A DNA stretch of 64,000 nt from Collimonas antrihumi (lineage in GTDB: Bacteria > Pseudomonadota > Gammaproteobacteria > Burkholderiales > Burkholderiaceae_D): contig NZ_JAGQED010000016.1 in the NCBI RefSeq assembly GCF_018304965.1, forward strand, positions 1 to 64,000. Reading direction: 5' to 3'. Made by a program: the position numbers and the translations under genes. Positions 1 to 64,000 of the stretch are shown here, one piece after another. The first letter of the stretch is position 1. Each line of letters starts with the position of its first letter. The notes beneath the pieces are model-generated. The model was not told the origin of the DNA and did not search any database. It saw nothing but the letters and a program-made list of their open reading frames with translations.

Positions 1-751
1 TCAAGCCCATCACGTAACCAACCGATTGGGGACCGGGAAGATCGAAATCGATCAGGATCGGCTTTTGATGATGCGTAGCCACCTCCTTCAACCCGCCAAT
101 TTCCGTCGGCGTAAAACCAGCGGTCTCTCCTTGCAAATGGCGCCCAACGTCTTGCGCGCCTGGACAACGATGCCGTATGTGCAAATTGGGAAACTGTCCC
201 GCCATGGCCTTTTTCCACCAATCCAGGCAGTATCTGGCGCGATCAGGTGTCTGATGGAACGCCGCGTAGTAATTGGCAAGATCCGGATTCTTTTTATCCG
301 CGAAGGCCGTCACAACCCGCTGGAGCGCATCCCTGTTCGTATACCCCGGCAGGTTATTGGCCATCAACCCGAGACGCTTGCCTATGCCGGCCGGATACCA
401 GACCAATAACCGGACAGTAATTCCTTTGGCCGCAACCCGGGACAACAGATCGCCGTAGGTCAATCCGCGCGGCCACTTGCCGCCCTGCCGCTCGCCAATC
501 TCCATGCCAGGATCGAAACCCCAGCAAATCAGGTCAACGCTCTTTTGCGCAGCTTCAATGTCTTTGACGATCTTTGGAAATGCATTCGACCCACAGATGA
601 AAAATTCCAGATGATTATCGGCCGAGATCGGGTGATCGCCAGCGACGTTGCTATTCTCCAGCAGCCATTGCTTGCTGACGTTGGCTTCGCGGGACAATTC
701 ATCAATATGAAAGGTCCCGGTACGTAATAATTTATTGATGTCTGGCGGCAT
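1..751 (-). CDS. T6SS phospholipase D-type effector, N-terminal part (cut by window edge)
   Basis: The frame is open from an ATG at 751 to the left edge, 250 codons, with no stop. A good ribosome site (GAGGAAAG) precedes the ATG. The translation carries ICWGFDPGME near residue 90 and an HxKxxxxD phospholipase D motif (H228, K230, D235, in the context THHQKPILIDF). Proteins of this type (Tle5/PldA-like) hydrolyse phospholipids of target cells and normally carry two HKD motifs in 600 or more residues, so the second motif should lie outside the window. The gene follows vgrG by 43 bases on the same strand, the usual place for a VgrG-borne effector. Immunity genes would be expected further left. 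The PLD domain is certain from the motif; the T6SS role is inferred from context. Confidence 0.85.
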   Translation of the reverse strand, partial: MPPDINKLLRTGTFHIDELSREANVSKQWLLENSNVAGDHPISADNHLEFFICGSNAFPKIVKDIEAAQKSVDLICWGFDPGMEIGERQGGKWPRGLTYGDLLSRVAAKGITVRLLVWYPAGIGKRLGLMANNLPGYTNRDALQRVVTAFADKKNPDLANYYAAFHQTPDRARYCLDWWKKAMAGQFPNLHIRHRCPGAQDVGRHLQGETAGFTPTEIGGLKEVATHHQKPILIDFDLPGPQSVGYVMGL

Positions 752-794
752 AAGTCTGCTTTCCTCAAATGACTGACGGCAAATAGTGCTCTAC

Positions 795-3653
795 TCAGGA
801 GCTTGCTTTTTTCCGGACTTGCGATATCAACCCGCTCGTTTCGTCCCCCAAATCGCGGAGCCCTTGATTCGACAGTTGCTGTTGTTGTTCGCTGTTTTCT
901 TCATTAACCGGCAAGGTGATTTGACTTCCCTCGCTCAGCTTCACATCGTAGTGGCTGCTCCGAATGTGATCTTTGACGACAACGCGTCCCCATACATCGG
1001 TTATCCCGCGCTCAATCAGCACCCCATCGCGATACAGTTCGTACGGTTCTGGCGTACTGTGCTGCAGTCCGGCCAGGGTATTCAGGTTAAACACCATTTG
1101 CTCCGGCCCTCGCACTGGATCCGGCAATGTCGGTGTGGACAAATTCGCCGGCCCGGTCAGGTTTTTGCTGGCCGAGTGGACCGCCCAGTTACCATTTGTT
1201 CCTGTCTCAACGCCCTTGGCCTGCCAACTGGTATAGCTACCGCCGCCATTAATCAACACCTCTTCCTTGGCGGTGATCGTGATGCGACTGGCAGTGTGCG
1301 TGATGTTCAGTTTCGCCAGCACGTTGATGCTGTCCTTCAGGGCCTTGATATCGATATCACCGGCGGCGGCGATCAATTTCATGCCTGCGTTGTAGCAAAA
1401 CAACCGGATCCCGTTCTTGGCGCTGGCCATTAATCGCCGGCCGACCGAAAAACTCAAATGCTGACCGCTGGTCAGCGCAATATGTTCGCCGCTGGCCATG
1501 TGCGTCGATTGCGGCGTGCTTGTTTCGATGCCTGCCGGACTGGCAAGCACTAGATGTGGCTCTGCCAGCTCCGGGAAACCGGTTTCCCCGCTGCCGTCGC
1601 CCTTTCCTTTGATCGCATCGTTCTGCGCCTTGATTACCTTGACAACATCGTTCTGGTCGCCGTCCGGCTCCTGCGCCTGATTCTGTTGCGCCAGACTGGC
1701 GAGACTTTCATGCTGATCGCTCGCCTGCGTCAACCGTTGCACTGTCTCGTCCATGTCCAAGATAGGGTTCCGGGCCTTGTCGCGGGCTTCGGTGGAAATC
1801 AACATTCCTTTGCCCGAACGGATGCTACCGTGGCCATCTGAGCGCAATTCGAAGCCTTGACCGCGTTCGTCCTTGCGACCCTGGTTATCTTCGATACGGG
1901 TGATATATCCCAAACTCAATTGGCTATGCTGATGATCAGACTTAAGCTGGGCCTGAATCTTCGCTTCAGTATCGTCAAAGATCAGGTGATTACTGCGTCC
2001 ACCCGCAGCATTACCTCCATCCGGCGTCGCCTCTCTGCTACGAATTCCTGACAAAGCCTGTTGACTGGGCAACTGCCACGGCGACAAATTATTCTGGTTA
2101 TGCACGCTTGAGCTGCATACCGGCAAATCCGGATTACCGCTGACGAAGGCGATCAAAACCTCTTGACCCACGCGGGGTATGAAAACACTACCCAGCTGAT
2201 TTCCCGCCCAAGGAGTGGCAACCCGCACCCAGCAAGAGCTGTTCTGGTTGCGTTTTCCGATGCGATCCCACGGGAACTGGATTTTGATGCGACCGTATTT
2301 ATCGGTCCAAATATCGGGGTTGGCCTTGTCGCGGATACCGGTGTTGTCGTCGGTATTGTCCGGCCCCACCACCAAGGCATATTCCAGGCCAGCCATTTTA
2401 GGTACCGGTGTCACATATGCCGGGCGGTATTGCCCACCACGCAGCGGTTGAACCATGAAATCCACATCGACGCGGTAGTTTTGGCCAACGCCTGGAGTTT
2501 GCGTTTCCTGAGCAATTTCTTCTATCGCAAGAGTGGCCCCGAGAATCAAATAATCGACATTTGCCGCTTCTTGCGGGTACCCGATGAGAGTAAATATGTG
2601 ACCGGTAACCATGCCACGCAACGCACCTTTGCCGTGGGCGCGATGGCCGTGACATCGTATTTCCTCCATTCTGATGCGCGCTAAAAACTGACCTTCTGTC
2701 TTGGCGTCGTTGCTATTGCCGGTGCCAGCGTTGGGTTGCGAGAAGTGGGCGGCAGCACTGCTGGCATGGTGCCATTCATAGATCTCGCCATCGTTTAAGG
2801 CTGTGGCTCTCGGGTCGCTAACGCTGCTGCGCAGATCTGCGCGTGGACTCGTATACTGATAATCGGTGGTGCTGTAGCTGCCGGAGGTCAGTTTCTGGAC
2901 CGGTGAAAAAGTGTGGATGAACTCTTCATCGATCTTGCTCTGGGTGGAGTGAAAACGCACATTCTGATAGGCCGCGCTGGGATTGGCCCGGTACGCAGCC
3001 ATGCTGTCGGAGATGACCATCCGATGTTTATTTTCGCTGTGTTCGAAGTGAAACGCTATGCCCCATGTCTGTAAAAGCCTGGAGATAAACGCATAATCCG
3101 TTTCGTTTATCTGCGTGATCGTATCTCTGGGTGGATAATCGTCTATGAGACGCTTTTCCAGCGGATAGCCGTAATCTTTCAACACCGTATCGATCACATC
3201 GATCACTGTCATGTTTTGAAATACCCGGCAATCGCTGATCCGGTTGGCCATATCGAGCCATGGCCGCAACGTCAGTTCAAAATAGACATGCCGGTTTTCC
3301 GAGCGCAACCGCTGGACGGCACTGACAATGCCGCTTATTTCCCTGTAACCGGCACCAATGTTACCCATCCCGGACAGGCCTGGTTGGCCGGCGACAAATC
3401 TGCCACTGCCTTCCAGTTGTATCGATACCGTGGCTTCTTTTCCAAGAAAATCTGCATCCGCCATCTCATTGGCCGGATGGAAAAACAATGCATCGGACTT
3501 GATCGTGACTTTGTATTCAAATAAGGAATCCAGACGCTCATGTCCGGCGATCCTGGTGGCGACAAAGGCTGGTGCGCCGCCCATTTCGGGTATTGCTGGC
3601 CCGTTGATTCCGAGAGTTCTGCTGTGGCTAAATTTGTCGGTTACTGTTGTCAT
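795..3653 (-). CDS. vgrG: VgrG spike protein with DUF2345 and C-terminal transthyretin-like extension
   Basis: 952 residues. The order is an N-terminal phage gpD-like/Vgr region (1-400), a gp5 OB-fold region (about 430-540, with KYGRIKIQFPWDRIGKRN), a DUF2345 beta-helix region (about 640-800), and an end with the look of a transthyretin-like domain (about 850-910, PEPYELYRDGVLIERGITD). VgrG trimers tip the Hcp tube and carry effectors. In enteroaggregative E. coli a TTR-like extension of VgrG docks the lipase Tle1, so this tail is a plausible adaptor for the phospholipase D encoded immediately downstream. The ribosome site is weak (GAGA). The gene lies 149 bases after the zinc-ribbon gene, so it may share the operon or have its own promoter. 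Confidence 0.96.
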   Translation of the reverse strand: MTTVTDKFSHSRTLGINGPAIPEMGGAPAFVATRIAGHERLDSLFEYKVTIKSDALFFHPANEMADADFLGKEATVSIQLEGSGRFVAGQPGLSGMGNIGAGYREISGIVSAVQRLRSENRHVYFELTLRPWLDMANRISDCRVFQNMTVIDVIDTVLKDYGYPLEKRLIDDYPPRDTITQINETDYAFISRLLQTWGIAFHFEHSENKHRMVISDSMAAYRANPSAAYQNVRFHSTQSKIDEEFIHTFSPVQKLTSGSYSTTDYQYTSPRADLRSSVSDPRATALNDGEIYEWHHASSAAAHFSQPNAGTGNSNDAKTEGQFLARIRMEEIRCHGHRAHGKGALRGMVTGHIFTLIGYPQEAANVDYLILGATLAIEEIAQETQTPGVGQNYRVDVDFMVQPLRGGQYRPAYVTPVPKMAGLEYALVVGPDNTDDNTGIRDKANPDIWTDKYGRIKIQFPWDRIGKRNQNSSCWVRVATPWAGNQLGSVFIPRVGQEVLIAFVSGNPDLPVCSSSVHNQNNLSPWQLPSQQALSGIRSREATPDGGNAAGGRSNHLIFDDTEAKIQAQLKSDHQHSQLSLGYITRIEDNQGRKDERGQGFELRSDGHGSIRSGKGMLISTEARDKARNPILDMDETVQRLTQASDQHESLASLAQQNQAQEPDGDQNDVVKVIKAQNDAIKGKGDGSGETGFPELAEPHLVLASPAGIETSTPQSTHMASGEHIALTSGQHLSFSVGRRLMASAKNGIRLFCYNAGMKLIAAAGDIDIKALKDSINVLAKLNITHTASRITITAKEEVLINGGGSYTSWQAKGVETGTNGNWAVHSASKNLTGPANLSTPTLPDPVRGPEQMVFNLNTLAGLQHSTPEPYELYRDGVLIERGITDVWGRVVVKDHIRSSHYDVKLSEGSQITLPVNEENSEQQQQLSNQGLRDLGDETSGLISQVRKKASS

Positions 3654-3802
3654 TTTTTTCTCTCATACTTCAATGTTGAGCGTCTTTGCATCTAGTCTCA
3701 TCCTTAGATGAGAATTGTCGTATTTACAACAAACCACATATTTCAAAACCTGGCACAGGGCATGCGCATCCGTTGCCTCATCAATACCGCACGTTTTGTC
3801 TG

Positions 3803-4741
3803 TTAACTGTCTGTTGCCATTGACTTCTCTTGTTTGGCAGACGACGCCATGTCGCACGAATGATGGAATGACGCCAGATATTTGCGCGCGCCCTTAAAAC
3901 CACTTCTTTCAATAGTCGTGCATTGCCGACACCATGTCCCTTTTTTAACATTGGAGGCGGTAGCCTGCCATGAATGTCCGCGGTGACAGAGCCAGGTTAA
4001 TTTATGAGCAACGCTGAGGAAATGCGTCGAGAGCAGTTCACCCCCGCGATCCTTTGCCAGTTGAGTAAGCCGAGCGAATTGCTCCTCTTTTGTGTATCGA
4101 CCGACGCATGTCGGACACCAGGTCCCGTTGATTTTTATGCTACTGGGGTTCGCTTCCCAGAAATGCCCTTGCTCGCACGACCACAACAGCGGCGTCACAG
4201 CATTTACATAGATTGGCGATAAAAGTTGACCGCCACGTTCCTTTGCCAGCTTTGCGAGTAGCGCATGATGCTCCTCCGCCGGCATTAACCCGCGACATCT
4301 CGGACACCATTTCCCGTTCAGAATATTGCATGGCGTCGCTAACCAGGCCAGGCCTTCGGCGCACTGCCATTGCAGATGGGTCTGCACATTCACGTATGTT
4401 GACGACAGACACTGCCCACCGCGTTTCTCGGCCGCAGCTTGCATGTCTTCCATGGTATTACGCCTCGGTTGCGGGGCACAGATGAGACACCATGTGCCGC
4501 GTAACAAGTGCGAGATACCGCACTCCCACTCGTGACCGTGCTTGCAGCGCAGCCGACATTTCTGCAAGGTGCCGTCAAAGGTGGTGGCCATGCATACCCC
4601 ACCGCGTAGCTTGGCGATAGCTCGAATCAAGCGCACCCCGTTTTTTTGCCGTTGCTCAACCGACGCTGTTCGAATCGGATACCTGGCACGCAAATCCGCG
4701 ATGTTTTTGGCCAGTTCGGCTGGCAATTTTCGCGTTGACAT
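3803..4741 (-). CDS. Protein of four tandem zinc-ribbon repeats inside the T6SS operon
   Basis: 312 residues, no signal peptide. Four units spaced about 62 residues share the pattern GG..L/C.S....W.C..GH.W.A.....GTWC..C. The putative zinc ligands are C66/H70/C85/C88, C127/-/C146/C149, C189/H193/C209/C212 and C252/H256/C271/C274. The second unit has Leu where the others have His. The pattern resembles the probable zinc-ribbon family DUF4379. The start is fixed by a strong Shine-Dalgarno (GGGGGAAA) that directly follows the tssK stop, leaving only 9 bases between the genes. The gene is therefore embedded between tssK and vgrG. It is not a standard Tss component. It could be a DNA-binding protein, an effector, or a passenger gene; the sequence does not decide. 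Confidence 0.85.
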   Translation of the reverse strand: MSTRKLPAELAKNIADLRARYPIRTASVEQRQKNGVRLIRAIAKLRGGVCMATTFDGTLQKCRLRCKHGHEWECGISHLLRGTWCLICAPQPRRNTMEDMQAAAEKRGGQCLSSTYVNVQTHLQWQCAEGLAWLATPCNILNGKWCPRCRGLMPAEEHHALLAKLAKERGGQLLSPIYVNAVTPLLWSCEQGHFWEANPSSIKINGTWCPTCVGRYTKEEQFARLTQLAKDRGGELLSTHFLSVAHKLTWLCHRGHSWQATASNVKKGTWCRQCTTIERSGFKGARKYLASFHHSCDMASSAKQEKSMATDS

Positions 4742-4750
4742 GGTTTCCCC

Positions 4751-6100
4751 CTATTTTTCCCGTACACCCCAAAGCTCCAGCCGCAACCCGGGAAAATCCT
4801 CTGCGAGATGCATAGCTAACCCGCCGTGTTTAAGAATGTGTTCCCACATAGGTCCGATATTGCCAAGTTCGTAGTACACGAAGCCAGCATTGAACGGAAT
4901 CTGCCGCGGCGGCACCGGCAATGCCGACAAGTTAATGCCAGGCAAGTGCGCACGAATCATTTCAGGTAAATGATCGGATGGTCCGATCTTGCTTTGTGCT
5001 GCGAATTGATTGACCAGCAGATCCGGCGGCATTTGCGCAGCGACCGCGAGCACGACGTTGCCGAAGCTTTGCAGCGTGGCAGGGTCGATCGACGCCTGAT
5101 ACATGCCGTGCGGACGTACTTCGAAATCGATTCGTTGTGCGCTGCGTACCAGCACCTCGTTCAACATCGCGTGCACATCGTCGGTCAGCTCCTTGAAGGT
5201 GACATATGGATTGATGTGCTGGTAAACCGGCCACTTCTTGGGACGGCGCGTGGCCGTACGAACGAAGGTGGATAATTCGCCACCGAAGCTACATAACAAT
5301 GTGTAGAGGGTTTCCGGCGATGTTTCCTGCACCGTGAGCAAATGATTGAGCAAAGGCTCATAGCGATTCAGAATTTGCAGCAACAGATAGTCGGAGACTT
5401 CCGCAGCGTCTGACGCCTTGCCGTCGGCGCCGGTCAAACGCGATGCCAGGGTATTGCCACGCAGATATGTGAGGCCGCTGATTTTGGTGACCCAACTCGC
5501 CAGCAAAGGATTGGCGCCGATGCCGGTGACTGGCGGAATCAGATTGAAATCCAGTTCGGCGCTGCCGTCCGAATGCAAGGCGGTTACCTTGGAGATCGGC
5601 AGGCCTATCCAGGCATCGGTCAATTCTTTAGCCGGTAGCAAGCGCAGGCGCAGTTGCGCCAGTTGTACCACCTTGGGACCTTGTCCGATGGAGTTGGCAT
5701 CGCGCAGCTCTGCGTCTATCGCGGCATAACGGGCCAGCGATCCCGCGCCGCCATCGTCGAAGGTGGTTTCCTCCGCATTCGGTGTACGAATCGGAACGGC
5801 CAGATAAATCAGCTGATCGATATGCTCGGGCAAAATCGTCAAAGGCGGTGGCGGCGGCGTCTGCGCCGGCATTTGAAACGGCGTGCCGTCAGTAAATACA
5901 CCTGCGGCGCTGGCGACGACAAGCTTGCCAAGCGACAGCGAACCGATATCGATCGCATAACGATGAAACCCCCAATAAAACGGGGTCGACGACGCGGCAC
6001 GCTGGTGCGCGTAATTTTCCAGATAGCGCTCCTGCTGTTGGAATAGTTGGGGCCTTAGAAATAAACCTTCGGTCCAGATGACTTTGTTGTGCCAGCTCAT
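4751..6100 (-). CDS. tssK: T6SS baseplate subunit TssK
   Basis: 449 residues, the usual TssK length. It opens with the family signature W..KV.WTEGLFLRPQLFQQQERY and ends with the receptor-like C-terminal domain (Y.L...GPMWEHILKHGGLAMHLAEDFP). TssK trimers link the baseplate wedges (TssEFG) to the membrane complex through TssL/TssM. The gene starts 14 bases after tssJ and ends 9 bases before the zinc-ribbon gene, so all three appear co-transcribed. No strong ribosome site precedes the ATG; translation may be coupled to tssJ. TssEFG genes are not in this window. Confidence 0.97.
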   Translation of the reverse strand: MSWHNKVIWTEGLFLRPQLFQQQERYLENYAHQRAASSTPFYWGFHRYAIDIGSLSLGKLVVASAAGVFTDGTPFQMPAQTPPPPPLTILPEHIDQLIYLAVPIRTPNAEETTFDDGGAGSLARYAAIDAELRDANSIGQGPKVVQLAQLRLRLLPAKELTDAWIGLPISKVTALHSDGSAELDFNLIPPVTGIGANPLLASWVTKISGLTYLRGNTLASRLTGADGKASDAAEVSDYLLLQILNRYEPLLNHLLTVQETSPETLYTLLCSFGGELSTFVRTATRRPKKWPVYQHINPYVTFKELTDDVHAMLNEVLVRSAQRIDFEVRPHGMYQASIDPATLQSFGNVVLAVAAQMPPDLLVNQFAAQSKIGPSDHLPEMIRAHLPGINLSALPVPPRQIPFNAGFVYYELGNIGPMWEHILKHGGLAMHLAEDFPGLRLELWGVREK

Positions 6101-6114
6101 GGAATACGCGCTTT

Positions 6115-6639
6115 CTACTTGGTATCGGTGATATTGATGTCTTTGGTCCGCAGCTCTATGTCCAGCGTGGTCTTGAGCGAAGGCAGTAAGCTGCGATACC
6201 AGGCTGCCTCCGGTGCCTCAGGCAACTTGTATATCTCGCGCCAGGTTGCGTTGGGCAGGTCTCTATAGCCTGCCAGCACGCCAATCGCTGTGGTGTCGGC
6301 GTATGATTTTCGGCGGATAGCTTTGCTCTCTCCCGGCCTCAGGATGAATTCGTCCTTGAATAGCATGTCCGCCCCCAAGGTGGCTTTATCGGCATTTTGC
6401 AGAGAAAGAAAATCTGCTTGCCTGAAAATTTCATCCGATTTCAATTCATAAATACGGACCATGATGGGCGCGGCTTGACCGTGATCGTTTGGATTGACGG
6501 TCTCGGCGGCGTGAATCGTGATGCCGAGCTTGGTCGGTTCTTTGACGATTTGCGCGTGAGCGGTTGTTATCGCCGCGAATATCGCACACAACGATGCGGC
6601 AAGACGCCAGCGGCTGAAATGTGTTCGGAGAAATTTCAT
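6115..6639 (-). CDS. tssJ: T6SS TssJ-like protein lacking the lipoprotein cysteine
   Basis: 174 residues. After a signal peptide (FAAITTAHA, predicted cleavage before Q30) comes a domain with the TssJ transthyretin-like pattern (APIMVRIYELKS...F..AD). TssJ normally anchors the TssM/TssL complex to the inner face of the outer membrane through an N-terminal lipidated cysteine. Here no cysteine follows the signal peptide. The only nearby one, C18, is inside the hydrophobic core and has Leu at position -1, which does not fit a lipobox. The protein is therefore probably a soluble periplasmic form. It stands between hcp and tssK, a normal TssJ position. Family assignment is by sequence pattern and context. 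Confidence 0.85.
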   Translation of the reverse strand: MKFLRTHFSRWRLAASLCAIFAAITTAHAQIVKEPTKLGITIHAAETVNPNDHGQAAPIMVRIYELKSDEIFRQADFLSLQNADKATLGADMLFKDEFILRPGESKAIRRKSYADTTAIGVLAGYRDLPNATWREIYKLPEAPEAAWYRSLLPSLKTTLDIELRTKDINITDTK

Positions 6640-6698
6640 GGAGTTATCTGGTCATTGTCAAAACACGGCGAAACGGAAGCCTTCAAACAAATGTTTGA

Positions 6699-6728
6699 GG
6701 TTGAGCACGCATACATGCCTGCTCAACC
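6699..6728 (-). terminator. Hairpin after hcp
   Basis: Perfect 9-base inverted repeat GGTTGAGCA/TGCTCAACC with a 12-base loop, 28 bases past the hcp stop on the minus strand. No U-tract follows. It is likely a partial terminator or a 3' stabiliser that lets hcp be expressed above tssJ/tssK. Confidence 0.5.
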
Positions 6729-6755
6729 CCGAACGAGGTACTACACGATTAACAA

Positions 6756-7238
6756 TTACGCTTCTTTGTTAGCTTTGATGTCGTAACCGGCAGTTACTGC
6801 GCCGCCGCTGCCACCTTGCGCGTTTTGCACCATGTACTCTTGCTTTACTTTGGCGAATGACAGGGCCACCTGCTCGGTAACTCGTTCGTCGCCACTGCTG
6901 CCGGAAGGCTGCACCATCGTCACAATGACATCGCTCATGGTCAGCTTCAGATACTCCAACGGATTACCGCCAGCCTTGCGCACCACGAGAATCGCCGTGT
7001 CGATGTGCTTGCCGCTCAGGCAATATTTCATCAGGTTAGGGCTGGAACGATCAACGAAGTGTTCGAATTCAAGATCTTCCACCGTTGCTTTACCGGCGCC
7101 GCCGCCACTGCCGGAATGCATGTTGGCGTCTTGCCTTATTTTCCAACTCCAATTGTTTACTTCAATTTCGTTCTTGTGTTTGTCGTCACCTGATTCACCA
7201 TCGATGCCTGCGATTTTTATAAAGATATCTTGTGCCAT
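6756..7238 (-). CDS. hcp: Hcp tube protein (TssD)
   Basis: 160 residues, typical for the Hcp1 family. The N-terminus MAQDIFIKIAGIDGES and the segment VEDLEFEHFVDRSSPNLMKYC are family hallmarks. Hcp hexameric rings stack into the tube expelled by sheath contraction, and the ring lumen carries small effectors. The ATG has a clear ribosome site (AAGGAA). It lies downstream of the amidase/immunity pair, with 110 bases between, and upstream of tssJ. An inverted repeat after the stop suggests differential expression. Confidence 0.97.
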   Translation of the reverse strand: MAQDIFIKIAGIDGESGDDKHKNEIEVNNWSWKIRQDANMHSGSGGGAGKATVEDLEFEHFVDRSSPNLMKYCLSGKHIDTAILVVRKAGGNPLEYLKLTMSDVIVTMVQPSGSSGDERVTEQVALSFAKVKQEYMVQNAQGGSGGAVTAGYDIKANKEA

Positions 7239-7348
7239 GAAAATTCCTTTTTATGATTAAAAGTACTGCCAGAAATGACATTGAAACCTGATGACTTCAT
7301 GTTTCGATTGCCGGTTAAAAATCTTGGATTATTGAGCTTGCTTCTGTT

Positions 7349-7822
7349 TCATTTTTCCTGGTATGGCCAAGTGACGCCGTCCCACATGAACGGCTTGAAT
7401 TTGCAGCGCGGGCAAAACAGAATGATTGACTCATCCTTGTCATCAAATCCAAGCGAGCCAGCTTGATATTGATCTACACTCCAATAGGCAAGACGCCCAT
7501 CGCTAAACACGATTTCGCCGCCAGCAAAACAAGGTGACCAATTTAATTTGTAATGCGCGTCGTTGGCAGTAGTTGTTTTCGCCAGCTGAAAAAACCGCAG
7601 CACTTGTTTTTCGTTCACGCGGAAATTTTCACAACTGACCGTTGGATCAGTTTCTGCCAGCGCCTTTACTGCGTTTCTAGTGATCGTTATTTTTTCAATC
7701 TTTGGCAATTTGAATGGGCACAGCGACGGCTCATACTCCCCTCCTGTGGTACAACGCTCAGCGCTGAAGGCAGCACCTGCAACGCCCAGCAGAATAATGC
7801 CCATTAATAAACGTCTTACCAT
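7349..7822 (-). CDS. Periplasmic cysteine-containing protein, candidate immunity to the adjacent amidase
   Basis: 157 residues with a Sec signal peptide (LLMGIILLGVAGAAFSA, cleavage near residue 21). The mature part holds several cysteines (C24, C35, one in VSCENF, one in SPCFAGG and the pair in FCPRC) that could form disulfides. The ATG overlaps the end of the amidase gene by 7 bases (ATGGTAA), so the two are translationally coupled, as toxin-immunity pairs often are. A periplasmic location is where protection against a peptidoglycan amidase is needed. I do not recognise the family; the immunity role is inferred from position, signal peptide and coupling. Confidence 0.7.
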   Translation of the reverse strand: MVRRLLMGIILLGVAGAAFSAERCTTGGEYEPSLCPFKLPKIEKITITRNAVKALAETDPTVSCENFRVNEKQVLRFFQLAKTTTANDAHYKLNWSPCFAGGEIVFSDGRLAYWSVDQYQAGSLGFDDKDESIILFCPRCKFKPFMWDGVTWPYQEK

Positions 7823-8421
7823 TTCGCTGTCCTTGCCTCTGTTTCGTGCTTTCTAGACACATCTGGATGTCTAAATATTTCGCGCATAGAAATTTTTAAC
7901 GTCAATGTCAATTCAGATACGAGCCATGCTAAGGACGAATTTTGCTCATTAGAGATCGCTTCATAAACTTTCATTTTGTCGGGAATATTATTTCCCCGAG
8001 GAAGAGCTTCTCCAACTATCTCGATACCAACGCTATCTCGATTCGATGGAAATCTTTCCGGGACTTTTTTCTTAATTTCGCGCCTTCCCTCCGCTGTTGG
8101 ATTGTGCGTCTGCAATAATTTTATTTCTGTAGGAGTGCAACGCTTCTCCAAAACACAACGCGCTTTTAACGGGCCAACATGGTATGTTTGTTTTTTTAAC
8201 GATGCAGTCTGATAAATTGTTCCGTCTTTATCAATCAGAAAATGTGCGCCATTGGCAGCCGGATTTTTATAGCTATTGAAAGTTGATTGTGCGGTAGGTC
8301 CTCCTGTCTGGTGAACAATAATCCCGTGAATAGCGTGCATATCTCTTTGCTCAATGCCCCGACTCCGCGCACGTTTAATCCGCGGATTCAGCACCATACC
8401 TTCGCCATCAATCGACAACAT
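7816..8421 (-). CDS. T6SS-associated N-acetylmuramoyl-L-alanine amidase (Amidase_2 fold), probable effector
   Basis: 201 residues, no signal peptide. Amidase_2/PGRP-type features: GIIVHQTGG with zinc-ligand candidate H37, NGAHFLIDKDGTIYQ with H60, QTYHVG with H81, VGIEIVG with E134, and H185 in EIFRHPDVSRK near the end. Such enzymes cut the amide between N-acetylmuramic acid and L-Ala. Without a signal peptide it must be delivered by another route, and its place between tssC and hcp fits T6SS delivery, probably through Hcp. The C-terminal motif is RHPDVSRKHETEA rather than the more common HxDxxxxRKxDPG. The following gene is the likely immunity protein. Confidence 0.88.
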   Translation of the reverse strand: MLSIDGEGMVLNPRIKRARSRGIEQRDMHAIHGIIVHQTGGPTAQSTFNSYKNPAANGAHFLIDKDGTIYQTASLKKQTYHVGPLKARCVLEKRCTPTEIKLLQTHNPTAEGRREIKKKVPERFPSNRDSVGIEIVGEALPRGNNIPDKMKVYEAISNEQNSSLAWLVSELTLTLKISMREIFRHPDVSRKHETEARTAKW

Positions 8422-8451
8422 GAATTGCCTCTTTCGAAATATTTTTGAAAT

Positions 8452-8480
8452 CGGAGAGAAGCCATTTCGACTTCTCTCCG
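8452..8480 (-). terminator. Intra-operon hairpin between tssC and the amidase gene
   Basis: Perfect 10-base inverted repeat CGGAGAGAAG/CTTCTCTCCG with a 9-base loop, 12 bases past the tssC stop. There is no run of U after it, so it is probably a leaky terminator or processing/stability element that keeps sheath mRNA abundant relative to the toxin. Confidence 0.5.
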
Positions 8481-8492
8481 GGCATCTCTCTG

Positions 8493-10004
8493 TTATGCCG
8501 CTTGCTTGATCGACGGCAGTTTCGCGACCAACCGCAACGAAACAGTCAAACCTTCAAGCTGGAAGTGAGGGCGCAGGAAGAACTTCGCACTGTAGAAACC
8601 AGGATTTCCTTCGATCTCATCAACCACCACTTCAGCCGCCGCCAACGGGCGCTTGGCCTTGGTTTCCTGCGAAGAATTCGCCGGATCGGCATCGACGTAA
8701 TGCATGATCCATTCGTTCAGCCAGCGCTGCATGTCTTCACGCTCTTTGAAGGCGCCGATCTTGTCCCGCACAATGCACTTCAGGTAGTGCGCAAAGCGTG
8801 AACTGGCGAACAGGTATGGCAGGCGCGCCGACAGGTTGGCGTTGGCTGTCGCATCGGCATCGTGGTATTCCTGCGGCTTTTGCATGGATTGCGCACCGAT
8901 AAAAGTCGCGTGGTCGGTGTTCTTGCGGTGTACCAGCGGGATGTAGCCGGCGCGTGCGAGTTCGGCTTCACGACGATCCGAGATGGCGATTTCTGTCGGA
9001 CATTTCATGTCGATTCCACCGTCGTCGGTAGGAAAGGTATGGCATGGCAAGCTTTCCACCGTGCCACCGGATTCGACTCCGCGAATCATCGTGCACCAGC
9101 CATAGTTCTTGAAACTGCGGTTGATGTTGACGGCCATCGCATATGCCGCATTGCTCCAGATGTACTTCTTGTGATCGGCGCCGTCGGTTTGCTCTTCAAA
9201 ATTGAACTCGTCAACCGGATTGGTCTTTGCGCCATATGGCAGACGCGACAAAAACCGCGGCATGGCCAGGCCAATGTAGCGAGCGTCATCGGTATCGCGC
9301 AGCGAATTCCAGGCGGCATGTTCCAGATTCGACGTGATCTTGGCCAGATCGCGCGGGTTGGCCAATTCTTGCCATGATTCCATTTGCAGGCCGGATGGCG
9401 AGCCGCCAGCGATGAACGGCGCATGAGCGGCTGCTGAAATCTTGGCTATCGCGCTCAACAACTCTACATCCGGAGGCGTGTGGTCGAAATAGTAGTCGGC
9501 TACCAGGCAGCCATATGGTTCGCCACCGAGCTGACCGAATTCTTCTTCGTATACGCGCTTGAATACCGGGCTTTGATCCCATGCAATGCCTTTGTGGCGG
9601 CGCATGGTGCGACGCAATTCATCTTTGGAGATATCCATGACGCGGATTTTTAGTTGCTCATCCGTTTCAGTGTTGGTGACCAGATGGCTCAGCCCACGCC
9701 AGGCCGATTCCAATTGTTGGAATTCTTCCTTGTGCAGAATCAAATTGATTTGTTCTGACAGCTTGCGATCGATCTCGGCAATCACCGATTCAATCGCGGA
9801 ATAGGCGTCGTCGCTGATAGTTTGGGTGTTGGACAGCGCTTGCTGCGCCAGGGTACGCACAGCGGATTCGACTGCGTCGCGTGCCTGATCGGTTTTTGGC
9901 TTGAACTCGCGGTCAAGCAATGCGGCGAATTCATCGGGAGTGGCGAATTGCGTAGCAGCTTGGCTGGAAGCCGAACCGGCAGCAGCCGTTTTTTGGAGGC
10001 TCAT
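8493..10004 (-). CDS. tssC: T6SS contractile sheath large subunit TssC
   Basis: 503 residues, matching TssC/VipB/EvpB. Family segments include QQLESAWRGLSHLV (about 96-109), FGQLGGEPYGCLVADYYFDH, and the ending FFLRPHFQLEGLTVSLRLVAKLP. TssC pairs with TssB to form the cytoplasmic sheath whose contraction drives the Hcp tube. A good ribosome site (AAGGAA) precedes the ATG. The gap to tssB is 15 bases, so the pair is co-transcribed. Confidence 0.98.
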   Translation of the reverse strand: MSLQKTAAAGSASSQAATQFATPDEFAALLDREFKPKTDQARDAVESAVRTLAQQALSNTQTISDDAYSAIESVIAEIDRKLSEQINLILHKEEFQQLESAWRGLSHLVTNTETDEQLKIRVMDISKDELRRTMRRHKGIAWDQSPVFKRVYEEEFGQLGGEPYGCLVADYYFDHTPPDVELLSAIAKISAAAHAPFIAGGSPSGLQMESWQELANPRDLAKITSNLEHAAWNSLRDTDDARYIGLAMPRFLSRLPYGAKTNPVDEFNFEEQTDGADHKKYIWSNAAYAMAVNINRSFKNYGWCTMIRGVESGGTVESLPCHTFPTDDGGIDMKCPTEIAISDRREAELARAGYIPLVHRKNTDHATFIGAQSMQKPQEYHDADATANANLSARLPYLFASSRFAHYLKCIVRDKIGAFKEREDMQRWLNEWIMHYVDADPANSSQETKAKRPLAAAEVVVDEIEGNPGFYSAKFFLRPHFQLEGLTVSLRLVAKLPSIKQAA

Positions 10005-10019
10005 GATTTTCCTTCTCTA

Positions 10020-10547
10020 TCAATTCGATTTTGTTGCAGTGTCGGCGCCATTCGGCTTGGGAGTTGCGGCCAATGCTTGCATCAAGGCGGGATCTTGCAA
10101 CAACTGATTGACCAGGTTTTCCGCACCGGATTTGCCATCCATATAGGTTTGCAGATTCGACAGTTGCGTGCGCGCTTGCAGAAGCTGGTTCAGTGCATCG
10201 ACCTTGCTGGCTACTGCCGCCGGCGAAAAATCATCCATGCTGTCGAAGGTGATATCGACCAGTAGATGCCCCTCTCCGGACAAGGTATTCGGAACCGAGA
10301 AGGCAGCGCGCGGAGCGATCGCTTTCATGCGTTCGTCGAAATTGTCGATATCGATCTCAAGGAATTTGCGGTCTGAGACAGGCGGCAGCGGCGCCACCGG
10401 ATTGCCGGACAAATCGGCTAATACGCCCATGACAAATGGCAGCTCGATTTTCTTTTCGGCGCCGTAGATCTCAACATCGTATTCAATCTGTACGCGGGGC
10501 GCACGATTGCGGGCGATGAATTTTTGCGAATTATTGCTGCTGCTCAT
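10020..10547 (-). CDS. tssB: T6SS contractile sheath small subunit TssB
   Basis: 175 residues, standard TssB/VipA size. The N-terminal half contains the family core PRVQIEYDVEIYGAEKKIELPFVMGVLADLSG and DRKFLEIDIDNFDERM. TssB interlocks with TssC, and in systems with ClpV the assembled sheath is disassembled through TssC. The start has a clear Shine-Dalgarno (GGGAG). It lies 50 bases after tssH and 15 bases before tssC. Confidence 0.98.
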   Translation of the reverse strand: MSSSNNSQKFIARNRAPRVQIEYDVEIYGAEKKIELPFVMGVLADLSGNPVAPLPPVSDRKFLEIDIDNFDERMKAIAPRAAFSVPNTLSGEGHLLVDITFDSMDDFSPAAVASKVDALNQLLQARTQLSNLQTYMDGKSGAENLVNQLLQDPALMQALAATPKPNGADTATKSN

Positions 10548-10597
10548 AAAAACTCCCTTTAAGTAAGGTGGACGGTGATGCGGAGGCGTGGAGATGT

Positions 10598-13291
10598 TTA
10601 GCCATAGCTGACGTGGTAGCTGAGTCCTTCCTTTGCGTGGCGAGGATTAAAGTCGAGATGGATCTGGGTAATGCTGCGGTTTTTGCTGCGGTTCTCTTCC
10701 AACGAAATTAGCCAGAGCCGTGACAGCTTTGGCAAAATGCGTTGTTCGATAAAGCCAACCAGCTGCCTTGCACCAGATTCTGAGGTACCGCATTGCGCGA
10801 CAACATGCTCGACTACAGCGTCGCTGATCTGCAGCACGATGCCGTGTTGTATACGCATACGGTCAATCACTTTATCCAAATGCAGACGAGCGATGCGAAC
10901 AAGAGATGTGTCATCCAGCGGCAGATACGGCACGACTGCCAGACGGCCAAGGAAGGCGGCAGGAAACACCTTGCGCAATTCCGGTTGCAGGACTTGTGCG
11001 AGCGTCTCGACAACGGGTACCGTTGCGGCGTCTTCGAACCATGTGGACATCAAATCCGAGCCAGTATTGCTGGTCAATAAAATAATGGTGTTCTTGAAAT
11101 CTATATGGCGGCCCTCGCCGTCCTCCATCCAGCCTTTATCGAAGACCTGGTAGAACAGTTCGTGGACATCGGGATGGGCTTTTTCGATTTCGTCGAGTAG
11201 CACGACGCTATACGGGCGCCGGCGCACGGCCTCGGTCAGCACTCCCCCTTCGCCATAACCCACGTATCCGGGCGGCGCGCCTTTCAAGGTGGAGACGGTA
11301 TGCGCTTCCTGGTATTCGCTCATGTTGACAGTGATCAGATTCTGTTCGCCGCCATATAACGTTTCGGCCAACGCCAGCGCCGTTTCGGTTTTACCTACGC
11401 CTGACGGGCCGACCAGCAGGAAAACGCCGACCGGCTTGTTGGGATCGATGAGGCGCGCCTTGGCGGTCAGAATGCGCTCACCCAATACCTCAAGCGCGTG
11501 CTGCTGACCGATTACCCGCTGTTCGAGCACGTGCGGCAAGTCCATTACCGCGCTGATCTCATCCTTCACCATGCGGCCGACTGGAATTCCGGTCCAGTCG
11601 GAGACGATGGCAGCGACCACGGCTTCACCGACTTGCGCTGTGATCAGCGGAGTTTCCTGCTGGATGGTTGTGAGTTTCTGTTCCAATTCACCTAGTTCGG
11701 CAAATTTGGCGAACAATGCGTTGCATTCCCGGTTGGCAGGCTCAACTTGCGCGGCAAGTAATGCGCTGCGCTTGTCGATGATCTGTCGCGCAAGTTGCAG
11801 TTCCTGCTTCCACTGCATTTCCTGCATCGCCAGCTCCTGTTCCAGGTTGATCATGCGCGCGTCAATCTCGGACAGGCGCTGCACATTGGCGTAACCAACG
11901 CTGGCCTCACGGGTAATCAATTGATGCTCGAGCTGCGCGGCCGCCAGGCTTTGGCGGAGAAACTCGACGCGCGCCGGCGGTGCATGCAATGACATCGCGA
12001 CCCGCGCACAGGCGGTATCCAGCAGGCTGATCGCTTTATCCGGTAACTGGCGAGCTGGTATGTAGCGGTGAGACAAGGTGACGGCGGCACGTACTGCCTC
12101 ATCCATGATCCAGACCTTGTGATGTTCCGTAAAAGTACCGACTAATCCACGCACCATGTCGATCGCGGCGACTTCCTCCGGCTCCATCACTTGCAATACC
12201 TGGAATCGACGCGTCAGCGCCGGGTCTTTTTCAATATGGCGCTTGTATTCGCTCCAGGTAGTGGCGCCAACGGTCCGTAGTGTGCCGCGCGCCAGTGCAG
12301 GTTTCAGCAGATTGGCGGCGTCGCCAGTGCCGGCCTGCCCGCCAGCGCCGATCAGGGTGTGGATCTCATCGATGAACAGAATGATCGGCGCCGGAGAGCG
12401 CGTAGCTTCTTCAAGCAAGCCCTTCAAGCGCGACTCGAATTCACCCTTCATGCTGGCTCCCGCCAACAGCGCGCCGACATCCAGGCTCAACAGACGTGCC
12501 TCACGCAATGCGGGTGGCACTTCCTGTCTGGCGATTGCCAGCGCCAACCCTTCGACGACTGCGGTCTTACCGACACCGGCCTCGCCTGTGAGCAAAGGAT
12601 TGTTTTGTCGTCTGCGTAACAGGATATCGACCATGGTGCGAATTTCATGTTCGCGGCCGATCACAGGATCGATACCTCCGGCGCGGGCGTTTTCCGTCAG
12701 GTCCGTGCAGTATTGCGACAGCCGAGACTTATCCGATCCGAGGTTCGCCTTTGCGCTGCTAGCTTCACCTGGCATGGCCGCAGGCAGGCCAGAATCGGCG
12801 TACGACGACTCATGGCTTTCCGGAGACTCAAGCACAACCGCAGGTAAAAGCTCGGCAAGACCTTCTAATGGAATTTTGGCAAACGCGGGAGAAACGCTCA
12901 GCAGCACACGCCGCAAGTCGGGCGTTTCCAGTAGGGCCAGCAGCAGCCATGCGACGCGAATCCGATTGTCGCCGGCAACCAGGGTTGCCATCACCCAGGC
13001 GCGCTCGATGGCCGTCTCTATGTGATGGGAGAAATCATTAATGGAAGTCGCCCCTGCCGGAAGCGTTGCTAACGCTGTCGCTAAATCACGATCCAATGCA
13101 GCCGCATCAATTTGGAAGTAACGCAAGATGCGTTGCCAGTCACCATCGGGCAGTTGATGCAACTGGTTCAGCCAATGTACCAACTCGACGTGGGGATTGC
13201 CACGCAGCTTGCAAAATGCGGTCGCCGATTCGATTGCTTTAAACAGCGTGGTATCGAGTTTGCCAAAAAGGATTTGACGGGAAAAACTCAT
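10598..13291 (-). CDS. tssH: T6SS sheath-recycling AAA+ ATPase ClpV
   Basis: 897 residues with the ClpB/ClpV layout: N-terminal helical domain, first AAA module with Walker A GEAGVGKTAVVEGLA and Walker B IILFIDEIHTLIGAGG, a short middle coiled domain (about 430-530), and second AAA module with GPSGVGKTETALALA and VVLLDEIEKAHPDV. ClpV extracts TssC from contracted sheaths so the subunits can be reused. The ATG has an AGGAG site 7 bases away. It is the first gene of the leftward T6SS run in this window; two palindromes lie in its upstream region. Confidence 0.98.
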   Translation of the reverse strand: MSFSRQILFGKLDTTLFKAIESATAFCKLRGNPHVELVHWLNQLHQLPDGDWQRILRYFQIDAAALDRDLATALATLPAGATSINDFSHHIETAIERAWVMATLVAGDNRIRVAWLLLALLETPDLRRVLLSVSPAFAKIPLEGLAELLPAVVLESPESHESSYADSGLPAAMPGEASSAKANLGSDKSRLSQYCTDLTENARAGGIDPVIGREHEIRTMVDILLRRRQNNPLLTGEAGVGKTAVVEGLALAIARQEVPPALREARLLSLDVGALLAGASMKGEFESRLKGLLEEATRSPAPIILFIDEIHTLIGAGGQAGTGDAANLLKPALARGTLRTVGATTWSEYKRHIEKDPALTRRFQVLQVMEPEEVAAIDMVRGLVGTFTEHHKVWIMDEAVRAAVTLSHRYIPARQLPDKAISLLDTACARVAMSLHAPPARVEFLRQSLAAAQLEHQLITREASVGYANVQRLSEIDARMINLEQELAMQEMQWKQELQLARQIIDKRSALLAAQVEPANRECNALFAKFAELGELEQKLTTIQQETPLITAQVGEAVVAAIVSDWTGIPVGRMVKDEISAVMDLPHVLEQRVIGQQHALEVLGERILTAKARLIDPNKPVGVFLLVGPSGVGKTETALALAETLYGGEQNLITVNMSEYQEAHTVSTLKGAPPGYVGYGEGGVLTEAVRRRPYSVVLLDEIEKAHPDVHELFYQVFDKGWMEDGEGRHIDFKNTIILLTSNTGSDLMSTWFEDAATVPVVETLAQVLQPELRKVFPAAFLGRLAVVPYLPLDDTSLVRIARLHLDKVIDRMRIQHGIVLQISDAVVEHVVAQCGTSESGARQLVGFIEQRILPKLSRLWLISLEENRSKNRSITQIHLDFNPRHAKEGLSYHVSYG

Positions 13292-13381
13292 CGTGGGACT
13301 CCTGCTGTGGCGTTTTTTTTCTCATCACACTTGAATTGCCTTATTTGCAACAAGCCGATGGATAATTTCACAGTCAGAAAA

Positions 13382-13400
13382 AATTGTATGTAAGACAATT
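13382..13400. promoter_or_regulatory. Palindrome upstream of tssH (distal of two by sequence, nearer to the gene)
   Basis: AATTGT and ACAATT separated by 7 bases, about 90 bases upstream of the tssH start. A possible operator; A/T-rich 6-base dyads also occur by chance. Confidence 0.25.
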
Positions 13401-13426
13401 CCGAAACTGGGGGATCTGTATGCCAA

Positions 13427-13446
13427 ACCTGTCACTATTGACAGGT
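13427..13446. promoter_or_regulatory. Operator-like dyad upstream of tssH
   Basis: Perfect 8-base inverted repeat ACCTGTCA/TGACAGGT with a 4-base spacer, about 136 bases upstream of the tssH ATG. This is the shape of a homodimeric regulator site, and no terminator U-tract accompanies it. Function is inferred. Confidence 0.4.
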
Positions 13447-13653
13447 CATGACGCGAGCGCCCTCGATTGCTCCCCAGCATTTGGAAAGCAAAATTCGAGT
13501 TTGTACTACGTGCCTGGATCTGGCTGAGATGTTGGAATAGCTGCGGCTTGGTCGATTATTGCAATCGACTCACAGCAATCACAGCTCTATGAGGAGGAAG
13601 AGAAAAGATGGATGAGACGGTTGTCGTCCCTACTACCGAACCAGGCATTAAAT

Positions 13654-13690
13654 TGAAAAAGACACTTTGCCGACGAGCGGCAAAGTGTCT
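13654..13690 (-). terminator. Rho-independent terminator of the DAACS symporter gene
   Basis: 12-base perfect stem GACACTTTGCCG/CGGCAAAGTGTC with a 5-base loop, followed on the minus strand by TTTTT. It lies 77 bases past the symporter stop. Confidence 0.85.
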
Positions 13691-13766
13691 TGATGGTACT
13701 GCCTGCCTGGCGAATCAGGCCCTGCTATTGATATTCTCGTTTACGAAAGAAACCGTTACGCAAGTA

Positions 13767-15032
13767 TCAGGTCGTGCTCTCGAGCGCTGACCGGGCAACC
13801 TCTTCATCCAACTCACCCTCCCACTTTGCAATCACCGATGTCGCAATACCGTTACCAATCACGTTAGTGGCGGTACGTCCCATGTCGAGGAACTGATCGA
13901 TGCCGATGATCAGCAGGATGCCGGCTTCCGGCAGGTGGAACATCGGCAGGATGGCAGCAACCACCACCAGCGAGCCGCGCGGCACGCCAGCCATGCCCTT
14001 GCTGCTGACCATCAATACCAGCAACATGGTGAGTTGCTGCGCAAACGACATTTCGATGTTGTAAGCCTGCGCCACGAACAACGCGGCAAATGCCTGGTAC
14101 ATCATCGAGCCATCAAGATTGAATGAATAGCCGAGCGGCAGCACGAAGCCGGTGATCTTGTCATTCACGCCGAATTTTTCCAGCTGCTCCATCGTCTTCG
14201 GATAAGCCGCTTCGCTGCTGGCGGTGGAAAATGCCAGCATGATGGGCTCTTTCAACAAGCGCAACAAGGTGAAGATCGAGCCGCGCAAGAATATGTAGCC
14301 GATCGCAATCAGCAGCGCCCACAGCGTGGCCAGCCCGGCATAGAAACCACCCAGGAACTTGGCATAGGTTGTCAGCACGCCAAAACCCTGCACCGTAATG
14401 ACAGCGGCGATGGAGGCAAACACGCCAAGCGGTGCAAAACGCATCACATAATCCGTGACCTTCAACATGACGTGCACCAGGCCGTCCATGGCCGCGGTAA
14501 TTACTTTTGCCGACTCGCCTTTGACGGCAGCCAGGCCGAACCCGAAAAACAACGAGAACACCAGGATCTGCAAGATTTCATTTTTCGCCATGGCGTCGAC
14601 GAAGCTGCTCGGGAAGACGTGGGAGACGAAGTCTTTCAGATTGAAGCCGCTGGTATTGAGCTTGGTGTCAGCACCTATGGCCGGCAACGGCAAGTTGAGC
14701 GCATGGCCAACCTGGAGCACGTTGACAAACAACATGCCCAGCGCCAAAGACAGCAAGGAAGCGATGACAAACCAGCCCAGGGCCCGGATGCCGATGCGGC
14801 CGACCGAACTGCTGTCCTTCATGCCGGCGATACCGGATACCAGCGTGCCGAACACCAATGGCGCGATGATCATCTTGATCAACCGCAAAAATACATCGGT
14901 GATGATGGAGAAGTAAGCGGCGATTTCCTTTGCCGCCGCTTCATCCGGTGCGAGATTGTGGCAAATGTATCCGACCACTATCCCCAGAACCATGCCGACC
15001 AGAATCCAAGTCGTTGCCTTAATTTTTCTCAT
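13767..15032 (-). CDS. Dicarboxylate/amino acid:cation symporter (DAACS family)
   Basis: 421 residues, an inner-membrane carrier of the GltP/DctA family that takes up C4-dicarboxylates or acidic amino acids with H+ or Na+. Visible hallmarks are the serine-rich hairpin AFSTASSEAAYP (about 265-276), the unwound helix LPLGYSFNLDGSMMY, and the TM8 signature DMGRTATNVIGNGIATSVIAKWEG near the end. The single-gene transcript ends at the strong terminator at 13654-13690. The substrate cannot be fixed by reading alone, so I give no gene symbol. Confidence 0.92.
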   Translation of the reverse strand: MRKIKATTWILVGMVLGIVVGYICHNLAPDEAAAKEIAAYFSIITDVFLRLIKMIIAPLVFGTLVSGIAGMKDSSSVGRIGIRALGWFVIASLLSLALGMLFVNVLQVGHALNLPLPAIGADTKLNTSGFNLKDFVSHVFPSSFVDAMAKNEILQILVFSLFFGFGLAAVKGESAKVITAAMDGLVHVMLKVTDYVMRFAPLGVFASIAAVITVQGFGVLTTYAKFLGGFYAGLATLWALLIAIGYIFLRGSIFTLLRLLKEPIMLAFSTASSEAAYPKTMEQLEKFGVNDKITGFVLPLGYSFNLDGSMMYQAFAALFVAQAYNIEMSFAQQLTMLLVLMVSSKGMAGVPRGSLVVVAAILPMFHLPEAGILLIIGIDQFLDMGRTATNVIGNGIATSVIAKWEGELDEEVARSALESTT

Positions 15033-15250
15033 TTGCGTATCCTGCCGTTATTAACCATACAACCATACAAAAATACAAAACCGTCGATCTAAAAATATTC
15101 TTAAGCCTGAGCACCTTGTGCAGTCCATGTTGCGCATTCCATGTTGTTTCATATCGACATGCGCCCATCAAAGTCAGCGGCACATACAGAAAGAAGAGTT
15201 TGCGAGCTACAACGTGAATTTTGCGGAAATGGCAATATTTGCGAGGCAAA
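15033..15250. other. Intergenic region between symporter and decayed tRNA
   Basis: Upstream region of the DAACS symporter, expected to hold its promoter. I see no gene or clear repeat here. Confidence 0.5.
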
Positions 15251-15276
15251 ATAAAAAGGCCCTCATGGTGGAGGGC
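15251..15276 (-). terminator. Terminator attached to the decayed tRNA
   Basis: Stem AAGGCCCTC/GAGGGCCTT with a 6-base loop, followed on the minus strand by TTTTTATTTTG. It stands in the same relation to the decayed tRNA as the terminator at 21871-21898 does to intact tRNA-Thr. Confidence 0.75.
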
Positions 15277-15285
15277 CTTATGAAA

Positions 15286-15360
15286 CCTGATGCCGGCTGC
15301 GATTCGAACTCGCCGTTCTCTGACCGCAAGTCCGCATCACAGCTCAAACTGGTGCGCATG
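15286..15360 (-). pseudogene. Decayed tRNA gene
   Basis: Read on the minus strand, the 3' half is tRNA-like: a T-arm with GTTCGAA and a matching short stem, then GCCGGCATCA in place of an acceptor end with CCA. The anticodon region offers CTTGCGG, which would put UGC (Ala) in the loop, but the flanking stem has mismatches and the D-arm and 5' acceptor strand are not recognisable. A functional tRNA looks unlikely. Its order relative to the terminator matches the tRNA-Thr locus at 21905-21980, so it may be an old tRNA copy or a fragment left by a site-specific integration. Confidence 0.5.
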
Positions 15361-15615
15361 TTACCTTACAAAACACCCCCCAATCAACATAAAAAGGGTT
15401 GCAAGCGCAGGCTCGCACGATGCCAGGGCATTCGCCGTTCATGCCATTTTCGCAATCCGATCTCGCACCCTTTGTTCCTCGCCAGGCTATCCCTGTCAAT
15501 TTCGCACTACCACGTTGCATTTTGATTTTCGAGCATCAAAATCCCATACGAATCATTACCCTGATGTATATTTCCTGACGGAAATTCATAACAACGATTC
15601 ACCAAGGAGATAGCG

Positions 15616-15970
15616 ATGCGAAAACGTAGCACGTGTAGCGCCATTTTTTTGTCTTACCGCACTAGGCGCACCAGGATTCAGCGCAAGTGCATCAGCTGAA
15701 TTACCGCCTATTAAAATCGGCGTCGTCGACCCCATTACCGGCCCGTCGGAAGACATGGGATTGAGCATGATCGGCGGCGCCCGGGTCTTCCTGGCCGACA
15801 TCAACCAGGTCGGCGGCGTTCTCGGCCGCAAGATCGAACTGGTCGAGCGCGATGATCGTGCCAAACCGGACGTCGGCGCGGCCATGGCCAAGGAAATGAT
15901 CGAGAAGGAACATGCCGTCGCCGTGGTTGGTTTCGGCAATACCGGCGTCGATCTATGGCGTCTTAACTGA
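15616..15970 (+). pseudogene. Frameshifted and truncated ABC substrate-binding protein gene (amino-acid/amide type)
   Basis: A strong ribosome site (AAGGAGATA) and ATG at 15616 start a signal peptide. The frame breaks in a run of seven T (15644-15650), and the rest of the signal sequence (LTALGAPGFSASASA) continues in another frame. That frame then reads PPIKIGVVDPITGPSEDMG, ARVFLADINQVGG and VLGRKIELVERDDRAKPD, which is the start of a LivJ-like periplasmic binding protein (Peripla_BP_6). It stops at 15970 after about 115 residues, against roughly 380-400 in intact members. Both lesions argue for a dead gene. No transport permease or ATPase genes remain beside it. Confidence 0.8.
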
Positions 15971-16016
15971 ACGGCATTACCACGTTGCCGTGGGATTTTT
16001 TTCATGGCTTTCTGGC

Positions 16017-16478
16017 TCACGATGCGGCTTTAATTTGTGACCACGAAGGCAGATTATATTTACTTGCCCTGACACGATAGTAGAGCGCCACGATCAGTCC
16101 GAAAAATACGCCGCCCAGGACCGATGCGAAAACGGCCTCAGCGCCAGACATTCCCTGATGCGACCAAACGAGAAGCCACATCCCCCAAACAACACCGAAC
16201 GATGCTCCCATGAACGCGAAATTAAATCCAAAGCTCGCGAAATGCGGCGGTGGAATTGAAACGCCTGCCCGCCAGAGCATGCGATGAAAAAACGGTGCAT
16301 AGCTGCTGCGCCAGATACCCGTAGTTTTCAAAATCCCCAGCGCGGCATTGACTTCAAGTGGGTAGGACAAGGAAGCACCTATCGAGTGAGTATGTAGATC
16401 ATCCTGCAAAACAACCAGAGAAATACGCTGAAAATTTCGGCTGTGAATCCAATCCTGTCTATGGAAGACTATACACAA
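16017..16478 (-). CDS. Small membrane protein of unknown function
   Basis: 153 residues as drawn from the first ATG. The convincing part begins near residue 40 (VNAALGILKTTGIWRSSYAP) with PPPHFASFGFNFAFMG and two hydrophobic helices (about 87-110 and 118-137) before a basic tail. This resembles the DUF6404 membrane proteins, though I cannot confirm it. The first 35-40 residues look unlike the rest and may be non-coding; the true start may be an internal alternative codon. A 12-base inverted repeat lies just upstream. Confidence 0.55.
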   Translation of the reverse strand: MCIVFHRQDWIHSRNFQRISLVVLQDDLHTHSIGASLSYPLEVNAALGILKTTGIWRSSYAPFFHRMLWRAGVSIPPPHFASFGFNFAFMGASFGVVWGMWLLVWSHQGMSGAEAVFASVLGGVFFGLIVALYYRVRASKYNLPSWSQIKAAS

Positions 16479-16483
16479 GCACG

Positions 16484-16520
16484 CGCCAATTATTTCAAGC
16501 CTTGTGAAAAATAATTGGCG
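16484..16520. repeat. Perfect 12-base inverted repeat
   Basis: CGCCAATTATTT at 16484-16495 and its complement at 16509-16520, 13-base spacer. It lies 5 bases upstream of the membrane-protein start and could be an operator or the foot of a small hairpin RNA. No U-tract follows on either strand. Confidence 0.5.
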
Positions 16521-16676
16521 ATGACAGCGGCCCCGCTAGCGGCTGAGTTACCACGACGTATTCAACGCTACCGAATGACGTCGCCGTACTGTTGGCCTGT
16601 TATGGCATCATGTGACAATCGCTTTTTCCCGCGTCATCATAGTCATTAATGTCAACGTCTGTCAGGAAGGATTTCC

Positions 16677-16982
16677 ATGGTCACCTGCTATTTGCGCTAC
16701 ATCATCGATCCATACAAACTCAGCGAATTTGAGCACTACGGCAAGATCTGGATTCCGCTGGTGGAGAAGTTCGGCGGACAGCACCATGGATACTTTCTCC
16801 CCTCAGAAGGAATCAATAACGTAGCACTCGCGATGTTCACGTTTCCATCGCTCGCGTCGTATGAAGAGTACAGGATAAAATCAATGCAGGACCCGGCTTG
16901 CCAGGCTGCATTCAAGTATGCCGAGGAAACGCGTTGCATCATCAGCTACGAGCGCAGCTTCTTCCGTCCCGTGTTCAAGTAA
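16677..16982 (+). CDS. NIPSNAP-family protein
   Basis: 101 residues. It has the dimeric alpha/beta-barrel NIPSNAP pattern: CYLRYIIDPYKLSEFEHYGKIWIPLVEKFGG at the start and a second half with F.SLASYEEYR......P.CQ. A ribosome site (AGGAAGG) lies just before the ATG. The family is widespread, often a small stand-alone protein of unknown function. It is separated from the next gene by about 65 bases and may be single. Confidence 0.85.
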   Translation: MVTCYLRYIIDPYKLSEFEHYGKIWIPLVEKFGGQHHGYFLPSEGINNVALAMFTFPSLASYEEYRIKSMQDPACQAAFKYAEETRCIISYERSFFRPVFK

Positions 16983-17046
16983 AACGCTCTCCATATAAAG
17001 CCTACAATTAACTTGCGTGGTTCCCGACGCGTTAAAAAGGGGCAAT

Positions 17047-17277
17047 ATGATGAACACAATCAATCTGACCTGCACAGTAGTCAGCGATCCCGATTCTTTC
17101 GTAGCGTTTCAATATTACGTAAAGGCCGGAGAGCTGTTTGACGCCCATGACTACGCAATGACCTATAGGCTGAATCGCGCCGACCTCGATGCCGACGACG
17201 TGCGCGCCACGCAGGATGCCGCTGCAAAGCTCAACGCCGGAGAATGCCTGATGGTTTCCCATTCGATTGCAACATGA
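17047..17277 (+). CDS. Small hypothetical protein
   Basis: 76 residues from the ATG at 17047, chosen because GGGG lies 6-9 bases before it; an upstream ATG at 17017 has no such site. The sequence (MMNTINLTCTVVSDPDSFVAFQYYVKAGELFD...) has balanced codon use and no membrane segment or known motif. Three 13-base tandem repeats begin 3 bases after its stop. Function unknown. Confidence 0.6.
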   Translation: MMNTINLTCTVVSDPDSFVAFQYYVKAGELFDAHDYAMTYRLNRADLDADDVRATQDAAAKLNAGECLMVSHSIAT

Positions 17278-17279
17278 CC

Positions 17280-17318
17280 GTTAAATGCGACAGTTAAATG
17301 CAACAGTTGAATGCGCCA
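17280..17318. repeat. Three 13-base tandem repeats just after a stop codon
   Basis: Units GTTAAATGCGACA, GTTAAATGCAACA and GTTGAATGCGCCA in direct succession, starting 3 bases past the stop of the 76-residue gene. Confidence 0.8.
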
Positions 17319-17349
17319 GACTTGGCTTGCATCGATTTCCTGCCGCTCC

Positions 17350-18213
17350 CTACCGTTTATTGACGGTAAGACTCTCGACGACTCTGTTGAATTTCTCTGT
17401 CAGGAAGTCGGCAATGCGGCTCTGCGTTGCTTCGAGATAGGGGATGTTGTGGTGGTCCGAGTCAGGGATGGTTTCGTCCTGCGGCGTATTGGCCAATTTC
17501 GCCACCAGCATGTCGGTATGCGAGGCTGGCACTACGTCATCGGACGCAGCACGAATGATAAACGTCGGCGCGGACAACAAAGGCGCATGCTTGACTGAAT
17601 CGAAACGATGTTTGAGGACAAAGGCTGGCACGGACGGAAAGCGGCGTTTTGCCAGAGCCAACAGCGAGTCGTAGGGCGTAATCAACACCACCGCCGCGAC
17701 CGGCCGGCGCGCCGCTACTTGCACCGCCACGCCTGAGCCAAGACTGCGCCCGACCACGGCGATTTGTCCAGTGTTGATATGGCGATGCTCGGCAAACCAG
17801 TCGAACAGCATCTCGGCGTCTTCTATCATTTTCAACTCACCGGGAATACCCTCGGAATCCCCATAGCCGCGATAGTTAATGGCAAGCACGGTCATATTGG
17901 GGAACATGCGCCACGCATCGCGCGCCACCCAGGAGACTTCCTCGGAGCGGCCGCCGAAATACACCACGGCTGGATGAGGACCGGGCACCCGCGGTGTCAA
18001 TAACCATCCCGAGAGCCGGGTGCCGTCAGTGCTGCGCAACACGACAAGCCGAGACCTGTGCCCGATGCTTTGGGGATGCTCGACTTCCTTGGTGCGGACC
18101 GGTTTGAAAATCAGCTTGCGCTGGCTAACCGCGACTGCGGTGGTAAAAATCAACCACCCGAGGGCGACGATGCCGCCCATTCCGGTCATTTTTTTGTATT
18201 TGATGCGTTTCAT
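17350..18213 (-). CDS. Membrane-anchored alpha/beta hydrolase
   Basis: 287 residues from the ATG at 18213 (MKRIKYKKM); the longer frame from 18255 begins with an unlikely segment. An N-terminal hydrophobic anchor (IVALGWLIFTTAVAV) precedes the fold. The nucleophile elbow is VVGRSLGSG (serine in GRSLG), the oxyanion region is VVYFGGRSEEVSW, and the charge relay ends with D in RAASDDVVPASH and H in SDHHNIPY. It belongs to the S33-like/BEM46-type hydrolases that act in or facing the periplasm, substrate unknown. No strong ribosome site, so the start is not certain. Confidence 0.82.
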   Translation of the reverse strand: MKRIKYKKMTGMGGIVALGWLIFTTAVAVSQRKLIFKPVRTKEVEHPQSIGHRSRLVVLRSTDGTRLSGWLLTPRVPGPHPAVVYFGGRSEEVSWVARDAWRMFPNMTVLAINYRGYGDSEGIPGELKMIEDAEMLFDWFAEHRHINTGQIAVVGRSLGSGVAVQVAARRPVAAVVLITPYDSLLALAKRRFPSVPAFVLKHRFDSVKHAPLLSAPTFIIRAASDDVVPASHTDMLVAKLANTPQDETIPDSDHHNIPYLEATQSRIADFLTEKFNRVVESLTVNKR

Positions 18214-18255
18214 AACGCTCGTGCGACTGCTCGGGCACCACCCTATGCGGCGCAC

Positions 18256-19010
18256 AACCCCCTCGTTATTTATTCTAGTCCTTCAATTTGTTGTCGTCTC
18301 CATAATTTCATTGCTATGGATGCGATGAGTGAAATTAGCCACAATTTGTGTGGTTAATTTGTGCCATTCCCGTGAAATGCCAATGAGCAAGCTGGCAAAT
18401 CGGTGATCATTCACTAGTGTCTGCCGTGTCTCGCATCGGGGCATACTGCCAACGCGATGTTACCACTGTGAAATTCCCATAGCGGCATATTGCCGCATCA
18501 ATGCGTCGCAGAAATAGACGGACGCTTGCGATTATTCGCACATCATATTGCTGGATTTAAACTCGCCGACAACAGGAAGTTCGGCTTGAATATGGCGCAA
18601 ACATATCCTATTGTGGCTTGGCGGTACAACGATTAAACATCGCAAATCTGCGAGAAAAACCAAAGTGACGTAATGACGTATGCCAACGGATGTATCGATG
18701 GTCCTTCACTTTTATTTTCGCTCATCACTCCGATAACTGGCTGGCACGGATCCGATGATGAACGGTGAATAATTCAGGCAGATCAGCATTCTTCCAGCCT
18801 CCAAAAAAATCTCTTTAACTGTCACGCAGTCGGCCAGTGGGCCAGCATGAATTGGCTTCCGGAAAATCACTTCCCTGCGCATTGAGGTATTGCGCTTCCT
18901 ACTTGCAAGGAAGAATGCACTAACCTCTTCTCGCTGTCTGGCAGACGCCGTCTGAATGGCAATTCCAAAACGACTTCGGCCGATACCAGGCCATCATTCT
19001 TGAGGAACAA
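18256..19010. other. Gene-poor stretch of about 750 bases
   Basis: No reading frame here is supported by a ribosome site together with recognisable protein sequence. A 68-codon frame on the minus strand (18867-19073) resembles nothing I know. The direct repeat TGACGTA occurs twice around 18665-18680. The region may be eroded DNA. Confidence 0.5.
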
Positions 19011-19100
19011 ATGATCTTGATGAAGAAGGTATTCAATTCTCTCTTGATCCGGCGCCAAGAGAAACAAGCTCATGACGCACGTGATGAATTTTATATTTAA
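19011..19100 (+). CDS. Possible 29-residue leader or small protein
   Basis: ATG with TTGAGGAAC just before it, then MILMKKVFNSLLIRRQEKQAHDARDEFYI and a stop 23 bases before the next gene. It is basic and probably helical. The ribosome site is the only real support; it may be chance. Confidence 0.25.
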   Translation: MILMKKVFNSLLIRRQEKQAHDARDEFYI

Positions 19101-19123
19101 CGAAAACGGAAAGGATGTTCATC

Positions 19124-19555
19124 ATGAAAAACCTTGTTTTAATTTCGATTGCAAGCCTGTTCGCGCTGGCAGCATCGGCACAAACGGCGCCAGACAACCA
19201 GACTGTGAATGTCACCGGCCCGACGCTCCGGATTGACCTCCCCAGCCAGTACCATCGGATGCATCCGGATGAATTCTATGACTATATGCGGTCATACAGC
19301 CTTTCAAATGGCGCGACACTTTCCGTATTCAATAGAGGGAGGCAGATGTATGCGGAAGTGGGCGATCTGGGGAGGCATGAGATTGTCGCCACTGCACCAA
19401 ATGTTTTCGTAGCCTTGGATCAGCAATTGAAAATGACAATCAATCTCCGTGGGGATACCGATGCGAGCGGTGAACTGATCATGATCGTTCCGCGCAGGCA
19501 ACTTACAGACGGTAGCGTGGTCGGCGGGCAGCGATTGGTCGCATCGTTCCGCTAG
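19124..19555 (+). CDS. Secreted hypothetical protein
   Basis: 143 residues from the ATG at 19124, preferred over the one at 19115 because GAAAGGA sits at a proper distance. A clear Sec signal peptide (NLVLISIASLFALAASAQ, cleavage after ASA). The mature part of about 120 residues has no cysteines and no motif I recognise; it looks mainly beta-strand (LSNGATLSVFNRGRQMYAEV). It is a single gene; a 12-base inverted repeat pair starts 16 bases past its stop. Confidence 0.7.
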   Translation: MKNLVLISIASLFALAASAQTAPDNQTVNVTGPTLRIDLPSQYHRMHPDEFYDYMRSYSLSNGATLSVFNRGRQMYAEVGDLGRHEIVATAPNVFVALDQQLKMTINLRGDTDASGELIMIVPRRQLTDGSVVGGQRLVASFR

Positions 19556-19571
19556 GAATAATTACAGACAA

Positions 19572-19640
19572 GGGATTCACTGTAGACTGCGGCTGGATCG
19601 GATTCTAAAAAATTGTCTGGTTGACGTAACAGTGAATCCC
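19572..19640. repeat. Small element bounded by 12-base inverted repeats
   Basis: GGGATTCACTGT at 19572-19583 and its exact complement at 19629-19640 enclose 45 bases. It could be a miniature mobile element, a hairpin RNA, or the terminator of the preceding gene. No target duplication is evident at its edges. Confidence 0.5.
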
Positions 19641-19692
19641 GAATATTTCCTGCACCACAGATTGTAATTAAACCCATAAGGACAAATTATTT

Positions 19693-20223
19693 ATGACTCC
19701 TGTGCTCCCCCGCTCCACAGCGCGTATCGCGCTGCGGCGTTTAACAATGTCGGATTTGGCAGATTTTCAAGCATATCGGCAATGCGAGGAGTTATCGCGA
19801 TATCAGGGGTGGGTTCCCCAATCCGATTCGGAAGCCCGTGCATTTTTAAATGAAATGGGTTCTGCCGAACTATTTCAGCCGGGAATTTGGAGGCAGATCT
19901 TGATTGCCGATAGCAGTACCGAAAAATTGATTGGCGACATAGGAGTCTGCATATCTGTCGATGGACAATATGCTGATATTGGTTTCACGCTGTCCAATAC
20001 CTATCATGGCAAAGGCTTGGCTAGCGAAGCCGTACGCGAAACAATTTCCAAGCTGTTTGAAGTAACTGACATTCAGCGCGTAATCGGCATCACTGATAGC
20101 AGAAATATCTCCTCCATTCAATTGCTTGAGCGAGTCGGAATGCAATTGACATCAACCGATAAAGCCATGTTTCGAGATCAGGAGTGCGACGAGCATACTT
20201 ACATTATCGAGCGGCCGCTTTGA
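19693..20223 (+). CDS. GNAT-family N-acetyltransferase (RimJ/RimL type)
   Basis: 176 residues. The GNAT fold is evident: start RIALRRLTMSDLADFQAYRQ, acetyl-CoA-binding segment NTYHGKGLASEAVRETISKLF (Q/RxxGxG/A-like) and the late strand RVIGITDSRNISSIQLLERVGMQ. RimJ/RimL-type members acetylate protein N-termini or small amines with acetyl-CoA. The substrate is not predictable. It abuts, tail to tail, the remnant gene at 20224. Confidence 0.9.
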   Translation: MTPVLPRSTARIALRRLTMSDLADFQAYRQCEELSRYQGWVPQSDSEARAFLNEMGSAELFQPGIWRQILIADSSTEKLIGDIGVCISVDGQYADIGFTLSNTYHGKGLASEAVRETISKLFEVTDIQRVIGITDSRNISSIQLLERVGMQLTSTDKAMFRDQECDEHTYIIERPL

Positions 20224-20445
20224 TTAGTGAATCCGTGACGCCTCATTCGAACTGGATACGCTGGCAATAACCGGCACGGAAGGTATTTCCTTCCTGCCGT
20301 ATTTTGCCAGATGGAGGCGACGGATGGCGACATTGACGGACTCGGAAATATAGCGCGACACCAGCGATGACACCAGCGCCGTCAATCCGAGGAACAGCAG
20401 CAACCAAGGCAATCTGGCGCCATAACTCAACTGCTCTTTGGTCAA
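20224..20445 (-). pseudogene. Probable C-terminal remnant of an acyltransferase-3 membrane protein
   Basis: A 73-codon frame with only a TTG as possible start and no ribosome site. Its single hydrophobic helix followed by SSLVSRYISESVNVAIRR resembles the end of OafA-type acyltransferases (LVSxxxYRYIExP). If so, about 300 N-terminal residues are lost. It could alternatively be a small membrane protein. Confidence 0.4.
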
Positions 20446-20476
20446 GATTTAGCTACAGCATTAAGCCGTCATGGGA

Positions 20477-21262
20477 CTACTGGCTTGCGCCCTTCGGCAA
20501 TTCAAGTTGTTCTAGCGATATGCGCTTGTTTTCGTCCGATTGCCACACGACGTTACCATCCACGGCATATAGCCAGCATCGCGCCTTGGCCTGTGAGTGA
20601 CACTCGGTGAGCGCCTTCTGCATAGCCATTGGATCATTGCTTAACCAACTCCAGCCACCATTTGGACTAATGGCGAATGCCTTGGGCGGCAGTGCCGACA
20701 AATAGACCATATATCTTGCGCGCGCTCGTGGGCCAACAAATGGAATAGCATCGGAGTCGTAAATATCTGCAAACGATGACGGTACAGGAACAAAGTTCGA
20801 TTGCGGTGTAGAGCCTGATGAGCCAGAGGTGCTTATTCCCTTTTGAGGAGCCGGGGATGTTCCGGAATTCCCCGACGAAAACATTGCCCCCAACCTGTCA
20901 AGAATCACGGTCTCCCAATTGGGGGCGAACACATTCGTTACCATTGCCCTTTTTGATACCACTTCCACTTTCGTCTTGTCGCCGGTCCCTGTTGGCTCAA
21001 TAAACATGGCAACGTTTTCGCCGTAGCTGAATGCCGTAATTCCCCGTCGCGCGAGGGCGTAACCTTCATTTCTGTTATCCCCGGCATAAGCAAGACCGAC
21101 ACTCTTGACTACCATTGGCAGGGAGCTCCAAATTGCATCCGGCTTCGCGTCGTACACCCGCGCAGTGCCGGTCCCTTTTGCAGATCTGGCATCTGACAAA
21201 GTAGTACATCCTGTCACAGCCAGCGATCCTAGAATGACGAACAGCAATGCAATTTTCCTCAA
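20477..21262 (-). CDS. Putative outer-membrane lipoprotein of unknown function
   Basis: 261 residues. Signal peptide with lipobox LAVTGC, so Cys19 should be lipidated. Residues 20-125 resemble a BON/DUF-like stress domain (DAIWSSLPMVVKSVGLAYAGDNRNEGYALARRG). A Ser/Gly/Pro-rich linker (about 130-160) joins a second half ending with KALTECHSQAKARCWLYAVDGNVVWQSDE, similar to DUF4189-like tails. The gene appears monocistronic. The functional role is unknown. Confidence 0.75.
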   Translation of the reverse strand: MRKIALLFVILGSLAVTGCTTLSDARSAKGTGTARVYDAKPDAIWSSLPMVVKSVGLAYAGDNRNEGYALARRGITAFSYGENVAMFIEPTGTGDKTKVEVVSKRAMVTNVFAPNWETVILDRLGAMFSSGNSGTSPAPQKGISTSGSSGSTPQSNFVPVPSSFADIYDSDAIPFVGPRARARYMVYLSALPPKAFAISPNGGWSWLSNDPMAMQKALTECHSQAKARCWLYAVDGNVVWQSDENKRISLEQLELPKGASQ

Positions 21263-21516
21263 AGTTACTCCCCCTTTTTTATGAAATCACGTCAAGTCGG
21301 GAGAATTCTAATGCCTGGCGGCAAATCTTGGGGCGAAAAAGGTCGCTAGCAGTAATCATTGACGTCCCCCTCAATCAGGCAGCTCCAGAAAACAATTAGA
21401 TGAGTGCCAAATGACAGGTAGCTAAATTGACCAGAAAACCTACAATGGAAATTGCCTTTATGGCAGCTGATCAAAATCTTTGGTGGAGATGTTATTAAAA
21501 TTTCTAAGGAGAAATC

Positions 21517-21825
21517 ATGCGGATGCTATTGAATATCAAACTCCCTAACGCCGAGTTCAACGCTGCTGTCATGGACGGCTCTGTCGGCAAGAAAATGGCC
21601 CAGATCATGGAGGAGATAAAACCGGAAGCGGCTTACTTCACCGAACAGAATGGACAGCGATCAGGCCTCTTGATCGTCGACATCGATGACCCGGCGAAAG
21701 TCCCTATGCTTGCCGAACCATGGTTTCTGACCTTTAATGCCAGCGTGGAATTAAGAATAGTCATGACGCCGGAGGATTTGAAAAGAGCCGGGCTGGAAGA
21801 GCTGGGCAGGAAATGGTCGACGTAG
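21517..21825 (+). CDS. Conserved hypothetical protein (about 100 residues)
   Basis: 102 residues with a strong ribosome site (AAGGAGAAA). The sequence MRMLLNIKLPNAEFNAAVMDGSVGKKMAQIMEEIKPEAAYF... with PWFLTFNASVELRIVMTPEDL represents a small family common in bacteria and sometimes mislabelled as pantothenate synthetase, without enzymatic motifs. It probably folds as a ferredoxin-like dimer. The terminator at 21871-21898 serves its 3' end. Confidence 0.75.
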   Translation: MRMLLNIKLPNAEFNAAVMDGSVGKKMAQIMEEIKPEAAYFTEQNGQRSGLLIVDIDDPAKVPMLAEPWFLTFNASVELRIVMTPEDLKRAGLEELGRKWST

Positions 21826-21870
21826 CGTTTGGAGGCAACCTTGATGCGGAATAGCGAATCGCGGAAAAGA

Positions 21871-21898
21871 AAAAGGCCCACATAAATGTGGGCCTTTT
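21871..21898. terminator. Bidirectional terminator
   Basis: 12-base stem AAAAGGCCCACA/TGTGGGCCTTTT with a 4-base loop and A/T runs on both sides. It ends the hypothetical gene on the plus strand and tRNA-Thr on the minus strand. Confidence 0.88.
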
Positions 21899-21904
21899 AA
21901 ATAT

Positions 21905-21980
21905 TGGTGCTGGCTGCAGGACTTGAACCCGCCACCCCCTGATTACAAGTCAGGTGCTCTACCAGATGAGCTAAGCCAGC
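21905..21980 (-). tRNA. tRNA-Thr (UGU)
   Basis: 76 bases. Acceptor GCTGGCT pairs with AGCCAGC, followed by A and an encoded CCA. D-arm AGCTCATCTGGTAGAGC, anticodon stem CCTGA/TCAGG with loop CTTGTAA giving anticodon UGU, and T-arm with GGTTCAAGTC. All stems pair. The minus-strand terminator follows directly. Confidence 0.97.
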
Positions 21981-22005
21981 TAAACTGCGAAGTCCGCAAT
22001 TATAC

Positions 22006-22515
22006 CTATTTAATTCGAGTTAGGGTAGGTCTTCCACCTTTTTTTGGTGGTTCCGGATCTTTTTCTGGATCCGTATCGGACAAGCCCTGTTTAGCATCGG
22101 CGGTTGACGATGGCACTGAGGTCAGAATCGGCGTAATCGTGGCAGTTTGCTCAGTGTCAGGCTCTTGCTCGGCGGTTACTTCGATATCCGATTCAGCAGC
22201 CGGAGCCGATGCTTCGAATGCCATGCCCTGGCCGTTTTCACGCGCATAAATCGCGATGACGTTTTCTACCGGCACAGAAATTTCACGCGACACACCGCCA
22301 AAACGTGCATTGAAATTAACGAAATCGTTGTCCATTTTCAAACCGCTGGTGGCTTCGAAACTGACGTTCAATACGATTTCGCCATTCTTCACGAATTGCA
22401 TCGGCACCCGCGTGTGCGCATCTACCCTGGCCGCCAGATACGGGGTGTAGCCATTGTCGGTGCACCATTCATAAATGGCGCGCAACAAATACGGTTTGGT
22501 AGAGGTTTCTGACAT
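22006..22515 (-). CDS. sspB: ClpXP protease specificity-enhancing factor SspB
   Basis: 169 residues from the ATG at 22515 (MSETSTKPYLLRAIYEWC), the conserved start; the frame extends 17 codons upstream without support. The N-terminal 110 residues form the SspB domain (YTPYLAARVDA, VPMQFVKNGEIVLNVSFEA, FGGVSREISVPVENVIAIYARENGQGM). An acidic linker leads to the C-terminal ClpX-docking tail GGRPTLTRIK. SspB tethers ssrA-tagged proteins to ClpXP. It follows sspA by 93 bases in the usual sspAB order. Confidence 0.96.
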   Translation of the reverse strand: MSETSTKPYLLRAIYEWCTDNGYTPYLAARVDAHTRVPMQFVKNGEIVLNVSFEATSGLKMDNDFVNFNARFGGVSREISVPVENVIAIYARENGQGMAFEASAPAAESDIEVTAEQEPDTEQTATITPILTSVPSSTADAKQGLSDTDPEKDPEPPKKGGRPTLTRIK

Positions 22516-22608
22516 GGGAAGCAATGGTGCAAAAGGTACAAAATTTAAGCATGGGCCGGTGCACACCGCCTAAGCTAAAGCGGAAGCACACCGGTTATCT
22601 ACACGATC

Positions 22609-23220
22609 TTAACGACGCATGACCTTTTCGGACGGCGTCAGCGCTTCGATGTAAGCCGGGCGCGAGAATATACGCTCAGCATACTTCATCAGCGGCGCAG
22701 CCGTCTTCGACAGCTCGATACCGTAGTGATCCAGGCGCCACAGCAATGGCGCGATGGCTACGTCCAGCATCGAGAACTCGTCGCCCAGCATGTATTTGTT
22801 CTTGAGGAACAAAGGCGCCAGGGTAGTCAGGCGATCGCGGATTTCATTGCGTGCCTTTTCGTGGCTCTTTTCTGCTGCTTTGGCTTTCTCGTTCTCCAGT
22901 GTGTGCACGTGGATGAACAATTCTTTCTCAAAGTTGAACAGCATCAGCCGGGCACGGGCGCGCATCAGCGGATCGGCCGGCATCAGTTGCGGATGCGGGA
23001 AACGTTCGTCGATGTATTCGTTGATGATATTGGATTCGTACAGAATCAGGTCGCGCTCGACCAGGATCGGCACTTGACCATAAGGATTCATGGTCGAGAT
23101 GTCTTCCGGCTTGTTGAACAAGTCGACATCGCGAATTTCGAAGTCCATGCCCTTCTCGAACAGAACGAGACGGCAGCGTTGTGAAAATGGGCAGGTTGTA
23201 CCCGAATAGAGAACCATCAT
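22609..23220 (-). CDS. sspA: Stringent starvation protein A
   Basis: 203 residues, glutathione-S-transferase fold. N-terminal thioredoxin-like half begins MMVLYSGTTCPFSQRCRLVLFEKGMDFEI and contains NPYGQVPILVERDLILYESNIINEYIDERFPHP; the C-terminal helical half follows. SspA binds RNA polymerase and lacks GST activity. Two adjacent ATG codons are possible starts. It lies downstream of petABC, as is common in betaproteobacteria, but two hairpins separate it from petC. Confidence 0.96.
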   Translation of the reverse strand: MMVLYSGTTCPFSQRCRLVLFEKGMDFEIRDVDLFNKPEDISTMNPYGQVPILVERDLILYESNIINEYIDERFPHPQLMPADPLMRARARLMLFNFEKELFIHVHTLENEKAKAAEKSHEKARNEIRDRLTTLAPLFLKNKYMLGDEFSMLDVAIAPLLWRLDHYGIELSKTAAPLMKYAERIFSRPAYIEALTPSEKVMRR

Positions 23221-23244
23221 TTTTATAGTTCCTTAGAAACAAAA

Positions 23245-23300
23245 GGGTGAGACCCGATACGGCTCACCCCAAAACGCATACCCGCAAAATCGCGGGTATG
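23245..23300 (-). terminator. Double hairpin between petC and sspA
   Basis: First on the minus strand is CATACCCGC/GCGGGTATG (23277-23300) followed by CGTTTT. Then comes GGGTGAG/CTCACCC (23245-23269) followed by TTTTGTTT. Both lie between the petC stop and the sspA start and probably uncouple the two transcripts. Confidence 0.7.
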
Positions 23301-23304
23301 AAAA

Positions 23305-24072
23305 CTACTTGACGTCTTTCCAGTATGACGCGTTGAGACGCCATGCCAGAACGAAGAACATGCCGAGGAACAGCAGGACCCAGACGCCGAGGCGCTTGCG
23401 GGTATTCTGAGCAGGCTCGCCCATCCATGCAAGATAGGACACCAGATCGGCAACGGCAACATCGTATTCGACCTTGTTCATCTTGCCCGGCTTGACTTGC
23501 TCGAAACCGACAAACTTGTGTTCGGCCTTGCCCTCTTCGTGCGGATCTTTCACGTCTTCGTATTTGGCAGTACGAATCCCTTCAAGTTCCCACAATACGT
23601 GCGGCATGCCGACGTTAGGGAAGACCATGTTATTCCAGCCGCTTGGACGGCTGTCATCTTTGTAGAAAGTACGCAGATAAGTGTACAGCCAGTCCGGGCC
23701 GCTGCCGGCGCCGGATGCCTTGGCGCGGGCAATCACGGACAGGTCCGGAGGCGTTGCGCCGAACCATTCCTTGCCGTCTTTCGGCGCCATGGCGATGGTC
23801 ATCAGGCCACCCACTTTATCAGTGGTGAACAGCAGGTTGCTCTTGATCTGCTCTTCGGTCAGGCCGATATCGCGCAAACGGTTGTAGCGCATGGCCGAAG
23901 CCGAGTGGCAGTTCAGGCAGTAGTTCACAAACAGCTTGGCGCCGCTTTGCAGCGCCGACAGGTTGTTGCCCTGCTCCGGCGCGGTATCCAGCGGGTAGCC
24001 GCCCTCTTCACTGGCAAAAGCAAGCGCAGGAAGCAGCACCAGTGTCGCCATCAATCTTTTTAGCAATGTCAT
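23305..24072 (-). CDS. petC: Cytochrome c1 of the bc1 complex
   Basis: 255 residues. Signal peptide (MTLLKRLMATLVLLPALAFASEEGG), haem-binding CLNCHSASAMRYNRL (C54-H58 region), the sixth-ligand methionine probably in GGLMTIAMAPKDG, and a C-terminal membrane anchor (VWVLLFLGMFFVLAWRLNASYW). It carries electrons from the Rieske centre to soluble cytochrome c on the periplasmic side. Starts 30 bases after petB and ends the petABC operon. Confidence 0.97.
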   Translation of the reverse strand: MTLLKRLMATLVLLPALAFASEEGGYPLDTAPEQGNNLSALQSGAKLFVNYCLNCHSASAMRYNRLRDIGLTEEQIKSNLLFTTDKVGGLMTIAMAPKDGKEWFGATPPDLSVIARAKASGAGSGPDWLYTYLRTFYKDDSRPSGWNNMVFPNVGMPHVLWELEGIRTAKYEDVKDPHEEGKAEHKFVGFEQVKPGKMNKVEYDVAVADLVSYLAWMGEPAQNTRKRLGVWVLLFLGMFFVLAWRLNASYWKDVK

Positions 24073-24102
24073 GTCTCTTATCCTCTGGCTTAGTGCGAGT
24101 GC

Positions 24103-25506
24103 TTAGTGCGGATGATAAACAACACGGTCCGGCACCGGCTTGAATGTACCTGCGGCGCTCCACCATGGCATCAACAGGAAGAAGCCGAAGTAGATAAAGG
24201 TGCAGACCTTCGACACGTAGCCGCCGATTGCCGATGGCGGTTGCACGCCAAGGTAGCCGAGCACCACGAAGGTGATCGCAAACAGGATGTAGATATATTT
24301 GTGCCAGCTCGGACGATAGCGGATCGACTTGACCTTGGAGTGATCCAGCCAAGGCAAACCAGCCAGGATCATGACCGAGACGCCCATCAGCACGACGCCG
24401 AAGAACTTGGCGTCGAACACGAACATGGCGCCGATGATGGCCAGGCCGATGACAGTGGCAGCGACCTTGATCATGCCCCTCAGGCTGGACTTGAGCCACA
24501 GCAGCGCAACGAAGGCAGCGACGCCTGCTTGCAGGTAGACGATGAAGTCCGAAGTGACCGCGCGCAAGATCGAATAGTAAGGCGTGAAATACCAGACCGG
24601 TGCGATGTGCGGTGGCGTCTTCAGCGAATCAGCCGGGACGAAGTTGTTGTACTCGAGGAAGTAGCCGCCCATTTCAGGGCCGAAGAACACCACGGCGCTG
24701 AACACGATCAGGAACACGGCAACCGCCATCACGTCGTGCACCGAGTAGTAAGGGTGGAACGGCACGCCATCCAGCGGCACGCCTTTGGCATCCAGGTTGT
24801 CCTTGATTTCAATACCGTCAGGATTGTTGGAGCCGACTTCGTGCAGCGCGATGATGTGCGCGACCACCAGGCCGATCAGGACCAGCGGAATCGCGATCAC
24901 GTGGAACGAGAAGAAGCGGTTCAGGGTAGCGTCGGAGACCACGTAGTCGCCGCGAATCCACAACGACAGGTCAGGGCCGATGAAAGGAATCGCACCGAAC
25001 AGGTTGACGATAACCTGCGCGCCCCAATACGACATCTGGCCCCATGGCAGCAGATAGCCCATGAAAGCTTCGCCCATCAGGCACAGGAAAATGCCGACGC
25101 CGAACAGCCATACCAGTTCACGCGGTTTGCGGTACGAGCCATACAGCAGGCCGCGCACCATGTGCAGATAAACCACGATGAAGAAGGCCGAAGCGCCGGT
25201 CGAGTGCATGTAGCGCACCAGCCAGCCCCACGGCACATCGCGCATGATGTATTCGACCGAGGCAAACGCCAGGGCGGCATCAGGCTTGTAATGCATGACC
25301 AGGAAAATCCCGGTGACAATCTGTATCACCAGCACCAACAGCGCCAGCGAACCGAAGGCGTACCAGAAGTTGAAATTCTTCGGTGCGTAGTACTCGGACA
25401 GGTGGGCTTTCCAGGTGGATGTCAGCGGGAAACGCGCATCAACCCAGTTCAAGGCCTTGTCGGCGATAGGAGCATCGGCCGGCAGCTGTTTTTCGTGGAA
25501 TGCCAT
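24103..25506 (-). CDS. petB: Cytochrome b of the bc1 complex
   Basis: 467 residues, a full-length polytopic cytochrome b with the N-terminal (haem-binding, MRDVPWGWLVRYMHSTGASAFFIVVYLHMVRGL and FFSFHVIAIPLVLIGLVVAHIIALHEVGSNNP) and C-terminal (VVFFGPEMGGYFLE, the P/AEW-region equivalent being APVWYFTPYYSILRA) modules. It oxidises ubiquinol and reduces quinone in the Q-cycle. Starts 2 bases after petA ends, so translation is coupled. Confidence 0.98.
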   Translation of the reverse strand: MAFHEKQLPADAPIADKALNWVDARFPLTSTWKAHLSEYYAPKNFNFWYAFGSLALLVLVIQIVTGIFLVMHYKPDAALAFASVEYIMRDVPWGWLVRYMHSTGASAFFIVVYLHMVRGLLYGSYRKPRELVWLFGVGIFLCLMGEAFMGYLLPWGQMSYWGAQVIVNLFGAIPFIGPDLSLWIRGDYVVSDATLNRFFSFHVIAIPLVLIGLVVAHIIALHEVGSNNPDGIEIKDNLDAKGVPLDGVPFHPYYSVHDVMAVAVFLIVFSAVVFFGPEMGGYFLEYNNFVPADSLKTPPHIAPVWYFTPYYSILRAVTSDFIVYLQAGVAAFVALLWLKSSLRGMIKVAATVIGLAIIGAMFVFDAKFFGVVLMGVSVMILAGLPWLDHSKVKSIRYRPSWHKYIYILFAITFVVLGYLGVQPPSAIGGYVSKVCTFIYFGFFLLMPWWSAAGTFKPVPDRVVYHPH

Positions 25507-25508
25507 GA

Positions 25509-26129
25509 TTAAGCCTCACCTTTCTCGTCTTTACCAATGACGATCTTGGTATCGGACAGGTACATATAGCGGGGCACGTCGAGATTGTTTGGCGCCGGCT
25601 TGTTTTTGAAAACACGGCCTGCCAGGTCGAATGTCGAACCGTGGCAAGGGCAGAGGAAACCGCCTTGCCAGTCGTCCGGCAACGAAGCCTGCGCGCCCGG
25701 GGTGAATTTTGACGATGGCGAACAACCCAGGTGCGGGCAGATACCCACCAGCACCAAGGTTTCTTCGTGGCCTGCGCGGCCGCGGTTGTTCGCCTTGTTC
25801 TTGCAATAGTCAGGCAAGTCCATGGTGTAGGGCTTGAGTGACTCGGGGTCGGCAACTTCAGAGGCGGTATGTTCCAGCCCCTTCATTTGTTCCGGAGTGC
25901 GCTTCATGATCCAGACTGGCTTACCGCGCCATTCGAAGACTTGCATTTCGCCCGGCTTGATGCCGGAAATATCCACTTCTACTGGTGCTCCTGCGGCTTT
26001 TGCACGCTCGGACGGCTGGAAGGTGGACACAAAGGCCCCTGCCGTGGCTAAACCAGCCACGCCCCCCGCCGCACATGTAGCCACGAGCAAACCACGTCGA
26101 CCGGAATCGACCTGCTTTTCGATACTCAT
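25509..26129 (-). CDS. petA: Rieske iron-sulfur subunit of the bc1 complex
   Basis: 206 residues. N-terminal twin-arginine-like start (SGRRGLLVATCAAGG) with a single membrane helix. The 2Fe-2S ligands are in CPHLGC (about 135-140) and CPCHGS (about 159-164), both complete. The subunit transfers electrons from ubiquinol to cytochrome c1. First gene of petABC; the divergent mscL lies about 290 bases away, so the promoter should be in 26130-26420. Confidence 0.98.
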   Translation of the reverse strand: MSIEKQVDSGRRGLLVATCAAGGVAGLATAGAFVSTFQPSERAKAAGAPVEVDISGIKPGEMQVFEWRGKPVWIMKRTPEQMKGLEHTASEVADPESLKPYTMDLPDYCKNKANNRGRAGHEETLVLVGICPHLGCSPSSKFTPGAQASLPDDWQGGFLCPCHGSTFDLAGRVFKNKPAPNNLDVPRYMYLSDTKIVIGKDEKGEA

Positions 26130-26421
26130 ACCAACCCCAATCAGTCAAAATACGAAACTTGCACGGAACTTCTAGCAACCCTAGATTATATCGAAGCTAA
26201 TGCCTGTTTTAAAGGAAATACATGCAGTGATGCATAAAATCAACTAAATCCGTTGAAACTGCTGTTAAATCTGGCACAATTCCCTTAAGAGACGCGTTCT
26301 TGCACCGCAGCAAGTTTCAACAAGGACGAAAAATGACAAGATTTGACAAATTTGTCCTTTTAAACGGCTCGTGTTCGCAGTATCTTCCCATCTATCAACA
26401 TTAATCTGGAGAATTAACACT
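26130..26421. other. Divergent intergenic region petA/mscL
   Basis: About 290 bases, relatively A/T-rich (for example TAGATTATATCGAAG near 26181), expected to carry the leftward petA and rightward mscL promoters. No gene or repeat seen. Confidence 0.5.
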
Positions 26422-26832
26422 ATGAGCATGATGGAAGAATTCAAGACCTTTGCACTCAAAGGCAATGTAATGGACCTGGCGGTCGGTGTGATTATCGGCG
26501 GCGCATTCGGCAAAATTGTCGACTCTTTGGTGCAGGACATCATCATGCCGATAGTCGGCAAGATTTTTGGCGGCCTTGATTTTGCCAATTACTACTTCCC
26601 ATTGAATAGCCAAGCCGCAGGACTGACGCTGGTAGAAGCGAAAAAGGCCGGCGCCGTGTTGGCATACGGTAATTTCATCACGATCGCGCTGAATTTTGTC
26701 ATCCTGGCTTTCATCATTTTCCAGATGGTCCGCATGATCAACAAGTTGCGAGGCGCAGTACCACCGGCGCCGGCTGCCGATCCGGAAAACATCGTGCTGC
26801 TGCGCGAAATTCGCGACTCACTGAAGAAATAA
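26422..26832 (+). CDS. mscL: Large-conductance mechanosensitive channel MscL
   Basis: 136 residues from the ATG at 26422, preceded by CTGGAGAA; upstream extension has no support. Classic features are the start [33 protein letters not shown], the first pore helix, a periplasmic loop, a second helix ([22 protein letters not shown]) and a C-terminal bundle ([13 protein letters not shown]). It releases solutes on hypo-osmotic shock from the inner membrane. Monocistronic, followed by a strong terminator. Confidence 0.98.
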
Positions 26833-26853
26833 CATCAGCCTGTTGATTCCCCG

Positions 26854-26883
26854 AAAGCCCGCTCGCCATAGCGGGCTTTTTTG
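26854..26883 (+). terminator. Terminator of mscL
   Basis: 10-base stem AAAGCCCGCT/AGCGGGCTTT with a 6-base loop and TTTTT, 22 bases after the mscL stop. Confidence 0.9.
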
Positions 26884-26884
26884 T

Positions 26885-26909
26885 AGGGTGGACATATCGT
26901 GCCCACCCT
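26885..26909. repeat. Short copy of a dispersed GTAGGGTGGGC-type repeat
   Basis: Inverted halves AGGGTGG/CCCACCCT round a 10-base centre, beginning directly after the mscL terminator. The same sequence family recurs at 30992-31082, 52456-52487 and, degraded, 56229-56256. Confidence 0.6.
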
Positions 26910-27054
26910 GCTGTTCTTGGGCGATACCCAGTTGAGAGTTGCACCACCAGTTCCCATGCGATAATCTGCGAAATAATCGGCTTGGTTCCACAACAACAAA
27001 ATCCGCGCACGATGGAATATTGGCAGCGTCCAAGGTGCGCATAAAGGAAGTCAA

Positions 27055-27639
27055 TTGCCCTCTACAGACTTGCAACCGGAACAACTGAAAATCTGGCTTG
27101 CTGCAGTCGTGCGTAAGGACGCCGTTGCCTTTCGCGCGCTCTACGACGCCACATCATCGAAACTGTTTGGCTTCGCCCTGCGTATACTAGTTAAGCGTGA
27201 ATGGGCGGAAGAAGTCCTGCAGGAAAGTTTCGTCAATATCTGGAACAACGCCGACAGCTACCAGGCCAGCCTGGCGGCACCGATGACCTGGATGACCACT
27301 ATCGTACGCAACAAGGCATTCGACTTTTTACGGCGCACGGACCGCACCGTCGAGATCGACGCAGACACATTTGACAAGGAAGTCATGAACGCAATGGAAA
27401 GCGCTGGTCCGACACCGTTGGAGGCGCTGCAACTTACCGATGATGCAAAGGCGCTGGCGACCTGCCTGGCCCGCCTGGAAGCCATGCATCGGCAAGCCAT
27501 CGCCTTATCGTTTTATCACGATCTCTCCCATAGCGAAGTCGCGGCGCAGATGCAATTGCCGATCGGCACCGTGAAGACCTGGATCCGGCGCGGGCTGGAG
27601 CGCCTGAAAATTTGCCTCGGCAAGCTCGGGAGCGCCTGA
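27055..27639 (+). CDS. ECF-type RNA polymerase sigma factor
   Basis: 194 residues from a TTG start fixed by AAGGAAG six bases upstream; no ATG is available nearby. Sigma region 2 (about 25-90: FRALYDATSSKLFGFALRILVKREWAEEVLQESFVNIWNN) and region 4 (about 135-185: RLEAMHRQAIALSFYHDLSHSEVAAQMQLPIGTVKTWIRRGLERLK) are both complete. The ending LGSA resembles the SigK group. Its stop overlaps the start of the anti-sigma gene (TGATG), the usual coupled pair. It would drive a stress regulon, target unknown. Confidence 0.94.
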   Translation: MPSTDLQPEQLKIWLAAVVRKDAVAFRALYDATSSKLFGFALRILVKREWAEEVLQESFVNIWNNADSYQASLAAPMTWMTTIVRNKAFDFLRRTDRTVEIDADTFDKEVMNAMESAGPTPLEALQLTDDAKALATCLARLEAMHRQAIALSFYHDLSHSEVAAQMQLPIGTVKTWIRRGLERLKICLGKLGSA

Positions 27640-28361
27640 TGGATATCGAGCGCAACCCCGTTCTGGTAGATAAACTGGCGTCTGAATATGTGCTCGGTAC
27701 GCTACGTGGCGGCGCGCGCCGTCGCTTTGAAAGCTTGCTGCGCCGTCACGCCGAGCTACGCCAAGCTGTGGCCGAATGGCAGGATCGCCTGCATCCGATG
27801 GCGCAACTGGCGCCGGCCGCACAACCGTCAGCTGCGGTCTGGCCGGCCATCGAAGCACAGCTCGGCTTGCATGCTAAACCGCAGCGCAAGCGCTCAATCT
27901 GGTTCGAGTTGCGCGAAGACCTGAGCTTCTGGCGCGGGCTAGGCCTGGTTTCGACTACCGCGGCCATCATATTGACCTCGCTGCTATTATCCAAACAAGA
28001 ATTGTCGGTACCGGCAGCACCGGCTACCTCGTACATCGCCATGCTGAGCAACGATCAGGCGCAGCCGATTGCCGTGGTCACCGGCAATGCACCAGGCGGC
28101 CAGATGGTGGTCAAACTGGTGACGCCACAGGTGATTGCCGCAGACAAGAGCCTGGAGTTGTGGGCTGTGCCGAAAGACGGGCCACCACGCTCGTTAGGCT
28201 TGCTGGCGGCAGATGGCAGCGTCACCCTGGCGTTGCCGGCCAACGCTACGCCGCAAACGATACCGTTGCTGGCGGTGACACTGGAGCCGAAAGGCGGGTC
28301 GCCTAATCCTAACGGACCTACCGGCCCTATCGTATTCAAGGGCGCCTGGGTTCAGATATAG
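27639..28361 (+). CDS. RskA-family anti-sigma factor
   Basis: 240 residues. The cytoplasmic N-terminal region binds the sigma factor (LVDKLASEYVLGTLRGGARRRFESLLRRHAELRQAVAEWQDRL), then one membrane helix (about 105-124, LGLVSTTAAIILTSLLL) and a periplasmic RskA-like domain (SLELWAVPKDGPPRSLGLL, LLAVTLEPKGGSPNPNGPTGPIVFKG). It should sequester the ECF sigma factor until a periplasmic signal releases it. ATG overlaps the sigma stop. Confidence 0.93.
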   Translation: MDIERNPVLVDKLASEYVLGTLRGGARRRFESLLRRHAELRQAVAEWQDRLHPMAQLAPAAQPSAAVWPAIEAQLGLHAKPQRKRSIWFELREDLSFWRGLGLVSTTAAIILTSLLLSKQELSVPAAPATSYIAMLSNDQAQPIAVVTGNAPGGQMVVKLVTPQVIAADKSLELWAVPKDGPPRSLGLLAADGSVTLALPANATPQTIPLLAVTLEPKGGSPNPNGPTGPIVFKGAWVQI

Positions 28362-28420
28362 CGGTTTGTTTCGATAGAGAGAGGACGATGCGGCAGTCGC
28401 CCATCGTCTTCAGTGATCTT

Positions 28421-29587
28421 TCATCGCTCGCGGTTGCCGATGGTGATAATCCGCATCAGGAAGCGATACAGGAAAAAAGCCATGCCGTGCCAGGCACGTG
28501 CACGCCAGGACTGATTGTCGAATGCACTGGCCGCCATCGATGTGCCATCTGCGATCCCGCTTTCGATTTGTTGCCGCAGCGCGCGCGAAAAATCGGCGTC
28601 CCTGATCACCACATTTGCCTCCTGGTTCACCAACAGGCTCAAGCCGTCAAAATTGCTGGAGCCGACAGTGGCCCAGTCGTCATCGATCACCGCCACTTTT
28701 GCATGCAAGGCGGTTTTGCGGTATTCGACAATCTTGACACCGGCCTTCAGCAGCTTGGGATAATAAGAATGGCTGACCGCATCCTGCAAGCGGAATTGGC
28801 CAACCCCCAGCAGCAAGGTGACATCGACACCGCGCCGCGCAGCTTCTTCCAGCCCGCGCCGCAATTTCCGGCCCGGGGCAAAATACGGGCTGGTCAGCAA
28901 GGCGCTTTGCCGGGCATGGCCCAAGGCCTGCAAATAGGCGCGCTGAATAGTGCGGCGATTGCGCAGATTATCGCGCAGCACCAGCCCTGCCGCCGCCGGC
29001 CCATGCGCTGCGCCACCAGCGATGGCGCGGGTACGCTTGAATTGCTTGAGGCGCGCCAGCAGTTTCATCTCCCCCAGACGCATCCACTGAGCCTCCAGTT
29101 CGACATGAATCACGTTCACCAGCGGGCCGCTGATACTCACTGCAAAATCCCAGCGCGGCGCCGGCAAAGGCAAACGCTGGTCATCATCTGAAACCATATC
29201 GTCGATGATATTCAAGCCGCCGATAAAACTGATCTGCCGGTCCACCACGCACTGCTTGCGATGCATCCTGGCCACGCCACGCTGGAACCAGGGATTGAAG
29301 GCGCGATACATCACACCGCTTGCCAGGAACTCCTGATGCAGCGCCATGGAACGCTGGCGGCCGGTGCCCAGCCAATCCGTAATCACTCTCACCGCAACAC
29401 CACGCCGTGCCGCGCGGGTTAGCGCTTGCTGCACCAGCAGCGCTGTCTCATCGGCAGCGAAGATATAAGTTTCGAGGTAGATTTCGACGCTGGCAGCCTC
29501 AATGGCGGCAATCAGCGCAGGAAAAAAGGCGGCGCCGTTGTGCAACAGCGTGATGTGGTTATCTGCGCTAAAGACTACCGCGCGCAT
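28421..29587 (-). CDS. clsB: Cardiolipin synthase ClsB-type (phospholipase D superfamily)
   Basis: 388 residues with two HKD motifs, HRKQCVVD near residue 108 and HAKVAVID near 295, and the segment LETYIFAADETALLVQQAL. ClsB forms cardiolipin from phospholipids at the inner membrane and needs no N-terminal membrane helices; none is seen here. It lies downstream of the endonuclease-family gene with 90 bases between, in the aspS-nudB-endonuclease-clsB order. Confidence 0.9.
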   Translation of the reverse strand: MRAVVFSADNHITLLHNGAAFFPALIAAIEAASVEIYLETYIFAADETALLVQQALTRAARRGVAVRVITDWLGTGRQRSMALHQEFLASGVMYRAFNPWFQRGVARMHRKQCVVDRQISFIGGLNIIDDMVSDDDQRLPLPAPRWDFAVSISGPLVNVIHVELEAQWMRLGEMKLLARLKQFKRTRAIAGGAAHGPAAAGLVLRDNLRNRRTIQRAYLQALGHARQSALLTSPYFAPGRKLRRGLEEAARRGVDVTLLLGVGQFRLQDAVSHSYYPKLLKAGVKIVEYRKTALHAKVAVIDDDWATVGSSNFDGLSLLVNQEANVVIRDADFSRALRQQIESGIADGTSMAASAFDNQSWRARAWHGMAFFLYRFLMRIITIGNRER

Positions 29588-29677
29588 GCAATATACAAAG
29601 GATGGAAAGGGAGAAAAGGGAGTGACGACATCCGGCCTGTCTTTCTGAAGTCATGGTTGAAGCTGGCAACGTCACAA

Positions 29678-30484
29678 TTATCGCAGCTTGAGCGTCGCCA
29701 CGATAGGCGCATGATCCGACAATTTTGCCCATTCCGCGCCATGCAGGACTTCAGCTGATTCTACCGTAAAGCCACGCAAATAAATCCGATCCAGGCGCAA
29801 CCAGGGAAAGGCCGCCGGAAAAGTACGCGCCGGCTTCAATTTCGGCGTGCGCCCCACCAGTTGCTGTAAATAGGAACCGACACCTTGCATCAGGCTACCG
29901 GTGGCAATCCGCTCATCGAATATTTCGGCGACATCGAGCCGCGCTCTCAGCAATTCACTCAGGCGATTGCCCCAGTCATTGAAATCGCCGGCAATAATCA
30001 GCGGCGCGCCCGGTGGCGACGAGCTGCGCACCGCCTCGATCAAGGCTGCGGTCTGACGACGCCTGCCGCCGCCGAACAAACCCAGATGCACCACATAGCA
30101 ATGGATATCCTGGACTTCGGTTTTCAGCACGCAATGCAAAATACCGCGCGCTTCATAAGCATGATCCGATACATCCTGGTTGCTTTGCGAGCCGATTTCA
30201 AAACGGCTCAACAAGGCATTTCCGTGATGACCATGATCGTACACGGCGTTCATGCCGTAGGCGGCGTGATGCGAATCGCCGGCGAGGAAATCATGCTGGG
30301 CCTGATCCGGCCAGTGCGCCGCATGGCGTGCCGCCATCAGATCATGCCGGCCCTGCACCTCCTGCAGGAAAAACACATCGGCCTCCATCTGCGCCAGTGC
30401 CTGCTTCAATGCATGCACGCGCGGCCGGCTGCCCAGCGAAGACACGCCTTTGTGGATGTTGTAGGTTGCGATGCGCAGTTTCAT
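29678..30484 (-). CDS. Endonuclease/exonuclease/phosphatase-family protein
   Basis: 268 residues. EEP fold signatures: start LRIATYNIHKGVSS, EADVFFLQEVQG (metal-ligand Glu), PLIIAGDFNDWG (Asp, Asn) and LSDHAPIVATLKL (Asp-His) at the end. Members act as Mg2+-dependent phosphodiesterases; in this operon the target is unknown and may be lipid-related given the adjacent clsB. Starts 21 bases after nudB. Confidence 0.9.
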   Translation of the reverse strand: MKLRIATYNIHKGVSSLGSRPRVHALKQALAQMEADVFFLQEVQGRHDLMAARHAAHWPDQAQHDFLAGDSHHAAYGMNAVYDHGHHGNALLSRFEIGSQSNQDVSDHAYEARGILHCVLKTEVQDIHCYVVHLGLFGGGRRRQTAALIEAVRSSSPPGAPLIIAGDFNDWGNRLSELLRARLDVAEIFDERIATGSLMQGVGSYLQQLVGRTPKLKPARTFPAAFPWLRLDRIYLRGFTVESAEVLHGAEWAKLSDHAPIVATLKLR

Positions 30485-30505
30485 GGATCTCTTCGGTGAT
30501 GCGAG

Positions 30506-30970
30506 CTACTTGCTGATCTGGCGCGGCAGTTGCAGGATCGCCTCAGCATTCGACGGTGAAAAACACGCGTCAGCCGCTGCGCGATACGGTAGCCATTTGT
30601 ACTGCAAATGTTCGCGCGGCGCGAGGGTAACCGGGATGCCGTTCGGCACCAGTAAACCAAACACATGCTCAGTGTTTTTTGTCACTCCTGGCGCATAGCG
30701 ATGGCGCCAGACCGGATAAATCTCGTACACGTTGGCAACACCCCAGTCGTGCAGATTCGACACTGGCACCGCGCTTGGTTCGGCCGCCACCACGATGCCG
30801 GTTTCTTCCTGCACTTCGCGCATTGCCGTCACGTCCAGAGCTTCCTCCGGAAAATCCTTGGAGCCGGTTACCGATTGCCAGTAATCCAGCTTATCGGCCC
30901 GCTCCATCAACAAGACCTGAAGATCTTCTGTATAAATAACAACCAAAACCGATTCGGGAATTTTATACAT
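30506..30970 (-). CDS. nudB: Dihydroneopterin triphosphate diphosphatase
   Basis: 154 residues. A full Nudix box at about 37-59 (G..DFPEEALDVTAMREVQEETGI) and the family start MYKIPESVLVVIYTEDLQVLLMERADKLDYWQSVTGS. NudB removes pyrophosphate from dihydroneopterin triphosphate in folate synthesis. It is placed downstream of aspS, as in many proteobacteria, but a dispersed repeat and the aspS terminator lie between them. Confidence 0.93.
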   Translation of the reverse strand: MYKIPESVLVVIYTEDLQVLLMERADKLDYWQSVTGSKDFPEEALDVTAMREVQEETGIVVAAEPSAVPVSNLHDWGVANVYEIYPVWRHRYAPGVTKNTEHVFGLLVPNGIPVTLAPREHLQYKWLPYRAAADACFSPSNAEAILQLPRQISK

Positions 30971-30991
30971 GCGCTTCTTTTAATATTGCGT

Positions 30992-31082
30992 GTAGGGTGG
31001 GCAAGATTTTTTGCCCACGCGTTACCGATGGCCGGTGCGAATGGGCGAATTCCGCGTGGGCAAAACAACTTGCCCACCCTAC
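30992..31082. repeat. Complete copy of a dispersed palindromic repeat
   Basis: 91 bases bounded by GTAGGGTGGGCAA and its complement TTGCCCACCCTAC. Inside are TTGCCCACGCGTTA and GAATTCCGCGTGGGC, giving a nested two-hairpin structure. Shorter copies occur at 26885-26909 and 52456-52487. It lies between aspS and nudB. Confidence 0.8.
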
Positions 31083-31123
31083 TCAATTCAGAAAGCTCCA
31101 CTATAAACCGGTTTTGGCTATCC

Positions 31124-31154
31124 ATAAAAAAAGCGCGGAAATCCGCGCTTTTCT
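31124..31154 (-). terminator. Terminator of aspS
   Basis: Stem AAGCGCGG/CCGCGCTT with a 4-base loop, followed on the minus strand by TTTTTTT, 23 bases past the aspS stop. Confidence 0.88.
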
Positions 31155-31176
31155 TCATGCTTCTTTTACCTGAAAA

Positions 31177-32979
31177 TTAAACCACCTTCGTTTCCGGCGC
31201 GCGCAAACGGATATGCAATTCTTTCAATTGCTTTTCGTCCACAGCCGATGGCGCATGCGTCAACAGACATTGCGCGCGCTGTGTTTTCGGGAAGGCGATG
31301 ACGTCGCGAATCGATTCGGCGCCGCACATCATGGTCACGATACGATCCAAACCGAACGCCAGGCCGCCATGCGGTGGCGCGCCGTATTGCAAAGCGTCAA
31401 GCAGGAAGCCGAACTTGAGTTGCGCTTCTTCGGCATCGATCTTCAGGGCGCGGAACACCTTGCTCTGGACGTCGGCACGGTGGATACGGATTGAACCGCC
31501 GCCCAGTTCCCAGCCGTTCAAGACCATGTCGTAGGCCTTGGCGATGGCCTTGCCCGGATCGGTTTCGATGAAGTCTTCGTGGCCGTCTTTCGGCGAGGTG
31601 AACGGATGGTGCAAGGCGTTCCAGCGATCGCCGTCTTCATCGTATTCGAACATCGGGAAGTCGACCACCCACAATGGACGCCAGGTATCGTCGAACAAAC
31701 CGACCTTCTTGCCGAATTCGCTGTGACCGATTTTCACGCGCAATGCACCGATGGCGTCGTTGACTACCTTGGCCTTGTCGGCGCCGAAGAAAATCAGGTC
31801 GCCATCTTCAGCACCGGTTTGTTCAAGAATTTGCGCCAGCGCTGCGTCATGCAGGTTCTTGACGATAGGCGATTGCAAACCGTCGCGGCCCTTGGCTTTT
31901 TCATTGACCTTGATGTACGCCAGGCCTTTGGCGCCGTAGATCGCCACGAACTGGGTGTAAGCATCGATCTCGGAACGCGGCATGGCGGCGCCGCCTGGCA
32001 CACGCAGGCCAACCACACGACCGTTTTCCATATTCGCCGCACCGGCGAACACCTTGAAATCGACATCTTTCATCACCGCGGTCAGATCGGTGAAGGCAAG
32101 CTTGACGCGCATGTCCGGCTTGTCCGAACCATACAGTGCCATCGCTGTCGCGAAATCCATCACCGGGAACGGGTTAGGCAGGTCGATATCCAGCGCGTTC
32201 TTGAACACCAGGCGGATCATGCCTTCGAACATGTCGCGGATTTCCTGTTCCGACATGAAGGAAGTTTCGCAATCGATCTGGGTGAATTCAGGTTGACGGT
32301 CAGCGCGCAGATCTTCGTCGCGGAAGCATTTGACGATCTGGTAGTAACGGTCGAAGTTGGCCACCATCAGCAATTGCTTGAACAGTTGCGGCGACTGCGG
32401 CAGCGCAAAGAACTGGCCGGCGTTGACACGCGAAGGCACGAGGTAATCGCGGGCGCCTTCCGGGGTCGACTTGGTCAGCATCGGTGTTTCGATATCGATG
32501 AAGCCGTTAGCATCGAGGAACTTGCGCACTTCCATCGTCACCTTGTAACGCAGGCGCAGGTTGTTTTGCATTTGCGGACGGCGCAGATCCAGCACGCGGT
32601 GAGTCAGGCGAGTGGTTTCGGACAGGTTTTCGTCGTCCAGCTGGAACGGCGGCGTGACCGACGGGTTCAACACTTCCAGTTCATGCGCCAGCACTTCGAT
32701 CTTGCCGGATTTCAGGTTGCTGTTGCCGGTGCCGTCAGGGCGCAAGCGCACCACGCCGGTGATACGCAGACAGAACTCGTTGCGCACTGCTTCCGCGTTC
32801 TTGAATACTTCGGCGCGGTCCGGATCGCACACCACCTGCACCAGGCCTTCGCGGTCGCGCAGGTCGATGAAGATGACGCCGCCATGATCGCGACGACGAT
32901 GCACCCAGCCGCACAGGCTGACGGTTTGGCCGAGAAGTACCTCAGTGGTGAGGCCGCAGTATTGGGTTCGCATGGACAT
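31177..32979 (-). CDS. aspS: Aspartyl-tRNA synthetase
   Basis: 600 residues, standard bacterial AspRS size. N-terminal OB fold ([29 protein letters not shown]), class II motif 2 ([20 protein letters not shown]), the GAD insertion domain (about 300-410) and motif 3 ([13 protein letters not shown]). It attaches aspartate to tRNA-Asp, and in bacteria lacking AsnRS also to tRNA-Asn. It follows DUF502 by 91 bases. Confidence 0.98.
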
Positions 32980-33020
32980 ATTCAGTTTTTCGCAGTTCAG
33001 ATGTTGTAGATATTAATTAA

Positions 33021-33076
33021 GTAATTATAAGTGCGTATAAGTGCGTATAAGCGCGGCTTAAAAACGCGGCTTAATT
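33021..33076. repeat. Decameric tandem repeats covering the DUF502 stop codon
   Basis: GTGCGTATAA occurs twice in direct succession (33031-33050) with degenerate flanking units. CGCGGCTTAA occurs at 33052-33061 and 33065-33074; the second copy contains the DUF502 stop codon, so that stop region is duplicated. Confidence 0.75.
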
Positions 33077-33721
33077 GCCAGCTGCCGGGCCACTGCGTGG
33101 CGGCGAGTCGATGACCAGCTTCCTGTCAGGCTGTTGCTCAGGCGCGACCACACCCATTGAAACAATGTACTTCAACGCTTCGTCCACGCTCATGTCGAGT
33201 TCGACGGTGTCTGCGCGCGGCAGCATCAGGAAGAATCCGGAAGTCGGATTCGGCGTAGTCGGCACGTACACACTGACATAATCGCCGACCAGATGGTTTT
33301 TTACATCGCCGCCCGGAATCCCGGTCAGGAACGCAATCGTCCACGATCCCTCGCGCGGGTATTGCACCAGCAAGGCTTTGCGGAAGGCATTGCCGGATGA
33401 TGAAAACAAGGTATCCGACACTTGCTTGACGCTGGAATAGATCGAGCTGACCACCGGAATGCGCGTCAGCACCGCTTCCCACACCGACACGATCTGGCGG
33501 CCGATGAAATTGCGTGTCGCCAGGCCGGTCAGGAAAATCACCAGCAAGGTCAGGATCGTGCCGAGTCCGGGAATGTCATGCCCCAGCAATGCTTTCGGCC
33601 GCCATTGCGCCGGCAGCAGCAACAGCGACTGATCCATCGTGCCAATGATCAGATTCAGCACCCATAGCGTGATAGCCAGGGGGACTAAAACCAGTAGACC
33701 GGTGATGAAATATTTACGCAT
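33071..33721 (-). CDS. DUF502-family membrane protein
   Basis: 216 residues with two N-terminal membrane helices (YFITGLLVLVPLAITLWVLNLIIG and ILTLLVIFLTGLATRNFIG) and a soluble C-terminal domain ending TVELDMSVDEALKYIVSMGVVAPE. Conserved pieces (VSSIYSSVKQVSDTL, GSWTIAFLTG, VYVPTTPNPTSGFFLMLPR) are family hallmarks. The biochemical role is unknown. It sits between fmdB and aspS, its conserved position in Burkholderiales. Confidence 0.9.
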   Translation of the reverse strand: MRKYFITGLLVLVPLAITLWVLNLIIGTMDQSLLLLPAQWRPKALLGHDIPGLGTILTLLVIFLTGLATRNFIGRQIVSVWEAVLTRIPVVSSIYSSVKQVSDTLFSSSGNAFRKALLVQYPREGSWTIAFLTGIPGGDVKNHLVGDYVSVYVPTTPNPTSGFFLMLPRADTVELDMSVDEALKYIVSMGVVAPEQQPDRKLVIDSPPRSGPAAGN

Positions 33722-33781
33722 GGCTTTCTTTGTGGGACAACACGTACCAAATACGCGCGCCTGGTTTTCAACTTGCTGAAA

Positions 33782-33840
33782 TGACTTGGGTGACCTTAAG
33801 TGACCTTAAGTGACCGTGAGTGATCTTATGTGACCTTACG
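33782..33840. repeat. Five-unit decameric tandem repeat at the fmdB stop codon
   Basis: TGACCTTAAG, TGACCTTAAG, TGACCGTGAG, TGATCTTATG and TGACCTTACG in exact 10-base register (33791-33840), with a ninemer remnant before. The stop codon of the FmdB-type gene (33836-33838, complement) lies in the last unit. Confidence 0.85.
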
Positions 33841-34174
33841 CCGCGGCAGCTGGCGTGCTGCTTGCCGCTGCTGCTGCTGGCGTTGCGGCCGGTGCAGGCG
33901 CTACTGCAGCGGCCGGAGCGGCTGTTGCGGCAGGCGTACTGCCGGCCGCTGCCGGCTCGGCCGCGCTTACCGGCGGCACTGTCGCACCTGCGCCGCCACG
34001 GAAATCGGTCACGTACCAGCCGGTGCCCTTTAGCTGGAAACCAGCTGCAGTCACCTGCTTCTTGAACTCGGCTTTGCTACAGGTCGGGCAGACCGTCAGC
34101 GGCTCATCGGACATCTTTTGCAGTACATCTTTGGCAAAACCACAGGCTTCGCAGCGATACGCATAAATCGGCAT
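33836..34174 (-). CDS. FmdB-type zinc-ribbon protein with Ala/Pro-rich tail
   Basis: 112 residues from the ATG at 34174 (MPIYAYRCEACGFAKDVLQKM), the conserved start; the frame extends 28 codons upstream without support. Four zinc ligands are visible: CEAC at 9-12 and CPTC near 37-40. Residues 60-112 are almost only Ala, Pro, Ser and Thr, a low-complexity tail. It may regulate or assist neighbouring genes; its role is unknown. Located before DUF502-aspS. Confidence 0.9.
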   Translation of the reverse strand: MPIYAYRCEACGFAKDVLQKMSDEPLTVCPTCSKAEFKKQVTAAGFQLKGTGWYVTDFRGGAGATVPPVSAAEPAAAGSTPAATAAPAAAVAPAPAATPAAAAASSTPAAAA

Positions 34175-34334
34175 GGTGAAACTCCGCAAATATCTTACAA
34201 AACCCTGAATTATAAAGGTTTTTTCCGATATATACGGGCTTAGTGCGGCCTGAGCCAATGGCTTGTGGCGTCGACGCCATGAATTGGCGTCGGCGTTGTT
34301 AATTCAACATTACATAAAACCGTGCGCCGGCGAA

Positions 34335-35396
34335 CTAGCGCGCGCGGATCTCAGTCCAGATACGGTTGATGGCACGCCGTTGCTTGCTGTTCAGGTCCTT
34401 CAGCATCTCCAGCTTGGCGAAACCCGCCTTGTCCGGGAAAATCGCCGGATTGTTGGCGATTTCAGGCTTGATGTACTTGGCGGCATCGGCATTCGGATTG
34501 CCGGAACCGATCAGATTACTGAGCTCGGCGGCATTCTTGCCATCCAGCATGAAATTGATGAACTTGAGTGCCAGGTCTGGCCGCGGCGCCGCTTTGTGAA
34601 TCACCATGCTATCCAGCGCCAGCACTGCGCCTTCTTTGGGCATGGCGTGACGGATATGGAATTTGCGGCCGGCTTTTTGGGCATCGACATCGGCCTGGAA
34701 GATGTCATTCGAATAACCGTGCGCCAGCCAGATATTACCAACTGTTAATTCTTTGATATAACTGCTGCCGTTGAACGCTGCCCAGTAAGGTTTAGCCTTG
34801 AGGATCACATCCTTGGCTTGTTGCCAGTGTTGCTCGTCGGTATCGTTGGCGGAATAACCGAGGTATTTGAGCGCGGCCGCCATCAGTTCATTGGCGGAAT
34901 CCAGCACCGTTACCTTGCCTTTGATCTTGACCAGGATCTTGGGATCGAAAATCGCCGCCCAGCTATCGACCGGAATCCCCAGTTCCTTCATCTTTTGATC
35001 GTTGTAACCCATCAGGGTTACCGTATAGGCATAGGGTACCGAGTACTTGTTGCCCTTGTCGAAATCGGTGTTCAGATAGGATGGATTGACGTTTTTCAGA
35101 TTCGGCAGCTGGCTCTTGTCGAGTGGCAGCAAAGCTTGTTGCTTGATCAATGCATCCAGCGCATTGCCGGTCGGCACGATGATGTCGTAGCCCTTGGCAC
35201 CGGCGGCCAGCTTGGCCAGCATCTCTTCGTTGTCGCCATAATAAGTCTGCACCACCTTGCATTTGCAGAAGGCCTCGAAACGCTGCACGGTTTCCGGCGC
35301 AATGTAATTGTTCCAGTTATACAAGCGTAATTCATCGGCAGCCTGGGCCGAGATGCTGGCAAACAAGAGAGTCGCGACGGTGAGCAGTTTTTTCAT
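34335..35396 (-). CDS. potF: Polyamine ABC transporter periplasmic binding protein
   Basis: 353 residues with a Sec signal peptide (LLTVATLLFASISAQA). Family hallmarks of spermidine/putrescine-binding proteins: LRLYNWNNYIAPETVQRFEAFC, YDIIVPTGNALDALIKQ, SVPYAYTVTLMGYN and the C-terminal LALKFINFMLDGKNAAELSN. It delivers putrescine-type substrates to PotGHI. It is last in the operon, 24 bases after potI. Confidence 0.9.
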   Translation of the reverse strand: MKKLLTVATLLFASISAQAADELRLYNWNNYIAPETVQRFEAFCKCKVVQTYYGDNEEMLAKLAAGAKGYDIIVPTGNALDALIKQQALLPLDKSQLPNLKNVNPSYLNTDFDKGNKYSVPYAYTVTLMGYNDQKMKELGIPVDSWAAIFDPKILVKIKGKVTVLDSANELMAAALKYLGYSANDTDEQHWQQAKDVILKAKPYWAAFNGSSYIKELTVGNIWLAHGYSNDIFQADVDAQKAGRKFHIRHAMPKEGAVLALDSMVIHKAAPRPDLALKFINFMLDGKNAAELSNLIGSGNPNADAAKYIKPEIANNPAIFPDKAGFAKLEMLKDLNSKQRRAINRIWTEIRAR

Positions 35397-35420
35397 GGCA
35401 ATCCTGATAGGCGGACGAAA

Positions 35421-36203
35421 TTACGAGGAACGGATGGCGTTTGGCGCCAGCTTGGAAGCGATGATTATAAGCAGCAGGGTCAGCCCCATCAATAAGGTAG
35501 AGACTGCATTTACTTCCGGCGTGACGGCAATCTTGATCATCGAATAGATCTGCAGCGGCAAGGTGGAAGCGTTGGCGCCGGCGGTAAAGAAGGTAATCAC
35601 GAAATCGTCGATCGACAAAGTGAACGCCATCAAGGCCCCCGCCACAACGCCCGGCATGATCAACGGCAACGTAACCAGGCGGAACGCCTGCATCGGAGTG
35701 GCACCGCAATCGCGCGCCGCTTCGGTCAGGCTTTCATCCATGCCAGACAGGCGCGAGCGCACCACAATCGCCACAAAGCCTATGCAAAATGCGATATGCG
35801 CCAGGGCGATCGAGACCAGTCCCAAGGTGATATTAAGCATCACGAAGAAAATCAGCAGCGACACGCCGACCAGGATTTCCGGAATCGCGATCGGCGTCAG
35901 CACCAGCAAGGGCAGCAATTTCAGCTTGTAGCGATGCATCGCAAAACCGGCCATGGTGCCCAGCAATGTAGATGCGGCGCTGGCGACCAGCGCGATCATC
36001 AGGGAATTGCCGGCGGCTTTCAGCATCTCGTCGTTGTGAAACAGCTTGCGATACCAATCCAGCGTGAAGCCGACCCACTCGGCATTGAGTTGCGAGTCGT
36101 TGAAGGAGTACACCACCACGATGATCAACGGCACGTACAGGAAAGCGTACACAGCCAGCGCTACCAGCCACAAGCCCAGCGGACGTCGGATTACTTTAGT
36201 CAT
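35421..36203 (-). CDS. potI: Polyamine ABC transporter permease PotI
   Basis: 260 residues, six membrane helices. The cytoplasmic EAA loop that docks on the ATPase is ESLTEAARDCGATPMQAFRLVTLPLIMPGVVAG. The start YVPLIIVVVYSFNDSQ and STLLGTMAGFAMHRY are typical. It overlaps the potH end by 4 bases, so they are co-translated. Confidence 0.95.
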   Translation of the reverse strand: MTKVIRRPLGLWLVALAVYAFLYVPLIIVVVYSFNDSQLNAEWVGFTLDWYRKLFHNDEMLKAAGNSLMIALVASAASTLLGTMAGFAMHRYKLKLLPLLVLTPIAIPEILVGVSLLIFFVMLNITLGLVSIALAHIAFCIGFVAIVVRSRLSGMDESLTEAARDCGATPMQAFRLVTLPLIMPGVVAGALMAFTLSIDDFVITFFTAGANASTLPLQIYSMIKIAVTPEVNAVSTLLMGLTLLLIIIASKLAPNAIRSS

Positions 36204-37138
36204 GCAGTTCTCCTCGGCTTTGCCACCAGCACCGCAACGCCGGCGGCGATCAGGGCCGCCACCGTGAGGACGATGGACAGCACGCTGCCGAACGGCCAGT
36301 CGCGGGTTTCCAGGAATTGCTGTTTGATTACATTACCGATCATGTCGCTGCCGGTACCGCCCAGGATGTCAGACACCGCAAAAATCCCCAGCGCGGGAAT
36401 GAAGACCAGCGCCGCACCGGCGTAAACGCCTGGCAAGGATAACGGAAAAGTGATGCGCCAGAAACGCTGCCAGGCCGATGCACCGAGATCCTGCGCGGCG
36501 TCGACCAGGGCCGGATCGTGCTTTTCCAGGTTGGCGTACAGGGGCAAGACCATGAATGGCAGATGCACATAGACCAGGCCGACGATCACCGCAAACCCGG
36601 TAAACAACAAGCGCACCGGTTCGATTCCGACTAGCCCCAGCACATAGTTGACGGACTGGGTCAGGCCGGACTGCGGGCCGAGGATGATCATCCAGGCATA
36701 GACGCGGATCAGGAAGTTGCTCCAGAACGGCAGGATCACCAGCAGGATCAGCAAGTCGCGGTATTTCTTGGGACTGCGCGCAATCAGCAACGCCAGCGGA
36801 TAGGCCATCAGCAGGCAGCAGAAGGTGGTGATCATTGCGTACATGAGCGACTTCAGGAAGATCGCCGTGTAGATGAAATCGGAAGTGAAGCGTTGGAAAT
36901 TTTCCAGTGTCAGGTTCAGCTTGCCGGCCTCGTCGAAGACCGGCGCCAGGCCGCCGTAGTCGCCGGCATAACGGATCGAGGCGAACACCATGATCAGGCT
37001 CGGGATCGCGAAGAACAGCAACAGGTAGAACAGCGGCGGCCCGCTAATCAGCCAGCGCCCCATGCGGCCGCGTTTCGCTGCTGCGTTGGACAGCTTCTTT
37101 GCCGCCTCGTTGGCAGCCGTATTGGCAACCTTACTCAT
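36200..37138 (-). CDS. potH: Polyamine ABC transporter permease PotH
   Basis: 312 residues from the ATG at 37138, which overlaps the potG stop (ATGAGTAA). The frame continues upstream to 37411 inside potG, but that part is an antisense-like shadow. Six helices after an Ala-rich cytoplasmic start; EAA loop ALVDAAQDLGASAWQRFWRITFPLSLPGVYAGA. Pairs with PotI to form the membrane channel. Confidence 0.95.
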   Translation of the reverse strand: MSKVANTAANEAAKKLSNAAAKRGRMGRWLISGPPLFYLLLFFAIPSLIMVFASIRYAGDYGGLAPVFDEAGKLNLTLENFQRFTSDFIYTAIFLKSLMYAMITTFCCLLMAYPLALLIARSPKKYRDLLILLVILPFWSNFLIRVYAWMIILGPQSGLTQSVNYVLGLVGIEPVRLLFTGFAVIVGLVYVHLPFMVLPLYANLEKHDPALVDAAQDLGASAWQRFWRITFPLSLPGVYAGAALVFIPALGIFAVSDILGGTGSDMIGNVIKQQFLETRDWPFGSVLSIVLTVAALIAAGVAVLVAKPRRTA

Positions 37139-38216
37139 ACAAGAAATGCCCTGCGTCGAATTGCCAGGCGATATCCACCGTATCGCCGACTTCAAAGAAT
37201 TTGGCGCGGCCAGCCGCCGAATTCGCCAGCAAGGCCTCGATGGTGGCGCCGCCCTCGGTCTGTACGATGTAGACCGTGACGTCGCCCAGATACAACAACT
37301 CTTTAACGAAACCCTTGAAGTGGTTTTCGGCGTTGCCGGTGCTGATCTCGGCGCTGATGTGGACTTTCTCCGGACGCAAAGCCAAGGTGCCTTTACGGCC
37401 GACTGCGGCATCCGGCGGTACCGCGCTCTTGACCAGGCCGAGGCCGGGTACGTCCAGCTTCATGGAAGCGCCATCAATGCTGGCGATCGCGCCGTCCAGC
37501 AAATTGCAGGTGCCGATGAAGTCGGCCACAAAACGGGTGCGCGGATAACTGTAGATGCGCGAAGGCTCATCCAGCTGCTCGACATTACCACGGTTCATGA
37601 CCGCGATCCGGTGCGACAGCGCCAGCGCTTCGCCTTGATCGTGAGTGACGTAGACGAAAGTGATGTCGACTTCTTTTTGCAAATTGATCAACTCGATCTG
37701 CATCTGCTCACGCAATTTGGCGTCCAGCGCTGACAGCGGCTCATCCAGCAGCAGCAGCTTGGGGCGCGACACCAGGGCGCGGGCGACCGCAACCCGTTGC
37801 CGTTGACCGCCTGACAATTCGTGCGGGAAGCGCGCGGCGAAACCGGTCAGACGCACGTCTTCCAGCGCCTCTTCGACACGGGTGCGGATCTGGTCGGCCG
37901 GCACTTTGGCCATTTTCAGAGGGAATGCGATATTGGCCGCGACCGTCATGTGCGGAAACAGCGCATAGTTCTGGAATACGGTACACACTGGCCGATGCTC
38001 CGGCGGGCTGCCCACCAGATCGACGCCATCCAGCAGGATCTGGCCGGAATCCGGCAGGTCGAAACCGGCAATCATGCGTAGCAAGGTGGTTTTACCGCAG
38101 CCGGAAGGGCCTAGCAAAGTAAAGAATTCGCCGGCTTCAATCGACAGGCTGATATTGTCGACTGCGGCAAAGTCGCCAAAACGACGACTGACATTACGGA
38201 TTTCGAGCAGCGCCAT
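37131..38216 (-). CDS. potG: Polyamine ABC transporter ATPase
   Basis: 361 residues. Walker A GPSGCGKTTLL, signature LSGGQRQRVAVARAL, Walker B LLLLDEPLSALDAKLREQ, and a C-terminal TOBE domain (ALRPEKVHIS...). It energises the PotHI channel in the inner membrane. It is the first gene of potG-potH-potI-potF; the promoter should be in 38217-38280, just past the terminator of the methyltransferase gene. Confidence 0.95.
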   Translation of the reverse strand: MALLEIRNVSRRFGDFAAVDNISLSIEAGEFFTLLGPSGCGKTTLLRMIAGFDLPDSGQILLDGVDLVGSPPEHRPVCTVFQNYALFPHMTVAANIAFPLKMAKVPADQIRTRVEEALEDVRLTGFAARFPHELSGGQRQRVAVARALVSRPKLLLLDEPLSALDAKLREQMQIELINLQKEVDITFVYVTHDQGEALALSHRIAVMNRGNVEQLDEPSRIYSYPRTRFVADFIGTCNLLDGAIASIDGASMKLDVPGLGLVKSAVPPDAAVGRKGTLALRPEKVHISAEISTGNAENHFKGFVKELLYLGDVTVYIVQTEGGATIEALLANSAAGRAKFFEVGDTVDIAWQFDAGHFLYE

Positions 38217-38280
38217 ATGTCTTCAGGTCCAGAGGGGGCAAAAAACCGCCAATTGTAGCAAGGCGTCCGTCATTTATGTG

Positions 38281-38306
38281 AAAAAAGCCAGCTGACTCTG
38301 GCTTGT
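38281..38306 (-). terminator. Terminator of the ubiB-methyltransferase unit
   Basis: Stem AAGCCAG/CTGGCTT with a 6-base loop, followed on the minus strand by TTTTTT, 7 bases past the methyltransferase stop. Confidence 0.85.
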
Positions 38307-38313
38307 GCCCGCC

Positions 38314-38952
38314 CTACGTACGTCGCCGCCACTCCATCCAGCGTTCTTTCCCGACAAACACGGCGATGGAATCGGTCACTTCGCGCTCATCGACCAGTTC
38401 GAAATCAACATGCAATAAACGTTCCAGTTCGGTACGGCTGATGCCGAACGGCGGGCCTTTTGGGTTGTCGTCGAAAAAGAAGAAACCGGCCAGGGTGCCG
38501 CCTGCAGGCAACAACTCGGCCCAACGGCTGACGATGGCGGCGCGTTTAGCCGGTGGCAAGGCGCACAGGAAAGCACGTTCGTAGATCAGTCCCAGCAGCT
38601 GGGGCGGTTGATAGGTAAAGAAGTCGGCCTGCAACACACGTTCAGACCATTTGCCTAGCACCGTACGCGCTGCGCTTACGGCAGCGTCGGAAAAATCAAT
38701 GGCGATCACCTCCCAACCAGCCTCCGACAGCAACGCGACTTCATAGCCGCTGCCGCAACCGGGGATCAGGGTGGCTACAGGTTTGCTGCGGGTCAGGTAT
38801 TGCTGCAGCGCCTGCGGCACCCCGCCGTTATCCCAGGGAGTGAAATCCTGCTCGAAACGCTCGCTCCAGAAATCCGGATGGGAGGGATCGCGATGGGCAA
38901 ACTTGGGAATAGCACCCGGCTTAGAGTCGGGCGCTGAGTCGGATTTTGTCAT
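38314..38952 (-). CDS. TPMT-like SAM-dependent methyltransferase
   Basis: 212 residues from the ATG at 38952 (MTKSDSAPDSK), just after the ubiB stop; an ATG four codons earlier lies inside ubiB. The SAM site is VATLIPGCGSGYEVALLSEAGWEVIAIDFS, and FWSERFEQDFTPWDNGGVPQAL with YERAFLCALPPAKR fits the thiopurine-methyltransferase-like family (S-methylation of small thiols or tellurite/selenite). The substrate here is unknown. It ends the ubiquinone-gene run. Confidence 0.88.
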   Translation of the reverse strand: MTKSDSAPDSKPGAIPKFAHRDPSHPDFWSERFEQDFTPWDNGGVPQALQQYLTRSKPVATLIPGCGSGYEVALLSEAGWEVIAIDFSDAAVSAARTVLGKWSERVLQADFFTYQPPQLLGLIYERAFLCALPPAKRAAIVSRWAELLPAGGTLAGFFFFDDNPKGPPFGISRTELERLLHVDFELVDEREVTDSIAVFVGKERWMEWRRRT

Positions 38953-38954
38953 GC

Positions 38955-40532
38955 TTACCACCACATCATGTGTCCGAAGCGGAAATACAACAGCGTCAAC
39001 AGCACGCCGGCCGCCAGGCCACCGCCGGCATACACCAGCACGCCAAGCAGGTGATTAGTCTGTCGCTGTTCTGCAATCAGCCGCCACATCAATTCATTAT
39101 TTTGCTCAGTCTTTGGCTCCACCACCTGCGTCAGCGCCTGATGCGCCAGGCGCGGCAGTTGCGGCAACAGCTTGCTGTAGCGCGGCATTTCGATCTTCAG
39201 CTGCTGGATCAGGCCACGCCAGCCCATTTGCTCGCTCATCCAGCGCTCCAGATGCGGCTTGGCGGTTTTCCACAGATCGAGCTCGGGATCAAGCTGGCGA
39301 CCCAACCCCTCGACGTTGAGCAAGGTTTTTTGCAGCAGCACGAGCTGCGGCTGCACTTCGACATTAAAACGGCGTGAAGTCTGGAACAGGCGCAACAGCA
39401 CCTGGCCGAAGGAGATGTCTTTCAGCGGCCGGTCGAAAATCGGTTCGCAACAAGCGCGTACCGCCGATTCCAGTTCGTCGACCCGGGTTTCCTTGGGCGC
39501 CCAGCCTGATTCGATATGGGCTTCCGCCACGCGTTTGTAATCGCGTTGGAAAAACGCCAGGAAATTCTGCGACAGATAATCTTTATCGAAATCGTTGAGC
39601 GTGCCGACGATGCCGAAATCAAGTGCGATGTAACGGCCAAAGGTAGCCGGTGCGACCGACACCAGGATATTCCCGGGATGCATGTCGGCATGGAAAAAAC
39701 CGTCGCGAAATACTTGTGTAAAGAAAATCTCGACGCCATCGCGCGACAACTGGCCGAGGTCGACGCCGGCATCGCGCAGGCGATCCAGTTGCGAAATCGG
39801 GATGCCGTGCATGCGCTCCATCACGATCACCGACGATGAGCAATAGTCCCAATACATTTCCGGCACCACCAATAAATGGGAGTCGGCAAAGTTGCGGCGC
39901 AGCTGGCTGCCGTTGGCGGCCTCGCGCATCAGGTCCAGCTCGTCATGCAGGTATTTATCGAATTCGCCGACTACCTCGCGCGCCTTCAGGCGGCGGCCGT
40001 CGGCCCACAATTTCTCGACCAGGCCGGCGGCGATATGCATCAGCGCCACGTCTTCATCGATCGACTTCTTCATGCCGGGCCGCAGCACCTTGACTGCTAC
40101 TTCCTTGCCGTTTTTCAGTGTCGCAAAGTGCACCTGCGCGATCGAAGCCGAGGCCACCGGCTCACGTTCGAAGCTCGCGAACAAATCGTCCGGATGCGCC
40201 TTCAATGATTTTTCGATCTGCGCAATCGCCAGATCCGAGCTGAACGGCGGCACCCGGTCTTGCAGACGCGACAGCTCGTCGACCATATCGCCGGGCAGCA
40301 GGTCGCGCCGGGTCGACAGCACTTGTCCGAATTTAACGAAAATCGGCCCCAGCTCTTCCAGGGCCTTGCGCAAACGTTCACCGCGCGGCGCCGAAATGTC
40401 GCGCCAGAAAATCAATGTATCGATCAGCTTGGAGATACGCGGCGTATCGAAGCCCGACATCGCGATATCGTCCAGGCCATAACGCACGGCAACACGGGCA
40501 ATTTTTAACAGTCGCAGAAATTTCAGAATCAT
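38955..40532 (-). CDS. ubiB: Ubiquinone biosynthesis ATPase/kinase-like UbiB
   Basis: 525 residues. The atypical-kinase core has KxGQ ([27 protein letters not shown]), an AAAS-like site (ASASIAQVH), KVLRPGM, and the catalytic [12 protein letters not shown] with DFGIVG. Two C-terminal membrane helices ([26 protein letters not shown]). UbiB is required for the hydroxylation stage of ubiquinone synthesis. Overlaps ubiJ by 4 bases. Confidence 0.97.
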
Positions 40533-41113
40533 GGGGCCTTCAATTTATTGATGCGTTTGGCGAGCCGTTCCAGATCGTCGCGCAACCTGGTGACATCATT
40601 CGTAAAATCGGATACCGCCTGTGGCCGCACCAGCATCGGTTGTTCTTCCAGCAAATATTCGGCGACGTTTTCCGCTAGCTTCTTGTGGGTCGCCAAGGCG
40701 CCGGCAATCAGCGCATTGCCGCCCGCCACGATACGCACGGCAGCGATATCGCCGACCAGTTTGCTCAGATCGTGTTCGGCATCCCAGCGTAAACCCTGGC
40801 TGACTTGCGAAATGGCGTTGGCAAAATCGGCATCGCCATCGATCTTCACGTAGGAAAAAGCGCGCTCGCGGTTCTGCGCAATCAGCGGCAGATCGGCCAG
40901 GTTGACGCGAATCGTGACGTTCACGGCCGCGTCCGGCGGCGGCGCTTGCAGCAGTCCGTCGGCGCTGACCTGCCAACTCAGTTTGACCGCGCCGCCGTCG
41001 AAACAGGCGACTTTATCCGCGTGCGACGCCAGGATGCGCTGCGCCCATGGTTCTTGCGCCAGTAAATGATTGATGGCGGCGGTGATCGGCGTGAAATTGA
41101 TTGGAGGAGTCAT
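40529..41113 (-). CDS. ubiJ: Ubiquinone biosynthesis accessory factor UbiJ (SCP2 domain)
   Basis: 194 residues from the ATG at 41113 ([20 protein letters not shown]). An SCP2-type lipid-binding region covers about 25-110 ([42 protein letters not shown]), then a C-terminal coiled coil ([20 protein letters not shown]). UbiJ scaffolds the soluble Ubi complex. No good ribosome site precedes it; the terminator hairpin of the previous unit ends about 10 bases before its start, so its expression route is uncertain. Confidence 0.9.
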
Positions 41114-41123
41114 GGTCAGAAAG

Positions 41124-41153
41124 CAAAACCGCCCGTGACTATTCACGGGCGGT
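41124..41153 (-). terminator. Terminator or leader hairpin between the Tim44-like gene and ubiJ
   Basis: Perfect 11-base stem ACCGCCCGTGA/TCACGGGCGGT with a 4-base loop, then TTTTGCTTT on the minus strand. It ends about 10 bases before the ubiJ ATG, so read-through would be needed if ubiJ has no promoter of its own. Confidence 0.8.
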
Positions 41154-41213
41154 CCCAAGTTTATCAGTTTGTCAGGCCTAAAGCCCGCTTACAACCTTAG
41201 CATTTATGCACTC

Positions 41214-42176
41214 TTAGGCATTGATCTGCTGAATCCCTGCCAAAACCCAGCCGCCCTGTCCCGATTGCGGCTTGGACAGGTTCCAGACCTCGGTGAACGG
41301 TTCCGCCGATGCTTCCGGCACTTCCTTGATCAGGCCGGTGAATTTGACACTGGCCAGATAGTCGCTGCCGACGGTTTCTATGCCCATCAACTCGCCATCC
41401 AGCTGCACCACATCGGTATTGTTAGGCGATGCGCCGCGCTCTTGCAATTGCAGACGCAGTTCGCCGAACATTTCCGGCGTGGTGAATTCGCGGATATCGT
41501 TGATATCCGCCTTATCCCAGGCGGCTTGCAGACGAATGAAATAAGTCTTGGCGCTACGTACGAAGCCCGGCACATCGAAATCCGCAGGGATGCCCCAAGG
41601 CGCACTGTGACCGGCCGCAACTGAATCCGCCTGCAGTGCAGAAGGCTGGAACGAAGGGCCGGAATTGATGCGCGAGCCGATTTCAGGCGTAAAGCCGGAA
41701 GAGTTGCTGTCGAAACTGGCGGCAGGCGAATTGGTGCCGGGAATTGAGCTGGAATTCGCGCCAGAATAAGCGGCAGGCGCCGGCGTATTGCCAGCCTTTC
41801 GCATTACCAGTCGCACAACAAAAATTACCGCGACTGCGAGCAAAGCTATCATCAGGAAAGAACCGAATGCGCCGCCCATGCCGAAGTGCGACATCAACGC
41901 TCCCAGGCCAAGGCCCAGCAAAGCGCCACCCAGGATACCTTTCCAAGGGCTGGCCGGTTTAGGCGGGATCGATTGCGGGGTAGCAGCAGGTGCTGCCGGC
42001 TTGGCCTGGTTGGCGTTGCCGAAATTCTGCGTCGGCTGGCTTGGCGCCTGGCGGGAAATCCCGGACGACTGTTTGCCGAACGAACCGCCGCCACCCAGGC
42101 GACGCGCATCGGCATTCGATATTGTCAACGACAAGGTGCTTGCGACCATCAGCAGCACCAGCAAAAATCTCTTCAT
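41214..42176 (-). CDS. Tim44-like domain membrane protein
   Basis: 320 residues. A signal sequence (MKRFLLVLLMVASTLSLTISNADARRLGGGGSFGKQ), a Pro/Ala-rich linker, a Gly-rich helix and a second membrane helix (LGGALLGLGLGALMSHFGMGG, FLMIALLAVAVIFVVRLVMR), then a Tim44-type domain (about 195-320: FDVPGFVRSAKTYFIRLQAAWDKADINDIREFTTPEMFGEL). Function in bacteria is poorly known. It sits 8 bases after ubiE, its conserved place. Confidence 0.9.
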   Translation of the reverse strand: MKRFLLVLLMVASTLSLTISNADARRLGGGGSFGKQSSGISRQAPSQPTQNFGNANQAKPAAPAATPQSIPPKPASPWKGILGGALLGLGLGALMSHFGMGGAFGSFLMIALLAVAVIFVVRLVMRKAGNTPAPAAYSGANSSSIPGTNSPAASFDSNSSGFTPEIGSRINSGPSFQPSALQADSVAAGHSAPWGIPADFDVPGFVRSAKTYFIRLQAAWDKADINDIREFTTPEMFGELRLQLQERGASPNNTDVVQLDGELMGIETVGSDYLASVKFTGLIKEVPEASAEPFTEVWNLSKPQSGQGGWVLAGIQQINA

Positions 42177-42184
42177 GCGAGCTC

Positions 42185-42919
42185 CTACAGTTTTATGCCG
42201 GTATGCAAGGCCGCCACGCCGGCAGTTAAATTGAAATACTCAACCCGCGCCAGACCGGCATCCGTCATCATCTGCTTCAGGGTGTCCTGATCGGGATGCA
42301 TTCGGATCGACTCAGCCAGGTAACGGTAGCTTTCAGAATCATTGGCAATTTTCTTGCCCAGCCACGGTAATACGGAAAACGAGTAAACGTCGTAAGGTTT
42401 TTTCAGCGGTTCCCAGACTTTCGAAAACTCCAACACCAGCAACTTGCCGCCCGGCTTCAATACGCGCCGCATTTCTGCCAGCGCCGCATCCTTGTGCGTC
42501 ATGTTGCGCAAACCGAATGCCACCGATACCCGGTCGAAATAATTGTCCGGAAACGGCAATTTCTCCGCATCACAGAGTAAGGTGGGGGTGGAAAGGCCAG
42601 TATTCAAGAGGCGGTCGCGACCCACGCGTAGCATGGACTCGTTGATATCTGTCAGCCAGACTTCGCCGGCAGGTCCCGCGCGCTTGGCGAAAGCCTTGGC
42701 CAGATCGCCGGTGCCGCCGGCAATATCCAGCACTTTGAAGCCCGGGCGGATCGCCGCCTGGGCAATGGTGAAAATTTTCCAGACACGATGCAGACCAGCC
42801 GACATCAAATCGTTCATGACATCGTATTTGGGAGCGACCGAGTGGAAAACTTCGGCAACTTTGTGGACTTTATCGTCCTCGGAGACGGTTTTATAACCGA
42901 AATGCGTGGTGTTGGTCAT
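42185..42919 (-). CDS. ubiE: Ubiquinone/menaquinone methyltransferase UbiE
   Basis: 244 residues from the ATG at 42919 ([33 protein letters not shown]), a conserved start; a 12-codon extension upstream is unlikely. SAM-binding [15 protein letters not shown] and the family signature [18 protein letters not shown]...[16 protein letters not shown]. It performs C-methylation of the quinone ring. First gene of ubiE-tim44 on the minus strand; in related genomes I would expect DUF971 near it. Confidence 0.97.
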
Positions 42920-43003
42920 GGTGGCAAGCTTATTTGGCAGACTTACATTATACAAGTCCCGCCAAGGGTTGCCTGGCTTGCCGAATAATCTATAGGAAGT
43001 TTG

Positions 43004-43023
43004 TCACCGGCATGAACCGGTGA
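43004..43023 (-). terminator. Possible terminator after the FAD oxidoreductase gene
   Basis: Inverted repeat TCACCGG/CCGGTGA with a 6-base loop, 19 bases past the oxidoreductase stop, without a U-tract. Confidence 0.4.
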
Positions 43024-43041
43024 TGCATGACATAAAAACAA

Positions 43042-44430
43042 TCAAGCCTTGTCAGCCTTACCCGCAGCGTTGGCCAGCTTGCTCAACATCTGGTCCAGCA
43101 ACCATGGCTTGCGGTCCTGGTCTTCTGCCAGTTCCTTGCGCCGGATAGCGTCGCGCACTACCAGCGAACCGATGTAACGCAACGGCTCCGGCGGGAACTG
43201 ACCGCGCGGGCCGGCTGCCAGCGGGCTGCGGCTCCACGCATTATCAACACCCAGCACCAGCGACGACAATAATTGCCCGCCCATGTAGCTGGGGCCGACG
43301 CCGTTGCCGGAATAACCAAAGCCATAAAACACATTCGGCATGTCATTCAACCGTCCGAAGAACGGGAAGCCGGTTACCGAGCGATCTGACGGGCCGTTCC
43401 AGCTGGCGGTGATCGGCACGCCGGCCAGTGCCGGGAAGAAATCATGCAAGCTGCGTTTGAGCAGCTGCTCATAAGGCGAGCGCTGATCGAATACCGGCAG
43501 GATGCGGCCACGCCAGGCGAAGGTGTTGCCGCCTTTGCCCAGCATCAGGCGGCCGTCTTCGGTAGTACGGTAATAAAACACGAATGTGCGCGAATCCAAT
43601 ACCGATACGCCGTCCGTCAGACCGATGCTCTGTAATAGCTCAGGACATTTTTCAGTAATCACCATATCGCTGGAGACCACTGCCAGGGTGCGTTCGAATT
43701 GCGGGAAGCGGCTGGCCATCCAGGCGTTGATGGCCAATACCATCTTGCCGACCTGCAGGCTGCCGGCCGGCGTTTGCAGCGTGACCGTGGCGCCAGGCGT
43801 GAACGACAGCATCGGCGTTCTTTCGTAAATCCGTATCCCCATTTCCAACGCAACCCGGCGCAAGCCACGCACCAGTTTGCCAGGATGCACCGTCGCAGCC
43901 ATCGGCGAGAACACGCCGGCAAGATTGCGTGTCGAACCGGAACGACGCTGTACTTCGGCGTCTGGCAGCGAATGGTAGGAACTGATGCCTTGCCGCTGCA
44001 ACTCTTCCAGCACCGGGTCCAGCACGCCCAGTTGCGCCTTGGTGGTGGAGGTATACAAAGTGCCGTCCTGACGGAATTCAGCGTCGATCTTGTGTTCACG
44101 GCAAAAATTGCCGATGTGATCGACTACCGCTTCCGAGGCTTTGACCAGGCGCACGGCCTCGGCTTCGCCGAACAAACGGCGCAGAGTAAAAAATTTTGTG
44201 GCCCAGGTCAGCAGGCAGCCTCCGTTGCGGCCACTGGCGCCGGCGCCGCACAGATCGCTTTCGATGATGGCAATGTCCAGCGCCGGGTTTTGCTGCTTGA
44301 GCTGGATCGCAGTCCACAAACCGGTAAAGCCGCCGCCGACAATGCCGACGTCCGCCTTTTGTTGACCTTGCAGCGCCGGGGCCAACTCACCGTCGGCGAA
44401 TAGTGCATCTTCCAACCAGAATGGGCGCAT
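43042..44430 (-). CDS. FAD-dependent oxidoreductase of the aminophosphonate cluster
   Basis: 462 residues. FAD-binding VGIVGGGFTGLWTAIQLKQQ at about 28-47, then ESDLCGAGASGRNGG, and a DAO-family end (VFYGFGYSGNGVGPSYMGGQLLSSLVLG). It belongs to the putative aminophosphonate oxidoreductases found beside phn genes. Related enzymes are reported to act on AEP or N-methylated AEP, which would bring such compounds into the PhnW route. It is last of four leftward genes, 49 bases after the HD-domain gene. Confidence 0.88.
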   Translation of the reverse strand: MRPFWLEDALFADGELAPALQGQQKADVGIVGGGFTGLWTAIQLKQQNPALDIAIIESDLCGAGASGRNGGCLLTWATKFFTLRRLFGEAEAVRLVKASEAVVDHIGNFCREHKIDAEFRQDGTLYTSTTKAQLGVLDPVLEELQRQGISSYHSLPDAEVQRRSGSTRNLAGVFSPMAATVHPGKLVRGLRRVALEMGIRIYERTPMLSFTPGATVTLQTPAGSLQVGKMVLAINAWMASRFPQFERTLAVVSSDMVITEKCPELLQSIGLTDGVSVLDSRTFVFYYRTTEDGRLMLGKGGNTFAWRGRILPVFDQRSPYEQLLKRSLHDFFPALAGVPITASWNGPSDRSVTGFPFFGRLNDMPNVFYGFGYSGNGVGPSYMGGQLLSSLVLGVDNAWSRSPLAAGPRGQFPPEPLRYIGSLVVRDAIRRKELAEDQDRKPWLLDQMLSKLANAAGKADKA

Positions 44431-44462
44431 GGGTTTTCGATCCTAGGTGAGTAATGATTGGA

Positions 44463-44495
44463 CGGTAACTAAGCGGTAACTAAGCAGTGACTAAA
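44463..44495. repeat. Three 11-base tandem repeats at the HD-gene stop codon
   Basis: CGGTAACTAAG, CGGTAACTAAG and CAGTGACTAAA in succession. The stop codon of the HD-domain gene (44480-44482, complement) lies in the middle unit; each unit contains the same CTA. Confidence 0.8.
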
Positions 44496-45031
44496 GCACA
44501 GGTAGACATCAATTTTGAGAAATGCCGCAAATCGGGAGTCGCCATTCCTTCCACCTTGGCCTGGTCGTCCCACAACCTCAGGCTGACTGCATCCGCGGCA
44601 TAAGGCCGGGCGATGAATTTCGCGGCATCGATGGCGGAAAAAACGCCGCCCTGCAATTCCAGGCTACGCTTCGAATCCTCGGACAGACGCCCCCAATAAG
44701 CGCTGTCCGTGGCGCACAGATAACGCTTGGCGTCGACGTGCAAACGAATCGGCTCGAGTACCGCAGGGCTGAACAAACCACGCAGATACGGTATCGCGAA
44801 ATATTGATGGGTATCGTCGACGCCACGCGCGGATGGCGTCTCGCCTTGCGGATTCAGCAGGTGTCCGAGATCGTGCAGCAACGCAGCGCAGACCAGCTCC
44901 GGCTCAGCGCCGGCCTGCTCTGCCAGGGTGGCCGATTGCAGCGCGTGCTGCAACTGGTTGACCGGCTCACCGCTATATATCTCGTGGCCGCCACGGTCGA
45001 ACAGTTCGCAAATTTGCGGGATAGTCAGCAT
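44480..45031 (-). CDS. HD-domain protein of phosphonate operons (PhnZ-like)
   Basis: 183 residues. The HD motif is LLHDLGHLL (H53-D54 region), with H29 in LQHALQSA upstream and H98/D161-type residues later (RLHVDAKRYLC, LRLWDDQAKV). The Y-x-x-E element (EIYSGEP) near residue 19-22 is like that which binds substrate in PhnZ, a mixed-valence di-iron oxygenase that cleaves hydroxylated AEP. PhnZ's partner, a 2-oxoglutarate-dependent AEP hydroxylase, is not present here. The family is often named only as phosphonate-operon HD protein. Confidence 0.85.
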   Translation of the reverse strand: MLTIPQICELFDRGGHEIYSGEPVNQLQHALQSATLAEQAGAEPELVCAALLHDLGHLLNPQGETPSARGVDDTHQYFAIPYLRGLFSPAVLEPIRLHVDAKRYLCATDSAYWGRLSEDSKRSLELQGGVFSAIDAAKFIARPYAADAVSLRLWDDQAKVEGMATPDLRHFSKLMSTCALVTA

Positions 45032-45080
45032 CGCATCCTCGAATCCGGTTTTCAGAGTACTGGAAATCTATTGCGCGTAC

Positions 45081-46316
<1,236 letters not shown>

Positions 46317-46350
46317 TCACTTTCGCTGCGAGTCGATGAGTTACGGCCAG

Positions 46351-47064
46351 TTAGCTGGCTGCTGGTACAGCGCTGTCAATGCCGACGGCTTGCGCTTGTG
46401 CCTTATGCATGCGGTTACGGCCGGCGACTGCGTGTTCGCGCATGATGTCGCCTGCAGCTTGCGAGTCGCCGCTGGCGATGGCGTCGACGATCTTGTGATG
46501 CTCAGTGGTTGAAGTCGGCAGGCTGCCCTTTTGCGCCAGCGCCGAGCGGCGGAACAAATTGAGTTCGTTGACCAGGCGCCGATAGGTATGCAACAGCTTC
46601 TTGTTGACGGTGAACTGCACCAGCGAATCATGAAAGCTCAGATTCAACTTCAGGTAACCATCGACGTCGCCCAGCGCCACCATGCCATCCATGCGATCAA
46701 GCAGCGTGCGCAACTCCTGCACCTGGCCCGGCTTGATGGTCGCTGCCAGCTTGCGGCCGATCAACTCATCCAATGCGGCCCGCACTTCATAGATTTCATC
46801 GGCTTCTTCGACCGAGATCTGGCGCACGAAGACGCCGCAGTTCTTTTCCTGCTGGACCAGCCCCGCCTCTTCCAGCGCCCGGAACGCCTCGCGCACCGGA
46901 CCACGTGAAACCCCCAGCATTTCCGCCAGCGAGACTTCATTGAGCTTGTCGCCGGCAACCAGATCGCCCGCCAGGATCATGCGCTCCAGCTCTTTCTGCA
47001 CTAGCGAAGGCAGCGAGTTTTTCTGGACCAGGGCGATGGTGTTCATGGTGCGGTTAGTGGTCAT
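46351..47064 (-). CDS. phnR: GntR-family regulator of the phosphonate cluster
   Basis: 237 residues from the ATG at 47064 (MTTNRTMNTIALVQKN). A FadR/FCD-type regulator: winged helix at about 20-85 (LERMILAGDLVAGDKLNEVSLAEMLGVSRGPVREAFRALEEAGLV) and an all-helical FCD effector domain after it. It is divergent from phnS and has a palindrome between them, so it probably controls both arms, with AEP or a product as the likely ligand. The first 23 codons of the longer frame are probably not translated. Confidence 0.9.
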   Translation of the reverse strand: MTTNRTMNTIALVQKNSLPSLVQKELERMILAGDLVAGDKLNEVSLAEMLGVSRGPVREAFRALEEAGLVQQEKNCGVFVRQISVEEADEIYEVRAALDELIGRKLAATIKPGQVQELRTLLDRMDGMVALGDVDGYLKLNLSFHDSLVQFTVNKKLLHTYRRLVNELNLFRRSALAQKGSLPTSTTEHHKIVDAIASGDSQAAGDIMREHAVAGRNRMHKAQAQAVGIDSAVPAAS

Positions 47065-47128
47065 GGCGGATCTTTTTTCGAGTTGGTGATTGCACTTTAA
47101 TTTAACAGCGTGTAGATTGTCAACAAAA

Positions 47129-47146
47129 TACATGAAACATCATGTA
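47129..47146. promoter_or_regulatory. Candidate PhnR operator
   Basis: TACATG/CATGTA, perfect 6-base arms with a 6-base spacer, in the divergent phnR-phnS region. A second short dyad, TTGTCAACAA (47118-47127), is adjacent. The shape suits a FadR/GntR dimer. Inferred. Confidence 0.45.
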
Positions 47147-47281
47147 ATAAAAAACAACCTGAAAAAAAACAAAAACCAAGAAAAACAAGGCGCAAAAAAG
47201 CAGTCCCCGCAACAGAATGACCAGGTTTCAATATTGGCAGCATCACGGTAGACGATTTGCTCAACATCTGAGGAGATGGCA

Positions 47282-48346
47282 ATGAAACAGCATTTTGCAC
47301 GAATCCTGCGCGCAAGCGCAGCAGCCGGAGTTGTAACAGTCCTGCTAGGCGCCGGCCTTGCCCTGACGGCAGCCAGCAGCCATGCCCAGTCTAAAACCTC
47401 GCTGCTGGTATATACCGCGCTGGAAACCGACGCCATGAAGCAATACAAGGACGGTTTCGAAAAGGCCAATCCGAATGTCGAAATCCGCTGGGTGCGCGAC
47501 TCGACTGGCGTCGTCACTGCCAAATTGCTGGCCGAAAAGAACAATCCGCAAGCCGATGTAGTGGTCGGCCTGGCCGCCACCAGCCTGGCGCTGCTGGGCC
47601 AGGAAGGCATGCTGCTGCCGTATGAACCAAGCGGCATGAAACAGCTCAATCCGGCCTACGTAGATAGCGCCCGGCCGCCAAACTGGGTCGGCATGGACGT
47701 ATGGGGCGCGACCATTTGCTTCAATACGGTCGAAGCCAAGAAACTGAACCTGCCCAAACCAACCAGCTGGCAAGATTTGACCAAGCCGATCTACAAAGGC
47801 CAGATCGTCATGCCGCATCCGGCTTCCAGCGGCACCGGTTACCTGGATGTCACCGCCTGGCTGCAAATGTTCGGCGAAGCCAACGGCTGGAAGTACATGG
47901 ATGCGCTGCATCAGAACATCGCCCAATATACTCACTCAGGCTCCAAACCCTGCACCATGGCCGGCACCGGCGAATTTCCTATCGGCATTTCATTTGAGTT
48001 CCGCGGCCATCAGGTAAAACGCAGCGGTGCTCCGATCGATTTGATTTTCCCGAAAGAAGGCCTAGGCTGGGATGTAGAAGCCAGCGGCATCATGAAGGGC
48101 ACCAAAAACCTGGACGCAGCGAAGAAACTGGTCGACTGGATGAGCAGCAAGGACGCCAACCAGGTCAGCGCCAACTGGTGGGCCATTGTCGCCTATCCTG
48201 GCATTGCCAAAAAAGTCGAAGGCATCCCGGATAATTACGAAAAACTGCTGATCGCGCCGAACGATTTCAACTGGTCGGCCAAGAATCGCGAGCGTATCCT
48301 GGCTGAATGGGGCACGCGTTACAACTCCAAGGCGGAAAAGAAGTAA
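47282..48346 (+). CDS. phnS: 2-aminoethylphosphonate ABC transporter binding protein
   Basis: 354 residues from the ATG at 47282; the ATG at 47276 touches the GAGGAG ribosome site. A signal peptide (VVTVLLGAGLALTAASSHAQ), then an extracellular solute-binding fold of the iron/thiamine type (LLVYTALETDAMKQYKDGFEKANPNVEIRWVRDSTGVVTAKLLAEK). Ends with ILAEWGTRYNSKAEKK. It captures AEP in the periplasm. First gene of the rightward phnSTUW run. Confidence 0.93.
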   Translation: MKQHFARILRASAAAGVVTVLLGAGLALTAASSHAQSKTSLLVYTALETDAMKQYKDGFEKANPNVEIRWVRDSTGVVTAKLLAEKNNPQADVVVGLAATSLALLGQEGMLLPYEPSGMKQLNPAYVDSARPPNWVGMDVWGATICFNTVEAKKLNLPKPTSWQDLTKPIYKGQIVMPHPASSGTGYLDVTAWLQMFGEANGWKYMDALHQNIAQYTHSGSKPCTMAGTGEFPIGISFEFRGHQVKRSGAPIDLIFPKEGLGWDVEASGIMKGTKNLDAAKKLVDWMSSKDANQVSANWWAIVAYPGIAKKVEGIPDNYEKLLIAPNDFNWSAKNRERILAEWGTRYNSKAEKK

Positions 48347-48383
48347 CGCCTCGCCATTCGTGACTACCCAGGAGCGCAGCATC

Positions 48384-49523
48384 ATGTCTCAGCAAAATCC
48401 TTGTCTGGCGTCCAAACCGTATTTGGCGCTGGAAAACATCTCGAAATCGTTCGGCAGCTTTCATGCGTTGCGCGATATCAACCTGACTGTTGCGGAAGGC
48501 GAGTTCGTCTGTTTCCTGGGGCCGTCCGGTTGTGGCAAAACCACCTTGCTGCGCATCATTGCCGGCCTCGAAAGCCAAGACCAGGGACGCATCGTCCAGG
48601 GCGGCAAAGACATATCCTGGCTAGCACCTATCAAGCGCGACTACGGCATCGTGTTCCAATCCTATGCGCTATTTCCCAACCTGACCATCGCCGACAACGT
48701 CGCCTACGGCCTGGTCAACCGGCGCCAAAGCCGCAGCGCCACCGCGGAACGGGTGCAGGAATTGCTGACGCTAGCGGGCTTGCCCACCAGCGGCAAGAAA
48801 TTCCCCGGGCAATTGTCTGGTGGCCAGCAACAGCGGATTGCGCTGGTGCGGGCGTTGGCGACCTCTCCAGGTTTGCTGTTGCTGGACGAGCCGCTATCGG
48901 CACTGGACGCGCTGGAGCGAGTCCGGCTGCGCAGTGAAATCCGCCAGCTGCAGCAACGCCTGGGCGTTACCACCATCATGGTGACCCACGATCAGGAAGA
49001 AGCCTTGACCATGGCCGACCGCATCGTGGTCATGAATCACGGTGCCATCGAACAATGCGGCAGCCCGCAGGACATCTACCTGCAACCGGGCTCACCCTTC
49101 GTTGCTTCTTTCGTCGGCAAGGTGAATATCCTGCGTGGCATTTCGCTTGGCGATGGCCATTTCCGCATCGGCAAGCTGGATTTCAACTGCGAATCGCGCG
49201 TCGATCACATTCCAGCGGGCCAGCCGGTCAAAGTGTATTTGCGGCCGGAAGATTTTGTCGCCCGCAGCGTCGAACAGCGTACCCACAATCACGCCATGGC
49301 GGAAGTGAAGAAAATAGAGTTCCTGGGTGCATTCAGCTATCTGACGGTGGTGCTGGACGGCATGGAACAGCAACCGGTGGTGGCGTCGATGTCGCTCAAT
49401 CTGCTGAAGGAACTGGATCTGGTCATCGGTAGCAAACTGCGGTATGGGCTGCTGCCGGAGCGCATCCGCGTATACCCGGATCACCAGCCAACGCAAACGC
49501 TAGCTCAAACGGCGGCAGCATGA
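48384..49523 (+). CDS. phnT: 2-aminoethylphosphonate ABC transporter ATPase
   Basis: 379 residues from the ATG at 48384 (GGAG nine bases upstream); an ATG at 48360 has none. Walker A LGPSGCGKTTLLRII, signature LSGGQQQRIALVRAL, Walker B LLLLDEPLSALDALERVRL, and a TOBE end (VYLRPEDFVARS). It powers import through PhnUV. Overlaps the permease gene by 4 bases. Confidence 0.94.
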   Translation: MSQQNPCLASKPYLALENISKSFGSFHALRDINLTVAEGEFVCFLGPSGCGKTTLLRIIAGLESQDQGRIVQGGKDISWLAPIKRDYGIVFQSYALFPNLTIADNVAYGLVNRRQSRSATAERVQELLTLAGLPTSGKKFPGQLSGGQQQRIALVRALATSPGLLLLDEPLSALDALERVRLRSEIRQLQQRLGVTTIMVTHDQEEALTMADRIVVMNHGAIEQCGSPQDIYLQPGSPFVASFVGKVNILRGISLGDGHFRIGKLDFNCESRVDHIPAGQPVKVYLRPEDFVARSVEQRTHNHAMAEVKKIEFLGAFSYLTVVLDGMEQQPVVASMSLNLLKELDLVIGSKLRYGLLPERIRVYPDHQPTQTLAQTAAA

Positions 49524-51253
49524 ACAGGCCGGCCAGCGCGCTCAAACTGACACCGCTTACTGCCAGCGGTGGCAAAACCGTTGGCGGCCGCCAGCAAAGC
49601 CACTGGCATGAACGGATTGCACATGGTCTGCTATTACTGGTATGCGCGGGATTGGCGATATTCCTGCTGATGCCGGTGCTGATGATCCTGATCCAAAGCG
49701 TGCAAGACAAGGACGGTGCTTTTGTCGGGCTGCGCCAGTTCAGCGATTACATGTCGACTCCGGCATTGCGGCAATCGGTATTGAATACATTGTTCATTGC
49801 GATATCGGTGACGCTGCTGGTGATCCCGGCAGCCTTCACTTTCGCCTATGCGCTGACGCGCAGCATGATGCCGTTCAAACGTCTTTTCCGCACCTTGTCG
49901 CTGATCCCGATCCTGGCGCCGTCGCTGCTGGCCGCCATTTCGTTTGTGCAGTGGTTCGGCACCCAGGGTGCGCTCAAGGGGTTACTGGGCGGCGCTTCGA
50001 TCTACGGCCCGATCGGTATCATCATCAGCGAGTGCTACGCCGTGTTTCCGCATGCCTTGATGATCTTGATTACCGCGCTCTCGCTGGCTGACGGCCGCTT
50101 GTATGAAGTGGCGGAATCGCTCGGCACCAGCCGCCTGCGCAAGTTCTGGACCATCACCCTGCCGGGGGCCAAGTACGGCCTGATTAGTGCAATGCTGGTG
50201 GTATTCACTTTCACCGTCAACGATTTCGGCGTACCGAAAGTCATCGGCGGCGATTTCAATGTATTGGCCATCGATGTGTATCAACTGGTCATCGGCCAGC
50301 AGAATTTCAACAAAGGCGCGGTAGTCAGCTTGCTGCTGCTATTGCCGGCGCTGATGGCGTTTGCTATCGACTTCACCATCCGGCGCAAGCTGCAGTCCCA
50401 GCTGTCGGCGCGCGCCGTACCGTTTGTGGCCAAGCGCCACCGTCTGTTCGATGCCTTGATGTTTGGCTACTGCGGTCTGGTCTGCTTCCTGTTGCTGTCG
50501 GTATTGGGCATGGCGGTGTACACCTCTTTCATCAAGCTGTGGCCCTACAACCTGACGTTGGTGTGGGACCACTATTATTTCGGCCTGATCCAGGATGGCA
50601 TCCTGGAATCGTATTTCAATAGCTTGCGGCTGGCTGGCTATGTGGTTGTCAGCGGCATAGTGTTGATTTTCGGCAGCGCCTACCTGGTCGAAAAGACGCG
50701 CGGCATGAATGCGGCGCGGCCGGTGTTCCGCCTGTTGGCCATGCTGCCTATGGGTGTGCCGGGGCTGGTGCTGGGACTGGGTTACATCATGTTCTTCAAT
50801 CATCCCGACAATCCTTTGAACTTCCTGTATCGCAGCATGGCGATCCTGGTGTTGTCGACGGTGGTGCATTACTTTACGTCCAGCTACCTGACTGCTGTCA
50901 CTGCCTTGAAGGCGATCGACAACGAGTTTGAAGCGGTATCGGCGTCGCTCAAGGTACCTTTCTATAAAACTTTTCTACGGGTGACGGTACCGGTTTGCCT
51001 GCCGGCGATCCTGGATATCGGCCGCTACCTGTTCATCAATGCCATGACCACTATTTCGGCAGTGGTGTTTCTGTACTCTCCCGACACCACGCTGGCGTCG
51101 GTGGCGCTGCTGAATCTGGAAGCCGAGGGCAAGATCGGCCCGGCGGCGGCGATGGGAACGCTGATCGTGCTGACTTCCGCCATCGTCTGCCTGTTGTACG
51201 CATTGACCACACGCGTGCTGCTAAGGAAAGCGCAAAGCTGGCGCCAGGTCTGA
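49520..51253 (+). CDS. phnUV: 2-aminoethylphosphonate ABC permease, two domains in one chain
   Basis: 577 residues with about twelve membrane helices in two homologous halves. Each half has an EAA loop: YEVAESLGTSRLRKFWTITLPGAKYGL (about 195-220) and FEAVSASLKVPFYKTFLRVTVPVCLPAI (about 470-500). The fused permease stands for both PhnU and PhnV. The gene name is combined for that reason. It lies between phnT (4-base overlap) and phnW (64 bases). Confidence 0.9.
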   Translation: MNRPASALKLTPLTASGGKTVGGRQQSHWHERIAHGLLLLVCAGLAIFLLMPVLMILIQSVQDKDGAFVGLRQFSDYMSTPALRQSVLNTLFIAISVTLLVIPAAFTFAYALTRSMMPFKRLFRTLSLIPILAPSLLAAISFVQWFGTQGALKGLLGGASIYGPIGIIISECYAVFPHALMILITALSLADGRLYEVAESLGTSRLRKFWTITLPGAKYGLISAMLVVFTFTVNDFGVPKVIGGDFNVLAIDVYQLVIGQQNFNKGAVVSLLLLLPALMAFAIDFTIRRKLQSQLSARAVPFVAKRHRLFDALMFGYCGLVCFLLLSVLGMAVYTSFIKLWPYNLTLVWDHYYFGLIQDGILESYFNSLRLAGYVVVSGIVLIFGSAYLVEKTRGMNAARPVFRLLAMLPMGVPGLVLGLGYIMFFNHPDNPLNFLYRSMAILVLSTVVHYFTSSYLTAVTALKAIDNEFEAVSASLKVPFYKTFLRVTVPVCLPAILDIGRYLFINAMTTISAVVFLYSPDTTLASVALLNLEAEGKIGPAAAMGTLIVLTSAIVCLLYALTTRVLLRKAQSWRQV

Positions 51254-51317
51254 TCACGCGACCTCTTACATCTGTTCAATATTTGACTAACACTCGCACC
51301 AAACCAAAGGAAATATC

Positions 51318-52448
51318 ATGAGCCTGCAAAGCCGCGACCCGATTCTTCTGACCCCAGGACCATTGACCACATCGCTCGCCACCAAGAGCGCGATGCTGCA
51401 GGATTGGGGTTCATGGGATGCTTCATTCAACGCCATCACCGGCAAGGTGCGCCAGCAATTGCTGGACATCGCCAACGCGCATGAAACGCACGTGTGCGTG
51501 CCGATGCAGGGCAGCGGCACGTTTTCTATCGAAGCCGCGATCAATACGCTGCTGCCGCGCAACGGCCACATGCTGGTGCTGATCAACGGCGCCTACGGCA
51601 AGCGCATGGCAAAAATCGTCGAGATGATGGGGCGCCAGGTGACGGTATTCGAAACCGCCGAGGACGTGCCGACCACCGCCGCCGATGTCGAGCGCGTGCT
51701 GGGTAACGACCGCAGCATCACGCATGTCGGCGTGATTCACTGCGAAACCAGCACCGGCATCCTGAATCCCTTGCAGGAAATCGCCGAGGTGGTGGCGCAG
51801 CACAAGAAGAGCCTGATCATTGATGCCATGAGTTCCTTTGGCGCGCTGGAAATCGACGCGGCGAAAATCAGTTTCGATGCGTTGATCGCGGCTAGCGGCA
51901 AGTGCATCGAAGGTCCGCCAGGCATGGGTTTCGTGATTGCGCGCAAGAGCGTATTGGAAAAATGCGCCGGCAATTCCCGGTCGCTATCACTGGATCTGTA
52001 CGATCAATGGGTCTACATGGAAAAAACGACGCAATGGCGCTTCACGCCGCCGACGCATATCGTGGTTGCATTTCATCAGGCATTGAATCAGTTTTTTGCT
52101 GAAGGCGGCCGGCCGGCAAGGCTGGCGCGCTATACCAAGAACTACGACACCTTGATGGCAGGCATGCGCGAGTTGGGATTGATCCAGTTTTTACCGGCAA
52201 AAATCCAGGCGCCGATCATCGTCACCATGCATGCGCCGAATAGCGCTAATTACGATTTCAAGAATTTTTATAACCGGGTGCGCGATAAAGGCTTCATTCT
52301 CTATCCGGGCAAGCTGACCCAGGCTGAGACTTTTCGCGTGGGTTGTATCGGCGCGATTGGCGCGGATGAAATGCGGCAGGCAGTGCATGCGATCGGCGAT
52401 GCACTGAGCGAGATGGGAATTAAAACGAGGAACGCAAGTAACTCTTAG
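51318..52448 (+). CDS. phnW: 2-aminoethylphosphonate:pyruvate aminotransferase
   Basis: 376 residues. A class V PLP aminotransferase: start [50 protein letters not shown] (PLP-pyridine Asp), and the Schiff-base lysine in [15 protein letters not shown]. It converts AEP and pyruvate into phosphonoacetaldehyde and alanine. A ribosome site (AAAGGAAA) is just upstream. It ends the rightward run. Neither phnX nor phnY, which use its product, is nearby. Confidence 0.96.
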
Positions 52449-52455
52449 GTGGAGT

Positions 52456-52487
52456 GAATTCCGCGTGGGCATACATGCCCACCCTAC
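52456..52487. repeat. Right half of the dispersed palindromic repeat
   Basis: GAATTCCGCGTGGGC, 6 bases, then TGCCCACCCTAC. It matches the right half (31047-31082) of the complete copy with a shorter centre. Located just after phnW and before the convergent MFS gene. Confidence 0.75.
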
Positions 52488-52552
52488 GACTCCGCGTCGT
52501 TCAGGTGGTCGCGCATTCTTGCACAGGTAACATCGGATGAGCCTAAGTATGC

Positions 52553-53845
52553 TTATTTACGCACACCGATGATTAAAGTAGCGGCACTTAGCAATAATAG
52601 CGCTGCCAATAAATATAAGGCCCCGTCCATACTGCCAGTGTGCGTCTTGATTTGCCCGATGACCCATGGGCTGATAATGCCACTGGTAATCCCAATACTG
52701 CTGATTAAGCCAATACCACCGGCAGCAGAAGCACCTGATAAATAGCTGGCAGGAATAGTCCAGAAAATCGGCAAGGCGGCAAAAATCAACACAGAGGTGA
52801 GCGATAACAACGCCAGCATAATGAACAAACTTGGCAGGTGCAAAGTTAGCAACAGCAGTGCAAATGCGCCACCGATGGTGCAAACAGCAAAATGCCGACG
52901 ACGTTCATTTTTGCGATCGGAATGACGCGCAATCAAAATCACACCCACCGCACCAATGGCGTTGGGGATGACGGAATACAAACTCACATGCAAAATGTCC
53001 TGCACACCGAATTCTCGTATCATCAAGGGCAACCAAAAATTGAGTGTGAGTGTGGCGCACGTCAGCGCAAAATAAATAAACGCAAACATATACACGCGAG
53101 GATTGCGTAAAGCATCGCCAAAAGAGTGACTAGCCTGTGATGCCTGTCCTTTTTGTTCCGCTTGCAGGTCGCTTGATAATTGCTGTTTTTCTTCCCTGGA
53201 CAACCATTTGGCATCGTTAGGTTTGTCATCTAAATAGAAATACGCGATCACGGCCAAGATGGGAGCCGGGATACCCTCTAATACAAACATCCATTGCCAA
53301 CCATGGATACCCCATACGCCTTCCATATCGCGAATGATCCAGCCAGATACCATGCCACCCAATACACCAGCGATAGCGACACCGGCAAAGAAAACGGACA
53401 GAATCGCCGCCCGGCGTGATACGGGATACCAGTAAGTAAGGTAAAGCACGATCCCAGGAAAAAATCCAGCTTCAAAAACACCGAGTAAAAAGCGTAAAGT
53501 ATAGAAATGCGCAGGTGTGGAAACGAACATCATGGCAATCGAGACGACACCCCAGAGCAGCATGATGCGTGTAAAGGTTTTGCGCGCACCATATTTTGCC
53601 AACAGCAGATTACTTGGCACTTCGCAGAGCACGTAACCAATATAAAACACTGCAATTCCCAGACCGTACATCGCATCGCTAAAACCAAGATCGGCTTTCA
53701 TTTGCAATTGCGCAAAGCCGATGTTGATACGATCAAGAAAAGAAACCACGTAGCAAATAAAGAGAAACGGGATGATACGCCACGTTACTTTGGAATACAG
53801 ATTGTCGCGTTGCCGAGCGTCGCTGGCAGTCATGGTAGTTAGCAC
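52553..53845 (-). CDS. MFS transporter, anion:cation symporter (ACS) type
   Basis: 430 residues from a GTG at 53845, chosen because AGGAG lies 7 bases before it; the ATG at 53833 is too far. Twelve helices. The first motif is RIIPFLFICYVVSFLDRINIGFAQLQMKADLGFSDAMYGLGIAVFYIGYVLCEVPSNLLLAKYGAR, typical of ACS carriers of aromatic and sugar acids. It is last of the leftward catabolic genes and could take up the pathway substrate. Confidence 0.92.
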   Translation of the reverse strand: MLTTMTASDARQRDNLYSKVTWRIIPFLFICYVVSFLDRINIGFAQLQMKADLGFSDAMYGLGIAVFYIGYVLCEVPSNLLLAKYGARKTFTRIMLLWGVVSIAMMFVSTPAHFYTLRFLLGVFEAGFFPGIVLYLTYWYPVSRRAAILSVFFAGVAIAGVLGGMVSGWIIRDMEGVWGIHGWQWMFVLEGIPAPILAVIAYFYLDDKPNDAKWLSREEKQQLSSDLQAEQKGQASQASHSFGDALRNPRVYMFAFIYFALTCATLTLNFWLPLMIREFGVQDILHVSLYSVIPNAIGAVGVILIARHSDRKNERRRHFAVCTIGGAFALLLLTLHLPSLFIMLALLSLTSVLIFAALPIFWTIPASYLSGASAAGGIGLISSIGITSGIISPWVIGQIKTHTGSMDGALYLLAALLLLSAATLIIGVRK

Positions 53846-53948
53846 GGTTGTCTCCTGATGCTGTGTAAAGCCGACGCCGATGCTTGCACTCTGATGGCGC
53901 TTATGGACAAGGACGTTGCAAAATAAATGGTGATGTCGCTGCCCTCAC

Positions 53949-54194
53949 TTAAGCAGCGAGCGTCTCCATCTTCTGATCTTGATTTGCGATTGGCATGGGT
54001 AGTTCGATATCCGTGCGCGCCAATGCCATCGCTTCGCGCAAGACATTGATATCGCCAATGTGATTTGCCAATAGCAGGATTAGCTCTGCATTGAGCATCT
54101 GGCTCTGTGCATTGCTTAAGTCACGATGAGTATCGATCAGCATTTCATAAAAATCATCTGGACGCCCCAGATTTGGTTGGATATTGAGGTGCAC
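53949..54194 (-). CDS. DUF2783 small protein
   Basis: 81 residues, GTG start with GGGAGA just upstream. The sequence (NLGRPDDFYEMLIDTHRDLSNAQSQMLNAELILLLANHIGDINVLREAMALAR) matches DUF2783, helical proteins found next to flavin monooxygenases of aromatic breakdown; their function is unknown. It follows the monooxygenase by 48 bases. Confidence 0.88.
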   Translation of the reverse strand: MHLNIQPNLGRPDDFYEMLIDTHRDLSNAQSQMLNAELILLLANHIGDINVLREAMALARTDIELPMPIANQDQKMETLAA

Positions 54195-54242
54195 TTTATC
54201 TCCCGGACACTTGGCTTTATATGATGAAAATACATATACGGT

Positions 54243-56006
54243 TTAATGCATTACGTGCTGTTTATCAGCCAATCCCAGTGCCTTTTGCAACGCTGTTTTG
54301 ATTGCTGCCACATTCAATTCGCGCCAGCGTCCGCATACATGTTGATCTGGGCGTACCAGGTAAAAACTACCTGGACGTGCGGCGTAACGTTGTTTGGCTA
54401 AACCTTCGTAATCTTCAATTATGATGAGCTGATCCGACTGCGTTAACAAGGCGTGTGCAGCTTGTCCCACGGCAGCTAGATTTTCTCTGTTGACGATCAC
54501 GATCAATTTGAGTGCTTGGATGCTGGCAGTGTTGAGTCGCAGATTGCTTATTTGTTGCACCAGGTGTTGGGCATCGTCGCAAAAGAATAGGCCGGTAAAT
54601 TTCTGACCGATGGCCGACAACAGCCAGCTGTCTTTTCCCGCGATTTTGATTGGGACATCAGCGCAGACCGCACCGGGCACCATATTGCCTGACCACGTCG
54701 CATCCACATCAGGGCTATTTAAGTGCGATGTTTTTAATACGGCCGGTACAGACAGGCGGCCGCTATTGACCAATTGTCGTGCAAAGGGGTGATGTTGCGC
54801 CAATTTTAAAACTGCGTCGCGAAACAGATGGCTGACATCTGATTTCGGGGTAATGAAATCGGTCGAGCGAGTGGAATTGAGAATGTTTTCATCCGCAGCG
54901 TACTCACGTTCGCTAGCATAGCTATCGAGTAGGCTATCCGGCGCGTTTCCTTGTAATACCAACGCTAATTTCCAGGCCAGGTTCTCTGCATCTTGCACGC
55001 CGCTATTTGCGCCGCGTGCACCAAACGGGGAAACGCCATGTGCCGCATCGCCGATGAACAATACCGCGCCATGGCGAAAACTGTCCATGCGCAGACAGGA
55101 AAAGGTGTACACGCTGACCCATTCCAACGTAAATTCTGCTTCTTTGCCGAGTAACGCCCGTACCCGTGGGATGACGCGTTCTGGTTGCTTTTCCAACTCA
55201 GGATCGGCGTCCCATCCTAATTGAAAATCAATGCGCCAGACATTATCTGGTTGGCTGTGCAGTAAAACCGACTGATTTCGATGAAATGGCGGATCAAACC
55301 AAAACCAGCGTTCCGCCGGAAAATCGGCTTTCATTTTGACGTCAGCAATTAAAAAGCGATCTTTGAATGTGCGGCCTTTGCTGTCCAGGCACATCAACTT
55401 ACGCACCGCACTGCGCGACCCATCGGCCGCGACGATATAGCGGCCATGCAGATCATAGGCGCCATCCGGAGTTTCTATGGTCAACGTGACACCTTGATCA
55501 GTGCCATGTCGGGTCAATCCTGTAACGCGATTTTTCCAGCGAATTTCCAGATTCGGTAATTGCTGGGCACGCTCTAACAACATGCCCTCAACATAATATT
55601 GTTGCAGGTTGATGAAGGCGGGGCGCCGATGCCCGGTTTCCGGCAGAAGATCAAATTGATAAACTTGTTGATCCTGTAAAAATACTCGGCCGACATTCCA
55701 TCGTACGCCTTTTTCTACCATCGGTTCGGCGCAGCCAAGACGATCGAAAATATCCAAAGTCCGTTTGGCAAAGCAAATAGCCCGCGAGCCGTTAGAGAGA
55801 CGATTGTCATCATCCACCACCACCACAGGTATGCCGCGTTGGGCGATGTCAATCGCGGCGCTCAGACCAGATGGCCCCGCGCCGACGATGATGACGGGAT
55901 GTCGTGTTTTCTTATCAGCGGCTTGCTCTTGTTCCGTGCAAGGTTGATAGGCGAAGGTGCGTTGTTGATAGTCCGCGTGGTGTGACTGATCAATGGATTT
56001 GCTCAT
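54243..56006 (-). CDS. FAD-dependent aromatic-ring monooxygenase (MhpA/PheA-type)
   Basis: 587 residues. Nucleotide-binding VIIVGAGPSGLSAAIDIAQRGIPVVVVDDD (about 38-67), and the second FAD motif FIGDAAHGVSPFGARGANSGVQDAENLAWKLALVLQG (about 315-350). A C-terminal thioredoxin-like part is typical of phenol hydroxylase/MhpA enzymes, which add one oxygen to hydroxylated aromatics with NAD(P)H. The substrate is unknown; hydroxyphenylacetate- or hydroxyphenylpropionate-type compounds are possible. GGGGAGAC before the ATG. It precedes DUF2783 and the MFS gene in one operon. Confidence 0.92.
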   Translation of the reverse strand: MSKSIDQSHHADYQQRTFAYQPCTEQEQAADKKTRHPVIIVGAGPSGLSAAIDIAQRGIPVVVVDDDNRLSNGSRAICFAKRTLDIFDRLGCAEPMVEKGVRWNVGRVFLQDQQVYQFDLLPETGHRRPAFINLQQYYVEGMLLERAQQLPNLEIRWKNRVTGLTRHGTDQGVTLTIETPDGAYDLHGRYIVAADGSRSAVRKLMCLDSKGRTFKDRFLIADVKMKADFPAERWFWFDPPFHRNQSVLLHSQPDNVWRIDFQLGWDADPELEKQPERVIPRVRALLGKEAEFTLEWVSVYTFSCLRMDSFRHGAVLFIGDAAHGVSPFGARGANSGVQDAENLAWKLALVLQGNAPDSLLDSYASEREYAADENILNSTRSTDFITPKSDVSHLFRDAVLKLAQHHPFARQLVNSGRLSVPAVLKTSHLNSPDVDATWSGNMVPGAVCADVPIKIAGKDSWLLSAIGQKFTGLFFCDDAQHLVQQISNLRLNTASIQALKLIVIVNRENLAAVGQAAHALLTQSDQLIIIEDYEGLAKQRYAARPGSFYLVRPDQHVCGRWRELNVAAIKTALQKALGLADKQHVMH

Positions 56007-56131
56007 ATTTGTCTCCCCTATAGAGGTTTATTTATTTTTTTCTTAGAGCCTGCTTGAGTAGTAAGTAAGAAAGCGAAATCAATTTTATAAAATGCCACCA
56101 CGCAGAATTTGTGTCGTCTAGGCGGGAGAGA

Positions 56132-56180
56132 GAATCCATCTTTCGCGCAACATGGATTCCCGCGTTCGCGGGAATGACAG
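56132..56180. repeat. Intergenic palindromic repeat with ATTCCCGCG core
   Basis: ATTCCCGCG/CGCGGGAAT (56156-56175) next to a longer pair GAATCCAT/ATGGATTC (56132-56159). It is the look of dispersed genome repeats known in many proteobacteria and Neisseria. Copy number here cannot be judged from one window. Confidence 0.6.
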
Positions 56181-56228
56181 GAATCTTTACAAATTAATTA
56201 AGCTGCATTACTTAACAGGAAGGCTTCT

Positions 56229-56256
56229 GCGTGGGCACAAAGGCGTGGCTACCCCA
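56229..56256. repeat. Degraded copy of the dispersed GTGGGCA repeat
   Basis: TGCGTGGGCACAAAGGCGTGGC resembles the interior of the 30992-31082 element but its outer arms are lost. Low confidence by eye. Confidence 0.4.
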
Positions 56257-56291
56257 CTTTGAGTACGTGAAACGTGATTGTTGGCGATGCA

Positions 56292-57260
56292 TTAGTTCTG
56301 TAAAGCGGCCCACATTTCTTTATCGCGCTCAGCCGTCCAGATGCGTGGGTGTTTAATACCGCTGGCTTCGTCATAGGCGCGCGATACATCAAATGGCAAA
56401 CAATGTTCGTAAATGAAGACCTGGCCAAATTTTGGATCCATCGCTTTACGGGTATGTGCCATGGCTTCTTTTAAGCCGAATTTTTGCGCGACCGCTTCTT
56501 TTCCTTGTTGTAGCAAGGTGGTGACGAAGTCACGAGTGTAATTCAGACCTTCTTCCACTTGCTGTGGCGTGACTAAAGCAGGGCCGCGACCTGGCACTAA
56601 TTTCTCTGCCTTGAGTGCACGCAATGCTTCCAATGTCAGCGGCCATTCCGTCAATTGCGCGTCACCGCAATAGCAAGCAGCATCGTATTCGACCAGATCA
56701 CCGGAGAAGAGGATTTTTTGCGAAGGAATCCAGGCAACCGTATCGCCTTTGGTATGGCCTGCGCCCAGATGCATGATATTGACTTCCAGCTTGCCCAAAA
56801 ACAGGGTGATTTCTTTGTCAAAAACCAGTGTTGGCCACGTTAATCCTGGTACGGATTCAACGCCGGCAAACAAGCGGGGGAAGCGCTCGATTTCCGATTT
56901 CATGTCAGCTTCGCCACGCTCGACAATCATCTCGTAAGTACCGCGGCTGGCGATGACTTGTTCTGCGCCTTCTTTGGCATAGGCCGATGCGCCCAATACA
57001 CGCACGGCGTGATAGTGAGACAGCACGACATATTTGATCGGCTTGTCGGTGATCTTACGAATTTCTTTAATTAAATCGTCAGCCATCAAAGGGGTGGCTG
57101 TGGTGTCAATAATCATCACAGCATCGTCGCCAATAATGACACCAGAATTGGGATCACCTTCGGCCGTGTAGGCATAGGCGTTATCGCTCAGCTTTGTGAA
57201 GCTGATTTTTTTCACTTCCAAGTCCGCTTGCGAAGCAAATGCTTTCGTGTTGTTGGTCAT
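56292..57260 (-). CDS. Metallo-beta-lactamase-fold protein with partly lost metal site
   Basis: 322 residues. The MBL core has HYHAVR at 82-87 where active enzymes have HxHxDH, so D and H of the second metal site are Val86 and Arg87. H82, H84, H169 (GAGHTKGD) and D188 (FSGDLVEYD) remain, but the last histidine position reads PGRG (Arg225). A single metal ion could still be bound. Proteins of this variant occur beside aromatic catabolic genes. It is first of the leftward island genes; GGGGA precedes the ATG. Confidence 0.88.
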   Translation of the reverse strand: MTNNTKAFASQADLEVKKISFTKLSDNAYAYTAEGDPNSGVIIGDDAVMIIDTTATPLMADDLIKEIRKITDKPIKYVVLSHYHAVRVLGASAYAKEGAEQVIASRGTYEMIVERGEADMKSEIERFPRLFAGVESVPGLTWPTLVFDKEITLFLGKLEVNIMHLGAGHTKGDTVAWIPSQKILFSGDLVEYDAACYCGDAQLTEWPLTLEALRALKAEKLVPGRGPALVTPQQVEEGLNYTRDFVTTLLQQGKEAVAQKFGLKEAMAHTRKAMDPKFGQVFIYEHCLPFDVSRAYDEASGIKHPRIWTAERDKEMWAALQN

Positions 57261-57563
57261 GTTGGTCCCCGTTCAGTTGTTGTAGTTAAGCAATGACATT
57301 GATTGCTGCTGCGATTGTGTCGAGTAGATTCTAGGAGCATCACTTTGCATTTGTCAATAACAAATGCATTTGCCTATATATAACCATCAAAGGGTAAGTA
57401 AGATTGCTCTTAATACCAGTCAATGTTGACAGTTTAAAAAGACCAGATCTCCAAACATGATGAATGATGAGCATCTCGCGCGAGATACTTTCTCATCCGA
57501 GTTCGCCCATAACGCGATATTTCATCAATGTCACATTACTGTGACGACAACTAGGAGTTCAGC
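57261..57563. other. Divergent promoter region between the MBL gene and the amino-acid oxidase
   Basis: 303 bases, A/T-rich, no gene. It must carry the two outward promoters and contains the dyad at 57346-57368. Confidence 0.6.
57346..57368. promoter_or_regulatory. Candidate operator of the island's IclR-type regulator
   Basis: Perfect 9-base arms TGCATTTGT/ACAAATGCA with a 5-base spacer, midway in the divergent region between the MBL gene and the oxidase gene. It suits a dimeric HTH regulator such as the nearby IclR-type protein. Binding is inferred. Confidence 0.45.
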
Positions 57564-59735
57564 ATGGCTTGGTTTCCTTCTTTAGATGCACTTGGTGGCA
57601 CCAGTGGTAAGCGCCCACGTGCAGCAGGACCACTTACACTTGCTCAGTTAAAAGCCGGTACGTCACGTTTGATTGAAAGTTTCCCCTATGATTACGGTCG
57701 GATTTTGGCGGCCTCTGATACGACGAATGGCTGGCTCAGGGAGCCGTTTAGCAACGATGAAAAAACCAATAAAGTCATCATCGTCGGCTGTGGCATGTCT
57801 GGCTTGATGGCTGCGCGGGAGCTGCTACGCGCCGGACTTTCGGTGGATATGTATGACCGTAACAAGCTGAAAGAACAAACTGGAGATTGGATGCACTATC
57901 GTCACGGCCGTGCGAACACCGACATCCGCGATTTTGGTCTCAAGGGACAATCAGTTTGCGAATTAGGTGGAATGCGTTTTCCGGTCAAAGCCAAGGCGAC
58001 TTGGCATATGTTTGCCGAGGCTTTCAGGGATGATCAGGTCTTTATGCCTTTCCCTAACCCTGGCATCGTTCCTACCATCGTGTGCGAGGATGGGCAAACT
58101 TATCTGTGGCATGCGGGGAGTGCATCACACCCCGATTTGCCGCCGCAATTTGGCAGGATTGCCGGTCATGTTGCTGAAGCTATGAATACGCTGAGTGATG
58201 GACAGACCACGTCCATAGAGGTGCAAGGATTGTTGGTTTTACCCGATTTGAATCCCGCTCAGGAAAAGCGACTCTACGATTATTGGGGCTTCATGGTCAG
58301 CAATTTTGACAACATGACCTTTGGTGCATGGATACATGAATATGTTGCCAAACCAAATAATTGGTCGCCAGACGATTTAGCGCGTTTCTTCAATTTGGGT
58401 TTTGGCACAGGTGGCATGGGGAGTTTATTCCCAGTCAGTTTTCTTGAGATGCTACGCATCTGGATTTGGGATTATGCCGATGAATATGCGTTACCCGCCG
58501 GTTATGGCTTGGGCAGTGTCGCCAACATTATTATGGAAAAATTGAATTCGGAATTTGGTGCTGCCGGAAAAGGTACGCTACGTATTTTTGAAGAACATGA
58601 AGTACAAGAAATCGGCATGTTTTCAGCAGCAGATGAGACCCTGGCCAAATCTGGTGTATTAGTACGCGATCTCAACATTACGGCAGCCCCAAATCTACAG
58701 CCGCAATATGCCGATTTTTTGATTGTCGCAGTACCGCATACTGCAGCCATTGCCTTGATGTCTTTAACCGCAGATCATAGTTATCCACGCAATACCACGC
58801 GAGTTATTCAAAACATAGAAGGCAAACCGTGTCAGTTCTATAGTTACTTCGACAAACCAAGCACATCGCCTGCTTTTAATACTTTTATCCGTCCACAAAA
58901 AAATGGTATTGCACGGTTGAATATGGTCAATGCCAGTAAATCGTTTTGTACATTTGAGACAGCACCATGGAACGTGACGACACCAGAAATAGCATGGCAT
59001 CGGATTGAAGGTTTGCCGGTGCAATGCGTATTAAGTGAGGGTTGGTCCCGTGCCAGTTATTTCTTGCCAGCGAACCCGGAAGATATTAATTCGCCGTGCG
59101 CCGCTTTACTTTCATATACCTGGAATCTCGATTCCAATAAAGTACAAGCCGTATCAGGCGCGGCGAAGGCGCGTGAAAATCCCGGTACCGATGGGCATGC
59201 AGAGCCTGCCCCATGGCTCGCAAACTCAAACCAATGGTGGCGTGCTTATCGTACTGCTGCATCAGTACTGCCATATGCTTTTATCAATAGGGACGGTGGT
59301 AACGTTACCCGCTTTTTTATCGATAGCGGCAGTACGACCAATAACGATGTCACAGGCATGGATTGGCAAGATAATCCAAGTACTGCCGGGGGATTCAAAC
59401 TCGATGCCGCGGGTGATTTTCAAATGGTGAACACGTGGGCGTATGCCTATTTATTAACGGAAGAAAACGGCTTTGCCAGCGAATCAACACGCTGGAAAAC
59501 TTATCAACGCATCCATTTTGCATCAGATAGCGCCAGTAATTATGGTGGTTGGTGCGAGGGGGCTTTTATGGCAGGCGCTAATGCCGCTATCGGGGTGCTG
59601 GCTACCATCAACAGGATCAAGTTAAAAGATGAACCAGCCGAAATTTTGGAAGGTAATCCTTTCGCTGACATTAACCAGCTTATCCCTTTAAAGCAATATC
59701 CTATAGTTAGAGAAAGTGGGAAAAAGGTTGCTTAA
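57564..59735 (+). CDS. Flavin amino-acid oxidase of the tryptophan/phenylalanine 2-monooxygenase type
   Basis: 723 residues. FAD-binding VIIVGCGMSGLMAARELLRAG (71-91), the family motif ELGGMRFP (133-140) whose Arg binds the substrate carboxylate, and the late motif GGWCEGAFMAGANAAIGVL near the C-terminus. Length and motifs fit enzymes converting aromatic L-amino acids into arylacetamides or 2-oxo acids (IaaM, Pseudomonas L-phenylalanine oxidase). No signal peptide. AGGAG lies 7 bases before the ATG. Transcribed alone, with a terminator after it; divergent from the MBL gene and shares its regulator region. Which amino acid it uses is not known. Confidence 0.85.
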   Translation: MAWFPSLDALGGTSGKRPRAAGPLTLAQLKAGTSRLIESFPYDYGRILAASDTTNGWLREPFSNDEKTNKVIIVGCGMSGLMAARELLRAGLSVDMYDRNKLKEQTGDWMHYRHGRANTDIRDFGLKGQSVCELGGMRFPVKAKATWHMFAEAFRDDQVFMPFPNPGIVPTIVCEDGQTYLWHAGSASHPDLPPQFGRIAGHVAEAMNTLSDGQTTSIEVQGLLVLPDLNPAQEKRLYDYWGFMVSNFDNMTFGAWIHEYVAKPNNWSPDDLARFFNLGFGTGGMGSLFPVSFLEMLRIWIWDYADEYALPAGYGLGSVANIIMEKLNSEFGAAGKGTLRIFEEHEVQEIGMFSAADETLAKSGVLVRDLNITAAPNLQPQYADFLIVAVPHTAAIALMSLTADHSYPRNTTRVIQNIEGKPCQFYSYFDKPSTSPAFNTFIRPQKNGIARLNMVNASKSFCTFETAPWNVTTPEIAWHRIEGLPVQCVLSEGWSRASYFLPANPEDINSPCAALLSYTWNLDSNKVQAVSGAAKARENPGTDGHAEPAPWLANSNQWWRAYRTAASVLPYAFINRDGGNVTRFFIDSGSTTNNDVTGMDWQDNPSTAGGFKLDAAGDFQMVNTWAYAYLLTEENGFASESTRWKTYQRIHFASDSASNYGGWCEGAFMAGANAAIGVLATINRIKLKDEPAEILEGNPFADINQLIPLKQYPIVRESGKKVA

Positions 59736-59763
59736 GCCTTGCTGTAGGCAGCATTAAAGCGCT

Positions 59764-59794
59764 CGGAGGTCGAGTTAACTTGACCTCCGTCTTT
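59764..59794 (+). terminator. Terminator of the amino-acid oxidase gene
   Basis: Stem CGGAGGTC/GACCTCCG, with further pairing AGTTAACT inside and a short U-tract GTCTTT. It separates the oxidase from the regulator gene, which may have its own promoter. Confidence 0.7.
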
Positions 59795-59837
59795 AAATCA
59801 TTAACAATTTCCCATCTCCAACTATGCATGTCTTCAC

Positions 59838-61493
59838 TTGCCTAAGCTCCCCTCATCGCCTCTCGTTCCATCCGTAGCCAAGCCCCAGCGCGGGGTGCAA
59901 AGCGTTGAGGTGTCGGGAAAAATATTGCAAACCTTGAGCCGTGCGCGCCAACCCTGCCATCTTGCGGAATTAGCCAATGCGGTCCAAATGACTAGCGCAC
60001 AGGTGTTTACCTATATGGTGACGTTGTGTAAGTTGGCATTGGTGAAACGCACGCAATTTGGTGCTTATGAGCCTGGGCCGTTAGCACTACGTTTGGGGTT
60101 GCGGCATTTGCAGCAACAATTGCCTTATCGTGTAGCACTCTCGCATGTACAGGCATTGGCTGCAGAAATTGGACACAGCGTCGCCGTTTGCATCATGGGT
60201 CCACAAGGCCCGACCATCGTGCGTTATGAAAACAGCGGTTTGCCTTTGCACGTTAACTTGCATGTGGGGACAGTTATGTCCTTATCGCAGACATCTACAG
60301 GGCGCGTGTTTTCTGCTTATCTACCGGCACAAATCGTGCGGCAATTGATGCAGCAACAAGCCGTATCTGCCCAGAATATATGGCAGCAGTTTTATCAATC
60401 ACCTGCACCACATGCAGATGCATTACAGCACGATGCGGATGCGATTAGAGCGCGTGGCATGGCGCGCGGGATTAATTATCCCAGCCCCGGCATTAGCAGT
60501 TTATGTATTCCCGTTTTTGATGCTGAACGGCAGCTCTGTTTAGCGCTGACGGTGGTCGGTTCATCCAAAACAATGGACACGCATTGGCATGGCAGCATCG
60601 CCAAAGCCTTACGCACAACAGCAAAGGCGATTGAGGAGGCATTGTCTCAACCACTTATACAAGCCCCGCAAGTTGAAGAGCTGAAAGCCATTGCAGCAAC
60701 TGAAAATACAAAAATCAATACTGATAAACAGCAGCGCGGGATTCAATCGTTAGAAATTACAGGACAACTACTGCAGGTGATCAGCTCCGCGATGATGCCG
60801 TTATCTTTGCGTACGCTGTCAGCGAATGCACAGATGAGTTCGGCAAAAGCATTCCCGCATTTGGTTAGTTTATGCAAAATCGGATTATTAGAGCGACATG
60901 CGCAATCGGGAGATTTTAGTCCGGGTGCTTTGAGTCTGGAACTCGGACTGAATGCCCTGCAAAGATTGGCGCCTGTCAGGGAAGCCGAACAAGAAACCAA
61001 TCAACTGGTAGAGAGCACAGGATTGACTGTCGCATTGGCGATCATTGGACCGATGGGCCCAACGATCATTCATCTGGAAGATGCACCAAAACCAATGCAT
61101 ATCAGCATACGCATCGGTACGGTGATGTCGATGATGCATACGACTATCGGCCGTGTATTTAGCGCCTACTTGCCAGCACCTGTATTGGAAAGATTATTAC
61201 ATCAAAATACTTTGCGTTTTGCAGACGAGACAAGCTCGACGGTGATTTCAAAAAAAATGGCGGATACTTTGCGCAAAATACGTATCAGCGGGATTGATAG
61301 CGCGATCGACAAGCCCGTTCCTGGAATACACGCTTTGGCCGCGCCGGTGTTCGATTACACAGGTAACATCAGCCTTGTGTTAGCGGTAATGGGACCGGCC
61401 GATAGTTTTGATGTTTCTCATGATGGGGCGATAGCGCAAACCTTGAAAGAGTCGACCACTGCATTGTCGTATCGCCTGGGATACATGGCATAA
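59838..61493 (+). CDS. IclR-type transcriptional regulator with two complete IclR units in one chain
   Basis: 551 residues, twice the usual 250-280. The first unit begins RGVQSVEVSGKILQTLSRA (R18) and the second RGIQSLEITGQLLQVISSA (R300), 282 residues later. Each has a winged helix (AELANAVQMTSAQVFTYMV... and RTLSANAQMSSAKAFPHLV...) and an IclR ligand domain with a matching GP.GPTI, VGTVMS or IGTVMS and TGRVFSAYLP. No stop or frameshift separates them. The start is uncertain: a TTG at 59838 with no good ribosome site; no suitable ATG in frame. One chain may act as a pseudo-dimer. It probably controls the island. Confidence 0.88.
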   Translation: MPKLPSSPLVPSVAKPQRGVQSVEVSGKILQTLSRARQPCHLAELANAVQMTSAQVFTYMVTLCKLALVKRTQFGAYEPGPLALRLGLRHLQQQLPYRVALSHVQALAAEIGHSVAVCIMGPQGPTIVRYENSGLPLHVNLHVGTVMSLSQTSTGRVFSAYLPAQIVRQLMQQQAVSAQNIWQQFYQSPAPHADALQHDADAIRARGMARGINYPSPGISSLCIPVFDAERQLCLALTVVGSSKTMDTHWHGSIAKALRTTAKAIEEALSQPLIQAPQVEELKAIAATENTKINTDKQQRGIQSLEITGQLLQVISSAMMPLSLRTLSANAQMSSAKAFPHLVSLCKIGLLERHAQSGDFSPGALSLELGLNALQRLAPVREAEQETNQLVESTGLTVALAIIGPMGPTIIHLEDAPKPMHISIRIGTVMSMMHTTIGRVFSAYLPAPVLERLLHQNTLRFADETSSTVISKKMADTLRKIRISGIDSAIDKPVPGIHALAAPVFDYTGNISLVLAVMGPADSFDVSHDGAIAQTLKESTTALSYRLGYMA

Positions 61494-61582
61494 ATAAGGC
61501 CGTAATCAATTTCACAAGAAACGCATCACCACAATTGGCATTCTCCCCGCAAAGGTGAGAAGTCGACTTCGCTTTTGCTCAG

Positions 61583-62014
61583 TCAGGCACAACCATGACC
61601 GCCGGCGGTCTTGCTTGTCATCGGCAAATCCCGTCCGCTTTCGCGCGTATGGCCAGCCGCTTCCAAGCGCTGCAGGTAATCTTCCCACATCGCTTCCTGA
61701 TCCCGCCCCAGCTTATACAGATAGGCCCAGGTATAAATGCCGCTGACGTGCCCATCCGAAAAGGTCGGCTTGACGGCGTAATTGCCGACCGGATCAAGCG
61801 CCGCCATTTCGACATTGCGCTTACCGGTTTGCAGTACCTCTTGCCCCGGACCGTGGCCGCTTACTTCCGCCGATGGCGAATAAACGCGCATCAATTCAAA
61901 CGGCAGCGAAAATACCGCACCATCGTCGAAGGCGACTTCCAGCGTGCACGACTGCTTGTGCACTGTGAATGACACCGGTATAGGCGCAGGAGCTGATTGT
62001 TTGGAGCCGGTCAT
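61583..62014 (-). CDS. DUF971-family protein
   Basis: 143 residues. The DUF971 (gamma-BBH N-terminal-like) domain covers about 13-110: LEVAFDDGAVFSLPFELMRVYSPSAEV, GNYAVKPTFSDGHVSGIYTWAYLYKLG. It is a small soluble domain with possible metal or iron-sulfur links, often beside ubiE. The C-terminal end (about 112-143) is a poorly conserved tail. It is 27 bases after the HIT gene and belongs to the housekeeping block. Confidence 0.9.
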   Translation of the reverse strand: MTGSKQSAPAPIPVSFTVHKQSCTLEVAFDDGAVFSLPFELMRVYSPSAEVSGHGPGQEVLQTGKRNVEMAALDPVGNYAVKPTFSDGHVSGIYTWAYLYKLGRDQEAMWEDYLQRLEAAGHTRESGRDLPMTSKTAGGHGCA

Positions 62015-62041
62015 TGGATTGTCTGGGGAATATAAAAAAGA

Positions 62042-62470
62042 TTAAAACTGCTCGGATATCGCCGAGCGCAACGCGCCCAGCAATGCCTGCCGCTGCACAA
62101 GGCTGGCCGGCAACGGCTGCCGCTGGGCTTGGGCCCAAACCGGGCTGGGAAAATGGGCGTCGTCCAGATAACGTGGAATCACATGCCAATGCAGATGCGG
62201 AGTCATGTTGCCGAGGCAAGCCAGGTTGATTTTTTCCGGCTGCATGATATTTCGCACGGCGGTTTCAACTATCCACACCGCATCCATGAATGCAGCGCGA
62301 TCGGCCGCCGACAAATCCGTCATTTCCTTGACGTGCCGGTGCCAGATGACCCGGCAGAATCCCGGATACAAGGCATCATCGACCAGCACCACGCGGAATT
62401 TTTCGGCGCGGTGGAGAATTTCTCCACCGTCACCGCTGCACAGTTCGCAATCAACCGAATGCGTTGTCAT
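62042..62470 (-). CDS. HIT-family nucleotide hydrolase or transferase
   Basis: 142 residues from the ATG at 62470 (MTTHSVDCELCSGDGGE); the longer upstream frame is a shadow. The histidine triad is HLHWHVIPRY (about 92-101). An N-terminal CELC pair could bind zinc. HIT proteins act on nucleotide phosphoramidates or dinucleotides. It starts just after the Fe-S oxidoreductase stop (62473), so the two are probably coupled. Confidence 0.92.
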   Translation of the reverse strand: MTTHSVDCELCSGDGGEILHRAEKFRVVLVDDALYPGFCRVIWHRHVKEMTDLSAADRAAFMDAVWIVETAVRNIMQPEKINLACLGNMTPHLHWHVIPRYLDDAHFPSPVWAQAQRQPLPASLVQRQALLGALRSAISEQF

Positions 62471-62472
62471 GG

Positions 62473-64000
62473 CTACACCAGGATCCGCTCGATGCCGCCG
62501 TTGTTGGCGCGTGCCACATAATCCGGCAACCAGTTCTCGCCCAGCAGGTGACGCGCCATCTCCACCACGATGTAATCGGCGGTAGTGCCGGAATCGTCGT
62601 TGTAGCGCGACAAGCCCTGCAGGCAAGACGGGCAGGACGTGAGGATCTTGACGTCGCCGCCAAAACCATCGGCGCGCAGTTTATCCGCGCCCTTGTTCAT
62701 CTCTTCTTCCTTGCGGAAACGGACCTGGGTCGAGACATCCGGACGGCTCACGCCGAAGGTGCCGGACTCGCCGCAGCAACGCTCGTTCTTCTCGATCTTG
62801 GCGCCGTTGTCGGTGGTGATCAAGGCATTCACCGTTTTCATCGGATCCTGCAATTTCATCGGGCTGTGGCAAGGATCGTGGTACATGTAACGCGTACCGC
62901 TGACGCCTTCCAGCTTGAGATTTTTCTCCAGCAGGTATTCGTGGATATCGATAATCCGGCAGCCCGGGAAGATCTTGTCGAACTGATAGCCTTGCAACTG
63001 ATCGTAGCAAGTACCGCAAGATACGATGACGGTCTTGATATCGAGATAGTTCAGGGTATTCGCCATGCGATGGAACAGCACGCGATTGTCGGTGATGATC
63101 TTTTCAGCCTTGTCGTAATCGCCGGAGCCGCGTTGCGGATAACCGCAGCACAGATAACCCGGCGGCAGCACGGTTTGCACGCCGACCTCCCACAACATGG
63201 CCTGGGTCGCCAATCCCACTTGCGAGAACAAGCGTTCGGAACCGCAGCCGGGGAAGTAAAACACCGCTTCGGTATCGGCTGTGGTGCTCTTCGGATCACG
63301 GATGATCGGCACGATCTTGTCGTCTTCGATATCCAGCAAGGCGCGCGCCGTCTTCTTCGGCAGATTGCCTGGCATCTTCTTGTTGATGAAGTGGATCACC
63401 TGCTCTTTGATCGGCGCCTTGCCGACCGTGGCCGGCGGCTTCTTGGTCTGCTTCTTGGCGAATTTCTTCAGTATGTCGTGACCGAGACGTTGTGCCTTGA
63501 AGCCCCAGTCAGTCATGACTTTACGGGTCATGTTGATGGTGGCCGGATCAGTTGCATTCAGGAAGAACATGGCGGCCGTAGTGCCAGGATTGAACGATTT
63601 CTTGTTCATCTTGCGCAGCAGGTTGCGCATGTTCATCGAGACGTCGCCGAAATCGATATCGACCGGGCATGGCGTCACGCATTTGTGGCAGACGGTGCAA
63701 TGATCGGCCACATCTTCGAACTCTTCCCAATGCTTGATCGAGATGCCGCGCCGCGTTTGCTCTTCATACAGGAACGCTTCCACCAGCAGCGAAGTGGCCA
63801 GGATCTTGTTGCGCGGCGAATACAGCAGATTGGCGCGCGGCACGTGAGTGGCGCACACCGGTTTGCATTTGCCGCAACGCAGGCAATCCTTGACGCTGTT
63901 GGCGATGGCGCCGATATCGCTTTGTTGCATGATCAGCGATTCGTGTCCCATCAGGCCGAACGACGGCGTATAGGCATTGCTCAGGTCAGCCTCGAAACCA
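62473..64000 (-). CDS. FAD/Fe-S oxidoreductase (DUF3683 group), C-terminal part, cut by window edge
   Basis: The frame is open to the right edge; 508 codons are visible and the first ATG in it (63951) is internal, since residues before it read on (EADLSNAYTPSFGL). A 4Fe-4S region has CLRCGKCKPVC and CTVCHKCVTPCPVDI, followed by two CCG domains (FYFPGCGSERLF...GYLCCGYPQRG and HDPCHSPMKLQ...ERCCGESGTFG). The missing N-terminal part would be a GlcD-type FAD domain. The intact proteins are about 1,300 residues and their reaction is not firmly known. Confidence 0.88.
   Translation of the reverse strand, partial: GFEADLSNAYTPSFGLMGHESLIMQQSDIGAIANSVKDCLRCGKCKPVCATHVPRANLLYSPRNKILATSLLVEAFLYEEQTRRGISIKHWEEFEDVADHCTVCHKCVTPCPVDIDFGDVSMNMRNLLRKMNKKSFNPGTTAAMFFLNATDPATINMTRKVMTDWGFKAQRLGHDILKKFAKKQTKKPPATVGKAPIKEQVIHFINKKMPGNLPKKTARALLDIEDDKIVPIIRDPKSTTADTEAVFYFPGCGSERLFSQVGLATQAMLWEVGVQTVLPPGYLCCGYPQRGSGDYDKAEKIITDNRVLFHRMANTLNYLDIKTVIVSCGTCYDQLQGYQFDKIFPGCRIIDIHEYLLEKNLKLEGVSGTRYMYHDPCHSPMKLQDPMKTVNALITTDNGAKIEKNERCCGESGTFGVSRPDVSTQVRFRKEEEMNKGADKLRADGFGGDVKILTSCPSCLQGLSRYNDDSGTTADYIVVEMARHLLGENWLPDYVARANNGGIERILV

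Follow-up and report, generated by a model that had tools for sequence, protein, structure and literature searches.

The window, by which we mean the whole 64,000-nucleotide stretch of DNA that was analysed, contains a regulator gene whose 551 codons form a single open frame without internal stops (Table 1). Its product has the domain composition of the IclR family: both HTH_IclR (PF09339; 43.5 bits, cut-off 22) and IclR_C (PF01614; 125.8 bits, cut-off 24) exceed their Pfam cut-offs, each on two stretches of the protein, and a six-frame search of the organism's own genome places IclR_C at 60132-60632 and 60954-61469, both within one 562-codon open frame. The N-terminal and C-terminal halves (hereafter N and C) are 39% identical over 256 columns (E 2e-59). 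The AlphaFold2 model, based on a 25-row alignment (A3; mean pLDDT 82.2, pTM 0.74), consists of two units, each with a winged-helix and a ligand domain, and pLDDT falls below 50 in the linker at residues 276-298. A3 was preferred to another alignment, A2, in which the N rows had been misplaced onto the C half (32-39% identical). An earlier note on this DNA had proposed two complete IclR units in one unbroken frame, and the proposal is borne out by the open frame, by the profile search, which gave the expected two matches for each domain rather than a single unit, and by the predicted structure. The note had also described the protein as a fused pseudo-dimer, which holds in so far as one chain contains two full units, and each of them has a recognition helix and a ligand domain of its own. 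Since these recognition helices are each conserved, a built-in hetero-dimer is the natural reading of the sequence and the model.

Table 1. Genes and features of the regulator locus (positions in the window)
Feature	Position	Strand	Remarks
MFS transporter	52553..53845	-	D-galactonate transporter and 4-hydroxyphenylacetate permease HpaX are the best matches, both below cut-off
FAD-dependent aromatic-hydroxylase-like oxidoreductase	54243..56006	-	PRK08132 family, 872.6 bits (cut-off 416)
Metallo-beta-lactamase-fold hydrolase	56292..57260	-	Divergent partner gene, 80-86% identical in pair-bearing relatives
Predicted sigma-70 promoter of the metallo-hydrolase gene, TTGACA-18-TAGAAT	57328..57357	-	11 of 12 matches; -35 in the outer left half-site
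Predicted operator, 34 bp	57350..57383	+	15-bp boxes at 57350-57364 and 57369-57383, centres 19 bp apart
Flavin amine oxidase	57564..59735	+	Nearest solved relative L-phenylalanine oxidase 2yr4
Fused double-IclR regulator	59838..61493	+	551 aa, TTG start
N unit (residues 15-271), HTH_IclR + IclR_C	59880..60650	+	Orthologue is the upstream gene of the relatives' pair
N recognition helix (model helix 53-65)	59994..60032	+	Residue 58 is Thr in the window; covaries with the inner half-sites
Linker (residues 272-296)	60651..60725	+	One in-frame TTG nearby, at residue 269
gCTGAaa in the linker	60680..60686	+	Compare ATGAAAGCC in L038
C unit (residues 297-551), HTH_IclR + IclR_C	60726..61490	+	Orthologue is the downstream gene of the relatives' pair
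C recognition helix (model helix 335-348)	60840..60881	+	KAFPHL motif usual in C units; from the model and pair conservation

Within the same family, 12 of 294 genomes match the regulator at E 1e-60, the organism's own included, and each of the other 11 has adjacent N-like and C-like matches, in different frames in all 11. The start of C overlaps the stop of N as ATGA in nine of these relatives and as TGATG in L042, whereas the same-genus relative G061 (locus L032) has two genes without such an overlap. A scan of 15 genomes of the genus (E 1e-50) detected the regulator genes only in the window and in G061. Among 72 distinct separate pairs, the 4-bp gene overlap is present in 48 and absent in 24. 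An earlier contig scan with the window protein as query found no relative; the 80 named loci were found by a scan with hydrolase alignment A1 and are the best 80 of at least 435 relatives, so that, being the best-scoring ones, they are no random sample. They comprise 57 separate pairs, eight fused genes (seven from Burkholderia and one from Trinickia) and 15 loci in which no pair was detected, some of which are truncated at contig ends. Orthologues with the same double layout, which the earlier note had suggested looking for, were found in Burkholderia, Trinickia and a single genome (G1343) of g159, the genus code of Paraburkholderia metrosideri. In the family of G570, where 197 of 349 genomes match, a hand count gives at least 47 uninterrupted full-length fusions: at least 42 in g168 (the Burkholderia loci), four in g400 (Trinickia) and the one in g159. 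The listing for this family holds 54 full-length rows, seven of them with an internal stop. L223 (g168) is fused as well.

These distributions bear on whether the window gene is an assembly or sequencing artefact, with two genes truly present as in the relatives. The fusion in the window is known from one draft assembly of 83 contigs, and G061, the only other genome among the 15 of the genus to carry the genes, has two, both of which speak for such an error. However, full-length fusions without interruption are present in three-contig genomes, e.g. G1343 and G570, and the linker of the window protein offers no in-frame ATG or GTG for a separate C; we consider an artefact very improbable. Indeed, no in-frame ATG or GTG occurs anywhere between residue 259 and the C unit, so that a separate C protein would have no ordinary start. 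The gCTGAaa motif in the linker is a possible remnant of an ancestral ATGA start/stop overlap, in which case the CTG codon at 60681 may mark where C once started (ATGA to CTGA). In the fused Burkholderia-clade sequences, the likely ancestral start of C is kept as an in-frame ATG or GTG in 22 of 25 (e.g. L089 and L068). A second, shorter product of these genes is conceivable; the 24 bases at that ATG or GTG contain no obvious ribosome site.

The duplication is old, whereas fusion came later and more than once. In a tree of 60 units, N (100/100), C (100/98) and the single IclRs (97/93) each lie on one side of a branch and, therefore, the duplication predates these species. For the history of the fusion, 125 loci yielded 110 pairs and, after removal of identical N stretches, 98 rows, some of which are still identical over the first 150 residues of N. 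A subset of 62 rows served for a careful tree, bootstraps and topology tests. The fused label needs four changes on the tree of the 98 concatenated pairs, and across 200 bootstrap trees of the 62 rows one origin was recovered in none, the 5-95% range of changes being 4-4. A single shared fusion, which would unite the ten fused rows, was rejected (AU p 7.6e-112), as was one fusion shared by the window and the Burkholderia clade (AU p 1.2e-5). A fusion shared by the window and Trinickia (AU p 0.129) or by Trinickia and Burkholderia (AU p 0.093) was not rejected. Because one origin is rejected and these two pairwise groupings are not, we claim at least three independent fusions, and perhaps four. 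In the 62-row tree, the window row falls in a group (96/92) with L114 (Undibacterium), L148 (Janthinobacterium), L164 and G061, its exact place being uncertain owing to a long branch and odd composition, and all five have Phe at N57. The earlier note had argued from the clear divergence of the two units that the fusion is not a recent assembly error, but this argument fails: divergence dates the duplication and not the fusion, and it is no sign of an old fusion when the pair is still two genes in the 11 family relatives and the label changes four times. Both halves have been kept after fusion, as is seen from the low median dN/dS among ten fused Burkholderia-clade sequences (45 pairs), namely, 0.16 for N and 0.20 for C, with 0.49 for the linker.

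The divergently transcribed genes next to the regulator encode a hydrolase, a hydroxylase and a transporter, and all three have matches in each of the 11 family relatives. The hydrolase closely resembles 8d2z, whose name identifies it as a superfamily protein only. Taken together, the predicted functions make an aromatic acid the likely substrate of the cluster and suggest an aromatic compound as the type of ligand of the regulator. By contrast, the flavin amine oxidase, which in the window stands between the predicted operator and the regulator gene, is matched at the locus in none of the 11 family relatives and, above 150 bits, at none of the best 80 named loci. The regulator may now control this gene as well. 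An inverted repeat, CGGAGGTC...GACCTCCG, noticed by eye at 59764-59789 between the oxidase and regulator genes, has no T run and is possibly a terminator or attenuator. Further along the window, positions 43042-52448 hold a 2-aminoethylphosphonate cluster whose parts (PhnS2, PhnT2, PhnU2, PhnW, PhnA, an HD-domain oxygenase, an aminophosphonate oxidoreductase and a regulator) each exceed their own NCBIfam cut-off. The neighbourhood differs in other genera. Five Ralstonia loci (L137, L139, L144, L145 and L146) have the same hydrolase and hydroxylase beside a single, distantly similar IclR, and the 34-bp element described below was not seen there by eye; a swap of the regulator at these loci is possible. 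At the fused Burkholderia loci L150, L163, L177, L178, L181, L186 and L187, nothing in the stretch matches the hydroxylase above 150 bits, and five of them (L150, L177, L178, L186 and L187) have two transporter matches in its place.

A 34-bp element lies between the regulator and hydrolase genes in all 78 usable loci, i.e. those that are long enough and have the divergent hydrolase (69 distinct operator strings). It consists of two 15-bp boxes of the type TTNG-N7-CNAA, each roughly palindromic with unlike half-sites, and has twofold symmetry overall; two such boxes, with 19 bp between their centres, give four half-sites in the order outer-inner-inner-outer. De novo, the commonest spaced word pair occurred in 53 of 77 loci versus 7 in each of three shuffles. 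With a model trained on the same 78 loci, the lowest site score was 25.2 and the best of one shuffle per locus was -8.8. Forty further loci, relatives of the first set, comprised 12 copies (L200, for example, is a copy of L167) and 28 new ones, three of which share an operator string with the first 78; the element is present in 27 of the 28, and at the further locus L227 no site was found within 700 bases. In the window, the rightmost, outer right half-site is weak (ATAA), and the 24-bp core occurs nowhere else in the genome when up to 3 mismatches are allowed. The suggestion of the earlier note that a pseudo-dimer could serve an asymmetric operator finds no counterpart here, the predicted operator being symmetric as a whole, although the half-sites within each box differ.

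The predicted operator coincides with predicted promoter elements on both sides. The predicted -35 of the enzyme operon, lying in the outer left half-site, reads TTGACA in 55 of the 78 loci and TTGACT in 18, and a -10 with at least four of six matches at 16-18 nt is found on the enzyme side in 70 loci, compared with about 7 expected at random places. A regulator-side promoter spanning the operator is present in 48 of 78 (about 6 expected at random places). A promoter scan confined to the window itself gave no excess, with 4 in the region versus 4.4 in shuffles. Since the operator overlaps both the predicted regulator promoter and the enzyme -35, the N/C complex most likely represses its own synthesis.

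The N and C recognition helices are each conserved and unlike one another. In 97 pairs, N55 is always Gln and N59 always Tyr, and C337 Lys, C339 Phe and C341 His are likewise invariant (100% each). Mutual information, compared across pairs of operator columns, peaks at the symmetric columns 14 and 23, which are complementary in 69 of 78 loci and in 25 of 27 further loci, with A-T, G-C, T-A and C-G all represented. Among 323 variable columns of the protein, N58 ranks first for both of these inner columns (nMI 0.73 and 0.59; runner-up columns 0.50 and 0.38). The rule Thr58-A/Ala or Pro58-G is followed by 76 of the 78 first-set loci, and among the further loci an inner A accompanies Thr58 in 19 of 20 cases and Ala or Pro58 in none of 7. 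The contrasts between N58 and the operator on the starred branches include only two independent ones (on average 1.9 agree and 0 oppose, p 0.5), so that shared ancestry could, statistically, account for the link. Covariation thus supports placement of N on the inner half-sites, and C would, by elimination, occupy the outer ones. No residue of the C recognition helix, which hardly varies, tracks the outer bases in the 78 loci.

This last result could also mean that C, as a ligand sensor or structural partner, has given up reading DNA, with N alone on the operator and the outer conservation mostly that of the -35. Such a role would fit the proline at position 340 of the C recognition helix in 92% of the 97 pairs, the lack of any C helix residue following operator bases and the identity of the outer left half-site with the enzyme -35. 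However, proline is also usual at this position in the single relatives (85% of 20), the three C helix residues named above do not vary at all, and the outer right half-site, which does not serve the enzyme genes as a -35 box, has AA in all 78 loci. We regard a non-reading C as unlikely.

The arrangement might instead reflect two independent homo-oligomers encoded on one transcript, N2 and C2 each on its own palindrome, with fusions being neutral read-through. Fusion of overlapping genes can be neutral, and each box is, after all, roughly palindromic; moreover, PMC8222616 describes IclR proteins as binding as dimers or tetramers. Against this, the boxes mirror each other around one centre at a fixed 19-bp spacing, and a single residue of N covaries with half-sites of both boxes, so that neither box looks owned by one regulator. 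Furthermore, fusion has recurred, and genomes of the Burkholderia-type genus with uninterrupted full-length matches number at least 42 by hand count. Independent homo-oligomers consequently appear rather unlikely to us.

Our preferred interpretation, which we consider probable, is that the window protein represents an IclR pair in fused form and that the members of this pair, N and C, act as one complex on the predicted four-half-site operator. More broadly, and with somewhat less assurance, we lean towards an obligate heteromeric IclR family (N2C2), with N inside and C outside, whose genes were repeatedly fused and in which N58 sets the inner base (Thr: A; Ala or Pro: another). According to this scheme, an old duplication gave rise to two regulators with different recognition helices, for which most relatives have neighbouring genes that often overlap. 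Two N and two C would bind the four half-sites between the regulator and the divergent hydrolase-hydroxylase-transporter genes and, with N inside and C outside, each 15-bp box would be held by one N:C pair; in the fused form, one chain would hold one box and two chains the whole operator. When bound, the complex would obstruct the regulator promoter and contact the enzyme promoter at its -35, such that it could repress itself and switch the enzyme operon in response to a ligand of presumably aromatic type. Fusion, which would lock the N:C pairing and a 1:1 dose, appears to have arisen several times, and the occurrence of the same join in several lineages itself suggests that N and C act as one complex. 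IclR regulators are, as a rule, described as homodimers or homotetramers. If our interpretation is correct, the pair would represent a hetero-oligomeric IclR that occurs in nature, and it would suggest an origin of PobR and other one-chain double IclRs from pairs that were already cooperating. The pair could then serve as a test case for how duplicated transcription factors become one unit rather than two, and N58 as a single recognition-helix position with natural variants for probing DNA specificity.

The one-chain double IclR layout is not new, PobR (PDB 5w1e, a complex with PHB) having been solved earlier. PobR likewise has two complete IclR units in one chain and, among the chains listed, only 5w1e aligns along both units of the model, so that this architecture was already known; it is distant from the window protein, with 17-18% identity and a phmmer E of 2.3e-7. 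PobR of Streptomyces coelicolor is reportedly two IclR factors fused into one, and its structure is said to contain ligand in only one of the two ligand domains. We take 5w1e to be the protein of this actinobacterium described by Zhang et al. (2018, Nucleic Acids Res 46:1501). The two fusions would then probably have been independent events. Against the PcaR/PcaU/PobR subfamily model TIGR02431, the window protein scores 121.9 bits, below the curated cut-off of 284.75. HmgR of Pseudomonas aeruginosa (5y6i; KdgR in the sequence table) is a single unit, unlike the window protein. Judged by title and abstract, none of the papers listed by literature searches reports a heteromeric IclR pair or such fusions; the heterodimer in PMC10470539 is a dioxygenase. 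With respect to the operator, tandem palindromes with centres 18-22 nt apart are tied to tetramer binding of IclR regulators in PMC8222616, and the spacing in the tandem or three-box operators described there, e.g. that of PcaU, resembles the 19 bp found here. The single IclR at L073, encoded by one gene beside a related hydrolase and hydroxylase, has in its intergenic region a near-perfect 36-bp palindrome, recognized by eye, with the same geometry; the usual recognition helix of the single group is KAHPYL, in contrast to the pair of helices here. The PcaU-type operators described in that source serve single regulators; the half-sites at the present locus appear to be shared by two paralogues, and such a four-half-site operator looks new.
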